From NCBI GenBank assembly GCA_015231775.1, contig JADGAY010000004.1, forward strand, positions 1-49,620: a DNA stretch of 49,620 nucleotides, written 5' to 3'. Position 1 is the stretch's first letter. Every line of letters starts with the position of its first letter. Shown one piece after another: positions 1 to 49,620 of the stretch. The notes under the pieces were generated by a model. That model ran no database searches. It was not told where the DNA came from and was given only the letters and a program-made list of their open reading frames with translations. The stretch is from Magnetococcales bacterium. Lineage in GTDB: Bacteria > Pseudomonadota > Magnetococcia > Magnetococcales > Magnetaquicoccaceae. Position numbers and translations under genes: made by a program.

Positions 1-11
1 ACTATTTAAAC

Positions 12-587
12 ATGACAGTTGGCTGCATTAGTCACGATATTCAATTATTAGAAAATAATTACAATAAAATTTCAAACAAAACATTATTTTTCGGTGACTA
101 CGTTGCCGATAAACAGAGAATTTGCGCTTTAGACAAGCAGGTTATTATACACTTTTTTGAACATATTCGTAACAATCCCTCCACTTCCCTCGACATAAAA
201 AATGTAATTCATGCAGCATACATAATGGGTATGTACCACCTTATCCCAGAAGCGCTCACGCTATTAGAGAAAACACACACTAAATCCGCAATAATCGAGC
301 AGGAAAATTTTACTCTTGTCAAGAATATTATTAATAAATTCACCACTCAAGAAGAATCATACATCATCAGCAATAAAGCATTACGCTTTCTATCAAAAGA
401 AAAAATGCTAATTGGTGGATATTCAATCTCTGTACCACCAGAACAAGACAGCCTCTTTAAAACGCTTGCGATCAAAGGAACGCCAGCGTGTGTTTATGCA
501 ATCGAGGATCGATGGCTTGAGCAGTGCAGCAAGGACACGAATAGCATTGAATCCATTTTCTTTGAACCCTGGCCAGCAGAAGGATAA
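12..587 (+). CDS. Hypothetical protein, AT-rich, possibly 5'-truncated
   Basis: I do not recognise a family. The 191-residue product has no obvious signal peptide or membrane helix and looks like a soluble, mainly helical protein. The frame stays open to the left edge of the window, so the true start may lie upstream of the ATG at 12. Codon use and base composition are strongly AT-rich (many AAT, ATT and AAA codons), unlike the GC-rich genes from 1.1 kb onward, which suggests horizontal acquisition together with the HEPN-like gene 120 bp downstream. The short ORFs at 412-608 are shadows of this one. No function is assigned. Confidence 0.6.
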   Translation: MTVGCISHDIQLLENNYNKISNKTLFFGDYVADKQRICALDKQVIIHFFEHIRNNPSTSLDIKNVIHAAYIMGMYHLIPEALTLLEKTHTKSAIIEQENFTLVKNIINKFTTQEESYIISNKALRFLSKEKMLIGGYSISVPPEQDSLFKTLAIKGTPACVYAIEDRWLEQCSKDTNSIESIFFEPWPAEG

Positions 588-707
588 TTTCAAAACATAA
601 TCTGTCATGGAATATTATGAAAGTCGCGACTATAAGAATGATTTAATTAATAAATATTTATTTAATATCATCATTCTATGCTGAAAATATATTTGGAGAA
701 CTGACGA

Positions 708-1067
708 ATGGCCGTCAAAATCACGGATATCAAGAATGAAGCTCAAGCTCTACATGAAAGACATGAATCTGAGACAGGGCGTCGAACCGCTGCAAGCAAA
801 CATTATTACTATGCTTTCCATCTCTGTAAATCCATATGGCCAAGCCTATCGAAACCAGGCAACTATGGAATGCATAAAGCGTTTTGTAACGGTCTGAAAG
901 AATCTGAACAACTCAGGAAAATCGGGGGAAACCTGGATAAGTTGCGCAGCCTACGCGTTGATGCAGATTACTATATCCAAAAGGATTTCTATAAGATGCA
1001 ACTTGATCGGGCCAAAGAATTAGTTGATTCTATCGAAAAGGAAATAATCAGGATCCTTCATCCCTGA
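708..1067 (+). CDS. HEPN-domain-like small protein
   Basis: A 119-residue all-helical protein. The segment TAASKHYYYAFHLCKSI resembles the 'A.SRAYYAAFH' helix of HEPN proteins, and LRSLRVDADYYIQKDF matches the later 'L..LR..ADY' helix of the same fold. HEPN proteins often act in toxin-antitoxin, abortive-infection or nucleotidyltransferase-partner systems, some as RNases with an Rx4-6H motif. An R-x5-H string (RTAASKH) is present, but whether it is catalytic cannot be told from sequence. The ATG at 708 is preceded by TTTGGAGA at good spacing. It shares the AT-rich composition of the gene upstream, so the two may form one acquired unit. The family call is by pattern only. Confidence 0.6.
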   Translation: MAVKITDIKNEAQALHERHESETGRRTAASKHYYYAFHLCKSIWPSLSKPGNYGMHKAFCNGLKESEQLRKIGGNLDKLRSLRVDADYYIQKDFYKMQLDRAKELVDSIEKEIIRILHP

Positions 1068-1165
1068 GACCACAAGCAACGCGTTTTATTCATAGTCCCT
1101 GCACATGGTGATTACGGACAGATTCCGGATCCATTGGGTCGCTTGAAACTCCCCCAAGCCCGTCA

Positions 1166-2968
<1,803 letters not shown>

Positions 2969-3076
2969 GTTTGCTTGGATTTCCGGTTTGCAAGGAGTGG
3001 GAATCGGGTATGATACGCCGAGATGGTCTGAAAGGTGAATCGATTTTGTGATTTTCTTCAACAAGGAGATCTAACC

Positions 3077-3646
3077 ATGTCCGCTCACGTCAAGTCAGAA
3101 CCAAATCCCATGACGATCGAGGCCTTTTTGGCCTGGGAGGGAGAAGGGGATACGCGCCATGAGCTGGTGGATGGCCAGATCGTCGCCATGTCGCCGCCGT
3201 CGCGGGTCCATTCCAGAGTTACCGCCAATTTAGCGGCAAGGCTGGAAAACAGGCTGCGTCCGCCGTGCATGGTACTGGTCGAGGCCGGCATCCATCCGCC
3301 AGAGCGCGACGACATCTATTATCAGGCCGATCTGGCCATCGATTGTACCCCGTTGACCCCCGATGGGCGTGAAGGGACCAATCCCCTGGTGATCGTGGAG
3401 ATCCTCTCCCCAACGACCAAATCCCACGATCGCGGCGTCAAGCTGGCCGACTACCGCACCATACCCAGCGTCCAGGCCATCCTGCTGGTCTCCTCGGTGG
3501 CCTGTCATGTGGAATACTGGCGGCGTGACGGCGCGGGATGGCGGGTGCTTGACCTGATCGGACGCCACACCCGCTTGCGTCTGGACCCCCTGGAGCTGGA
3601 GGTGACGTTGGATGAGATCTATGCCGGTCTCGACTGGCTGGGATGA
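3077..3646 (+). CDS. Uma2 family (DUF820) putative endonuclease
   Basis: About 189 residues with the Uma2 pattern: an N-terminal MTIEAFLAWE..GDTRHELVDGQIVAMSPPS block, an acidic residue in QADLAIDC, and VEILSPTTKSHDRGVKLADYRTI. Uma2/DUF820 proteins have a restriction-endonuclease-like PD-(D/E)XK fold; the Asp and the Glu of VEIL are the expected metal ligands. Their cellular role is generally unknown and they are often present in many copies. The ATG at 3077 is chosen over the upstream start at 3035 because AGGAG lies 8 bases before it. The stop is followed 9 bp later by the DUF3301 gene, so this may begin a plus-strand run through the hybrid kinase ending at 7027. Confidence 0.88.
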   Translation: MSAHVKSEPNPMTIEAFLAWEGEGDTRHELVDGQIVAMSPPSRVHSRVTANLAARLENRLRPPCMVLVEAGIHPPERDDIYYQADLAIDCTPLTPDGREGTNPLVIVEILSPTTKSHDRGVKLADYRTIPSVQAILLVSSVACHVEYWRRDGAGWRVLDLIGRHTRLRLDPLELEVTLDEIYAGLDWLG

Positions 3647-3655
3647 GCCACGCCC

Positions 3656-3964
3656 ATGGAACACTGGGCCATTCTCGCCTTGGTGGCGTTGGCATGGGTA
3701 TGGCATGGCTCCATGCGGGCGCGGGAGATCGCCTGCGACGAAGCGCGCGCCATCTGCCAACGCATGGCCTGGGGATGGCTCGACGAGACGGTCTCCTTGA
3801 AGTCGCTGGGAGTGGCGCGGGACGGGCACGGCAGGTTGAAACTCCGACGCATCTACGCCTTCCGCTACCTGGAGGCGGCTCATCGGATCCACGAGGGGGT
3901 GGTGATGCTGGTCGGGGATGAGATTCAGACGGTGTTGCTGGATACCGCGCGACTCGATGCATGA
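3656..3964 (+). CDS. DUF3301-like membrane-anchored protein
   Basis: A 102-residue protein with one N-terminal hydrophobic segment (residues 4-17) and a soluble domain. The order ACDEARAICQRMAWGWLDETVSLKSLGVARDGHGRLKLRRIYAFRYL...G.V.LVGDEI matches the DUF3301 pattern: a conserved Cys, then 'LD.TV.L', then 'R.Y.F..'. The family has no established function. The start lies 9 bp after the Uma2-type stop. A perfect 10-bp inverted repeat follows the gene before the next ORF. Confidence 0.72.
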   Translation: MEHWAILALVALAWVWHGSMRAREIACDEARAICQRMAWGWLDETVSLKSLGVARDGHGRLKLRRIYAFRYLEAAHRIHEGVVMLVGDEIQTVLLDTARLDA

Positions 3965-3982
3965 GACGCGCGGGAACGATGG

Positions 3983-4010
3983 TCAAGATGCCGGGATTCT
4001 GGCATCTTGA
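3983..4010. repeat. Perfect 10-bp intercistronic hairpin
   Basis: TCAAGATGCC and GGCATCTTGA form a perfect 10-bp stem with an 8-base loop between the DUF3301 gene and the membrane-protein gene. There is no T-run, so it is more likely an mRNA processing or stability hairpin, or a weak attenuator, than a classical terminator. Confidence 0.55.
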
Positions 4011-4046
4011 AGCGTGGGGGTTATCTAATGATTGACGAGGGCTGAC

Positions 4047-4667
4047 ATGCGCATCCGGTTTTTGGAAGAGAAGGTCACCTGGCTCAAGGGATTTTTTCTG
4101 TTCTACCTGTTCTTTCTGGTGATGTTTTTCGCGGCGGCCCCGTTTTTGACACTGTGGCTCTACTCGGAGACCAGCATCACCCGGACCCTGCTTCCGCAAC
4201 TGATCGGCTTTTGCATGCAGGGTGGATTTCTGGTGGTGCTGTTCGCCCTGTATGAAAAACGGGCCACCGTGGATACCCGGCAGGCGTGGAAAGGGACACT
4301 CCGCGGATTCCTGGCCCCGCTGGTGGATCCCTGTCTCGCGACCTGGAAACCCGCGCAGATGCCCGAAAACAGCACCTGGTGGCCCGAGCCCCAGATCATG
4401 CAAGCCGCCATCGACGCCCTGCGCGCCGAAGGGTTGAACCCGGAACTCCGGATCTCCATCCAGACGGTCGCCCGGGAGCGGTTGTTGGCCATGCAGTCCC
4501 TCGCAACCCTCGCCGCGCAGATCGATCATGACCATCTGACGACCTGGATGGAGCTTCTGGTGGTGTTGCGCGGGATCGAGCAGTCCGAAGACGAGACGGA
4601 ACAGACCCAACTCGTGGCCCGGATGCTGGAGACGGTGGTCCGTTTCGATGAGCTGTTTTTCGTGTGA
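4047..4667 (+). CDS. Hypothetical two-helix inner-membrane protein
   Basis: About 206 residues. Two hydrophobic segments lie near the N-terminus (GFFLFYLFFLVMFFAAAPFLTLWLY, and LIGFCMQGGFLVVLFALY), followed by a mostly helical cytoplasmic or periplasmic domain ending in FDELFFV. I do not recognise a family. The ORF track begins at a TTG at 4032; the ATG at 4047 is preferred because GAGG lies shortly upstream. The stop codon overlaps the GTG start of the hybrid kinase by four bases (GTGA), so translational coupling and a shared function with the kinase are plausible. Confidence 0.7.
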   Translation: MRIRFLEEKVTWLKGFFLFYLFFLVMFFAAAPFLTLWLYSETSITRTLLPQLIGFCMQGGFLVVLFALYEKRATVDTRQAWKGTLRGFLAPLVDPCLATWKPAQMPENSTWWPEPQIMQAAIDALRAEGLNPELRISIQTVARERLLAMQSLATLAAQIDHDHLTTWMELLVVLRGIEQSEDETEQTQLVARMLETVVRFDELFFV

Positions 4668-7027
4668 GCGACCGGAGTTCGCCACGCACGAAAAGGGGGG
4701 GACCGGTGAGCAATCGACGCGAAGACATGAACCAGGATCTGTCGTCCTGGAAGGTCTGGCTGGTCGGGATCGCTGTGGCGGCGGGATCAGCCGTGGCGGG
4801 CGGTCCGGTCGCGGGCGCGACCGCGCTGGCCTTGGGTTTGGCCTTCGGGGTGGGCCTGCGCATTGGCGCCCGCCGGAACGAACCGTTTCCACCCCTCGCG
4901 ATGGTGATGCCGCCGGAACGAATCGACGTACCCCCCGTGCCCGGACCGGAGGCCACCACGCCATCCGCCGCGGAACGCCTGCTCGCCGAAAAGATTGACA
5001 TCCTCGAGACCTTCCTGGCGCGGGCGCTGTCCGAAAGCCGGGCCAAGAGCGAATTTTTGGCCATCATGAGCCATGAGATCCGCACCCCCATGAACGTGGT
5101 GCTGGGGATGCTGGAGCTGTTGCGCGAGGCCCCCCTGGATTACGAGCGGCGCGAGCAGGTGCGCCTGGCCTATGGATCCGGCAAGACCCTGTTGGCGCTG
5201 ATCGACAATGTGCTGGATTTCTCCAAGATGGAGGCCGACCGGCTGGAACTCGACGAGGTGGATTTCGATCTGCGCGCCCTCGTGGATGAATCCGCCCTGA
5301 TCCTGGCCACCCTGGCCCATACCAAGGAGATCGAGCTGACCCCGTTCTTTCCCCACGGCATGCCCACGGCGGTGCGCGGGGATGTGAACCGACTGCGGCA
5401 GGTGTTCACCAATCTGCTCGGCAATGCCATCAAGTTCACCCCGGAGCGCGGCGGCGTCGAGTTGCACGGTGGTCCGGTGGGGCCTGGAAGCGAAGGGCGC
5501 ACGGAGTATCTCTTCGAGGTTCGCGATACCGGACCAGGGGTGCCCGAGTCGGATCGAGAACGGATCTTCGACATGTTCGCCCGTTCCGAGGAGCATCGGG
5601 CGCAAGGGTTTCCCGGCACCGGACTGGGACTGGCCATCAGCCGGCGTCTGGTGGAGCGCATGGGTGGCGAGATCGGCGTGGACGACAACCCCCATGCCGC
5701 CACCGGCAGCATCTTCCATTTCACCATTCAGCTCCATCAACAACCCCACGGGGCCGGCGTCGAGCCGGGACGGGATCTGTTCAAGCATCTGCGCGTGTTG
5801 GGGGTGGAGATCGACGGCCTGCAACGGCTGTTTCTTGAGGATGTGTTCGAGCTGTTCGGCTCGCGTTTCGATTTCGTGGCCGAGACCGTGACCGCCCTGT
5901 CGGTGCTGCGGCATGCCAAACAGGAGGGGCATCCGTATGACCTGGTGCTGCTCAATCAGAAACCGGGCCAGGAGAACCCCCTCACCTATCGGGTGTTGCG
6001 GGATGGGGAGTCGAGTTGGAAATTCATCCTGTTGACCGACATGCTGGATCAAGGGTGGGACAACGCCTCGGAGCTTCCGGGAACCTCGATCTGCCTGAAA
6101 AAGCCGGTGAGCGCCGAACGGTTGCGTCTGGCCATCGAGTGGCTGTTGCTGCCCAGGGAGGGGGCGAGTTGTCCGGTGGTGACCCCTGCCCAGCGCCAAG
6201 AGGCGGCACCGCTCCAGTACGACGCCCGCATCCTGGTGGTGGATGATCACGCCGCCAATGTCACCGTGGCGCGCGGCATGCTGACCCGCCTGGGGTGCGC
6301 GGCCAAGCAGGTGGTCGGCGCGCGGGACGGACAGGAGGCCGTGGAGCGGTTCATGGAGCAGGATTTCGATCTGGTGCTCATGGATTGCCAGATGCCCGGC
6401 ATGGACGGATACGAGGCGAGCCGGCGGATTCGGGCGTGGGAGCGGGAACGGGAGTTGTCGCCCGTGCCGATTCTGGCCTTCACCGCCAATGTGACGACGG
6501 GAAGCCGGCAGCGCGGCGAGGCAGCGGGCATGACCGAATTTCTCTCCAAGCCGGTGACCCTCAGAGAGTTGCGGGGGGTGTTGGAGCGCCATCTCAAGCC
6601 TGCGGAGAGCGGGTCGTCTCCCGCTTCGGTGCCCGGTGTCGGAACTGTCGCCTCACCCGGACCGAAGACGGTTGTCGTCCCCGAAAAGAACGATCTGGAG
6701 ATCCTGTTGGACGCCATGGAGTCGATCGGCCTGCCGGAAGAGGATTTCCGCGATGTGGCCGGTCTTCTGATCACGCAGATTCCGGAGTTGCTGGACAGCC
6801 TGGAGCGGGACTTGATCGGCGGGGAGCACGAGGCGGCCCGTGCCACGGCGCATGTCTTGAAGGGGAGCATGGCCAACACCATCTTTCCCCAGTTGCAACC
6901 GCACACCCGGCAACTCCACGAGTGCATCAAGGGGCGGAAATGGAGCGAGGCCGAGGCCGAACTGGGACGGGTGCGCGCCCAGTTCGGCCCGGTATACAAG
7001 GCGTTGTCGGTCTTCTTGAACCCTTGA
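4664..7027 (+). CDS. Hybrid histidine kinase: TM, HisKA, HATPase, pseudo-REC, REC, HPt
   Basis: A 787-residue BarA-like phosphorelay kinase. Residues about 33-68 hold one or two membrane segments, with no periplasmic sensor. HisKA has the phospho-His at about 137 (MSHEIRTPMN); HATPase follows with DTGPGVP and GTGLGL. A first receiver-like domain (about 375-490) has Asn where the phospho-Asp is expected (LVLLNQKPG). A second receiver is intact (ILVVDDH, D574 in LMDCQMPGMDG, SKPV). HPt carries H730 in AHVLKGSMA. The GTG start at 4664 overlaps the upstream stop; GTG at 4709 (after a G-rich stretch) or ATG at 4727 are alternatives. No dedicated output gene is adjacent, so the phosphate target is unknown. 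Confidence 0.93.
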   Translation: MSDRSSPRTKRGGPVSNRREDMNQDLSSWKVWLVGIAVAAGSAVAGGPVAGATALALGLAFGVGLRIGARRNEPFPPLAMVMPPERIDVPPVPGPEATTPSAAERLLAEKIDILETFLARALSESRAKSEFLAIMSHEIRTPMNVVLGMLELLREAPLDYERREQVRLAYGSGKTLLALIDNVLDFSKMEADRLELDEVDFDLRALVDESALILATLAHTKEIELTPFFPHGMPTAVRGDVNRLRQVFTNLLGNAIKFTPERGGVELHGGPVGPGSEGRTEYLFEVRDTGPGVPESDRERIFDMFARSEEHRAQGFPGTGLGLAISRRLVERMGGEIGVDDNPHAATGSIFHFTIQLHQQPHGAGVEPGRDLFKHLRVLGVEIDGLQRLFLEDVFELFGSRFDFVAETVTALSVLRHAKQEGHPYDLVLLNQKPGQENPLTYRVLRDGESSWKFILLTDMLDQGWDNASELPGTSICLKKPVSAERLRLAIEWLLLPREGASCPVVTPAQRQEAAPLQYDARILVVDDHAANVTVARGMLTRLGCAAKQVVGARDGQEAVERFMEQDFDLVLMDCQMPGMDGYEASRRIRAWERERELSPVPILAFTANVTTGSRQRGEAAGMTEFLSKPVTLRELRGVLERHLKPAESGSSPASVPGVGTVASPGPKTVVVPEKNDLEILLDAMESIGLPEEDFRDVAGLLITQIPELLDSLERDLIGGEHEAARATAHVLKGSMANTIFPQLQPHTRQLHECIKGRKWSEAEAELGRVRAQFGPVYKALSVFLNP

Positions 7028-7123
7028 ACCCGATGATGCCGAACCGCTCCGTCGGGCGCGGCCTCCGGCCCACCGACGGGATGCGCGGGAAACGGACACC
7101 CCCGCGATCCGGACGGGATGAAC

Positions 7124-7167
7124 CAAAAAAACGGTCCACACCCCATTTCAAGGGGGATGTGGACCGT
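7124..7167 (-). terminator. Rho-independent terminator of the coiled-coil gene
   Basis: On the minus strand, ACGGTCCACATCCCCC pairs with GGGGTGTGGACCGT (one bulged base) and the stem is followed by a run of seven T residues (A7 on the plus strand at 7125-7131). It lies about 60 bp beyond the stop of the gene ending at 7231. The 7028-7123 stretch before it shows nothing else. Confidence 0.8.
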
Positions 7168-7230
7168 GATACCAGCCACGACCGGAGTGCCGACGGTGCG
7201 GCGATCGCCGCACCGCCCATGAAGCGATGA

Positions 7231-8274
7231 CTACTTGACTGCAAACAGCTCGGTGAGCTTGCGCTGCTGGGCCTCGATCAGCGACTTCTCCTCCTTGGGG
7301 AGGATGCCGGGGAGATCCGCCTGTTTGGCCATGCTCTCCGCGAACTGCTTCTCCGAACTCTTGAGCTGCTCCAGGGCCACCCGTTTCTGGGCCGGCGGCA
7401 TGGTGGGGGCGTTGTTGATCACCTGCATCTGGTTGGAAAACCACTGCTTGTGCATCTTCTCCATCTCGGCGCGCATGGCCTCCGGGTCGCTGGACGCGGC
7501 GGCGGCAGGAACGGCCTTGGGCGCGGGCGGGGTCAGGGATTTTTTCGCCTGTTTGAGCTGCTCGAGGGCCTGCTGGCGCTGCATGGGATGCATATAGGGA
7601 TTGGCGCGGATCTGCCGCTCCTGGGCATCGATCCATTCGGCCTGCCGTTTGCGTGAGGCTTCCACGGCATCGACTTTGGCGGTCACGGGGGCGGGGTTGC
7701 TCTGGACGTTGCGCTCCATTTGGGCGAGAATGCGCTGTTTCTCATACGGCGGGATGTAGGGGTTGGCGCGGATCTGCTCCTTTTGCGCCTGGAGCTGCTC
7801 GCGCATGCGGGCATTGGCGGCGGCCATCTCCTTTTCCATCTGCTGGCGCCCCTCGGCCAGACGGGCCTCGTTCTCCTGACGCTCCTTGGCCAGACGGGCC
7901 TCGATCTCCTGACGCTCCTTGGCCAGGCGGGCCTGGGACTCGGCCAGACCCTTTTCCGACTCCACCAGCGACAAGCCGGTGTTGATGTGGTTGAGCAGGT
8001 AGTGGAAGCGCTCCGGTTCCCAGTTCTTCTCTTTCAACTGGGCGTTGAAGTTCGGATCGCCGCGCATGCTCGAGACCATCCAGGGGGTGCGCGCCATGTC
8101 AACCTGGGGGTTTTGCTTGCCGATCCACTGCACCAGTCCCGGATAGTCGGCGACGAAGCGATCCAGTTCGGCTTGGGTGAAGGGTTTGGTTTCCTGAGGC
8201 TGGGCAGCCTGGAGCGTGGCGGTTCCGCAGAGCAGCGCGACCCCCAGCGTCGCCGCGAGGAGCTGTTTTTTCAT
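7231..8274 (-). CDS. Secreted coiled-coil repeat protein
   Basis: About 347 residues. A signal peptide (MKKQLLAATLGVALLCGTATLQAA) predicts export to the periplasm. The ATG at 8274 is chosen because AAGGAT lies 7 bases upstream; the ORF track extends to 8295. After a domain of about 90 residues (FVADYPGLVQWIGKQN...) comes a charged coiled coil with an 11-residue repeat (RLAKERQEIEA / RLAKERQENEA / RLAEGRQQMEK). Three diverged copies of a second repeat follow: IRANPYIPPYEKQRILAQME, IRANPYMHPMQRQQALEQLK and INNAPTMPPAQKRVALEQLK. I do not recognise a named family. A periplasmic scaffold or chaperone-like role would be a guess. A T-tailed terminator follows it. Confidence 0.78.
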   Translation of the reverse strand: MKKQLLAATLGVALLCGTATLQAAQPQETKPFTQAELDRFVADYPGLVQWIGKQNPQVDMARTPWMVSSMRGDPNFNAQLKEKNWEPERFHYLLNHINTGLSLVESEKGLAESQARLAKERQEIEARLAKERQENEARLAEGRQQMEKEMAAANARMREQLQAQKEQIRANPYIPPYEKQRILAQMERNVQSNPAPVTAKVDAVEASRKRQAEWIDAQERQIRANPYMHPMQRQQALEQLKQAKKSLTPPAPKAVPAAAASSDPEAMRAEMEKMHKQWFSNQMQVINNAPTMPPAQKRVALEQLKSSEKQFAESMAKQADLPGILPKEEKSLIEAQQRKLTELFAVK

Positions 8275-8560
8275 GGACGGATCCTTCTTGAACAAGGTTG
8301 GAATGGTTATAGTTACCTAATCGGGGCAGAGCCCGCACCAACGCCTCCCCACGGGAGTTTTACGGTGCAAGGCGTGTGCTTTGTGGTATTGTGGCTGATT
8401 TTGCGCGGCTTGGCAATGATTTGAAGCAAACGCTGATAAACTTGCATGATGGGAGGAGAAGGCCCCTAACCCCAACCGTTGACCTCCCTTTGGGCGTTCC
8501 ACGGTAACGCAATGGAGGCAACTCGGCGGGACAGAACAGGGTATCCGGCTCTTCACCGAC

Positions 8561-8592
8561 CAGCCTGGAACCCCCAAGGGATCTCCAGGCTG
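8561..8592. repeat. 9-bp inverted repeat in the 8275-8633 intergenic stretch
   Basis: CAGCCTGGA and TCCAGGCTG flank a 14-base loop. It lies downstream of the small minus-strand gene ending at 8634 and could end its transcript, but no T-run follows. The rest of 8275-8633 holds the 5' region of the coiled-coil gene, and I see no other gene in it. Confidence 0.4.
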
Positions 8593-8633
8593 ATCGGGCC
8601 GTTCCCAGCCTCATGACGGGTCACCAGGCGAAA

Positions 8634-8918
8634 TCAGGCGAAGATCATCCGCAGGGCATCGACGATCACCCAACCGGCCAGGGACCAGAGCGCCGCGAGC
8701 GCGGCGATCAGGGCCACGCGCATCCAACGGATGAAAAGGGTGTCGAGGGACGCGGCGCGCTGTTTCCGGGCGGTCGGCTTGAGGGCGTCGCTTTTGGCCG
8801 GAAGGGAGACCGGCCAGGAGACCGGCAGTGCCGGAATGAAGGCCGAAGGCCGGATCTTCTTGAAGATGGTCCAGTTTTCCGGTTCCAGCAGGGTACCGTG
8901 GTGGAGGGCGAGTCGCAT
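8634..8918 (-). CDS. Small hypothetical membrane protein
   Basis: About 94 residues (MRLALHHGTLLEPENWTIFKKIRPSAF...) with a basic middle and a single C-terminal transmembrane helix (VALIAALAALWSLAGWVIVDALRMIF), so probably a tail-anchored inner-membrane protein. The ATG at 8918 is preferred over 8942 because GGGAG lies 9 bases upstream. Not recognised. The intergenic stretch 8919-9153 contains AT-rich sequence with TGCAATGCAATGCAAT direct repeats, likely the promoter region shared with the divergent kinase gene. Confidence 0.55.
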   Translation of the reverse strand: MRLALHHGTLLEPENWTIFKKIRPSAFIPALPVSWPVSLPAKSDALKPTARKQRAASLDTLFIRWMRVALIAALAALWSLAGWVIVDALRMIFA

Positions 8919-9153
8919 GGCTGGGTTCTCCCGAATACGCATGAATTCTCACTTGTCGTGATCGTTGCAGTGCATCATAATTCATATTGCAATGCAATGC
9001 AATCAAAAAATTCAAAATTGAGTTTTGTCACGCAATATTTTTTCTATCTGACTTTGCCTGTTGGGGAGCCCCTCACCCACCCGAGCAGTTCCCGTGGGGA
9101 GATCCTCCCGAACCCATCACCTCAGCCAACCAGCGCACGCGCGAGGTAGCGGG

Positions 9154-12100
9154 ATGACCAGCGACCAGGATTCGGAATCCGTCCGAACCATCCAGAAACG
9201 ACCGGGCATCACCCTGCTGTCCGTGCTGTTGACCGGGGTGATCTTCATCTTCGACATCATGCAGCCCCTCGACTCCGCGGATGGGGTGTTGTATCTGGCC
9301 GTGCTGCTGCTGGGCTGGTGGATTCCGGGCAACCGGAACCGCTTCTTTTACACCGCCACCGGACTCACCCTGCTGGTCCTCCTGGATTTCTGGCTGACCC
9401 CCATGCAGGAGGTCTCGGTTTGGCTGGCCTTGATGAACCGGCTCTACGTGCTGTTCGCCATCTGGAGCGTGACCATCACCTTGTGGACGGCCAAAGGGGC
9501 CCTGGAGGCCCAGGACCGCCAAACCATCGAACTGCGCAAACTCTCCGTGGCCGTGGAACAGAGTCCGTCGGCGGTGATCGTCACCAACGCCCAGGGGATG
9601 GTGGAGTATGTCAACGCCCGCTTCGAGGCCTTGACCGGCTATGCCCGCTCGGAACTGATCGGCCTTGCCAACGGACTCGAACGGTTCGGTTTGCGCGAGG
9701 GGACGCGGGGCGGCACGCAGGGCACCCCGGATCTACCCTGGCGGGGCGAACTGGTGAGCCGCAAGAAGAGCGGTGAATCCTACCGGACATCGGTGGCGGT
9801 GGCGGCGGTGCGCGATTCTCAGGGGGAGATCTGCCATTTCATCGGCGTGCAGGAGGACATCACCCAGCGCCGCGAGCACGAACGCCGTCTGGCCCAGGCC
9901 AATCGCGCCTTGCGCGGACGGTTGAGTTTCTCCGAGATCCTCGCCGCCAACGACGATGAACGGGTCATGCTCGAGCGTCTCTGTCGGGTGCTGATCGAAG
10001 GAACGGGATATCATTTCGCCTGGGTGGGGATGATCGCTCCGGATGACGACACCGGCATCCAACCGGTGGCCTCCCACGGTTTCACGACCCATTTTTCCCT
10101 GGATCGTCCCATCCGCTGGGACGAATATTCCAACGACAAGAGTCCCACCCGCTTGGCCTTCCAGACCGGTCGTCCGTGCGTGATCCAGGAGTTGCACGCC
10201 CATCAGGCCGTCCTGTCTCCCCCCTCCCGGTCCGGTCACGCGGCTCCGCACGCCTGCATCGCCCTGCCGTTGCGAATCGATCAGATCACCATCGGCGTGC
10301 TCACCATCCACGCGGCCCAGGCCGGGGCGTTCGACGAGATGGAGATCGACCTGTTGCGCGAACTGGGCGCGCAGATGGCCGAGGGGATCCGCAACCTGCG
10401 CGAACGGAACGAGAAACAGCGCCTGGAAAGGGATCTCGCCGCCAAAGAGCGCCGCTATCGCTTCCTGTTCGACGCCATGGCCAGCGGGGTGGCGGTCTAC
10501 GAGGCGTGGAACGATGGGGAGGATTTTCTGCTCAAGGAGCTCAACAAGGCTGGCGGACGCATCACCCGCACCGATCCCCGCCGGGTGACGGGTCGCAAGG
10601 TGAGCGATATCTTTCCGGGCGTGCGCGCCTTCGGTCTGTTCGATGTGCTCTCGAGAGTCCATCGCAGCGGCGTCTCCGAGTATCACCCGGTGACCCACTA
10701 TCAGGACAAACATCTCCATGGCTGGTTGGAAAACCATGTCTATCGGCTCGAGTCCGGCGAAATCGTCGCGGTATTCAACGACCGCACCAAACAGAAACAG
10801 GCCGAGGAGAGTCTGCGCGCCTCCGAGCAGTTGATGCGCGATCTCTATGAGAACGCCCCTGTGCCCTTTTTGTCCGTGGATGCCGGCTCGGGCCGCATCC
10901 TGCGTGGCAACCGGGCCGCTGAATCGCTCTTCGGACGGAATTTTCAACAAATGGATGGCACCCGCTTCCAGGATCTGGTGGTCGATGCGGCGACGATGTT
11001 CCTGCTCGCCGGACCTGGGGTGAAGGATCGCGAGGTGGCTCTGAAGAAATCCACCGGCGAAATCCTCTGGGTGAGCCTGTCCGTCTCCCCCAAAATGGAC
11101 CTCCTTGGCGCCATCGTCGAGCATCGGTTGATCCTGGTCGATTACACCGAACGGCGCCAGGTGGAAGAGAGCCTGCTTCAATACGCGGCCATCGTGGCCG
11201 CCTCCAGGGATCACTTGTCCTTTATTGGACATGATTACATCTATCGGGCGGTCAACCCGACCTATCTGCGCGCCCATGGCGCTCAACACGGCGAAATCGT
11301 TGGACGTTCCATCGCCGATCTGCTCGGGGCGGAGACCTTTCAGAAAATTCGCGCCAATCTGGATCGCTGCCTGGCCGGAGAGTCCATCAACTATCAGGCC
11401 TGGTTCGAATTCCCCGCGCTGGGACGGCGCTGGATGGATGTCTCCTATTTCCCCCACCTGCGTCGGGATGGTCGCGTGGATGGGCTGGTGGCGGCGGCGC
11501 GGGACATCACCGAGCGCAAGCGGATGGAGGATGACCTGCGCGCCAGCGAGGAGCGGGCCCGGCTGGCCAATCGCGCCAAGGGGGCCTTCCTGGCCAACAT
11601 GAGCCACGAAATCCGCACGCCGATGAACGCCATCCTGGGCATGGGCCATCTGATGAAACAGACCGCGCTCAACGACCAGCAACTCGGATACCTGACCAAG
11701 ATCCAGGCCGCCTCGGAGTCCCTGTTGCGTATCATCAACGACGTGCTGGACTTCTCCAAGATCGACGCCGGCAAACTGGAGATGGAAATGGTGCCGTTCG
11801 ATCTGTACCAGGTGGTGGAGCGGGTCACGGATGGGGTGCTGGCCAAGGCGAACGTCAACCCGGCCCTCGAGGTGCTGGTGTCGATCCCCCTGGATGTACC
11901 GCGCCTGTTGATCGGGGACGCGGTGCGACTGGGACAGGTGTTGACCAACCTGTGTGACAACGCGGTGAAATTCACCCCCCAGGGCGAGGTGGTGCTGGCG
12001 ATCGAAAAACGGGCGGAGGGGCACGACTGGGTGGAACTGGCGTTCGTGACCCGCGACACCGGGATCGGCATCGAAACCGAACAGATCGACCGCCTGATGC

Positions 12101-13773
12101 AGCCGTTCCAACAGGCGGACAGCTCCACGACCCGACGCTACGGCGGCACGGGGTTGGGATTGGCGATCTGTCGCAACCTGGTGGAGATGATGGGCGGTGA
12201 GCTGACCGTGGCCAGCAAACCGGGCTCCGGGAGCCGTTTCTCCTTCGCGATCCGCTTTCCCGTGGCCCCGGACCTCCAGCGTCGCACCCTCCAACCCCCC
12301 GAGGATCTGCGGGGACGCCGGGTCCTGGTGGTCGATGACAATCCGGTCTCCAGGGAGATTCTCACCGGCCTGCTGCGCGCCATGGGGTTTGTCCACGAAG
12401 CGGTCGAATCCGGGGAGGCGTCGCTGTTGGCGTTGCGACGTGCCGCCCGCCGCGGGGAACCGGTGGAATTGGTGCTGATGGACTGGGCCATGCCGGGCAT
12501 GGATGGGGTCGAAACCGCCCGCCGCATCATCGCGGATCCGGAAATTCCGTTGCATCCGGTGATCATCATGGTCTCGGCCTTCGAGCGCGAGACGGTCATG
12601 GCCGCGGCCAAGGATGCCGGCATTTGCAGCTTCATCCACAAACCGGTCACCCCCTCGGCCCTTTTTGATGCCATGATGGCACGGTTCGGCAAGGCGGTGA
12701 CCCGCGCGGCGGTCGAAAACCCCCTCCAGGATCCACGGGGCATCGAGGCGCTGCGCGGCAAACGGCTTCTGGTGGTCGATGATCTGGCGGACAACATTGA
12801 ACTGATCCGGGAGATCCTTACCCGCCGGGGCATCCAGGTGATCGAGGCCCGCGATGGTCGCGAGGCGGTCGAGCGGGTGAAAAACGCCAATCCGGGCCCC
12901 TTCGATCTGGTGCTGATGGATGTCCAGATGCCGGTCATGGACGGACTGGAGGCCGCGCGACTCCTCGCGCCCCTCCCGGATTCCCCCCCGATCATCGCCA
13001 TGACCGCGAGCGTGCTCTCCGAGGATGTTCAGGCCTGTCAGGAGGCCGGCATGCGGGATCACCTGGCCAAGCCGGTCATGGTCGAGGAGCTGTTGAAAAA
13101 GCTGCTCCGCTGGTGCAAAGGCCCATCGGAGGCCGAACCGACCGCACCACCCAAGACAGATCTCCCGCCCGTTCCAGACAACACGCCCATCGACTGGGCT
13201 TCCGGCTTGCGGCGCTGCGAGGGGGATGCCGGTTTGCAGGAGCGGCTGATCGCCAACTTCCGCCGCGAGTTCGGGTCCGCCTCGACGTGGATCCGGGAAC
13301 CGCTGGACCAGAACCAGTGGGACGACGCCATGCGCCGCGTCCACAAGCTCAAGGGGGCCGCGGCCAACATCGATGCCGTGACATTGGCCCGTGTCGCCGG
13401 TGCGCTGGAAACCGCGCTGCGAAAAGGGGATACCTCATCCGCGCTGGCGTGGATCCCCAGGCTCGATGCGACGCTGTTGGCGGTGCTCCAGGAGATCGAG
13501 CGCACCTCCGGGAGGTCCGAGAAGATTTCCGGCAAGATGAACGGGTGTTCAATCGATCAAAAAAATCTGTTGCAATCATTACTGGAATTAGGCATCTTGT
13601 TGGACAAGGGGGATATTCGCTGCGATGTTGTCTATCGGCGCATCGAGCGGGAACTGGATGAATTACATGCGTTCCAAGAGGTCGTAACCCGGTTGCGCGG
13701 GCACATGGATCGGTTGGAGATGGCACGGGCGAAGCAGACCGTGGATGAATTGATGCACCTGTTGAACCTTTGA
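9154..13773 (+). CDS. Multi-sensor hybrid histidine kinase: TM, PAS/GAF array, HisKA, HATPase, REC, REC, HPt
   Basis: A 1539-residue membrane phosphorelay kinase. Three to four N-terminal helices (about residues 15-115) are followed by a PAS, a GAF (about 250-420) and several further PAS domains. HisKA has H818 (MSHEIRTPMN). HATPase carries DTGIGI and GTGLGL. Two receivers both look intact: D1110 in LMDWAMPGMDG and D1256 in LMDVQMPVMDG. HPt has H1397 in VHKLKGAAAN. A helical tail of about 85 residues follows HPt. The ATG at 9154 is used because GAGG lies upstream; the ORF track starts 93 bases earlier. It lies 26 bp before a REC-GGDEF-EAL gene, a likely phosphotransfer partner that would couple sensing to c-di-GMP. 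The large antisense ORF 9733-13344 is a shadow. Confidence 0.94.
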   Translation: MTSDQDSESVRTIQKRPGITLLSVLLTGVIFIFDIMQPLDSADGVLYLAVLLLGWWIPGNRNRFFYTATGLTLLVLLDFWLTPMQEVSVWLALMNRLYVLFAIWSVTITLWTAKGALEAQDRQTIELRKLSVAVEQSPSAVIVTNAQGMVEYVNARFEALTGYARSELIGLANGLERFGLREGTRGGTQGTPDLPWRGELVSRKKSGESYRTSVAVAAVRDSQGEICHFIGVQEDITQRREHERRLAQANRALRGRLSFSEILAANDDERVMLERLCRVLIEGTGYHFAWVGMIAPDDDTGIQPVASHGFTTHFSLDRPIRWDEYSNDKSPTRLAFQTGRPCVIQELHAHQAVLSPPSRSGHAAPHACIALPLRIDQITIGVLTIHAAQAGAFDEMEIDLLRELGAQMAEGIRNLRERNEKQRLERDLAAKERRYRFLFDAMASGVAVYEAWNDGEDFLLKELNKAGGRITRTDPRRVTGRKVSDIFPGVRAFGLFDVLSRVHRSGVSEYHPVTHYQDKHLHGWLENHVYRLESGEIVAVFNDRTKQKQAEESLRASEQLMRDLYENAPVPFLSVDAGSGRILRGNRAAESLFGRNFQQMDGTRFQDLVVDAATMFLLAGPGVKDREVALKKSTGEILWVSLSVSPKMDLLGAIVEHRLILVDYTERRQVEESLLQYAAIVAASRDHLSFIGHDYIYRAVNPTYLRAHGAQHGEIVGRSIADLLGAETFQKIRANLDRCLAGESINYQAWFEFPALGRRWMDVSYFPHLRRDGRVDGLVAAARDITERKRMEDDLRASEERARLANRAKGAFLANMSHEIRTPMNAILGMGHLMKQTALNDQQLGYLTKIQAASESLLRIINDVLDFSKIDAGKLEMEMVPFDLYQVVERVTDGVLAKANVNPALEVLVSIPLDVPRLLIGDAVRLGQVLTNLCDNAVKFTPQGEVVLAIEKRAEGHDWVELAFVTRDTGIGIETEQIDRLMQPFQQADSSTTRRYGGTGLGLAICRNLVEMMGGELTVASKPGSGSRFSFAIRFPVAPDLQRRTLQPPEDLRGRRVLVVDDNPVSREILTGLLRAMGFVHEAVESGEASLLALRRAARRGEPVELVLMDWAMPGMDGVETARRIIADPEIPLHPVIIMVSAFERETVMAAAKDAGICSFIHKPVTPSALFDAMMARFGKAVTRAAVENPLQDPRGIEALRGKRLLVVDDLADNIELIREILTRRGIQVIEARDGREAVERVKNANPGPFDLVLMDVQMPVMDGLEAARLLAPLPDSPPIIAMTASVLSEDVQACQEAGMRDHLAKPVMVEELLKKLLRWCKGPSEAEPTAPPKTDLPPVPDNTPIDWASGLRRCEGDAGLQERLIANFRREFGSASTWIREPLDQNQWDDAMRRVHKLKGAAANIDAVTLARVAGALETALRKGDTSSALAWIPRLDATLLAVLQEIERTSGRSEKISGKMNGCSIDQKNLLQSLLELGILLDKGDIRCDVVYRRIERELDELHAFQEVVTRLRGHMDRLEMARAKQTVDELMHLLNL

Positions 13774-13799
13774 TCATCAACGAAGGCAAGGAGATGCCC

Positions 13800-15590
13800 A
13801 TGGAACCGGTCGAAGCGCTACCCACGGTGCTGGTCGTGGATGACTCACCGGACAATATCCGTCTGCTGGGGAATATTCTCCTGCGGGAGTGCCGGGTGCT
13901 GTTCGCCACCAGTGGCCAGGCCGCCATGGAGAGCGCGGTGGCCAACCGTCCCGACCTGGTGCTCCTGGACGTGATGATGCCGGAAATCGATGGGTTCGAG
14001 GTGTGCCAGTGGCTGCGCGCCCAGGAGACCACCCGTGGGATTCCGGTCATTCTGGTGACCGCGTTGAACGACATGGATGCGGAGACGCGTGGTTTCGAGG
14101 CCGGAGCGGTGGATTTTCTCACCAAGCCGGTCAATCCGGCGGTAGTGCGGGCGCGGGTGGCCGCCCATCTGGCCTTGAAGCGGCAGCGCGACATCCTGGA
14201 GAAGACCAATCTGCGCCTCCAGGAGGAGATCCGGCGCCGGGAGAAGCTCGAAACTCAACTGCGGGAGCAGGCGGAATACGATGCCCTCACCGGCCTGCCG
14301 AACCGCAAGCTCTTTCACGACCGGTTGCAGCAGGCGGTGTTGGTGGGCGAACGCCGACGACGCCACTTCGCCCTGTTGTTCGTGGATCTGGACCGCTTCA
14401 AGTGGGTCAACGACACCCTGGGTCACGACGCCGGGGATACCCTGCTCATCGAGGCGGCCAGACGGTTGAAGTCGGTGGTGCGCAAGTCCGATACCGTGGC
14501 CCGCCTGGGCGGGGATGAGTTCACGGTGATCCTCTCCGACATCCTCCACGAGTCGATGGCCGAGCTGGTGGCGCGCAAGATTCTCGAGCAACTCTCCACC
14601 CCGTTCGTGCTCAAGGGGCAGCAGGTGGCCATCTCCGGCAGCGTGGGCATCGGCATGTTCCCGGACGACGGAACCACCCCTCACGACCTGGCCCGCAACG
14701 CCGACTCGGCCATGTACCTGGCCAAACAGTCGGGTCGCAACGCCTTCCGCTTTTTTTCCGAGGAGATCGATCGTCAGGCCCATCAGCGCATGACCCTCGA
14801 GGGGGAGATGCGGCTGGCGTTTCAGAACGACGAGTTCTTCATCGATTATCAACCCAAGATCCGCATGGCCACCGGACGGTTGTCCGGCATGGAGGCGCTG
14901 GTGCGCTGGGACCATCCGCGGGAGGGGATTCTGTTTCCGCAGCAGTTCATCCCCCTGGCCGAGGGGACCGGTCTGATCACCCAGGTGGGGGCCTGGGTGC
15001 TGCGCACCGCCTGTCGCGACGCGGTATGCTGGATCGAGGAGGGGTTCGCGGATCTGAAACTGGCGGTGAATCTCTCCGCCTTGCAGTTCCGCGACGGGGA
15101 GCGACTGGTGAGCATGGTCGAGGAGACCCTTGCGGAGACCGGCTTTCCCGCCAGGAATCTGGAGCTTGAAATCACCGAAACCATGATGCTCGGCAATCCC
15201 GAACAGGCCGCCGAGACCTTGCGACAACTGCGCGATCTGGGCATCTCCATTGCCATGGATGATTTCGGCACCGGTTTTTCGTCCCTGGCGCTGTTGAAAC
15301 GGTTGCCGATCCAGGTGATCAAGATCGACCGGTCGTTCGTGAAGGATCTGACACCGGATGGACGCAACGCCTCGTTCACCTCGGCGATCCTCTCCATGGC
15401 CCGGCAGTTGGGGTTGCATGTGGTGGTCGAGGGGGTGGAGAGCGATCAGCAGTTGCAAATCCTCAAACAGCAGGGCGGGGATGAGGCGCAGGGATTCTTC
15501 TTCAGCCCGCCCCTGGGCCGGGAGTCGTTCCTGGATCTGCTCCACGGACGGTTGCCGCTGGGGACGGCCAAGGCAGTCAACGGCGATTGA
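13800..15590 (+). CDS. Response regulator with GGDEF and EAL domains (c-di-GMP turnover)
   Basis: A 596-residue soluble protein. An N-terminal receiver has D57 in LLDVMMPEIDG and TKPV. A GGDEF domain has an intact active site at 237-241 and an RKSD inhibitory I-site at 228-231, five residues ahead, the canonical spacing. An EAL domain follows with E365-A-L, DDFGTGFSSL, KIDRSFV and VVEGVES. Both cyclase and phosphodiesterase motifs are complete, so either activity is possible and phosphorylation may set the balance. AAGGAG lies 6 bases before the ATG at 13800; ATG 13794 is an alternative and the track's TTG at 13770 is unlikely. It follows the multi-sensor kinase by 26 bp. Confidence 0.94.
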   Translation: MEPVEALPTVLVVDDSPDNIRLLGNILLRECRVLFATSGQAAMESAVANRPDLVLLDVMMPEIDGFEVCQWLRAQETTRGIPVILVTALNDMDAETRGFEAGAVDFLTKPVNPAVVRARVAAHLALKRQRDILEKTNLRLQEEIRRREKLETQLREQAEYDALTGLPNRKLFHDRLQQAVLVGERRRRHFALLFVDLDRFKWVNDTLGHDAGDTLLIEAARRLKSVVRKSDTVARLGGDEFTVILSDILHESMAELVARKILEQLSTPFVLKGQQVAISGSVGIGMFPDDGTTPHDLARNADSAMYLAKQSGRNAFRFFSEEIDRQAHQRMTLEGEMRLAFQNDEFFIDYQPKIRMATGRLSGMEALVRWDHPREGILFPQQFIPLAEGTGLITQVGAWVLRTACRDAVCWIEEGFADLKLAVNLSALQFRDGERLVSMVEETLAETGFPARNLELEITETMMLGNPEQAAETLRQLRDLGISIAMDDFGTGFSSLALLKRLPIQVIKIDRSFVKDLTPDGRNASFTSAILSMARQLGLHVVVEGVESDQQLQILKQQGGDEAQGFFFSPPLGRESFLDLLHGRLPLGTAKAVNGD

Positions 15591-15749
15591 AAGGGGGGGC
15601 CATCCATCGGATCCCCCTGGATCCATGATCCCCACCCTTCCCCAACAACCCGCATGCGCGGAACCAGCACGATATTTCTTTGCAACCACGTGGCGAATGG
15701 CCCATTCTGTACATTCTGAAACATACCATGGTCGAACCGAATTTTTAGA

Positions 15750-15861
15750 GGCTGTTTGGTGATTCCCTCCATGGAATCACCAAACAAGCACGGTTCGAAC
15801 GCTTCGAACCGTGCTTGAACAAATTGCCGCGCCATTTGGCGGGCCATCCATGGCCCGCGTC
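15750..15861. repeat. Three-hairpin repeat, copy 1 (112 bp)
   Basis: First unit of a tandem pair. It holds a perfect 13-bp stem (GTTTGGTGATTCC / GGAATCACCAAAC), a perfect 13-bp stem (AGCACGGTTCGAA / TTCGAACCGTGCT), then CAAATTGCCGCGCCATTTGGCGG and a 7-bp GGGCCAT/ATGGCCC stem. No coding frame is convincing. The 15591-15749 stretch upstream shows no gene. Confidence 0.9.
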
Positions 15862-15974
15862 GGCTGTTTGGTGATGCCATCCACGGAATCACCAAACGCG
15901 CACGGTTCGAAACGCTTCGAACCGCGCTTGAACAAATTGCCGCGCCATTTGGCGGACCATCCATGGCCCGCGTC
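15862..15974. repeat. Three-hairpin repeat, copy 2 (113 bp)
   Basis: Direct tandem copy of the preceding unit with a handful of substitutions and a one-base insertion (TTCGAAACGC versus TTCGAACGC). Both main stems are kept with one mismatch each. The end junction CCCGCGTC/GGCTGTTTGG is the same as that of copy 1. Confidence 0.9.
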
Positions 15975-16000
15975 GGCTGTTTGGCCATGACCAAACAGCC
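15975..16000. repeat. Terminal partial copy: perfect 10-bp hairpin
   Basis: GGCTGTTTGG-CCATGA-CCAAACAGCC. It begins like a third repeat unit and closes with the inverted complement of the unit end, so the whole 15750-16000 array begins with GGCTGTTTGG and ends with CCAAACAGCC. It lies just before the transporter gene. Confidence 0.85.
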
Positions 16001-16015
16001 TTCAAGGCATGCTTG

Positions 16016-17104
16016 ATGAGGAGAGACCCGCACACCATGCCCCCCCTGCTCGCCGGATACCTGCAAAAACTCCACAACCCCCAATTCATGGGGCTTTTCC
16101 TGGCGCTGTTCGGCGCCGTGCTGACCATCACCTTCTTCGGCTCGGCCCTGGCTCCCTATCTGACCGCCGTGGTGGTGGCCTATCTTTTGGAGGGAATGGT
16201 GCGCCCGTTGGAACGGCTGCGGGTGCCGCGCATCCTGGCGGTGCTGCTGGTCTTCAGCCTCTTCATCCTGCTGGGCATCGCCTTCTTCTTCAGCCTGGTC
16301 CCGGCCCTGGTCCAGGAGCTGTCCCGGGTTTCGACCGAGATTCCAAAAATTACCGATACCTTGAAAGCCCTCATGCACCAGATCACCCTCTCGGCCTCCG
16401 GACTCATCGACACCCCGTTCGCGGAGAGCATGCTGTTGGGGCTGGTGGAAAAATCCCAGGGGTGGGCCGCGGAGTCGATCTCCATGCTGCTCAAGGGCGG
16501 TTTGCCGGGTCTGGTGTCGATGATGGTCTATCTGTTTCTGGTGCCGTTTCTGATCTTTTTCTTCTTGAAAGACAAAACCGAACTGCTGCATGCCTTCTCC
16601 CGCTATCTGCCCAGGGAGCGCACCCTGCTGGTCAAGGTGCTGCGCGAGGTCAACGTCGGAGTGGGCGGTTACATCCGGGGCAAGTTCTGGGAGATGCTGT
16701 TGTTGGGATCGGCCAGCTATCTGGGCTTCGTGCTCATCGGCTTCCAGTACGCCTTCCTGGTGGCGGTGTTGACCGGCCTGTCGGTGCTGATTCCCTTTCT
16801 GGGTCTGGCCGCGGTCACCATCCCGGTGATCGTGCTCGGCATTCTGCAATGGGGCATCACCTGGGAATCGACCCATCCGCTGGTGGTCTACGGCATCTTG
16901 CAACTGGTGGATGGCAACCTGGTGGCCCCGATGATCCTCGGCGAGACGGTGCACGTCCATCCCACCACCATCATGCTGGCGGTGCTGCTGTTCGGCTCCC
17001 TCTGGGGGGTGGCCGGGGTCTTCTTCGCCGTGCCCCTGGCGGTGCTGGTGATCAGCGTGCTGGAGGTCACCGTGGCCAATGACACCCAGGTCCTGGACGC
17101 ATGA
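16016..17104 (+). CDS. AI-2E family (PerM-type) transporter
   Basis: About 362 residues with seven to eight hydrophobic segments in the arrangement of the AI-2E/PerM family: an N-terminal pair (GLFLALFGAVLTITFFG, YLTAVVVAYLLEG), a hairpin (ILAVLLVFSLFILLGIAFFFSLVPALV), a soluble helical region (about 100-165), then the conserved core including VSMMVYLFLVPFLIFFFLKDK and the C-terminal LIPFLGLAAVTIPVIV and IILGE/VHVHPTTIMLAVLLFG regions. Members include the AI-2 exporter TqsA and Na+/H+ antiporter-like proteins; the substrate here is unknown. ATG 16016 or 16037 (after GAGGAGAG) could be the start. The stop overlaps the rsmB start (ATGA), so the two are probably co-translated. Confidence 0.88.
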   Translation: MRRDPHTMPPLLAGYLQKLHNPQFMGLFLALFGAVLTITFFGSALAPYLTAVVVAYLLEGMVRPLERLRVPRILAVLLVFSLFILLGIAFFFSLVPALVQELSRVSTEIPKITDTLKALMHQITLSASGLIDTPFAESMLLGLVEKSQGWAAESISMLLKGGLPGLVSMMVYLFLVPFLIFFFLKDKTELLHAFSRYLPRERTLLVKVLREVNVGVGGYIRGKFWEMLLLGSASYLGFVLIGFQYAFLVAVLTGLSVLIPFLGLAAVTIPVIVLGILQWGITWESTHPLVVYGILQLVDGNLVAPMILGETVHVHPTTIMLAVLLFGSLWGVAGVFFAVPLAVLVISVLEVTVANDTQVLDA

Positions 17105-18306
17105 CCCCCGATCTCACCCACCGTCTGGCCGCGCGCATCCTGGAAGAGATTCTCGATCATCAGGCCTCGGCGGACGGGGCCTTGCGGCAGCTCTTCTCGC
17201 AACGCAACTCCGGCTCCTCGGAGCGTGGCCGGGTCGGCGATCTGGTGTTTCATGCCCTGCGCCATCTGCGCCGCCTGGAGACCCTCGCCGAACCCGCCGG
17301 GATCACGGACCGGGTGACCCGGCTCGTCGCCCTCGCCGCCGCCGACCTGGACACCCCGGTCGCGACCACCCCCTCCCTGCCCCCTCCCCTGCGCTGCTCT
17401 CTGCCCGACTGGCTGTGGGAGGCGTTTGTCACCCAGTGGGGCGAGGAACAGGCGCTCTCCCTGGCCCTGGCCCTCAACCAGCCGGCCTCCACCGACCTGC
17501 GCGTCAACCGGGCCCGCATCGACCGGGAGGCCCTGTTCCAGCGCCTGTTGGCCGCCGGCATCGAGACCACCCCCCTGGACGACACCCCCGACGCCCTGCG
17601 TCTCACCGGTCACCCGCCGGTCACCACCCTGGAGCCGTTTCACGAGGGGTTGTTCGAAATCCAGGACAAGGGGAGCCAGTGGATCGCCCCCTTGCTCGGG
17701 CCGCGTCCGGGAGAGACGGTGGTGGATCTGTGCGCCGGCGGGGGCGGCAAGACCCTCCATCTGGCCGCGTTGATGCGCAACCAGGGCCGCATCCTGGCCA
17801 CGGATACCGATGCCCGGCGCCTCAACCGTCTGACCCAGCGCGCCCGCCGCACCCGAACCAACCTGGTGCATGTCCAGACCCTGCGCCATGAGCGCGACCC
17901 CTGGTTCAAGCAGTTCGTCGGCAAGGTGGATGCCGTGCTCGTCGATGCCCCGTGCAGCGGCACCGGCACCCTGCGCCGCCATCCGGAGATCAAATGGCAC
18001 CTCTCCCCGGTCCAGATCGCCACACTGGCCGACCGACAGAGCGCCCTGCTGCATGCCGCCGCCGCGCTGCTCAAACCGGGCGGACGGCTGGTCTACGCCA
18101 CCTGCTCGTTGTTGCGTCAGGAGAACCAGGCGGTGGTGGAACAATTCATTCATGAAAACCAGCACTTTCGCAGAATACCCGCCATGTCGCCCCTGGCGGC
18201 GCAAGGGTACGCGGGATTATACTTTCAGGAGCAGGATCTCGTGATCCTGCCGCACGTCGCCGGGTGCGACGGCTTTTTCGCCGCCCTTTTGCAGAGGAAC
18301 CGTTAA
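17101..18306 (+). CDS. rsmB: 16S rRNA (cytosine-C5) methyltransferase, RsmB/NOL1/NOP2 family
   Basis: A 401-residue protein with an N-terminal NusB-like helical domain (about 1-130) and a Rossmann methyltransferase domain. SAM-binding motif VVDLCAGGGGKT, then LATDTD, and the two family cysteines: C285 in DAPCSGTGTLRRHPEIKW and C335 in VYATCSLL, one the nucleophile for C5 methylation and the other for product release. RsmB methylates C967 of 16S rRNA in E. coli. It overlaps the transporter by four bases and is followed closely by purH. Confidence 0.9.
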   Translation: MTPDLTHRLAARILEEILDHQASADGALRQLFSQRNSGSSERGRVGDLVFHALRHLRRLETLAEPAGITDRVTRLVALAAADLDTPVATTPSLPPPLRCSLPDWLWEAFVTQWGEEQALSLALALNQPASTDLRVNRARIDREALFQRLLAAGIETTPLDDTPDALRLTGHPPVTTLEPFHEGLFEIQDKGSQWIAPLLGPRPGETVVDLCAGGGGKTLHLAALMRNQGRILATDTDARRLNRLTQRARRTRTNLVHVQTLRHERDPWFKQFVGKVDAVLVDAPCSGTGTLRRHPEIKWHLSPVQIATLADRQSALLHAAAALLKPGGRLVYATCSLLRQENQAVVEQFIHENQHFRRIPAMSPLAAQGYAGLYFQEQDLVILPHVAGCDGFFAALLQRNR

Positions 18307-18324
18307 CGGTTGTCAGAACAGCAC

Positions 18325-19935
18325 ATGAGCATGATCCCCATCAAACGCGCCTTGATCAGCGTATCGGACAAAACCGGACTGGCCACTCTCGGAGAGGGAT
18401 TGGCCGCCATGGGCGTGAGCATCCTTTCCACCGGCGGCACGGCGCGCGCGTTGCAAGGCAATGGCGTGGCGGTGACCGAGGTCTCGGATTTCACCGGTTT
18501 CCCGGAGATGCTCGACGGACGCATCAAGACCCTCCATCCGCGCATTCACGGTGGACTGCTCGGCGTGCGCGACAACCGCAAGCACCAATCCCAGATGAAA
18601 GAACACAATCTGGAGCCCATCGATCTGGTGGCGATCAACCTCTACCCCTTCGAATCCACGGTGGCCCGTCCTGGCTGCACGCTGGATGAGGCGGTCGAGA
18701 ACATCGACATCGGCGGTCCGGCGATGATCCGTTCCGCGGCCAAGAATCACCGTTGGGTGACGGTGCTGGTCGATCCCGAGGATTATGTCCGGGTCTTGGC
18801 CGAGATGCGCGCCAATCATGGGGCGGTATCGGCACGCACCAACGCCGAGTTGGCCCGCAAGGCCTTCGCGCGCACCGCCGCCTACGATGCCGCCATCGCC
18901 AACTGGCTCACTGCCCTGGATCCGGACAACAAGCCGGGGCTCTTTCCCGAGGTGCTCACCCTGCAATTCGTCAAGCAGCAGGAGATGCGCTACGGTGAGA
19001 ATCCCCATCAGCGTGCCGCCTTCTATCGGGACGGCTCCGCCCCCGGCGGCAACATCGCCCACGCCCGCCAGTTGCAGGGCAAGGAGTTGTCTTTCAACAA
19101 CATCAACGACGCCAATGGCGCCTTCGAACTGGTGCGGGAGTTCTCCGAGCCGACCATCGCCATCATCAAGCACACCAACCCCTGTGGCGTGGCCACGGAG
19201 CCGGATCTGCTCACCGCTTACCTGCGCGCCCGTGACACGGATCCGGTTTCGGCCTTTGGCGGGGTGATCGCGGTCAACCGTCCGGTGGACGAGCCGTTGG
19301 CCAAGGAGATCGCCACCACCTTCATCGAGGCGATCATCGCGCCGGGGTTCACCGAGGCGGCCCGCAAGGTGTTGGCGGCCAAGGGCAATCTCCGTCTGCT
19401 GGAGACCTCCTCGCCGCTGGCGCCGGTTGTCGCCCGTGAGGGATTGCTGAAACTGGATCTCAAGCGGGTGGTTGGAGGGTTGTTGGTGCAGCAACCGGAT
19501 GTCGGCGAGCTGCGCGAGGAGGATTTGAAGCTTGTCAGCCAGCGTGCGCCCACGCCGGAAGAGCGGCGGGATCTGCTGTTTGCCTGGAAGATCGCCAAGC
19601 ATGTCAAGTCCAACGCCATCGTTTACGCCCGTGATCTGACCACGGTGGGGGTTGGCGCCGGGCAGATGAGTCGGGTGGACTCCTCGCGCATCGCCATTGC
19701 CAAGGCCAACGACGCGGCTCTGGCCTCCGGGCGGACCGGCAATCCGGTGGCCGGATCGGTGATGGCCTCGGATGCGTTCTTCCCGTTCCGGGATGGGATT
19801 GACGCGGCGGCGGCGGCGGGGGCCACGGCGATCATTCAGCCGGGGGGATCGATTCGGGATGAAGAGGTGATTCAGGCGGCCAACGAGCATGGCATGGCGA
19901 TGTTGTTCACCGGGGTGCGTCATTTCAAGCACTGA
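18325..19935 (+). CDS. purH: Bifunctional AICAR transformylase/IMP cyclohydrolase
   Basis: About 536 residues, the usual size. The N-terminal IMP cyclohydrolase domain shows [20 protein letters not shown] and [13 protein letters not shown]; the C-terminal AICAR transformylase domain shows [27 protein letters not shown], the catalytic [11 protein letters not shown] and [15 protein letters not shown]. It catalyses the last two steps of de novo IMP synthesis. The track's TTG at 18310 is unlikely; ATG 18325 or 18331 fits the family N-terminus. It lies close behind rsmB on the same strand. Confidence 0.96.
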
Positions 19936-20015
19936 GGTGGGCGTAGAGGACAACGGTCGCCGGGTCCAGGGAGCGGCTCGCTCCCTGGCGGTGGTTCGGA
20001 GGCAGCGCCTCCGAG

Positions 20016-20035
20016 GTTTTGGTTTTGACTTTCGC
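20016..20035. repeat. GGTTTTGGTTTTGA repeat, left arm (19936-20340 intergenic)
   Basis: GAGGTTTTGGTTTTGACTTT follows two short GC-rich hairpins (GGGAGCGGCTCGCTCCC, GGAGGCAGCGCCTCC). An approximate inverted copy (AAAGTCAAAAACAAAATC) lies at about 20252-20270 and is again followed by GC-rich hairpins (GGGGGCGAT/ATCGCCCCC). The core recurs in inverted orientation near 37765. The short ORF 19889-20164 across this region has no coding character. Confidence 0.55.
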
Positions 20036-20104
20036 GCGCCTTTCACGATCAGCCATTTTTCGCGCTTTTTTGCGAAAAATGGCGCAAGCGCGCGGGTCTC
20101 ATGT

Positions 20105-20143
20105 GCCATGAGTCGTTGCCGTTTTTGGGCAACGACTCATGGC
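20105..20143. repeat. Perfect 16-bp inverted repeat
   Basis: GCCATGAGTCGTTGCC and GGCAACGACTCATGGC enclose a 7-base loop (GTTTTTG). It lies about 170 bp after the purH stop and just downstream of another perfect 12-bp stem (GCCATTTTTCGC / GCGAAAAATGGC, about 20052-20083). Neither has a clear T-tail. Confidence 0.85.
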
Positions 20144-20203
20144 GAATTGCTCGCGACAGGATAGCCGCCTCCGGCGGCCAGTTTGGGGCCTTGGCTGCGC
20201 GCA

Positions 20204-20238
20204 GCGTTTTTCACAAAAAACGTGAAAAACGCTTTTTT
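20204..20238 (+). terminator. Rho-independent terminator-like hairpin after purH
   Basis: GCGTTTTTCAC / GTGAAAAACGC is a perfect 11-bp stem with a 7-base loop, followed directly by TTTTTT. It sits 270 bp after purH and 100 bp before waaC and would stop readthrough between the two. Confidence 0.65.
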
Positions 20239-20340
20239 GCAGAGCGCGCTTAAAGTCAAAAACAAAATCAAAAACAACGTCGCGGGGCGCTGCCCCGCCC
20301 CCGCCGGGGGCGATAATCGCCCCCGGACCCCCGTGATGAC

Positions 20341-21357
20341 ATGAACCTCCTCCTGATCAAGACCTCCTCCCTCGGCGACGTGCTGCACACCCTGCCAGCG
20401 CTGCGCGACCTGGCCCGCGCCCGCCCGGAGATCCGCGTCCACTGGGTGGTCGAGGAGGCCTTTGCCCAAATCCCCACCTGGGCCGAAAACGTCACGGAGG
20501 TGCTCCCCATCGCCTGGCGCCGCTGGCGCAAACACCCCTTGAACGCCTGGCGCTCCGGCGACCCGACCACCTTTCTCACCCACCTGCGCGCCCAACCGTT
20601 CGACGCCATCCTCGATGCCCAAGGACTCCTCAAAAGCGCCCTGATCGCCCTCCTGGCCCACGGGAATCGCCACGGCCTGGACCAGGCCTCGGCACGGGAA
20701 CCCCTGGCCTCGATTTTCTACCACTACGCCCACGAAGTCTCCAAACAACAACACGCCGTGTCACGCCTGCGCAGCCTGTTCGCCCAGGCCCTGGAGTACC
20801 CGGAACCCCACGACCCGCCGGATTTCGGACTCAACCCGCGACATTTCATCAACCACACCCCGGAGAAACCCTACCTGGTGTTCCTGCACGGCACCACCTG
20901 GCCCTCCAAACAGTGGCCGGAGTCCCATTGGCGCACCCTGGCCGAAAAAGCCACCTCCGCCGGATTGGAGGTGGTCCTGCCCTGGGGCAATTCCGACGAA
21001 CAGACACGGGCGCAACGGATCGCCGCGGTCGCGCCCGATCACTGCCGCGTGACGCCGAAACTGACCTTGAACGAACTGGCCGGTGAACTGGCCGGCTCAC
21101 GGGCGGTGATCGCCACCGATACCGGTCCGGCCCACCTGGCGGCGGCCCTGGCCGTGCCGACCGTGGCCCTCTACGGCCCCACGCCGACGGAACGGATCGG
21201 CATCGTCGGAGAACGGGCCACACGACTGGTGGGTAGCTGCCCCAAAGCCCCCTGCCGACGCCGAAACTGCCCTCTGCACGAGGATCCGGATCGCTGCATG
21301 CATGCCATCACCCCGGATCAGACCTGGCAGACCGTCCAGGAGATCGCCCGCCCGTGA
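20341..21357 (+). CDS. waaC: Lipopolysaccharide heptosyltransferase I (GT9)
   Basis: A 338-residue GT-B glycosyltransferase. The N-terminus MNLLLIKTSSLGDVLHTLPALRDL...HWVVEEAFAQIP and LPIAWRRWRKHP is the WaaC pattern. The C-terminal ADP-heptose site shows VFLHGTTWPSKQWPE, the ATDTGPAHLAAALAVPTVALYGPT motif and GSCPKAPCRRRNC. WaaC adds the first L-glycero-D-manno-heptose to Kdo-lipid A at the inner face of the inner membrane. The stop overlaps the next GT2 gene (GTGA), so core assembly genes are coupled. No strong Shine-Dalgarno precedes the ATG. Confidence 0.9.
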   Translation: MNLLLIKTSSLGDVLHTLPALRDLARARPEIRVHWVVEEAFAQIPTWAENVTEVLPIAWRRWRKHPLNAWRSGDPTTFLTHLRAQPFDAILDAQGLLKSALIALLAHGNRHGLDQASAREPLASIFYHYAHEVSKQQHAVSRLRSLFAQALEYPEPHDPPDFGLNPRHFINHTPEKPYLVFLHGTTWPSKQWPESHWRTLAEKATSAGLEVVLPWGNSDEQTRAQRIAAVAPDHCRVTPKLTLNELAGELAGSRAVIATDTGPAHLAAALAVPTVALYGPTPTERIGIVGERATRLVGSCPKAPCRRRNCPLHEDPDRCMHAITPDQTWQTVQEIARP

Positions 21358-22145
21358 CCCGTCTTCCCCTCACGCTGGTGGTGATCACCCAGGATGCCGC
21401 GACGCAACTCCCAACCTGTCTGACCAGCGTCCCGTTCGCGGACGAGATCCTGGTGGTCGATTCCGGAAGCCGCGATGCCACGGCAACCCTCGCCGAGGCG
21501 CACGGCGCGCGGGTGGTGCACCAGACCTGGCTCGGCTTCGGCCCCCAGAAACGGTTCGCCGTCGAACAGGCCAACCATGACTGGGTGTTGTGCCTGGACG
21601 CGGATGAGTCGTTGAGCCCGGCCCTCGCCGCATCCATCCAACAGGAGCTTGCGGCCCCACGCTTCCACGCCTACCGCTTTGCCCGTCGCAACCGCTTCAT
21701 GGGTCGCTGGCTGCGGCATGGAGAGGGGTATCCGGATTGGCAGGTGCGACTGTTCCACCGCGACCACGCCCAGTGGCGCACGGATCCGATCCACGAAGGG
21801 GTGGAGACGCCAGCTCCGGTCGGCACCCTGGCCGGCGACCTGCTGCACGAGTCGGCCCAAACCCTGGAAAACTACCTGACCAAACAGAACCGCTACACCT
21901 CCTTGCAGGCGGAACGGTTGATCGCCGACGGCAAACGCCCCAGCCCCGCGCGCATCGTGCTGAGTCCGCTGCTGCGCTTCTTGAAATTCTATCTGTTGCG
22001 GTTGGGATTTCTCGACGGCACGCCAGGGCTGGTCCACATCCTGATCGGCTGTTTCAACAGCTTCTCCAAGTACGCCAAGGCACGGGAGTCTGGCCAGAAT
22101 GGACCATCCGGGAGGAGGAGCAGCTACCGTGCGGATGAGGGCTGA
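21354..22145 (+). CDS. Glycosyltransferase family 2, WaaE-like
   Basis: A 263-residue soluble GT-A enzyme of the type found in LPS core clusters (WaaE/KdtX). The N-terminus LTLVVITQDAATQLPTCLTSVPFADEILVVDSGSRDATATLAEAHGA has the nucleotide-sugar binding pattern; CLDADESL supplies the metal-binding acidic motif; RHGEGYPDWQVRLFHRD and IHEGVE fit the family. WaaE enzymes transfer glucose to core heptose; the sugar here is not known. It starts at GTG inside the waaC stop. Its 3' end overlaps the convergent DUF1640 gene by 22 bp. Confidence 0.86.
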   Translation: MTRLPLTLVVITQDAATQLPTCLTSVPFADEILVVDSGSRDATATLAEAHGARVVHQTWLGFGPQKRFAVEQANHDWVLCLDADESLSPALAASIQQELAAPRFHAYRFARRNRFMGRWLRHGEGYPDWQVRLFHRDHAQWRTDPIHEGVETPAPVGTLAGDLLHESAQTLENYLTKQNRYTSLQAERLIADGKRPSPARIVLSPLLRFLKFYLLRLGFLDGTPGLVHILIGCFNSFSKYAKARESGQNGPSGRRSSYRADEG

Positions 22146-22606
22146 AGCGGGGATTGCGGCGGGGAATAGGGCTGAACCTGGGCCGCTGGGGTGGCGGGAA
22201 GATAGGAGGGATTGGGAAAAAAGCGATTGATCGTGGCAACACCGCCCAAGATGACGATCCCGGTGGCAATCACCCACTTGACGGTCTCAACCTTGGCGAT
22301 CTCGATATCCCGCTTGAGATTAGCCTCCAGGGCGGCCAGACGAAAATCCATCTCCTGCCGGGTCGCCAAACCATCCAATCTCCCCTTGACCTGCTGATCG
22401 GCACGTTCCGCCAAGGAATTAAAGCGGTCATCAACCTGTTTGTCACGCCGGGTCGCAAGATCATCCACTCGGAGATCCACCTGCCGCAACACCGTTGCCA
22501 ACAATTTTACATGACTTTTAGCCTGCTCTTCCGGCACACCCGAAGCCTTCAACTGTTCAATAAACTCGAAGGTATCAAAGGTTGGCGAAAGCAACGGGGT
22601 GGTCAC
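22124..22606 (-). CDS. DUF1640-like coiled-coil protein with C-terminal membrane helix
   Basis: About 160 residues. An N-terminal region (PTFDTFEFIEQLKASGVPEEQAKSHVKLLATVLRQV) is followed by a coiled coil with a repeated 'DLATRRDKQVDDRFNSLAERADQQVKGRLDGLATRQEMD' pattern, a transmembrane helix (VKWVIATGIVILGGVATINRFF) and a Pro/Gln/Ser-rich tail. This is the layout of DUF1640/CCDC90-like proteins, whose bacterial role is unknown. The start is GTG at 22606, 8 bases after GAGGAG; the ORF track extends too far to 22783. The 3' end overlaps the GT2 gene tail to tail. The non-coding 22607-22801 stretch separates it from waaG. Confidence 0.75.
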   Translation of the reverse strand: MTTPLLSPTFDTFEFIEQLKASGVPEEQAKSHVKLLATVLRQVDLRVDDLATRRDKQVDDRFNSLAERADQQVKGRLDGLATRQEMDFRLAALEANLKRDIEIAKVETVKWVIATGIVILGGVATINRFFPNPSYLPATPAAQVQPYSPPQSPLQPSSAR

Positions 22607-22801
22607 GACGCGTACTCCTCGAAGACAGTGTGCCTGATGGAGAAATCTTATCCGATCCAAACGGTTCCGTCCACTCGAATCCACCGTTCCCACAGGCGCG
22701 TGTCCCGGCTGCGCGCCCGCATCATCCAGACACGGTTTACGCGCGGACTCGGCAAGGAGCGCATCCGGTCGCGCCCACCCCATCGGGAAGCGTCTCCAGC
22801 C

Positions 22802-23947
22802 TCAACGCTCCAACAACCCCTGATAAAGCGCCAGCAGCCGCGCGCTCATCGCCTCGAGGCTCAAGCCGGCCACCGTCTCCCGTGCCGCCTGCCCCATCCG
22901 GAGACGCCGCTCCGGGTCGAGCAGGATCCGCAGGTTCTCCGTCAGGGTGGCCAGATCCAACGCATCGCCCAACAGACCGTTGACCCCGTGCTCGATCAGA
23001 TCCACCGCCCCGCACTTGAAACTGGTCACCAGCGGCAACCCCATGGCCATGGCCTCCAACGCCACGTTCGGGAACGGATCGTAGAGGGTCGGCAGCACCA
23101 CGGCATCGGCGGCGGCGTAACAGGGCAGCACGTCACGCAGTCCGCCGGTGAAGATCACCCGTTCGGCCACCCCCAGACGTCGCGCCAACGCCTCCATGCG
23201 GCCTTGGGCCTTGTCGCGCCCCACCACCACCAGCCGCGTCCCCGGATCCAGACGCGCCAGGGCGGCCAGCAGCGCCGGCACCCCCTTGCGCTCGAAACCC
23301 GAACCCACGAACAACAACAGCGTCTCATCCGGCGCGATGCCCCAGGCGGCGCGCGCCACCGCGCGCTCCCGACGCCGGGTCTCGGGATGAAACCGCGTCA
23401 GATCCACCCCGCTGTAGATCACCACCAGCTTCTCCGGCGCGATCCGGAAACGGGACAGGATCTCCTCGCGCACCATGCATGCGTTGCAGATCACCGCCTT
23501 GAGATCCGGATGCTCGAACAGGCGTCGCTCCTGGCGCAGGAGATGGCGATGAAAGGGGTTGATCCCATCCAGCCAGCGGGCCAGCCCGCCCCGCGCCCGT
23601 CCCCGCTGCTCCAGCCACTCGGCGTGGACGCCGTCCCCGGCCCGGTAGAGATCGCAGCCGGGAATGCGCTCGTGACTCTGCACCAGGTCGAAACGCCGCT
23701 CGGCCAGCCGCGCGTGGACACAACGGGCAAACGCCACATCCCGCCACCAGCGCCCCAGATGCCAGGGATCGCAACGCACGGTTTCCAAGCCGTCGCACCC
23801 CCCTTCCCAACGCCGGGCGATCAGGGTGATCGCCACCCCACGGGCCCGCAAGGCCCCCATGGCCCGCTCCAGAAACCGCTCCGCGCCGCCAAACGGCGTA
23901 TGACGCTGACGGATCAACGCCAGACGCATCTCACGCCCCTCCCGCAT
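22802..23947 (-). CDS. waaG: Glycosyltransferase family 4, WaaG-like LPS core glucosyltransferase
   Basis: About 381 residues, GT-B fold. It starts MRLALIRQRHTPFGGAERFLERAMGAL and shows RAGDGVHAEWLEQR, VIYSGVDLTRFHP, the LLFVGSGFERKGVPALL donor-site motif and the ExxxxxE motif in PFPNVALEAMAMGLPLVTS. This matches WaaG, which adds the first outer-core glucose to heptose II from UDP-glucose at the inner membrane. ATG 23947 (GAGGAG, 6-base spacer), ATG 23929 and GTG 23965 are all possible starts. It is divergent from rfbD, 90 bp away. Confidence 0.85.
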   Translation of the reverse strand: MREGREMRLALIRQRHTPFGGAERFLERAMGALRARGVAITLIARRWEGGCDGLETVRCDPWHLGRWWRDVAFARCVHARLAERRFDLVQSHERIPGCDLYRAGDGVHAEWLEQRGRARGGLARWLDGINPFHRHLLRQERRLFEHPDLKAVICNACMVREEILSRFRIAPEKLVVIYSGVDLTRFHPETRRRERAVARAAWGIAPDETLLLFVGSGFERKGVPALLAALARLDPGTRLVVVGRDKAQGRMEALARRLGVAERVIFTGGLRDVLPCYAAADAVVLPTLYDPFPNVALEAMAMGLPLVTSFKCGAVDLIEHGVNGLLGDALDLATLTENLRILLDPERRLRMGQAARETVAGLSLEAMSARLLALYQGLLER

Positions 23948-24037
23948 GCGGGTCTCCTCAATCACGCGCTCTTTCCTTTTGGTGTCGGACCGGGTTTAAT
24001 CCATGCCAGGAGTCACCCCATCCATGAAAGAAACCCC

Positions 24038-24916
24038 ATGAAACTGCTCGTCACCGGTGCCCAGGGCCAGGTCGGCCACGAAATCGTCGCCCTCGCGGCC
24101 CAACGCGACATCCATCTCACCGCCTTGGGCCGCAACGATCTCGACATCACCGCTCCCCAAGCGGTCCAGGGGGCCCTCGAGACCCATCGACCCGATCTGG
24201 TGATCAATGCCGCGGCCTACACCGCCGTGGATCTGGCGGAGAGCCAACCCGAGGCGGCCTTTGCCGTCAATCGCGACGGCGCCCGCCATCTGGCCAGCGC
24301 CTGCGCCGCCATCGGCCTCCCCCTGATCCACCTCTCCACGGATTACATCTTCGATGGCCGCCAGTCTACCCCATACCGCGAGGCGGATCCACCCGCCCCG
24401 CTCGGACGCTACGGCGTGAGCAAATGGGAGGGCGAGGAGGCGGTCCGCGCCCTGCTGCCCCGTCATCTGATCATCCGTGTCAGTTGGGTGTTCGGCATGC
24501 ACGGCAAGAACTTCGTCAAGACCATCCTGCGACTGGCCCGTGAACGGGAGAGCCTGGCCGTGGTCGATGATCAGACCGGTGGCCCCACCGCCGCCGACGA
24601 CATCGCCCGCATGCTCCTCGACGTGGCGGAAAAGGCGCTCCAGCCCGGATTCTCCGACTGGGGCACCTATCACTACCAGGGCACCCCCGCGGTCACCTGG
24701 CACGCCTTCGCCCACGTCATCGTCGCCGCCGCCCGCCAACGGATCGAACTGCCGGTGCGTGAGATCCGCCCCATCCCCACCGCGCAATTCCCCACCCCGG
24801 CCCAAAGACCGGCCAACTCCCGACTCGATTGCCAGCGCATTCACGACCGCCTGGGTATCCCCATGCCGGAGTGGCGTCCCGCCGTCCAGGCGCTGATCTT
24901 GAAACTGCTCGACTGA
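24038..24916 (+). CDS. rfbD: dTDP-4-dehydrorhamnose reductase
   Basis: A 292-residue short-chain dehydrogenase/reductase. N-terminal NAD(P)-binding GAQGQVG, then LDIT, VINAAAYTAVDLAES, LSTDYIFDG and the catalytic YGVSK (Y-x3-K); WVFGMHGKNFVKTIL and DDQTGGPTAADDIA are family blocks. It performs the last step of dTDP-L-rhamnose synthesis for LPS or another surface glycan. The ORF track joins it to an upstream open frame from 22154, but that part is the antisense shadow of waaG and the DUF1640 gene; the real start is ATG 24038. The rfbA/B/C partners are not in the window. Confidence 0.93.
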   Translation: MKLLVTGAQGQVGHEIVALAAQRDIHLTALGRNDLDITAPQAVQGALETHRPDLVINAAAYTAVDLAESQPEAAFAVNRDGARHLASACAAIGLPLIHLSTDYIFDGRQSTPYREADPPAPLGRYGVSKWEGEEAVRALLPRHLIIRVSWVFGMHGKNFVKTILRLARERESLAVVDDQTGGPTAADDIARMLLDVAEKALQPGFSDWGTYHYQGTPAVTWHAFAHVIVAAARQRIELPVREIRPIPTAQFPTPAQRPANSRLDCQRIHDRLGIPMPEWRPAVQALILKLLD

Positions 24917-24930
24917 TCCCGATCCTCGCC

Positions 24931-24959
24931 GCGGGAGGCAGGATATCCGCGCCTCCCGC
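24931..24959. terminator. GC-rich hairpin after rfbD
   Basis: GCGGGAGGC / GCCTCCCGC is a perfect 9-bp stem with an 11-base loop, 14 bp after the rfbD stop. It lacks a T-run but its position suggests transcript termination or 3'-end protection. Confidence 0.5.
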
Positions 24960-25012
24960 TGTTCCCGGCCTGCCAAATTCGGAAAATCTTGTTATTCATG
25001 CAAATAAATTGC

Positions 25013-25041
25013 TTGATTATTGTATTTCATCCGATTATGCT
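25013..25041 (+). promoter_or_regulatory. Candidate sigma-70-type promoter for the CheX-like gene
   Basis: TTGATT, a 17-base spacer and TATGCT lie in an AT-rich stretch about 107 bp ahead of the ATG at 25148. Each hexamer matches consensus at four of six bases. No other signal in 24960-25147 is clearer. Confidence 0.35.
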
Positions 25042-25147
25042 CGTGGGCGATTTTGATTGGATTTTAGAATATAAATGGCAATCAACAATCAACAATTCTT
25101 CGTTGTCAACTGGTAGAATAAAAATCATTCCCCAGGGAAAACCAACC

Positions 25148-25654
25148 ATGGACACCGACCGTGCCTCGACTGATCCACAACGTAATCTGATCCACGCAAT
25201 CCGCGATACCATGCACGAAACCGCGTTGGCCTTCTTTGCCACCGACATCGGCATCCAGGTGGGCCCGGCGATGATCCAGCGCGATGGGCAACCGTTTGTC
25301 ACCCCCCAGGCGGATGTCACCGCCATGGTGGCCTTTCACGGTGGGATGAACGGTGGGGTGCATATCTCCGCGCCCATGCACGCGGCGGTGGGATTGGCAT
25401 CGGCCTTCTGGGGCGAACCGCTGGAGAGCTTCAACGACACCGCCCGCGACGCCCTCGGCGAGTTGACCAACATCATCGCCGGCGCCCTGAAAAGCCGCAT
25501 CAACGACGACATCAACCTCACCCCGCCCAGGGTTCTGGAAGGCGCGGAGCGGGCGGAACTTCAATCCAGTTCCCAGGCCAGCACCCGCTGTTATTTCATG
25601 ACCACCAACGGTCCGTTGTTCGTCGAGGTGTTTCAGGATCGCGAGGAGGGGTGA
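25148..25654 (+). CDS. CheX-like chemotaxis phosphatase-fold protein
   Basis: A 168-residue soluble protein. VAFHGGMNGGVHISAPMHAAVGLASAFWG followed by DTARDALGELTNIIAGALKSRI is the CheX pattern. E105 and N108 correspond to the catalytic Glu/Asn pair that hydrolyses phospho-CheY in the CheC/CheX/FliY family. It has no kinase or CheY gene directly beside it; it ends 78 bp from the end of a convergent hybrid kinase. A paralogue lies at 34948-35445. The ATG at 25148 is used because AGGGA lies upstream; the AT-rich extension in the ORF track is untranslated leader. Confidence 0.8.
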   Translation: MDTDRASTDPQRNLIHAIRDTMHETALAFFATDIGIQVGPAMIQRDGQPFVTPQADVTAMVAFHGGMNGGVHISAPMHAAVGLASAFWGEPLESFNDTARDALGELTNIIAGALKSRINDDINLTPPRVLEGAERAELQSSSQASTRCYFMTTNGPLFVEVFQDREEG

Positions 25655-25732
25655 CGGCGCCAGCGCCTGGGGCGGCGCATGTGGCCGGGCATGGTCGCCG
25701 CCCTGTCGTTGGCGCCACGCCCACCCCTTCCA

Positions 25733-28700
25733 TCACCTCTCCAGCACCACCCCCAACCGCTCGGCCAGGGCATGCAGTTCCACCCGCGCCAGGCCAAATT
25801 CGAGCCGATCGATCGCCTGGCCCAGACGCAACCCCTCTTCCCGCCCCCCCAACATCGGCATCAACGCCTCCTTAAGATCCTGGGAGGCCAGATCCTGGCG
25901 CGCCAACAGGCCATCCAGCTCCCCCATCAGCGCGGTCACCCAGGTCAGATCCAGCGGCGCCTCGGGAACGGGAGGCGCATCCCCGTCCGCGGACTCCGCG
26001 CGGTCCAACTCCCCCAACCAGAGCCGGATCGCCTCCAAGGTGCGCTCCAGACTCTCCTCCAGCCGCTCCAGACCCGTCAACCATGCCGGGCCCCGCTCCT
26101 GTTTCAACACGTATTCAAACGCCTGAGCCGCGTTGAAAAGCGCCATGGCGTTCAGATTGCCCGCCGACCCCTTCAAGGCATGCACCCGTCTTCGCGCCTG
26201 ATCGACCCCTTCGGGACGACTGTCGTCGAGCAGATCGCGCAAGGTTGCCGGGAGAGCGACGAAATGGCGCAGGAACTCCCCGAGCAGGGAGCGCAGCAGT
26301 CCCTGTTTATGGTTGATCAACTCCAGCAGCCCGGCCCGATCCAGGAGTTCGGCGGATCCGTCCACCCGCATCGCGTCACGCTCGGAGCCCGCACTGGATC
26401 GGAGATGACGGGGGGATCCAGGCCGGGGCGGGATCCATTCGCTCAAGGCGGCAAACAGCTCCACGCGTTGGATCGGTTTGCTGATATGGCCATTCATCCC
26501 GGCCTCCCGTGTCGCGCGTCGATCCTCCTCCAACGCATGCGCGGTCATGGCCAGAATCGGCAAGGCGTTGAAACGGGCATCCGCGCGAATCAACCGGGCT
26601 GCGGCCAAACCGTCCATGATCGGCATCTGCACATCCATCAGCACCAGGTCATACGCGCGGGTGGAGACCATCCGTACCGCCTCCAGGCCATTGCCGGCCA
26701 CCTCGACCTCGATCCCGACACAGGCCATATTCTCCTCGGCCACCTGCCGGTTGATGAGATTATCCTCGACCAGCAACACCCGCACGCCGGACAGGTACCC
26801 CGCCAGGTGGTTCGGATCGGACTCATGACGCACGGCGCGCGCATCACGGACCCGCTCCGGGTCGCAAAGCTCCAGGACCGCCTCGAACAACCGGGTGCAG
26901 CCCACCGGCTTGACCAGCACCCGTTCCCCTTCGGCCTCCGGATCATCCCCTTCTCCGTTCCGGCCATGCACCAGTCTCACCACCCCGCATCCGCCCGCTC
27001 TGGAGGATGGGGAGCGCCCCCCAGCGTCCCCCGACGGTGGATCGCCCAGGAAGGGCTCCCCGGCGATCAGGCGCTCCCGGAACCGACGTGCCATCTCCCC
27101 ATCACCCCAATCGGCCATTTCGTCATCCACCACCACCAGACGAATCGGTTTCTCCATCCCGCGCGCCTGCCCGATCCCCTCGAAGGCCGCTTCCACGCTC
27201 GCCACGGCCACCACCGTGCATTGAAACTGTCGCAACATCGCCGCCACGGCGGCGCGCAATGCCGCGTGGGCGATCACCACCAGCACCGCCAGACCACGCA
27301 ACTCCCGTGGCAGGAGCAGATCCACCGCATCGCCGAGCACGGCGGGCTGGAAACTGGCGGTGAAATGAAAGGTACTCCCCACCCCTGGCCGGCTCTCCAG
27401 CCAGATCCGACCGTTCATCATCTCCACCAGCCGCTTGCAGATCGCCAACCCCAGACCCGATCCCCCATGCATGCGGGTGATGGAGAGATCGGCCTGGGAG
27501 AAGGGCTGAAACAGCCGTCCAGCCTGTTCATCGGTGATGCCGATGCCGGTATCGCGCACCTTGAAATGCAGATGGATCGGCACCTCGCCGGCATGGTGGA
27601 GCCGCTGTACCGACACCTCCACCTCACCCCCTTCGGGCGTGAACTTCACCGCGTTGCCGATCAGGTTCATCAGAATCTGCTCCAGGCGCAACGGATCCCC
27701 ATGCAGGGAGCTTTGACACGCCTCGGACACGGAGAACAGCAGCGTAATCCGCTTGCCCGCGATCTGAACCCGGAACAGCTCGATCAGATGATCGAACAGC
27801 TCACGCGGTTTGAAGTCGATGTTTTCCAGCTCCAGGCGTCCGGCATCGATCTTGGAGAAGTCGAGCAGGTCGTTGATGATGCGCAGCAACGAGCGCGAGG
27901 CCTGGGCGATCTTGTGGAGATAGTCGTGGACCTTGGGGGAGACCTCCTGGGTGAGCGCGAGATCGGTCAGCCCGATCACGGCGTTCATCGGGGTGCGGAT
28001 TTCGTGGCTCATGTTGGCCAGAAAGAGGCTTTTGGACTGATTGGCCGCTTCGGCGACGGCCCTGGAATTGGACAGCTCCCGGGTCATCTCCTGAAGATCC
28101 CGTCCCATGCGGTTGAAGGTTTCAGCCAGCTCGCCGATCTCATCGCGGGTGGTGACCGGAATCGAGGTGTCGAAACGGCCCAGTCCGATGGCGTCCATGC
28201 CCCGACGCAACGCGATGATCGGCGCGGCCAGACGACGCGAGATCCGATAGGCCACGCCGGTGATGATCAGCAGCAGCAGGAACAGCGGCAGCAGCGCCTG
28301 ATGCATGGCCCGCGTGACATGATCGTTCAACATCGCCGCCGTCAGCGGGAAGGCCACCCGGAAGTGCATGGCATGCTCGTCGCCCCCCAACCGGATCTCA
28401 CGGGTGACCATCCCGGTCATCTCGTCCATGGTCAGAACGCCACCGCCGTCGATGGGCTCGAACCCCCGCCCCCTGGCGATGAACAGACGCGCCCCATGAT
28501 AGCCCCCGACCCGCAGATCGGTGACGTGGCGCAGAAAATCCGCCAGATCGCAATGGATCAGCACCACACCGGCCAACTCGCCGATCTCCGGATCCCGCTT
28601 GGGAATGCCGGCCAACAGCGTCCAGCGCCCATCCGCCATCAAAAACGGCCCCCGAAAGCGCAACGCACCTTCCGGACTCCGGATCAGAGCGGCATGCAGG

Positions 28701-29164
28701 GCCCGCGCCTCGGCGTAATAGGGGTCGATTCCGGTGTAATCCGCCAGGTTCACCAGGTCGCGCAGCCGACGATTATCCCCGACCGCCACCCGCTCCGCGC
28801 CGCGACTGTCGAAATAGCGGATCGAGAGAAACAGCCCCCGATGCGCCGAGGCGACATGCAGAAAACTCCGTTCCACATTCGGCTTGATCAGCAGCGACTT
28901 GTCGCCCCAGGCCTGGAGCATCTCATCGAGACCGGAGAGCCTTTCCAGGATGCGCAGGGAGCTTTCCAGGGGAATCACCACCCCACGTTCAAAGGTATCC
29001 GCCGCCTCGTCGAGGGCATGGCGGGCCGACTGTTCCAACTCCTGCTGGATCTGGCGCTTGACGATCACGAACTGCGCGCCCCCGAAGATCAGGATCAGCA
29101 CCACCCCGATCCCCACGAACCAGGCGAGCAGCTTGTGAAAGATCGAGCGGCCCAGCGGAATCAT
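25733..29164 (-). CDS. Sensor hybrid histidine kinase: TM-sensor-TM-HAMP-HisKA-HATPase-REC-REC-HPt
   Basis: A 1143-residue TorS/BarA-style phosphorelay kinase. TM1 is at about 12-35, followed by a large periplasmic Cache-like sensor, TM2 (LLPLFLLLLIITGVAY, about 293-310) and HAMP. HisKA has H387; HATPase shows DTGIGI and GSGLGL. A first receiver-like domain is degenerate (VLVVIAHAAL lacks the acidic pair and carries a Gly/Ser/Arg-rich insert). A second receiver is intact, with D844 in LMDVQMPIMDG and SKPI. HPt has H995 in VHALKGSAGN. The ATG overlaps the stop of the periplasmic binding protein gene by four bases, so that protein is the likely ligand sensor. Confidence 0.93.
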   Translation of the reverse strand: MIPLGRSIFHKLLAWFVGIGVVLILIFGGAQFVIVKRQIQQELEQSARHALDEAADTFERGVVIPLESSLRILERLSGLDEMLQAWGDKSLLIKPNVERSFLHVASAHRGLFLSIRYFDSRGAERVAVGDNRRLRDLVNLADYTGIDPYYAEARALHAALIRSPEGALRFRGPFLMADGRWTLLAGIPKRDPEIGELAGVVLIHCDLADFLRHVTDLRVGGYHGARLFIARGRGFEPIDGGGVLTMDEMTGMVTREIRLGGDEHAMHFRVAFPLTAAMLNDHVTRAMHQALLPLFLLLLIITGVAYRISRRLAAPIIALRRGMDAIGLGRFDTSIPVTTRDEIGELAETFNRMGRDLQEMTRELSNSRAVAEAANQSKSLFLANMSHEIRTPMNAVIGLTDLALTQEVSPKVHDYLHKIAQASRSLLRIINDLLDFSKIDAGRLELENIDFKPRELFDHLIELFRVQIAGKRITLLFSVSEACQSSLHGDPLRLEQILMNLIGNAVKFTPEGGEVEVSVQRLHHAGEVPIHLHFKVRDTGIGITDEQAGRLFQPFSQADLSITRMHGGSGLGLAICKRLVEMMNGRIWLESRPGVGSTFHFTASFQPAVLGDAVDLLLPRELRGLAVLVVIAHAALRAAVAAMLRQFQCTVVAVASVEAAFEGIGQARGMEKPIRLVVVDDEMADWGDGEMARRFRERLIAGEPFLGDPPSGDAGGRSPSSRAGGCGVVRLVHGRNGEGDDPEAEGERVLVKPVGCTRLFEAVLELCDPERVRDARAVRHESDPNHLAGYLSGVRVLLVEDNLINRQVAEENMACVGIEVEVAGNGLEAVRMVSTRAYDLVLMDVQMPIMDGLAAARLIRADARFNALPILAMTAHALEEDRRATREAGMNGHISKPIQRVELFAALSEWIPPRPGSPRHLRSSAGSERDAMRVDGSAELLDRAGLLELINHKQGLLRSLLGEFLRHFVALPATLRDLLDDSRPEGVDQARRRVHALKGSAGNLNAMALFNAAQAFEYVLKQERGPAWLTGLERLEESLERTLEAIRLWLGELDRAESADGDAPPVPEAPLDLTWVTALMGELDGLLARQDLASQDLKEALMPMLGGREEGLRLGQAIDRLEFGLARVELHALAERLGVVLER

Positions 29165-30294
29165 GGCCCGACCGGATGGCGATCCAGGGCCACGGAGCGA
29201 TCGATGATCTCCTCGATGCCGGGCTGGCTCTTGAGGCGACCCTCGAGGCCGAGCTGGCGGGCACGGGTGCGGTTGACGATCAGGGCCCCGCGGGATGGGG
29301 CCACCGGCGGCGTGGTGGCCGGATCCAGCCCCTCGGCCAGGATCCGATGGGCCATGCGTACCGCCTCATAGCCCTGTTTGTAGCCCGAATCGTCGGCCAC
29401 GCATAACACCCCCTCCTCCACGAACTGCTTTTCGTCGCCGATGTCGGGCTTGGCGATGTTGCGCAGATACCAGGCACCCAGAGCCAGTTGATCGACCGGT
29501 CGTCCGGTCGCGTCGCGGATGGTGTTGTGGTTGGTGAGATAAATGGCGTCCACCTGGGTGGCCAACGCCAGGGCACCGCTCTTCCAGGCGGATTCGTCGT
29601 TGGTCACCACCGTTCCCCCGAGCTTGACCGGCAGTTTGCCGGCCTCCTCGAGTCGGTGCAGATCCTTGATCTTGGCCAGACTGGTCTCGGAATCATCCGA
29701 CAACACCCCCAGGGTACGGATTCCGGGTACCAGGCGCATCAGAAACTCCAACCCCTCGCGCATGTAACCGGGTTGATAGACCCCGGTCACGTTGTGCCCC
29801 GGTCGGGCGATGCTGTCGAGGAGTCCGTATTTCAATGGCCAGATGTTGACCCCCCAGAAAACCACGGGGATGGGGGTGTCCAGATAGTGGGAACCGATCA
29901 GTTTGGTGGCGTTGTCATCGCCCAGGAGCAGGAGGTCGGGGGCGAACGCCTCGGCCTCCTCGATGACACGTCGGGCGCTCGCGGCCATCTCCTCCGGACC
30001 GCTCTTGCGCTTGGTATCCATCCAGAGCTTGCGCAGCACCGCCCGCGAGGTCTCGACCCGATCCTCGCGCACGAAGCGGTCGATCTGGGCCTGCTGGTCG
30101 AAATACCCCAACTCCAGCAGAGCGTGATTCACCCCGCGCTGGGTATCCTGGGACCAGAGGTATTCACGATGGTAGCTGCTGATGATGAGAATGCGGTGTT
30201 TTCCCGCGGCGTGGAGAGGGGCGTGGAACAGTACCAAAAACGTAAGGAGCACGAACAGCAGACCTAACCATGATGCGATGCGTCTCTCATCCAT
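29161..30294 (-). CDS. Periplasmic ABC-type substrate-binding protein (ABC_sub_bind family)
   Basis: A 377-residue protein with an N-terminal signal peptide (LGLLFVLLTFLVLFHAPLHAAG) and a two-lobe binding-protein fold: RILIISSYHREYLWSQDTQRGV, APDLLLLGDDNATKLIG, PVVFWGVN, GHNVTGVYQPGYMREGLEFLMRLVPGIRTLGVLSDDSE and DAIYLTNHNTI. This matches the PF04392 family. There are no ABC permease or ATPase genes nearby; it is translationally coupled to the sensor kinase downstream, so it probably delivers a ligand to the kinase sensor domain. Ligand unknown. AGGAG precedes the ATG. Confidence 0.88.
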   Translation of the reverse strand: MDERRIASWLGLLFVLLTFLVLFHAPLHAAGKHRILIISSYHREYLWSQDTQRGVNHALLELGYFDQQAQIDRFVREDRVETSRAVLRKLWMDTKRKSGPEEMAASARRVIEEAEAFAPDLLLLGDDNATKLIGSHYLDTPIPVVFWGVNIWPLKYGLLDSIARPGHNVTGVYQPGYMREGLEFLMRLVPGIRTLGVLSDDSETSLAKIKDLHRLEEAGKLPVKLGGTVVTNDESAWKSGALALATQVDAIYLTNHNTIRDATGRPVDQLALGAWYLRNIAKPDIGDEKQFVEEGVLCVADDSGYKQGYEAVRMAHRILAEGLDPATTPPVAPSRGALIVNRTRARQLGLEGRLKSQPGIEEIIDRSVALDRHPVGP

Positions 30295-30305
30295 CCTGGT
30301 GACTC

Positions 30306-30584
30306 CTAATGTCTTTTCAGATCTCGATAGAAATTTTCATGACTTCCGAGCACCAGGAGTCGCAATTGCGCATCGTTTTCGCGCCATTCATAAGCCAACA
30401 GGGTCAATTGCCCGCCCATGTGGAATTTCAGTACCCGCACGCCAAGCAAATCCCCTTTTTTCTCTTCACCAAGCGTCGGGTCGGCTCGCAATTTGAGGAG
30501 AGCCTCATCCAGATCCTGTTTTTGCACCGGATGAAGTCTCTTGACGCGGTGCTGGAACAGACGGGTCTGAAACAGCACAATCAT
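30306..30584 (-). CDS. RelE/ParE-superfamily toxin
   Basis: A 92-residue basic protein: LFQTRLFQHRVKRLHPVQKQDLDEALLKLRADPTLGEEKKGDLLGVRVLKFHMGGQLTLLAYEWRENDAQLRLLVLGSHENFYRDLKRH. The helix pair followed by GDL.GVRV.KF, a strand-rich 'LLAYEW' and C-terminal 'GSHENFYRDLKR' is typical of RelE/ParE-type toxins, which cleave mRNA on ribosomes or inhibit gyrase. The start overlaps the antitoxin stop (ATGA). The stop lies 11 bp upstream of the binding-protein gene on the same strand. Confidence 0.85.
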   Translation of the reverse strand: MIVLFQTRLFQHRVKRLHPVQKQDLDEALLKLRADPTLGEEKKGDLLGVRVLKFHMGGQLTLLAYEWRENDAQLRLLVLGSHENFYRDLKRH

Positions 30585-30790
30585 CCGAGCTGATATTCTT
30601 GAAGTTCGGTTTCCTGACGCGCCAGAAGAATATCCTTGATAATGGCATAATTCAGATCAGGATTCTCTTCCGCGATCTTTCCGATCGAAGACCAGAATTC
30701 AATCTGTCCAGGCAGGGAGCGTTGAAACACCTGGGCATGTTGCCGCGCTTCGGCAGCCAGGGTATCGGAGATTTGAATCGTCGTGGACAT
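30581..30790 (-). CDS. ParD-like antitoxin
   Basis: A 69-residue protein beginning MSTTIQISDTLAAEARQHAQVFQRSLPGQIEFWSSIGKIAEENPDLNYAII. The 'IQISD.LA..AR..A....RS...QIE.W..IG..AEENPDL' pattern is that of ParD-like (PF11903-type) ribbon-helix-helix antitoxins. It probably neutralises the downstream toxin and autorepresses the pair. GGAG lies 8 bases before the ATG. The pair sits between a TorR-like regulator and the binding-protein/kinase genes, all on the minus strand. The 30791-30912 gap holds no other gene. Confidence 0.85.
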   Translation of the reverse strand: MSTTIQISDTLAAEARQHAQVFQRSLPGQIEFWSSIGKIAEENPDLNYAIIKDILLARQETELQEYQLG

Positions 30791-30912
30791 CGCGGCGCTC
30801 CCCGTGCTTGAAAGCGATCTTGGAAACCAGCAAACCTTGCCAAGAGATTACACGTCACGCCTCAAGATTGAAAGAAAAAATACCTATGAACAGCGAAATC
30901 ATTAACGACGAT

Positions 30913-31620
30913 TCATTCACGTTCCGAAAGAAACTGATAGCCAACACCATGCACGGTGACGAGCATGCGTGGCATGGAGGATTCGTTGAGCTTGCGGCGC
31001 AGGCGGTTGACCATCACGTCGATGGTGCGATCGCTGGGCATCCAGTCGCGGCTGCTGACCGCATCGAGGAGCTGGTCACGGGTGAAGACCCGACCGGGCT
31101 TGCGCACGAACACCGACAGCAGGAGATATTCCCCATTGGTCAAGGGGACCACCTCGCCCTCCGGCGAGGTGAGACGGCGCCGTTCGGTATCCAGGGTCCA
31201 ACCTTTGAAGAGGTGCCGCGTGATGGCGGCATCCTCTTCCAGACGCTGCTTGCGGGTGCGACGCAGGAGGTTTTTGACCCGAATCAGAAGTTCGCGGTCG
31301 TTGAAGGGTTTGACCACATAGTCGTCCGCGCCGAGTTCCAGGCCGACGATCCGGTCCACATTCTCCCCCCGGCCCGTCACCAGAATGATGCCGATCTCGG
31401 AGCGCCGGCGCAGAGCCCTGGTCAACGAGAAGCCATCCTCATCGGGAAGATTGATATCCAGCAGCACCAGATCGATCGCCTGCTCTTCCAGGGTCTCCCA
31501 CATGGCGGCGCCGCTCTCGACCCGCGAGACCGCATACCCCTCCTTCTCGAAGCAGGCGGCAAGCAACTCCCGTGTCACGGGATCGTCCTCGACGACCAAC
31601 AGATGCGCGGACCCATTCAT
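30913..31620 (-). CDS. OmpR/PhoB-family response regulator, TorR-like
   Basis: A 235-residue protein with a receiver (LLVVEDDP, phospho-Asp D55 in VLLDINLPDEDG, KPF) and a C-terminal winged-helix DNA-binding domain (LTNGEYLLLSVFVRKPGRVFTRDQLLDAVSSRDWMPSDRTIDVMVNRLRRKL...VHGVGYQF). The sequence resembles TorR, which receives phosphate from a TorS-type hybrid kinase that senses through a periplasmic binding protein. Both kinds of partner are encoded 0.6-4.5 kb downstream on the same strand, separated by the toxin-antitoxin pair. It is divergent from the REC-PAS-kinase gene. Confidence 0.9.
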   Translation of the reverse strand: MNGSAHLLVVEDDPVTRELLAACFEKEGYAVSRVESGAAMWETLEEQAIDLVLLDINLPDEDGFSLTRALRRRSEIGIILVTGRGENVDRIVGLELGADDYVVKPFNDRELLIRVKNLLRRTRKQRLEEDAAITRHLFKGWTLDTERRRLTSPEGEVVPLTNGEYLLLSVFVRKPGRVFTRDQLLDAVSSRDWMPSDRTIDVMVNRLRRKLNESSMPRMLVTVHGVGYQFLSERE

Positions 31621-32042
31621 GACAATTTGTTACACTCCGACACCATGTCCAGACAATGCCCTCCATGTATATTACCAATAAGACTCATGCCACCGGGAAT
31701 CATTCCAATCAGTCTATACCCACCCGGAATGAACAATCAAGATTACTCAACCATTCACGCGCTACCTCCTACGAATTCGATTACTTCGAATTGAAGAAAC
31801 GGTTTTTCATTTACAATATGTTAACATTTGCGCCGTGCCAGATCCGATCCGACCACCGGAATGGCGCGCTTGGCCCATCGTCCCCCAGATCTCCGCGGCC
31901 CTTTGAACGGCAAAAAAATCGTCTTTTCACACACCAACTTTTCCGCAATCGCGAAAAACGTGGTATCGTACATGCAATACACCTTGAAACATGATGCGAT
32001 TGGGGACACCTGAACCAAAAAGAGGCACGGATTATCAAAACC
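31621..32042. promoter_or_regulatory. Divergent intergenic region
   Basis: A 422-bp moderately AT-rich region between the divergent regulator gene and the REC-PAS-kinase gene. I see no convincing ORF. An imperfect inverted repeat AATTCGAttacTTCGAATT lies near 31770-31790 and could be an operator. No strong -35/-10 pair was found by eye for either gene. Confidence 0.3.
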
Positions 32043-33977
32043 ATGGATGAGACACTCATCGCCCTGGTCGTGGACGACAACCTGATGGAACGGACTCTGT
32101 TGTCCGCGCTGATCAAAAAACTCACCCGCTGGACCATCACCCCCATCGCATGCGCCACCGTGGATGAAGCGATCCGACAGGTGGAGCGCCACGGCGACCC
32201 CCATCTGGCCTTCATCGACTACCGACTCGACCATGAATCCGGCATCGATCTGATCCGTCGCCTCAAGGGGATGGGCAGTCGGGCGGGATGCATCCTGTTC
32301 ACCGGCACGGAAGGGGACGAGGCGCTTCTGGAGGCGGTTCGGGTGGGCGCGGACGACTATCTGCGCAAGAGCGAGTTGAGCATCGAGGTGCTCAACCGGG
32401 CGATCCATCATGTGTTGGAGAAATGTCGCAGTGCCCGGAATCTCGAGGCCGCCCTCAACGAACTCCAAAAGGCCAAGTCCCTGCTGGAAAAGCGGGTTGA
32501 AAACGAAGCGGAGAACTTAAGCGAGGCGCGGGAACGACTCGATGCCATCGCCTCGGCGGCCCTGGATCCAATCATGATCCTGGACGATCAGATGCGGGTC
32601 ACCTTCTGGAATCCCGCCGCCGCGCGGGTTTTCGGCCATGCCCCGGAGGAGATCCTGGGACGTTCGGTCCTGGAGTTGCTGCCCGCGAGCGAATTCGCCA
32701 CCCGTCTGCAAAACAGCTTCAAGGGGTTCAGCCGCACCGGCAAAGGGACGATGATCGGTCGCGTGACCGAATTCGTGGTCAAGCGCAAGAACGGCAAGAG
32801 CTTTCCAGCGGAGGCCTCCAGCTCGTCGGTCCAGATCCGGGGTGTCTGGCATGTGGTGGTGATCCTGCGCGACGTCACCCGGCACCGCAAGACCGAGGCC
32901 GCCTTGCGCCGCGCCAGCGATGACGCCCAGCAGGCCACCCGGCTCAAGGATCAGTTCGTCTCCCTGGTGGCCCACGACCTGCGCGGTCCGTTCACCTCGA
33001 TTCTCGGCTTTCTGGAACTGCTCGACAACGATCCCAAAAACCCCCTGAGCAAAAAACAGAAGGGGTATCTGAACTGGATCAGCGAAAGCAGCGCAAAAAT
33101 GCTCGACCTGATCAACGAAATCCTCAACATCAGCCGTCTGAAAACCGGCAAGATCGTCCCGGAACCACGCTTCTTCAACGCCCGCTTCTTCGGCGACAAG
33201 GCCCTGGATTCGATCCGTCCCATGGCCGACCAGAAGGGGATCGAACTGTTGAACACGCTGCCGGAGTCGTTCCGCGTGCATGCCGATCCAGCCCTGTTTG
33301 GCGAGGTGCTGCACAATCTGCTCACCAATGCGGTCAAGTTCTGCAGTCGGGGCGATCGCATCACCCTGTTGCGTCCCAACGGCAAGCCCTCGACCTTGGC
33401 CGTGCTCGATACCGGCGTCGGCATCCGCGAAAAACGGATCGCCAAACTCTTCAACCTCGAGGAGAAGACCTCCACGATCGGCACCGCCGGCGAACACGGC
33501 ACCGGCTACGGGCTCCCCTTCAGCCGCGACCTGCTGCGCGCCCATCACGGCGATCTGACCGTCGAGTCCAAGGAGGGGATCGGCAGTATCTTCTACGCCC
33601 AACTGCCGGAGGTGGTGCCCAAGGCGCTCATCATCGACGATGACGCCGAGTTCCGCCAACTGCTGGTGGCCTTTCTGCATCAGGAGGGGGTGCGCACCGT
33701 GGAGTCCGCCGATGGTCTGGATGCCCTCGCCACCCTGCAATCCAACGTCTGCCATCTGATCATCTGCGACGTGCAGATGCCGAGTCTGGACGGCTTCGGA
33801 TTTTTGAGCCGGGTGCGCGAGGATCCGAAAACCCGCCAGATCCCGGTGATCCTGGTGACCGGAGACAATGCCATCGAAACCCGCGAAACCGCCTTCCGAC
33901 TCGGGGCCAACGACTTCATCACCAAACCCTTCACGCCGATGGAGTTCATTCCCCGCGTGCGCCGTTTCCTGGGCTAG
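32043..33977 (+). CDS. Soluble hybrid kinase: REC-PAS-HisKA-HATPase-REC
   Basis: A 644-residue cytoplasmic protein without membrane segments. An N-terminal receiver (VVDDNLMERT, D59 in FIDYRLDHESG) is followed by a coiled coil (about 125-160), a PAS domain (about 160-285; MILDDQMRVTFWNPAAARVFG), HisKA with H311 in VAHDLRGPF, and HATPase with DTGVGI and GTGYGL. The C-terminal receiver has D576 in ICDVQMPSLDG and TKPF. A kinase flanked by two receivers suggests it takes phosphate from another relay and returns it. No clear Shine-Dalgarno precedes the ATG. rsmA starts 5 bp after its stop. Confidence 0.92.
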   Translation: MDETLIALVVDDNLMERTLLSALIKKLTRWTITPIACATVDEAIRQVERHGDPHLAFIDYRLDHESGIDLIRRLKGMGSRAGCILFTGTEGDEALLEAVRVGADDYLRKSELSIEVLNRAIHHVLEKCRSARNLEAALNELQKAKSLLEKRVENEAENLSEARERLDAIASAALDPIMILDDQMRVTFWNPAAARVFGHAPEEILGRSVLELLPASEFATRLQNSFKGFSRTGKGTMIGRVTEFVVKRKNGKSFPAEASSSSVQIRGVWHVVVILRDVTRHRKTEAALRRASDDAQQATRLKDQFVSLVAHDLRGPFTSILGFLELLDNDPKNPLSKKQKGYLNWISESSAKMLDLINEILNISRLKTGKIVPEPRFFNARFFGDKALDSIRPMADQKGIELLNTLPESFRVHADPALFGEVLHNLLTNAVKFCSRGDRITLLRPNGKPSTLAVLDTGVGIREKRIAKLFNLEEKTSTIGTAGEHGTGYGLPFSRDLLRAHHGDLTVESKEGIGSIFYAQLPEVVPKALIIDDDAEFRQLLVAFLHQEGVRTVESADGLDALATLQSNVCHLIICDVQMPSLDGFGFLSRVREDPKTRQIPVILVTGDNAIETRETAFRLGANDFITKPFTPMEFIPRVRRFLG

Positions 33978-33982
33978 AGACG

Positions 33983-34810
33983 ATGCACGACGCCAAGCGC
34001 CCCCTCTTTCCCCAGGCCAAAAAGCGGCTGGGACAGCACTTTCTCGCGGACGAATCCATCGCCCAGGCGATTGTCGCCGCCTCCGGCGTGGGGCCGGACC
34101 AGCGGGTGGTGGAGATCGGTCCCGGACCCGGCGCCTTGACCATCTGGCTGCTGCGCGCTTGTGGGCGGGTCTGGGCGATCGAATTCGACGCCTCCCTGGT
34201 GCCGCTGCTGGAGAATCGGGTCAAGGGGCTGGGAGCGCTGCATGTGGAGCGTGCCGACGCCTTGCGGGTCGATTATCGGGCCCTGGCAGAGCACCTGGGA
34301 GGGAAACTGACCATCGTGGCCAACCTCCCCTACAACGTCGGCACGGCCATTCTGATGCATCTGGTGGAGCAGCGGGAGGCGATCGCGGGGATGACCGTGA
34401 TGTTGCAAACCGAGGTGGCGGAACGACTCGCGGCAACCCCCGGATCCAAGGCGTATGGGGCCCTGTCGGTGGTTTGCGGGATGTGGATGGACGTCGAGCC
34501 GGTGCTGGAGGTACCCCCCACCTCCTTCCGTCCCCCCCCCAAGGTCAACTCCACGGTGATCCGCCTCACCCCCCGTCCGGCCCCCCTGGCCGAAACGCGG
34601 GATCTGGAACGCTTCTCCCAGGTGGTGCATGCCGCCTTCGGGCAGCGCCGCAAGGTGCTCGCCAACGCCCTCAAGTCGATCCACGCGGAGTCGCGCGCCT
34701 GGTTGATCCGTGCCGGCATCGATCCGGAACGACGCGGCGAGACCCTTTCGATCGCGGAGTTCGCCCATCTGACCAATGTGTTGGTCGATGACCACGGACC
34801 AACCTGCTGA
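33983..34810 (+). CDS. rsmA: 16S rRNA dimethyladenosine transferase
   Basis: A 275-residue KsgA/RsmA enzyme. AKKRLGQHFLADESIAQAIV, SAM motif VVEIGPGPGALT, the catalytic NLPYNVGT and SFRPPPKVNSTVIRLTPR are all present, with the C-terminal helical domain AFGQRRKVLANAL. It dimethylates A1518 and A1519 of 16S rRNA late in small-subunit assembly. It starts 5 bp after the kinase stop and is probably cotranscribed with it, though the functions seem unrelated. Confidence 0.95.
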   Translation: MHDAKRPLFPQAKKRLGQHFLADESIAQAIVAASGVGPDQRVVEIGPGPGALTIWLLRACGRVWAIEFDASLVPLLENRVKGLGALHVERADALRVDYRALAEHLGGKLTIVANLPYNVGTAILMHLVEQREAIAGMTVMLQTEVAERLAATPGSKAYGALSVVCGMWMDVEPVLEVPPTSFRPPPKVNSTVIRLTPRPAPLAETRDLERFSQVVHAAFGQRRKVLANALKSIHAESRAWLIRAGIDPERRGETLSIAEFAHLTNVLVDDHGPTC

Positions 34811-34900
34811 CGATGAAGTTCCGGAAGGATGATGCTTAAGAAGAATGGTGCGGCGGGAGAATGGGATGGCTGGCGGGTGTCGCGGGTCCAACGAATCCAT

Positions 34901-34938
34901 CTCCCGATGAGAGCCTGTGACTGGCCTCCCATCGGGAG
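34901..34938. terminator. Hairpin between convergent rsmA and CheX-like gene
   Basis: CTCCCGATG / CATCGGGAG form a perfect 9-bp stem with a 20-base loop in the 137-bp gap between the two converging genes. It may act on both transcripts; no T-run is present. Confidence 0.45.
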
Positions 34939-34947
34939 CGCAACCGC

Positions 34948-35445
34948 TCAGCGCTTCTTGAACTGCTGGACGTAGAAGAAGAACTCGACGAAAAACAGCC
35001 CGGCCTCGCACTTGAAGTACTGCTTGACGCTATCAAAGTTACTTTTGTACTGCATCTTGTAGTCGGTGCCGGTGATCAGCGTGGGCGGGGTGAGGTTGAT
35101 GTTGCCGTAACCGGTGCCCAGACGGGTCTGCACGCCACCGGCGATGATGTTGGCCAACTCGCCGAAACCGTCACCCGCCTCGCCGAAGATGCTATCGTAA
35201 TTCTCGCCCGAAAAGGCGGCGGCCAGTTCAATGGCGGCATGCAACGGCGCGGCCAGATGGATGCCGCCATTGATACCGCCGGAAAAGTTGATCACCACGG
35301 TCACTTCGGAACTCGGTGGACGGTAGTCGTCATCCTCCCGCTTCTGGACCGTCGGGCCCGGCTCGACTTCCATGACCAGATAGGCAGCGAACATCTCATT
35401 GACCGATTCCTTGATCCACCCGGCAAACTGCGCTTTTATGGTCAT
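34948..35445 (-). CDS. CheX-like chemotaxis phosphatase-fold protein, second paralogue
   Basis: A 165-residue soluble protein: VVINFSGGINGGIHLAAPLHAAIELAAAFSG then EAGDGFGELANIIAGGVQTRL, with E96 and N99 in the positions of the CheC/CheX catalytic pair. It resembles the 25148-25654 protein in layout but is diverged. The C-terminus is aromatic-rich (LFFVEFFFYVQQF). AAGGAAAG precedes the ATG. No CheA/CheY genes are adjacent, so its phosphorylated partner could be one of the many receivers encoded in the window. Confidence 0.8.
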   Translation of the reverse strand: MTIKAQFAGWIKESVNEMFAAYLVMEVEPGPTVQKREDDDYRPPSSEVTVVINFSGGINGGIHLAAPLHAAIELAAAFSGENYDSIFGEAGDGFGELANIIAGGVQTRLGTGYGNINLTPPTLITGTDYKMQYKSNFDSVKQYFKCEAGLFFVEFFFYVQQFKKR

Positions 35446-35477
35446 GTCGTTCTTTCCTTGGAGTACATTACATTAAT

Positions 35478-35506
35478 ATAAAAAATCGCGCCTCGATGGC
35501 GATTTT
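35478..35506 (-). terminator. Terminator-like hairpin after the GT4 gene
   Basis: On the minus strand AAAATCGC / GCGATTTT forms an 8-bp stem with a 9-base loop followed by a run of T residues and TATATT. It lies about 95 bp past the stop of the glycosyltransferase gene ending at 35600 and just upstream of the CheX-like gene, whose promoter may overlap it. Confidence 0.55.
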
Positions 35507-35599
35507 CCGAATGGATCGAGACCTTTCCCTGAGTTTCGATAATAAGAAGTCATTTTTTGCACACCAAAGTGTAACAAACTGACCCGTTCCAGGGCAACC

Positions 35600-36685
35600 C
35601 TAAATCACAGCGCATTCACGCAGCATGGCATGGTACTGCCCGGCGATCCGATCCCAGTCCAGCCCCCCCACGGTCTCGATCCCGCCGGCCCGAATCGTGG
35701 CCAGCAGCGCCGGATCCTCCAGGAGACGTCCCACCTGGCCGGCCATGTCCGCCGTGTCGCCGACATCGGACAAATAGCCGTTCTGGCCATCCAGGATCCA
35801 ATCCGCCGGCATCCCCATGCGACTCGAAACCACCGGCACCCCACAGGCCCAACTCTCCATCAACGCCTTGGGTCCACCCTCGGCGCGGGAGGTGATGGCA
35901 TAGAGATCCAAAATCTGGTAACAGGAGACGATATCGAGATAATTCTCCAAAAAGCGATGTCGGTACGGGATGCCCAACCGCTCGAGTCCGCGCTTGACAT
36001 ACCCACGGGCCGGACCGGTCAGCATCACCATCAGGTTCGGATGATGCCCCCGGATCCGCTCCAGGAGTTCCAGAAAGAGATCCGGCCCCTTGACCAACTT
36101 GGGCTCCTCGCCATCGCCCCAGCCAACCCCATCCTTCTGGAACGAGCCGATGACGAACGCCTCTCGGGGGATCTCCAGCGCATCGCGCAGACCGGCGCGG
36201 GTCGCGGCATCCGCGGGGCGGAAGCGGGTCAGATCCACGCCGAGGGGGATCAACTCGATCTTCTCCCCCGGCACGCCATGGGCCATCAACACCGTGCGCG
36301 AGGCCACGCAGGATACGATCACCTTGCGCATCCGCTGGAAAATGCCCGGCATCATGACGAACATCTCCTCCATTTTCGGCTCGCCACTGCCCGGTTCACC
36401 GTGGAACCAGGTGAGAAACAGGGCATTGGAGGGGTGCAGCCGTTCCCTCGGACCGGAAAACCAAGCGGCACGGTTCCCGAACAGGATCACCTGATGGCGC
36501 AGACGCCAGGGGGCGGTGATGATCGGCACCACATCCCCCAGTCGCCGCTCCAACCCCGTGGCGATGTAATGGGCATCCCACTTGTAGGACCAGTTGGCCG
36601 AATCGGAGACATAATGAACCTGGCGACGCAGCCGACCGCGCACCTCCCAAACCAGGGGATCGACCAGGTGTGCCAGGGGGTTCAT
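35600..36685 (-). CDS. Glycosyltransferase family 4
   Basis: A 361-residue GT-B protein. The N-terminal half is unusual (VHYVSDSANWSYKWDAHYIATGLE...LFLTWFHGEP). The C-terminal half has IELIPLGVDLTRFRP, FVIGSFQKDGVGWGDGEEPKLVKGPDLFLELLERI, and the family motif EGGPKALMESWACGVPVVSSRMG. It likely adds a sugar to a surface polysaccharide or LPS; donor and acceptor are unknown. Its start overlaps the stop of a methyltransferase gene by four bases, so the two probably modify the same glycan. Confidence 0.85.
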   Translation of the reverse strand: MNPLAHLVDPLVWEVRGRLRRQVHYVSDSANWSYKWDAHYIATGLERRLGDVVPIITAPWRLRHQVILFGNRAAWFSGPRERLHPSNALFLTWFHGEPGSGEPKMEEMFVMMPGIFQRMRKVIVSCVASRTVLMAHGVPGEKIELIPLGVDLTRFRPADAATRAGLRDALEIPREAFVIGSFQKDGVGWGDGEEPKLVKGPDLFLELLERIRGHHPNLMVMLTGPARGYVKRGLERLGIPYRHRFLENYLDIVSCYQILDLYAITSRAEGGPKALMESWACGVPVVSSRMGMPADWILDGQNGYLSDVGDTADMAGQVGRLLEDPALLATIRAGGIETVGGLDWDRIAGQYHAMLRECAVI

Positions 36686-37494
36686 GCGGCCACCTCTTGA
36701 GGCCTATCCGGTCTGGTCTCGGCCCAGATCTCCCCCCAGCGCACCTCGAGATGGGTGATGACCAGACCAGCGGCGCGCATCTCGTCGTCAAACGACTCCA
36801 AGGTGTATTCGGTCTCATGGGTGGCATCCAGTCGCCACTCAACCCCCACCTCCCGTTTCAGGGCCACGCGCCAGTCGCGCTCGAACAGCGGCACCCGGAT
36901 CAACAGACGCCGCGCCCCACACCGGGCGATCAGACGTTTGAGGAGTTTCGGTCTTCCCGACAGATGTTCCAACACATTGGAGAGGGTGATGAGATCAAAC
37001 GGACCATTCAACCCTTCGTCCGAAGTGGCATCGCCCACCCGGTACTCCACATCGGGATGGGGGCGCAAGCGGCGGGCCTCCGCCACCTTGGTCGCGTCCA
37101 ACTCGATCCCCACCACCCGACACCCGCCCCTGGCGGCCATGTCGCGGGTCAACGCACCGTTGCCGCTCCCCACGTCCAACACCCGCTCTCCCGGTTCCAG
37201 ACGACCCACGAAAAAGTCATGATAGGCCATCAACCGATGCTTGGGATGCACGCCCCCCCCATGTCGCACCGCCTGCTCGCCCTGAACCTTGTACAGCCGA
37301 TCATCGAGCCGGAACAGGAAACGCAGCGCGTCGCCGGGTGGCAGGGCTTCGGCACGCGTCTGGGCCAGCCGGGCCAACAGCCCGCGCAAGGGATCGTCAT
37401 GCAACCCTTCCGCCACCATTTCGCCCAGCGTCTCGCGCCAACGGCGCGGGAATTTCGCCAGCAACCCGCTCAATACCCCTCGCATCCCCGACAT
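36682..37494 (-). CDS. Class I SAM-dependent methyltransferase
   Basis: A 270-residue protein. After a helical N-terminal region of about 90 residues it shows VLDVGSGNGALTRDMAARGGCRVVGIELDATKV (SAM site), a DAT motif and FDLITLSNVLEHLSGRPKLLKRL. This is a class I methyltransferase related to UbiE/WbbD-type small-molecule or glycan methylases; the substrate is unknown. Translationally coupled to the GT4 gene downstream (ATGA overlap). It is divergent from a second methyltransferase gene 471 bp away. Confidence 0.82.
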   Translation of the reverse strand: MSGMRGVLSGLLAKFPRRWRETLGEMVAEGLHDDPLRGLLARLAQTRAEALPPGDALRFLFRLDDRLYKVQGEQAVRHGGGVHPKHRLMAYHDFFVGRLEPGERVLDVGSGNGALTRDMAARGGCRVVGIELDATKVAEARRLRPHPDVEYRVGDATSDEGLNGPFDLITLSNVLEHLSGRPKLLKRLIARCGARRLLIRVPLFERDWRVALKREVGVEWRLDATHETEYTLESFDDEMRAAGLVITHLEVRWGEIWAETRPDRPQEVAA

Positions 37495-37738
37495 GGCCGG
37501 CTTCCCTCATCCATTTCCATGCAATCAAGTCCATGGCGTCGATTTGACTCCCCCGCCGCCCCCCGTCCGACCGGGTGACAATCGACGTCACACACCATCA
37601 TGCAACCGAATCATCCCGTTGCAAAGACAATTTTGTGCAGCCTGACGAAGACGGGACCATCGACTGACGGCGTCTGCCTGGTGCCTCGGCAAGCTATTAA
37701 ACCGCACCTGTTTTGGGATGCGTCGTTTTCGGCGAGGC

Positions 37739-37814
37739 CGCGCTGCCTGGCGCTCAAATCAACATCAAAACCAAAACCCTGGGAGAGGAATCTCCCAGAC
37801 GCTCTCTTTTTTTT
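37739..37814. repeat. Second GGTTTTGGTTTTGA element with hairpin and T-run
   Basis: Within the 471-bp divergent gap 37495-37965. ATCAAAACCAAAACC (inverted relative to 20016) abuts a perfect 8-bp hairpin CTGGGAGA-GGAA-TCTCCCAG, and T8 follows 8 bases later. This resembles a terminator or attenuator on the plus strand although no plus-strand gene precedes it. ORF 37600-37863 across it does not look coding; the rest of the gap shows no gene. Confidence 0.5.
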
Positions 37815-37965
37815 CAACAGGAAAAACGACACCTTCCAACGCCGGATCCAGATTGACGGGTGACCAGCGTGGTTTACCGCAGGGCATGGCCAATCCTGGA
37901 CAAAGCGTGCTAAACTATTCGCATCAAGATTTTGCCCAACCTCGCCGAACAACCAGGAGTCCCGA

Positions 37966-38772
37966 ATGTTCGTAAAATTCTGGATCAAGACCCTTGCCTT
38001 GCGTCTCCCGTTCTATCACACCCGACAGATGCTCGCCTGGCAACAACTCCTGGATCCCGGCTACAACCATGAACGGGACAAACATCCCGTGCGTCAGAAA
38101 CACCATGGTCAGGGAGGGTGGCAATCCAGCTCCAGTGGCGGGATCACGACGCGGGATTACGCCGATTATGACGAATATCTCACCCATCAAAAGACGAAGT
38201 GGGATGAAATTCTCAAGGTCAAGGGTGGGTTGGACCGCAAGGTTCTGGCCGGCTATCGCCGTACTTTTTTCCGTCGCTTTGCGCCGCTTTGCGAACTGCT
38301 CCCGCCCGAAGCGACCATTCTCTGTCTGGGCGCCCGTCAGGGCACGGAAGTGGAGGTGTTGCGCGATATCGGTTTCCACGATGCCTGGGGCATCGATCTG
38401 AATCCCGGTCCCGATAATCCGTTCGTAAAACCGGGTGATTTCATGCATCTGCAAGAGGCGGATGAGAGCCTGGATCTCATCTACTCCAACTGCGTGGACC
38501 ACGCCTTCGACCTGGATGCCTTCTTTCGGGAGCATGCCCGCGCCCTCAAGCCGAACGGACTGGCTCTCTACGATCTGTCGCTCGGAAGCCCAGGCGCATC
38601 GTCCATGGGCGGCCCGTTCGAGGCGGTGAGTTGGGAGAACGAGGCGGTCGTCTTCCAGATGATGCTCAAACACTTCCGCTCGGTGCTCAAGGTCGAGCGC
38701 GAGCCAGGTTGGATGTGGGTGCTCCTGCGGGGAAAGGCCTCCAGCCCGCAACCTGCCAACCACGCCGGCTGA
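37966..38772 (+). CDS. Methyltransferase-like protein
   Basis: A 268-residue protein. A basic N-terminal region (MFVKFWIKTLALRLPFYHTRQMLAWQQ) precedes a Rossmann-like domain: ATILCLGARQGTEVEVLRDIGFHDAWGIDLNPG in place of a standard SAM loop, then GDFMHLQEADESLDLIYSNCVDHAFDLDAFFREHARALKPNGLALYDL, the typical 'D.iys....H..d...f..e..r.LKP.G' of class I methyltransferases. Substrate unknown. AGGAG lies 7 bases before the ATG. It is followed 17 bp later by the deacetylase-like gene, so both likely act on one surface glycan. Confidence 0.75.
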   Translation: MFVKFWIKTLALRLPFYHTRQMLAWQQLLDPGYNHERDKHPVRQKHHGQGGWQSSSSGGITTRDYADYDEYLTHQKTKWDEILKVKGGLDRKVLAGYRRTFFRRFAPLCELLPPEATILCLGARQGTEVEVLRDIGFHDAWGIDLNPGPDNPFVKPGDFMHLQEADESLDLIYSNCVDHAFDLDAFFREHARALKPNGLALYDLSLGSPGASSMGGPFEAVSWENEAVVFQMMLKHFRSVLKVEREPGWMWVLLRGKASSPQPANHAG

Positions 38773-38789
38773 ACCCATTCAACGCGCGC

Positions 38790-39944
38790 ATGATCCACCT
38801 GCTCTACTCCGCGGATTACGAACTCTTTCTGGGGGGGATCAACCGTCCCGAGGAGGCGGTGTTGATCGAGCCGACCGCGCGTCTGCTCGAAGGGTGCGGG
38901 TCACTCGGGATACCTCTGACCCTCTTTGCCGATGTCGCCTGTCTGTGGCGCTATCGTACCCTGGGTTTGGACCGTTTCCCGGATCGGGCCGAAGCGCAAC
39001 TGGTGGAGGCGGTCCAGGGTGGTCACGATGTTCAGAGCCATCTCCACCCCCACTGGGAGGCAACCCGCATCGAGGCGGGTCGTTTTCGTTTCGATCCCGA
39101 GAGCTATCTTTGCGGCACCTGCTCCCCGGATCCCGAGGCGCGCAGACAGCGCACCACGGCCTGGTTGCAGCGTGCCGCCAGCTATTTATCCGAACTGCTG
39201 ACCCCCCACGCCCCCGATTACCGTTGCATCGCCTTTCGCGCCGGGGGGTATGGTCTGCAACCGGACGAATCGATGCTGCTCGCGGCGTTGCAAGAGACCG
39301 GCTATCGCATCGATTCGAGCATCATTCCGGGTTTTTCGCTCAACACACCCGTGCAACGGGTTGATTTCACCCGTGTACCGACGGAAGGGAACTACTGGCT
39401 CTCCCCGCCATCCGGTCTGAACAAGCCCGCGCCCGCAGGAGAAGGGATTTTCGAAATCCCGATCGGCGCCTGTCGTTTCAGCCGTCGGCACCGCTGGGCC
39501 GTGCGTCTGCCCGAGGCGTTGCGCCAGGCTTTCGGGATCCTGATCAACCAGGACGCGCCCCTCTCCCGTGGTCAACCCTGCAACGAACCGGCCTCCACCA
39601 CCCCAGCGGCTGGTCGGTTCAAACGGGCCTGGTGGCGTGTCAACACGCTGCTGGCCAACGATTTTCAACGATTGGAATTGGGAACCGATCCACGCCCGTT
39701 GCTGGCCTGTTTCGAGGGTCATCTGCGTGCCAGCGGCTACCGGAACGGTCAAAAGGAACCGCTCTTCGTGGCGTTGAACATCCATCCCAAGGGGATTCAT
39801 GCCGGGCATCTGGCTGCCCTGGAGCGGTTTCATGATCTCTTGTGGCGCCGTCACGCCGGGGAGATCCGCGCCATCACCTTCCGGCAGGCGTGGCGGATCG
39901 TGGAGTCGTTCCCCCCGCCTCCCAAAACCTCACGAACCCCCTGA
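38790..39944 (+). CDS. Polysaccharide deacetylase-like protein
   Basis: About 384 residues without a signal peptide. MIHLLYSADYELFLGG near the N-terminus and GGHDVQSHLHPHWE downstream resemble the metal-binding Asp and H-x3-H motifs of the NodB/carbohydrate esterase 4 fold; YRCIAFRAGGYGLQPDE and GYRIDSSIIPGF fit later family motifs. Cytoplasmic members occur in polysaccharide and glycan modification clusters. The ORF track begins at 38631 inside the previous gene; ATG 38790 is the likely start. The 3' end overlaps the convergent PilZ gene by 15 bp. Confidence 0.75.
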   Translation: MIHLLYSADYELFLGGINRPEEAVLIEPTARLLEGCGSLGIPLTLFADVACLWRYRTLGLDRFPDRAEAQLVEAVQGGHDVQSHLHPHWEATRIEAGRFRFDPESYLCGTCSPDPEARRQRTTAWLQRAASYLSELLTPHAPDYRCIAFRAGGYGLQPDESMLLAALQETGYRIDSSIIPGFSLNTPVQRVDFTRVPTEGNYWLSPPSGLNKPAPAGEGIFEIPIGACRFSRRHRWAVRLPEALRQAFGILINQDAPLSRGQPCNEPASTTPAAGRFKRAWWRVNTLLANDFQRLELGTDPRPLLACFEGHLRASGYRNGQKEPLFVALNIHPKGIHAGHLAALERFHDLLWRRHAGEIRAITFRQAWRIVESFPPPPKTSRTP

Positions 39945-41726
39945 CCGACGCCCCAACTCCTCGCGCTGCCGCCGGGCGATGTGGATCTGCAACCGCTCCC
40001 GATGCAACGGCGACATATGCTCGAACGAACAGGCCACCCGCCGCCGCCCGAACTCGTCGGGATCCTGCACCACCACGATGCGACCATAGGCCCAGAGCGT
40101 CTCAAATCCCTGCCCCTCGGGATCAACCGCCAAACGGATCTCAACCAGATCCCCCTTGTAAATCCGCTGCCGCAACGTGCGCCAACCCACCCCCGTGGCA
40201 CTCAAGTTGACCCCAAGAATCGCATCACCCTCCGGGGTCAACTGCTTGGGTATATCCAGCGTGGACAGATCAATCCCGGCCAGGGTCGCCCGAATCCCGA
40301 CCAGGGGATCGACCAGTTCGGGATCCGTGGTCCGCAACCCCTCGACCCGTTTATCGATCTGCCGCGCCACCTCGGACAAATCACGCTCGGTGTTCAACAA
40401 CGCCAACTTCTGCGCCACCGGATCCAACTGGATCTTCAGGATGCGCAAATCCAGCTCATCCTTGAAAAAGGCCATCAGTTGCGCCGCGTCCGCGGCGCCA
40501 GGCGGACGCTTGATCAATGCCTTGAGGAGCGTCAGAAACAACCCCAAACAGGCCTGGAACCGGCTCTCCTCCTCCTCGCCAGTCGCCTGACGAAAACGGT
40601 GATCCAGATACTCCCGCACCCACAAGGCAGGCCGCCGGGCACGGGCATTCTGCTGTCGCATGGCCTTGAGCAGGGTGTCGGCCTCGAACAACATCCGCTT
40701 TTGGGCCACCACCGCCTCGCGCAACAAAAAGTGCTGACGCTCCGCAAAACAGGCCACCGCCTGATCGAAGCTCTTCAAGCTCATGATCTTCCAGGCCAAC
40801 GGCAACTGATCGTTGAGCCGGTAATCCTGACGCTTGGGCATCAGACCGGCACGATTGGCGGGATGATCGCTCAAATAGGCCGAGGCGTGATGCGGCTCGG
40901 CCTCGACGATCTCCTTGCCTTCGGCCAACTTGCGCGCCATCCGGGCGTGACGCTCCTCCGCGGGCTGGGCGGGTGGCAGGGCAGGCTTGGTGAGGTCAGG
41001 GGCAGGGGGGATGATCTCGCGGGGCAAGGCACCTTGCACCTGAGGCGTGATGTAATAGGCGGAGGTCTCGGGACGGGCCGGCATCACAAACTCCGACCTC
41101 TCCATGACCGGCTCCCGCGGCGACGCGGATGGGGTCGGCTCGACGGAAGACGGGGTGACCTTGGGCCTGGACAAAGGGGATTGTTTGGCCGAATCCATGG
41201 TTTCGAAACGGCACTCCACGCGGATGGCGGACCCGTTCCAGTCGCGCCGCAACCGGTGCACCCGACAATAGGCGTGCATCGGCATGGGTTGTTCGGCAAA
41301 CAGGGAGAATCGCAACTCGACCCGATCCCCGATCGCCAGATCGGCCTCCTGGGTCCAGAAGGTCAGGCCGTCGCCGGAGTCGTGCCATTGAATCGGATGG
41401 GGCACATACCGATCATCCCCAGGCAGGGCCTGTTCCACGACCCGGTTGAGTTTGGCGTTCAGAAACTCCAGGACCAACAGCCTCGGCAACCGCTCCGCGG
41501 CTTCGATGCCGCCCGAGTCGATGATCTCCCGCTCCCGCTCCAGAAGAGCCAGGGTCTCATCCCCGAAGCCGGGATGCATGGCCACGGGCACCGTTCGGGA
41601 ACGACGGGCGCGGGCAACCGCATCGAGTTCCACCGGCTGGAGCTTGCGCCACCATAGCGGCACCTCGATCACATTGGATCCCACTCCTGGCGGTTTCCCG
41701 TCCATGCCCTGTCCCTCATGGCTCAC
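39930..41726 (-). CDS. Large protein with split PilZ domain (long helical insert)
   Basis: About 598 residues. An N-terminal region (about 20-178) resembles a PilZ barrel without binding motifs (VELRFSLFAEQPMPMHAYCRV...IRVECRFETMD), followed by a Pro-rich linker. At 299-303 lies RQDYR (the c-di-GMP RxxxR motif), then about 200 residues of helix, then NLSATG at 507-512 (NxSxxG) and the rest of the PilZ barrel (LVEIRLAV...RRVACSFEHM). Both c-di-GMP signature motifs are present, but the insert separates them. The GTG start at 41726 is listed; ATG 41705, after GAGGG, may be better. It follows the 200-residue PilZ gene. Confidence 0.78.
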   Translation of the reverse strand: MSHEGQGMDGKPPGVGSNVIEVPLWWRKLQPVELDAVARARRSRTVPVAMHPGFGDETLALLEREREIIDSGGIEAAERLPRLLVLEFLNAKLNRVVEQALPGDDRYVPHPIQWHDSGDGLTFWTQEADLAIGDRVELRFSLFAEQPMPMHAYCRVHRLRRDWNGSAIRVECRFETMDSAKQSPLSRPKVTPSSVEPTPSASPREPVMERSEFVMPARPETSAYYITPQVQGALPREIIPPAPDLTKPALPPAQPAEERHARMARKLAEGKEIVEAEPHHASAYLSDHPANRAGLMPKRQDYRLNDQLPLAWKIMSLKSFDQAVACFAERQHFLLREAVVAQKRMLFEADTLLKAMRQQNARARRPALWVREYLDHRFRQATGEEEESRFQACLGLFLTLLKALIKRPPGAADAAQLMAFFKDELDLRILKIQLDPVAQKLALLNTERDLSEVARQIDKRVEGLRTTDPELVDPLVGIRATLAGIDLSTLDIPKQLTPEGDAILGVNLSATGVGWRTLRQRIYKGDLVEIRLAVDPEGQGFETLWAYGRIVVVQDPDEFGRRRVACSFEHMSPLHRERLQIHIARRQREELGRRSGGS

Positions 41727-41733
41727 GGAAGGC

Positions 41734-42336
41734 TCAATAGCCGCTCTTGGCGCGCAACAGTTCGGACTGCCGCAAGAAAATGTGCTGAATCAACCGCTCA
41801 CGATCCGGATCGAGGATCGGCTCGAAACGACAGGCCACACGGGTCATCCCCCCATCGCCAAGATCGAAAATCTTCATCACCCGCGCGAAACATTCGATGA
41901 CGGTCAAGGTGTCCACCGAAAGCGAAAGGCGCATCTCCACCACATCCCCGACGATCAGGCCGGTATCCTTGTCCTCGAAGGAGATGCCGCCACCACTCAA
42001 GTTGACCGGAGTCAGGATCATGGGCCGCTCCCCCTCCCCCGGATGGAACAGCCGGAGCAGCAGGTTGAGCTTCTGATCCAGACGGGTCAGGACACGCGCC
42101 AGCAGGGGTTCGCTCTGTTCGAGCTTCTTCAGGGCTTCGGTGATGTCCAGGACAGCGATGGCCTGGTGGATGTCGTCGCTCTTGCGCGGAAAGGTGCGAT
42201 GCTGCTCGAAATAGGTCATCATCGCCTTGAAGCGCTCTTCGTCGATCTTGCGCCAGGCCAGGGGAAGATGATCGTCCACCCGGACAAACTCCCGCTGCTG
42301 CGGCGGTTGCGAGGGTTGCTTGGTCTGCTGCGCCAT
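41734..42336 (-). CDS. PilZ-domain protein with helical insert
   Basis: A 200-residue protein. R15-EFV-R19 gives the RxxxR motif at the start of LPLAW; about 90 helical residues follow (EERFKAMMTYFEQHRTF...EALKKLEQSEPLLARVLTRLDQKLNLLLRLF) before N112-LSGGG-I (NxSxxG) and the rest of the barrel (VVEMRLSLS...TRVACRFEPI) with a C-terminal helix. All c-di-GMP binding motifs are present. The architecture matches the C-terminal half of the next gene, so the two are paralogous. AGGAG lies 6 bases before the ATG. It stands downstream of the motA/motB-like pair. Confidence 0.85.
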   Translation of the reverse strand: MAQQTKQPSQPPQQREFVRVDDHLPLAWRKIDEERFKAMMTYFEQHRTFPRKSDDIHQAIAVLDITEALKKLEQSEPLLARVLTRLDQKLNLLLRLFHPGEGERPMILTPVNLSGGGISFEDKDTGLIVGDVVEMRLSLSVDTLTVIECFARVMKIFDLGDGGMTRVACRFEPILDPDRERLIQHIFLRQSELLRAKSGY

Positions 42337-42360
42337 GCTGGCTCCTGATCACTGCTCCAA

Positions 42361-42466
42361 GAGGCTGTTTGGTGATGCCATGAAGGGATCACCAAACCTG
42401 CGCGAATCGAACAAATCGATGCGCGCTTCTCAAATTGCTGCGCGGTTTGGCATTGGCCAAACCGCC
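42361..42466. repeat. Three-hairpin repeat, dispersed copy 3
   Basis: GAGGCTGTTTGGTGATGCC...GGATCACCAAAC, then GCGCGAATCGA...TCGATGCGCGC, then CAAATTGCTGCGCGGTTTGGC/GGCCAAACCGC. It keeps the order, spacing and conserved blocks of the 15750 units with many compensating changes. It ends directly beside the motB-like stop codon, in the gap before the PilZ gene. Confidence 0.85.
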
Positions 42467-42467
42467 G

Positions 42468-43250
42468 CTAATGGGAACCGCCCTGGGTTGATGTCGCGGG
42501 TGTGGAAGCCTGCCCCGCCACCGCCGGCTCCGTTTTTTCAGCCACGGGACGGATCTCGCGGGTCAGCAGAATCTCGATTCCCGCCCCCTGGCCCCGTTCG
42601 GTGGGCGTGGTTCCCAACACCTCGCCGGGCCGATGCCCGGATGCCACCAGACGGGTCGGATCCATGCCACCCGCCACGAAAAACTCACCCAGAACCGCGG
42701 CCTCGGCGGCGGTCATGGCCCAGACGCTCCCCAGCGAACCCCCCGAGCCACCCTTTTCGCCAAAGCTGTCGATGCGCACCACGTTGGGCATGCGGGAGAA
42801 CTGCGCCGCCAACTGCTTGAGAACCGGTCGCACCTCGTCACGCAGGGTCACCCCACCCTCGACGAACAGGGTGGATCGACCCATGCGGATCAAAAACCCC
42901 TCCTCGATGGGTCTGGCCTCCAGGGATTTGGCATCCGTCAGACGGCCACGCATGGCCTCGAGTCGCTCCTTGATGCGCACCAGCTCCACCGCCTGGGTGA
43001 ATTCGATCGCCTCGAGCATGGTCCGGGAGTCGCCCCCCTGCCCGCCCTCGAAGGAGAACTCGATGGCATCCAGACCGAGGGAGGCGCGCACCGACGACAG
43101 GGCGGCGGCCATGCGCACCGGATCCGGACGCGACATGGAGAGCAGCATGAAGCAGACCCCCAGCAGCACGGCCAACGTGCTCGCCAGCGGCATCAGCCAC
43201 CCCGGCCCCCTGGCCGTCACCGTGGATCCATTCTCATCCGTGTCCGCCAT
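42468..43250 (-). CDS. MotB-like stator protein lacking the ion-binding Asp
   Basis: A 260-residue protein with MotB layout: a short cytoplasmic N-terminus, one membrane helix (WLMPLASTLAVLLGVCFMLLSMS, about 18-40), a linker and an OmpA-like domain (about 130-235). Aligned ungapped with PomB/MotB (W....AD....), the essential Asp is Ser24. In the OmpA domain the peptidoglycan-binding 'GHTD' is SFGE and the 'NRRVE' Arg is lost (GAGIEILL). The pair with the upstream motA is clear by order, 146 bp apart. It may be a non-conducting or regulatory partner; it is unlikely to be a normal torque-generating stator. AGGA precedes the ATG. Confidence 0.75.
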   Translation of the reverse strand: MADTDENGSTVTARGPGWLMPLASTLAVLLGVCFMLLSMSRPDPVRMAAALSSVRASLGLDAIEFSFEGGQGGDSRTMLEAIEFTQAVELVRIKERLEAMRGRLTDAKSLEARPIEEGFLIRMGRSTLFVEGGVTLRDEVRPVLKQLAAQFSRMPNVVRIDSFGEKGGSGGSLGSVWAMTAAEAAVLGEFFVAGGMDPTRLVASGHRPGEVLGTTPTERGQGAGIEILLTREIRPVAEKTEPAVAGQASTPATSTQGGSH

Positions 43251-43396
43251 GACACCATCCTGAAAACTTCATAGAGGAGGGGAGATTCCCCACCCACCCC
43301 TGGAACACCCACCGGGCACGAAAACCGAGGCTGAACCCACCCGTGGGCGACCGGGCCAACCACCCCTCGCGACGGATCCAACCCACCCACCGGGCA

Positions 43397-44149
43397 TCAG
43401 TCGATCTTGCGCGCCGAGGGGGGCAGAACCGCGATCAGGGATTGCATCAGCATGCGCGGGTTGACACCCTTTTGAATGCTGATCATGCCATCGATGATCA
43501 CCTGACGGACCATCTGCTCCTCCTCGCTGTAGGCCACCAGCTTGTAGGAGATCGGAATCGCCACCAGATTGGCGATCAGGATGCCGTAGAAGGTGCTGAC
43601 CAGGGCCGTGGCCAATCCGGGTCCGATGGCGGAGGGATCCTCCATGTGACCGAGCATCTGCGCCAGACCGATCAGGGTACCCAGGAGTCCGAAGGCGGGG
43701 GCCGCCTCGGCGATCCCCTCGAAGATCCCCACGCCGTTGCGATGGCGATCCTTTTGACAGCTCAACTCCTTGGCGAGGATCTTCTCCAGGAAGGCGGGAT
43801 CCGCCCCATCGACGCAGTGGTTGATCGCCTTTTGCAGGAATTCGTCATCCGACTTCACCTTCTCCAGGGCGAGGATGCCATCCTTGCGGGCGATCTGCGA
43901 CATCTCGACGATCTGCTTGATGATCTTGTGGATGTCGTGGGACTTGACGAAAAAGGCCTTCATCAGGATGCTGAAGGCTCCGAACACTTCACTCATGCGA
44001 TGCCGAATGAGCAGCGAGGCGATGGTCCCGCCAAAGACGATCAGGATGCTGGGGATGTCCACGAACATGCCCAGTTGGCCACCCATCAGGATGGCGCCGA
44101 TCATCAGCACCAACCCGAACACGAAGCCGATTATCGTTGCGAAATCCAT
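43397..44149 (-). CDS. motA: MotA/PomA-family stator protein
   Basis: A 250-residue membrane protein with four helices: ATIIGFVFGLVLMIGAILMGG, IPSILIVFGGTIASLLI, then APAFGLLGTLIGLAQMLG and ALVSTFYGILIANLVAIPISYKL. The cytoplasmic loop has the conserved IARKDGILALE, with the Arg and Glu that contact FliG, and the FE..a...PAFGLLGTLIGL proline region. It resembles the sodium-type PomA/MotA branch. Unlike its MotB-like partner it has no obvious defect. AGGAT precedes the ATG; a candidate promoter lies about 60-90 bp upstream. Confidence 0.93.
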   Translation of the reverse strand: MDFATIIGFVFGLVLMIGAILMGGQLGMFVDIPSILIVFGGTIASLLIRHRMSEVFGAFSILMKAFFVKSHDIHKIIKQIVEMSQIARKDGILALEKVKSDDEFLQKAINHCVDGADPAFLEKILAKELSCQKDRHRNGVGIFEGIAEAAPAFGLLGTLIGLAQMLGHMEDPSAIGPGLATALVSTFYGILIANLVAIPISYKLVAYSEEEQMVRQVIIDGMISIQKGVNPRMLMQSLIAVLPPSARKID

Positions 44150-44207
44150 GGCGCCGGTATCCTGTCAGATCATTCGTATCAATGAAAATCACGCAAGGGA
44201 TGTTCCA

Positions 44208-44236
44208 ATTCTCATCGCGAAGCCGCGATCTGTCAA
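44208..44236 (-). promoter_or_regulatory. Candidate motA promoter with palindromic spacer
   Basis: On the minus strand, a perfect TTGACA and GAGAAT (four of six) are separated by exactly 17 bases. Almost all of the spacer is an inverted repeat, ATCGCG-GCTT-CGCGAT. The -35 overlaps the mtnA stop codon. The repeat could be an operator or the mtnA 3' hairpin. Confidence 0.45.
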
Positions 44237-45282
44237 GCCTTGAGCACCGCGCGCATGCGGATGGCATCCGGCGCATGGACCACCCCCCGTTCGGTGACCA
44301 GGGCCGTGACCAGCTCCGCCGGGGTGACATCGAAGGCGGGATTGAACACCCGAACCCCCTCGGCGGCGATGCGCAGGCCGCGCACATGGGTCACCTCCTC
44401 GCCGGGGCGCTCCTCGATGGGGATTTCCAGGCCGGTAGGGGTGGCGAAATCGACGGTGGAGAGGGGACAGGCGACCAGGAACGGGAGCCCGTGGCGTCGC
44501 GCCAGGACCGCATGGCCATAGGTGCCGATCTTGTTGGCCACATCGCCGTTGGCCGCCACCCGATCGGCGCCCACCACCACGGCATCGATCAGGCCGCGAC
44601 TCATGGCGTGTCCGGACATGGAGTCGGTCATCAGGGTCACTTCGAAGCCATCCTGTTCCAGCTCCCAGGCGGTAAGCCGCGCCCCCTGCCAGAAGGGACG
44701 GGTTTCGGTGGCAAACACCCGCACCTCGCCGAAACGCTCCCTGGCGGCGCGGATCACCCCGAGGGCGGTGCCATACCCGGCGGTGGCCAGCGCCCCGGCA
44801 TTGCAGTGGGTCATGATGGTCAAGGGACGCCCCGCCGGGGGCTCGGGGAGGATCGCGGCCCCGGCTTGACCCATGGCCCGACACGAGGCGATATCCTCCC
44901 GGCGGATCGCTTCGGCTTCCCGCAGCAGCCGCTCGGGGAGATCGACCGGATCCCCCGCGAGCAGGGGTTCGAGGCGATCCAACGCCCAGCCCAGATTGAC
45001 CGCCGTGGGACGGGCCTGACGCAACAGGCGCAACCCCTCGGCCATGGCCTCGGGCCAGGAGGCCGGGGTTCCCGAGCGGGCCAGACGAAACGCCTCGACC
45101 GCCACCCCGAAGGCCGCCGCGCAGCCGATGGCCGGCGCACCGCGCACCACCATGGCGCGAATCGCCTCGGCCACCTCGGCGGCGGAGGCGAACTCCAGAT
45201 GGATCACCTCTGCCGGCAGCAGGCGTTGATCGAGCATGCGCACCTTGCCATCCTTCCAGACAGCCACATCGAAAACGGTCAT
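44233..45282 (-). CDS. mtnA: S-methyl-5-thioribose-1-phosphate isomerase
   Basis: A 349-residue enzyme of the methionine salvage pathway that converts methylthioribose-1-phosphate to methylthioribulose-1-phosphate. VVRGAPAIGCAAAFG, TRPTAVNLGWA-type region, the catalytic C160 in MTHCNAGALATAGYGTALGV and D240 in VVVGADRVAANGDVANKIGTY are all present; the two residues fall at the same numbers as in the Bacillus enzyme. AGGAG lies 6 bases before the ATG. It starts 9 bp after the prmA stop, so the two are cotranscribed. No other salvage genes are in the window. Confidence 0.95.
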   Translation of the reverse strand: MTVFDVAVWKDGKVRMLDQRLLPAEVIHLEFASAAEVAEAIRAMVVRGAPAIGCAAAFGVAVEAFRLARSGTPASWPEAMAEGLRLLRQARPTAVNLGWALDRLEPLLAGDPVDLPERLLREAEAIRREDIASCRAMGQAGAAILPEPPAGRPLTIMTHCNAGALATAGYGTALGVIRAARERFGEVRVFATETRPFWQGARLTAWELEQDGFEVTLMTDSMSGHAMSRGLIDAVVVGADRVAANGDVANKIGTYGHAVLARRHGLPFLVACPLSTVDFATPTGLEIPIEERPGEEVTHVRGLRIAAEGVRVFNPAFDVTPAELVTALVTERGVVHAPDAIRMRAVLKA

Positions 45283-45291
45283 CGTTTCTCC

Positions 45292-46146
45292 TTAGATCCT
45301 CAACAACAACACCGCCCACTCCTCGATGAACAGGGATCGCTCCAGGCGCGCCCCCTCCCCTTCAAAGGCCAGTTGCACCTCCCGCGCCTGCTCCCGCAGA
45401 ATCCCGGAGAGGATCAACCCACCCCCCGGCGCCACCGCCGCCACCAGCCGCGCCGCGTTCTCCAGCAGCACCGAGGCCAGAATGTTGGCCACCACGGTCC
45501 CGAAGCGCCCCTCGGGCACGTCGGCGCGCTCGAACAGCGCCACCCGTCCGGCCACCCCGTTGATCTCCACGTTGCGCCGCGCCGTCTCCACCGCCACCGG
45601 ATCCAGATCGGTCCCCAGCACCGACTCGGCCCCAAGCAGGGCCGCCCAGATCGCCAGAATCCCGGAACCGCTCCCCATGTCCAGCACCCGCCCCAACGGT
45701 CGCGCGTCGGTCAACGCCTCGAGCAGCTCCAGACAGCCACGGGTGGTGGCATGGGTGCCACTGCCAAAGGCCATCTCCGGATCCATGCGGATCACCAGGC
45801 GCTCCGGTTCATCGCCGGGGGGCTCCAGCCACGACGGCACGATCCACAACCGCCGCCCCACCTTCAAGGGGTGATAATCGACCTTCCACGCCTCGGCCCA
45901 ATCCGCGTCGGGAAGCGCTTGCCACGCCACGGCAGCTCTGTCGAGGGCCACATCGTGGGCCGCCAACAGCAACCGCAAACGGATCTCCAGATCGTCCCGG
46001 TCCACCGTCTCCTCGAAATAACCGGTCACCAGCAACCGCTCGCCGGTCAGGCTGGTCGAAACCCCCATGGAGCCCTCGTCGGCCAACCACTCGGCCACGG
46101 GTTCATCCCATGGGCGATCCACCATCACACGCAATTCCCAGGTCAT
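45292..46146 (-). CDS. prmA: Ribosomal protein L11 methyltransferase
   Basis: A 284-residue PrmA. An N-terminal alpha/beta L11-recognition domain (MTWELRVMVDRPWDEPVAEWLADEG...) is followed by the methyltransferase domain: FGSGTHATTRGCLELLEAL, SAM loop LDMGSGSGILAIWAALLGA, DLDPVAVETARRNVEING and VVANILASVLL. It trimethylates lysines and the N-terminus of ribosomal protein L11. The ATG at 46146 has only a weak Shine-Dalgarno (GGAA). It is divergent from mfd and followed by mtnA. Confidence 0.95.
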   Translation of the reverse strand: MTWELRVMVDRPWDEPVAEWLADEGSMGVSTSLTGERLLVTGYFEETVDRDDLEIRLRLLLAAHDVALDRAAVAWQALPDADWAEAWKVDYHPLKVGRRLWIVPSWLEPPGDEPERLVIRMDPEMAFGSGTHATTRGCLELLEALTDARPLGRVLDMGSGSGILAIWAALLGAESVLGTDLDPVAVETARRNVEINGVAGRVALFERADVPEGRFGTVVANILASVLLENAARLVAAVAPGGGLILSGILREQAREVQLAFEGEGARLERSLFIEEWAVLLLRI

Positions 46147-46237
46147 TCTTTTTATTCCGATCCCCAGACGAAGCCATCCCGATTTGCCTATCCTTCTCCC
46201 GCGTGCCCGTTCATGAAAAAAAACATCGCGAACAGAG

Positions 46238-46266
46238 TTGACAGCGGATCTTATCTGATCCTAAAT
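46238..46266 (+). promoter_or_regulatory. Candidate mfd promoter
   Basis: A perfect TTGACA followed after 17 bases by CTAAAT (three of six), or after 18 bases by TAAATA. The spacer contains the palindrome GGATC-TTATCT-GATCC. It lies about 70 bp before the mfd start in the 186-bp gap between mfd and the divergent prmA. Confidence 0.4.
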
Positions 46267-46332
46267 ACACAATCAAATAATCGTCCGATACACCGCGCCC
46301 AGCACCCGCTACCACCATCTCCTGAAAATCTC

Positions 46333-49300
46333 GTGAAACATCCCCTGCTCGCGCCGCTCGCTCCCCTGATGGATCGCCGTGGCCCTCCCCATCCGCTTCT
46401 GGGCAACGCGCCCGGAGCCGCGCTCGCCTGGTTGGCGGTGGAGTGTACCCGACACATCCCAGGTCCGGTGGTGGTCGTCACCGGCAACACGGCTCGTGCC
46501 GAAAGTCTGTATCGGGAGCTGCTCTTTTTCGCCGATCAGCACCAACCCGCCCTGACGCTGCTGCCGTTTCCCTCCTGGGAGACCCTCCCCTTCGAGCGGC
46601 TCTCCCCGTATGGTCCGATCATGGGCGAACGGATCCGCGCATTGTTCCGCCTCACCCAGACCCTGGGGGGGGGACCGATCAGCGCCGGGGATGTCGCCGG
46701 ACACACCCTGACCACCCTGATCACCACCCCGGCGGCGCTCATGCGGCGCACCGTGCCCCATCGCTATCTGGCCACCCACGGCTTCTCCGTGGCCAAGGGG
46801 GATCAACTCGACATCGCCGCCCTGCGGCTCTTCTTCACCTCGGCGGGCTATCGCGCCGTCTCCCAGGTGGAGGAGCCCGGCGAGTTCGCCATTCGCGGCG
46901 GCATCATCGACCTCTTCCCACCCGGTCGCGAGGATCCGGTCCGCCTGGAGCTGTTCGGCGACGAGGTGGAGACCTTGCGCCTCTTCGATCCCATCACCCA
47001 GCGCTCCACCGACCGCATCCCGAGGGTGCAGGCGCTGCCGGTGAGCGAGGTGATCCTCACCGAGGAGACCATTCGCGACTTCCGCGCCGCCTTCCGCCAG
47101 GCCAATGGCATCGGCGCCGCCGAGGACGAGCTGTATAAAGCCATCTCCAAGGGCGAGAAGGCCCAGGGGATGGAGCAGTATCTCCCCCTCTTCTACAGCC
47201 CGGCGGAGAGCTTTTTCGACTATCTGCCGCCCGACACCCTCTTTCTGCTCGACAGCGACGCCCTGGCCGAGGCGCGCCACTTCGAGGCCGAAGTCAACGA
47301 ACGGCTCGCCCAACTGGATGCCGAGGGGCCCCGCGACCCGTTCCATCCCGCGCCCCCCCGTGAACTCTATCTGTCCGCGGACGCCCTCTCGGAACAGCTC
47401 AACCGCTTCGCCACCTTCGCCACCTCCCCCCAGGCGGCACCAGGGGGTATCTCCCTCGGGTTCGATCCGTCCCCGCGCTTCATCCTGCCGCCTGATCCCG
47501 ACCACCCGGACCCGCCCCGTCCGCCGCTGGATCTGGCCGGCGAGACGATCCGCGCGGCCCAGGCCCAAGGGTTCCAGGTGTGCATCACCGCCGCCTCGAT
47601 GGGACAACGGGAGCGGCTGCGCGAATTGTTGGAGGATCACAAAATCCCCACCGGCATGGTGGCCCACTGGCGCGAACTGGCCTCCCGTCCCGCCTCGACC
47701 ACCTGCTGGCTGGCGGTCGGCGACCTGGAGACCGGCTTCATCCATGGCCGCATGGGGATCCTGCTGCTCACCGACAGCGCCATCTTCGGCATCAAGAGCA
47801 AACGTCGCAAAACCGATCCCCGCTATCTGGATCAACTCCTGGCCGGATTCGCCGATCTCAAGGAGATGGATCCGGTGGTGCACGCCGACCACGGCGTGGG
47901 TCGCTACGGCGGACTCCACTCCCTGGAGGTGGGCGGGATCAAGAACGATTTCCTGCTCATCCACTACGCCGGCACCGACAAACTCTACGCCCCGGTGGAG
48001 ACCCTCGACCGGGTGACCAAATACATCGGCGCCGAGGATGTTCCCCTCGACAAGCTGGGCGGGATCAAATGGGAGAAGACCCGCGAAAAGGCCAAACGCA
48101 AGATCCTGGAGATGGCCGAGGAGCTGGTGCGTCTGCAAGCCCAACGCGAGGCGCACAAGGGGTTCGGCTTCACCCCCCACGATCCGCTCCTGGAGGAGTT
48201 CGCCGCCGGCTTCCCCTTCGAGGAGACCCCGGACCAGACCGCCGCCATCGAGGCGGTGCTGGCCGACATGGCCTCGGCGCGCCCCATGGACCGTCTGGTG
48301 TGCGGAGATGTCGGTTTCGGCAAGACCGAGGTCGCCCTGCGCGCCGCCTTCCGCGCGGTGATGGATGGCAAGCAGGTGGCGGTGTTGACCCCTACCACCA
48401 TTCTCACCCAACAGCACTACGAAACCTTTGTCCGCCGGCTCGCGGCCTATCCGGTGACGGTGGAGATCCTGTCGCGTTTCCGCACCCCGGCGGAACAGAA
48501 AAATGCCATCGAGATGATCGCCCACGGCGGCGTGGACATCGTGGTCGGCACCCATCGTCTGTTGCAAAAGGATGTGGTGTTCAAGGATCTGGGGTTATTG
48601 GTCATCGATGAAGAGCAGCGTTTCGGCGTGGTGCACAAGGAGCGCATCAAGCAACTGCGGGCCACGGTGGATATCCTCACCCTGACCGCGACCCCCATCC
48701 CCAGAACCCTGCACATGGCCATGAGCGGGCTGCGGGATATCTCCATCATCGCCACCCCGCCGGTGAACCGACTGGCGATCCGCACCTTCGTGTTGCAGTA
48801 CGATCGCCAGAAGGTGCGCGAGGCGGTACTGCGGGAGATCTATCGCGGCGGACAGGTGTTCTTTGTCCACAACCGGGTGGATGATATTGAAAAATTGGCC
48901 GCTGATCTGGCGGAACTGGTGCCCGAGGCCCGGATCGGCGTGGCCCACGGCCAGATGCGCGAGGGACGGCTGGAGAAGATTATGCTCTCCTTCTACCAGC
49001 AGGAGTTCAATCTGCTGGTCTGCACCACGATCATCGAAAACGGGGTGGACATCCCCACCGCCAACACCATCATCATCCACCGCGCCGACCGGTTCGGCCT
49101 GGCCCAGCTCCATCAATTGCGCGGACGGGTGGGCCGTTCGAAACACCGCGCCTATGCCTATCTGTTCATTCCCGATCCCCGCTCCCTCACCGAGGATGCC
49201 ATGCGCCGCCTGGAGGCGATCGAATCCATGGGAGAACTGGGGGCCGGCTTCACCCTGGCCACCCACGACATGGAGATCCGCGGGGTGGGCAACATCCTCG

Positions 49301-49620
49301 GGGACGAGCAGTCCGGGCAGATCGAGGAGGTGGGGTTCGATCTCTACAACCAGATGTTGAAAGAGGCGGTGGAGGCGCTGCGGGCCGGTCACGGGCAACC
49401 GCTGCCGGCGGGAACGAAGGCGGAGGAGGAGTTCTCCCCGGTCATCAACCTGCACCTCTCCACCCACATCCCGGACGACTACGTGCCGGACGTGCGCCAG
49501 CGGCTCACGCTCTACAAGCGCATCGCCACCTTGGAGACCGCCGAGGATCTGCGGGAGATGCGCGCCGAACTGACCGACCGTTTCGGCCCCCTGCCCGACT
49601 CCACCTCCAACCTGTTGCGG
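46333..49620 (+). CDS. mfd: Transcription-repair coupling factor, 3'-truncated by window end
   Basis: 1096 codons are present of a protein usually about 1150 long; the frame runs off the right edge, which is why the ORF track lacks it. The N-terminal UvrB-like region shows LLPFPSWETLPFERLSPY and EEPGEFAIRGGIIDLFPP. The RNA polymerase interaction domain has VVHADHGVGRYGGL...DFLLIHYAGTDKLYAPV. The translocase has Walker A CGDVGFGKTEVA, TPTTILTQQHY, box DEEQRFGV, TATPIPRTLHMAMSGLRDIS, TTIIENGVDIPTANT and QLRGRVGRS. Mfd removes stalled polymerase at lesions and recruits UvrA. The start is GTG 46333 or ATG 46369; neither has a good Shine-Dalgarno. ORF 46309-48567 on the minus strand is its shadow. 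Confidence 0.95.
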   Translation, partial: MKHPLLAPLAPLMDRRGPPHPLLGNAPGAALAWLAVECTRHIPGPVVVVTGNTARAESLYRELLFFADQHQPALTLLPFPSWETLPFERLSPYGPIMGERIRALFRLTQTLGGGPISAGDVAGHTLTTLITTPAALMRRTVPHRYLATHGFSVAKGDQLDIAALRLFFTSAGYRAVSQVEEPGEFAIRGGIIDLFPPGREDPVRLELFGDEVETLRLFDPITQRSTDRIPRVQALPVSEVILTEETIRDFRAAFRQANGIGAAEDELYKAISKGEKAQGMEQYLPLFYSPAESFFDYLPPDTLFLLDSDALAEARHFEAEVNERLAQLDAEGPRDPFHPAPPRELYLSADALSEQLNRFATFATSPQAAPGGISLGFDPSPRFILPPDPDHPDPPRPPLDLAGETIRAAQAQGFQVCITAASMGQRERLRELLEDHKIPTGMVAHWRELASRPASTTCWLAVGDLETGFIHGRMGILLLTDSAIFGIKSKRRKTDPRYLDQLLAGFADLKEMDPVVHADHGVGRYGGLHSLEVGGIKNDFLLIHYAGTDKLYAPVETLDRVTKYIGAEDVPLDKLGGIKWEKTREKAKRKILEMAEELVRLQAQREAHKGFGFTPHDPLLEEFAAGFPFEETPDQTAAIEAVLADMASARPMDRLVCGDVGFGKTEVALRAAFRAVMDGKQVAVLTPTTILTQQHYETFVRRLAAYPVTVEILSRFRTPAEQKNAIEMIAHGGVDIVVGTHRLLQKDVVFKDLGLLVIDEEQRFGVVHKERIKQLRATVDILTLTATPIPRTLHMAMSGLRDISIIATPPVNRLAIRTFVLQYDRQKVREAVLREIYRGGQVFFVHNRVDDIEKLAADLAELVPEARIGVAHGQMREGRLEKIMLSFYQQEFNLLVCTTIIENGVDIPTANTIIIHRADRFGLAQLHQLRGRVGRSKHRAYAYLFIPDPRSLTEDAMRRLEAIESMGELGAGFTLATHDMEIRGVGNILGDEQSGQIEEVGFDLYNQMLKEAVEALRAGHGQPLPAGTKAEEEFSPVINLHLSTHIPDDYVPDVRQRLTLYKRIATLETAEDLREMRAELTDRFGPLPDSTSNLLR

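Follow-up and report, generated by a model that had tools for sequence, protein, structure and literature searches.

In ion-driven flagellar stators, one aspartate (Asp) in the B subunit is regarded as the single indispensable residue. Among the closest known systems to the locus described here is the Na+-driven PomAB stator of Vibrio alginolyticus (PDB 8bri/8brd), in which the PomA residues R88, K89, E96, D114 and R232 face FliG (PMC10374538, from which the roles of the ion-path residues discussed below are also taken). In the PomB-D24N mutant motility and ion transport are lost and the complex is stable (PMC6677748), and for P. aeruginosa MotB-D30A the authors of the study suggest that it may be dominant negative via competition at the motor (PMC12288467). 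Since the first mutant is stable and inactive and the second apparently dominant negative, a natural stator without the Asp would be expected to be a non-conducting competitor for the rotor. In Pseudomonas, MotCD stimulates SadC, a cyclase, when disengaged, and FlgZ, a PilZ protein, is a binding partner of MotC (PMC9039648; PMC12288467). In the open-licence papers that we searched, no report of natural Asp-less MotBs was found.

We report on such a MotB in a Magnetococcales bacterium (Magnetaquicoccaceae). The window, i.e. the whole stretch of DNA analysed, comprises 49,620 nucleotides (GCA_015231775.1, contig JADGAY010000004.1, positions 1 to 49,620) and corresponds to contig 4 of a 3.8 Mb draft genome that is 89% complete. 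On its minus strand the genes are ordered prmA-like, mtnA-like, motA, motB, short pilZ and long pilZ (Table 1), and this prmA-mtnA-motA-motB-pilZ-pilZ locus is conserved across Magnetococcales; its two stator genes and their products, in the window and in Asp-less relatives, are referred to as the locus motA and motB. The genomes with an Asp-less locus are mostly draft metagenome-assembled genomes (MAGs), and the same-genus relatives are Magnetococcales MAGs. Variants of the gene order occur: three genomes of family f5 have the PilZ genes at the locus and motAB elsewhere, a prmA-mtnA-pilZ-pilZ locus without motAB was seen in G021, G036 and G040 (L120-L122), with an Asp-bearing PomAB-type pair on a different contig in G021 and G036, and in G032 (L092) and G034 (L093) one motA is followed by two tandem Asp-bearing motBs at the PilZ locus.

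Table 1. Features of the stator-like locus, in positions of the window
Feature	Position	Strand	Basis
motB (PomB/MotB-like, 260 aa), ion-site Asp absent	42468..43250	-	weak MotD/MotS/MotB-family matches; alignment
Ser24 codon, position equivalent to the ion-binding Asp (PomB D24)	43179..43181	-	alignment
MotB transmembrane helix, residues ~17-41, without acidic residue	43128..43202	-	
MotB plug-like helix, residues ~42-60, among the better-conserved parts of MotB	43071..43127	-	
MotB OmpA-like periplasmic domain, residues ~110-233; GHTD and NRR residues gone, fold predicted to be kept	42552..42923	-	
motA (PomA family, 250 aa); R88/K89/E96/D114/R232 kept; ion-path T185S, M155L	43397..44149	-	
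short pilZ (200 aa), RxxxR and NLSGGG; predicted fold like helical PilZ 3RQA and MotI 5VX6	41734..42336	-	
long pilZ (598 aa, two PilZ stretches), part of the conserved locus	39930..41726	-	
mtnA-like gene (IF-2B family), syntenic-locus marker; not thought part of the mechanism	44233..45282	-	
prmA-like methyltransferase gene, syntenic-locus marker; not thought part of the mechanism	45292..46146	-	name by sequence inspection

Ion site, ion path and rotor-facing residues

The preliminary description, made from the sequence alone, had proposed a MotB-like protein in which Ser24 takes the place of the ion-carrying Asp. The ORF is present as described and, with 91 MotB/PomB-type proteins aligned (the window MotB and 90 from the source genome and its relatives), Ser24 falls in the ion-site column; the conserved transmembrane Asp that marks the B subunit of an ion-driven stator is thus missing, and the alignment places neither D nor E in the transmembrane helix. 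Relocation of the acidic residue was considered and rejected, as none is found at any ion-path position of the locus MotA or MotB, and the sole acids at the membrane edge, MotA positions 31 and 170, are also present in the Asp keepers. The loss is common to the 82%-identical orthologue in G007 and to every orthologue found in the genus (S, T or N), and it recurs in many separate MAGs, so sequencing error and sporadic mutation are both ruled out. The Ser itself is not conserved, the residue varying among orthologues (S, T, N, G or A). We strongly infer that the MotA-MotB pair of the window does not conduct ions.

The neighbouring MotA had been said to look intact, and this holds: the ORF is uninterrupted, the protein has its best match in the PomA family and carries a MotA_ExbB domain, and its residues 1-238 align to residues 1-238 of the solved Vibrio PomA, so that PomA numbering applies directly. 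All five FliG-facing charges are present in the window MotA, and across the MotA rows from Asp-less loci each is kept in 21-23 of 23. Residues at or near the ion path behave differently: T185, T186, N194 and M155 are invariant in 23 Asp-bearing Pom-type rows and kept in 4, 16, 12 and 4, respectively, of the 23 Asp-less rows. This is the pattern that would be expected if contact with the rotor were needed and ion flow were not. In the window protein the ion path is mildly altered; the Na+ site T158/T185/T186 reads T158, S185, T186, and among the residues compared only T185S and M155L are changed, the latter leaving 80% of motility in Vibrio PomA (PMC10374538). Because the changes are limited to these two and M155L is tolerated, the window A subunit might still conduct in combination with a different B subunit.

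These residues also bear on the idea that ions continue to pass, via Ser, Thr or Asn or another residue, or that the proteins belong to a machine other than the flagellum in which ions take another route. Ser, Thr and Asn have polar side chains, and GldLM-type related rotary complexes have their key charges in other places. We nevertheless consider this highly improbable, given that Gly and Ala also occur at the ion site, that no new ion-path acid appears in the helices of either subunit, and that the D24N and D30A mutants are inactive (PMC6677748; PMC12288467). The kept FliG-facing charges argue against a non-flagellar machine, and an anti-phage system of the Zor type was discarded after a PADLOC search gave no match. 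No relatives of the locus MotA were found in viral contigs.

The preliminary description had paired the missing Asp with a degenerate OmpA-like domain. The GHTD- and NRR-type residues are indeed absent from the window MotB and from most of its genus; the pairing does not hold. Asp-less copies in the sister genus g2 and in family f13 keep NRR together with HTD or YTD, and the Asp-bearing MotB encoded at C60 of the source genome has neither GHTD nor NRR, which makes this residue loss lineage-specific and excludes it as a companion of the Asp loss. The predicted MotB model has a mean pLDDT of 67, with higher values for its periplasmic part, and matches the periplasmic domains of MotB, MotS and PomB, and the OmpA-like fold is predicted to be kept. 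As a separate observation, the C60 protein (G000 C60:12185-12868) and other canonical Asp-bearing MotBs of the order are without the usual peptidoglycan-contact residues GHTD and NRR, and stator anchoring in these bacteria may be unusual.

Recurrent loss, additional stators and selection

Among the 37 Magnetococcales genomes in which the locus and its MotB are both readable, the Asp has been lost in 23, with S, T, N, G or A in its place, and kept in 14 (including G014, G019, G023, G024, G025, G027, G028, G032, G034, G038 and G039). The Asp-less group comprises all ten members of the window genus that carry the gene (S, T, N), four genomes of g2 (G), six of f13 (S, G), and G030 (A), G018 (N) and G020 (S). 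On a MotA tree with 73 rows four state changes are needed, three of them forced by well-supported branches, and a tree of the locus rows only needs three. Forcing all Asp-less rows into one clade costs 117.5 log-likelihood units (AU test, p 3e-8), which rules out one ancient loss for all. The Asp has been lost at least three times independently; the long branches leading to G018, G020 and G030 are less surely placed, and the losses in g2 and f13 are independent of them. Loss is the likely direction of change since G014 and G039 adjoin Asp-less clades yet keep the Asp. Asp-bearing orthologues in close relatives had been named beforehand as a sign of sporadic mutation or error; the outcome of this check is mixed, as G014 and G039, from related lineages, are such orthologues, but the loss is fixed by clade and is neither sporadic nor an error. 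Outside the order no Asp-less MotB was seen, 31 of 31 sampled high-scoring Pseudomonadota matches keeping the Asp, in a survey that is a sample and whose search model was built from Asp-less sequences.

The source genome also encodes a canonical Asp-bearing MotAB, at C60. Another Asp-bearing stator is present in 22 of the 23 Asp-less genomes (the exception, G008, is 76% complete) and in only 3 of the 14 genomes with Asp at the locus, tandem locus copies excluded (Fisher p 5e-6). These are hand-compiled counts from related genomes, which provide only three independent pairs, too few for a comparison that takes the phylogeny into account. This distribution could point to subunit mixing, in which the locus MotA or MotB works with an Asp-bearing MotB or PomB encoded elsewhere; a heterodimer of two MotBs, for example, would contain one ion site and might yield a stator that is weaker or gated in another way. 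It would agree with T158, T186 and N194 being kept in the window MotA and with the tolerance of Vibrio PomA for M155L. Moreover, in the distant genomes G054, G051 and G060 (L105-L107) a pair of tandem motBs comes after motA; the ion-site residue is E or Q in one of them and D in its partner, so mixed B-subunit dimers are possible in that family. We regard mixing as unlikely for the window pair, however, because the MotA ion path is more broken in other Asp-less lineages (T186V/I/F/A, N194H/Y/A, T158S), the locus and canonical MotBs of the source genome are encoded on different contigs and only ~27% identical, and the Asp-site mutants in the literature consulted are apparently dominant negative, not half-active (PMC12288467).

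Two further kinds of stator- or rotor-like genes were observed. The sister genus g2 has a second Asp-less MotB-like kind that carries Asn in the ion-site position and lacks an adjoining motA (L057-L061: G013 C109, G014 C52, G017 C410, G011 C47 and G015 C503); the gene after it encodes a methyl-accepting chemotaxis signalling domain in G011 and G014, and a CBS-domain protein in G013. In addition to full-length FliG, a stand-alone FliG C-terminal domain gene (~145 aa) occurs in G000 (C34:19741-20058; L129:5670-6092) and relatives; it is common in family f1 and also present in f8, where the stator locus keeps the Asp. As a rotor-mimicking partner it was rejected, being found in both Asp-less and Asp-keeping genomes.

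Selection was estimated as dN/dS (NG86; in the more distant pairs, synonymous sites approach saturation) over matched genome pairs. Values for the locus MotA are 0.025-0.094, mostly 0.03-0.05, similar to those for canonical or second-copy MotA (0.04-0.11), while the locus MotB gave 0.13-0.32 vs 0.05-0.08 for canonical MotB and 0.05 and 0.14 for second PomB copies; the short PilZ lies mostly at 0.05-0.2. These estimates indicate that the locus genes are maintained by selection, relaxed in the case of MotB. Relative to Asp-bearing PomBs, the loss of conservation in the locus MotB is concentrated in its transmembrane helix and in CPxCKKG, an N-terminal motif, and the OmpA domain is no more variable in Asp-less than in Asp-bearing copies.

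Slow decay, in which a redundant old stator copy lost its ion site once a second stator was present and now drifts towards a pseudogene, would account for a loss seen almost only where another stator exists, for the faster evolution of the locus MotB compared with canonical MotB and for the variable replacement residue. It appears rather improbable all the same, with dN/dS as low for the locus MotA as for working MotA and well under 1 for MotB in every pair, retention across whole clades, and ORFs that are open in every lineage except for a short second copy in G020 and at contig ends. The preference of the preliminary description for a changed function over decay is supported by purifying selection, conservation in the genus and in other families, recurrent loss and the second, Asp-bearing stator.

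PilZ neighbours and a possible role at the rotor

The short PilZ protein falls in Pfam PilZ and has both RxxxR and (D/N)xSxxG within the domain. RxxxR (R15/R19) is invariant in 28 of 28 sequences and NLSGGG is present in most, the second motif drifting in g2. Its predicted fold (mean pLDDT 78) is best matched by the helical tetrameric PilZ 3RQA/3PH1 and next by the B. subtilis clutch MotI (5VX6). The PilZ proteins beside the locus motB are predicted to bind c-di-GMP, and gene linkage together with the modelled likeness to MotI suggests that the short one might be a stator-binding regulator. The PilZ genes also adjoin Asp-bearing locus copies; they are not specific to the Asp-less form, and the linkage is older than the Asp loss.

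The conserved PilZ neighbours and the precedent of MotCD-SadC and FlgZ-MotC (PMC9039648; PMC12288467) would also suit a signalling scaffold, i.e. an off-rotor sensor of load, surface contact or motor state that passes its signal to c-di-GMP enzymes or PilZ proteins. Such a role seems about as doubtful as subunit mixing: the linkage predates the Asp loss, a pure scaffold would have no need of the FliG-facing charges that are kept, Asp mutants abolished stator signalling in P. aeruginosa (PMC12288467), and no cyclase gene lies among the immediate neighbours examined.

The reading that we prefer, with a probability of roughly 45%, is a pseudo-stator derived from PomAB that does not conduct ions and whose docking at the rotor is controlled by c-di-GMP and PilZ proteins. 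A MotB dimer would be encircled by the locus MotA subunits, following the architecture of known stators. Judging from PomB-D24N and MotB-D30A, this complex would neither conduct ions nor generate torque because its ion site has no carboxylate, and the kept FliG-facing charges of MotA would allow contact with the rotor. Once docked it would compete with the stators that generate torque in the cell, serving as a brake, clutch or spacer, the timing of docking being controlled by the adjacent PilZ proteins, as their conserved linkage, motifs and likeness to MotI suggest. Because the PilZ genes share the locus, a c-di-GMP-regulated brake, clutch or spacer would be the likeliest role. Somewhat more tentatively, we propose that a naturally evolved, repeatedly selected stator ring without ion conduction sits at the rotor and works, under the control of c-di-GMP, as a brake, a clutch or a freewheeling idler gear. 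In favour of the pseudo-stator are the recurrent, clade-fixed Asp loss, the selection on both genes, the kept FliG-facing charges alongside the changed ion path, the Asp-bearing stator elsewhere in nearly all Asp-less genomes, the adjoining PilZ gene and the behaviour of the engineered Asp mutants. Against it stand the presence of the PilZ genes beside Asp-bearing copies, the mildness of the ion-path change in the window MotA, the lack of phylogenetic independence in the link of Asp loss to a second stator, and the loss of peptidoglycan-contact residues from MotB in the window genus, through which its hold at the motor may be weaker. What the preliminary description offered, a regulatory or non-conducting stator-like complex, thus remains the best guess, its role being hypothetical.

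Comparison with known stators

If this reading is true, the locus represents a class of stator whose function is independent of ion flow, and a clade-fixed, recurrently Asp-less stator that remains under selection and has its rotor-facing charges would be a natural case in which docking at the rotor and ion flow are uncoupled. It would provide a natural system for what an unpowered stator does and for whether c-di-GMP control works through a dummy stator, with the Asp-keeping lineages of G014 and G039 as natural before-and-after comparisons.

The likeness to Vibrio PomAB lies in the alignment of MotA over residues 1-238, in the FliG-facing charges, and in the MotB layout, where helix, plug, linker and OmpA-like domain follow one another as in PomB; unlike PomAB, the window pair is without the ion-site Asp, T185 and M155 are changed, and peptidoglycan-contact residues have been lost in the genus. 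With the Asp-bearing PomAB found at the same locus in G027, G038, G014 and G039 it shares synteny, PilZ neighbours and orthologous MotA and MotB, whereas in those the Asp is in place at the ion site and the T158/T185/T186/N194 path is intact. In the laboratory mutants PomB-D24N and MotB-D30A the same residue was removed, giving proteins that are inactive, stable (D24N) and apparently dominant negative (D30A); those are engineered single changes, in contrast to a loss that is natural, old and recurrent and that is accompanied by drift of the ion path. The MotI (DgrA/YpfA) clutch and the YcgR brake are PilZ-domain c-di-GMP binders that act on MotA, and the short PilZ is MotI-like and has RxxxR. 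They act on a working stator, however, whereas here pilZ is linked to an Asp-less one, and unlike MotI the short PilZ contains a helical insert resembling that of XCC6012 (3RQA). Finally, dual-stator systems (MotAB/MotCD in Pseudomonas, those of Shewanella, and MotAB/MotPS in Bacillus) also have more than one stator type per genome, with one stator under c-di-GMP control in Pseudomonas, but there both stators conduct ions.
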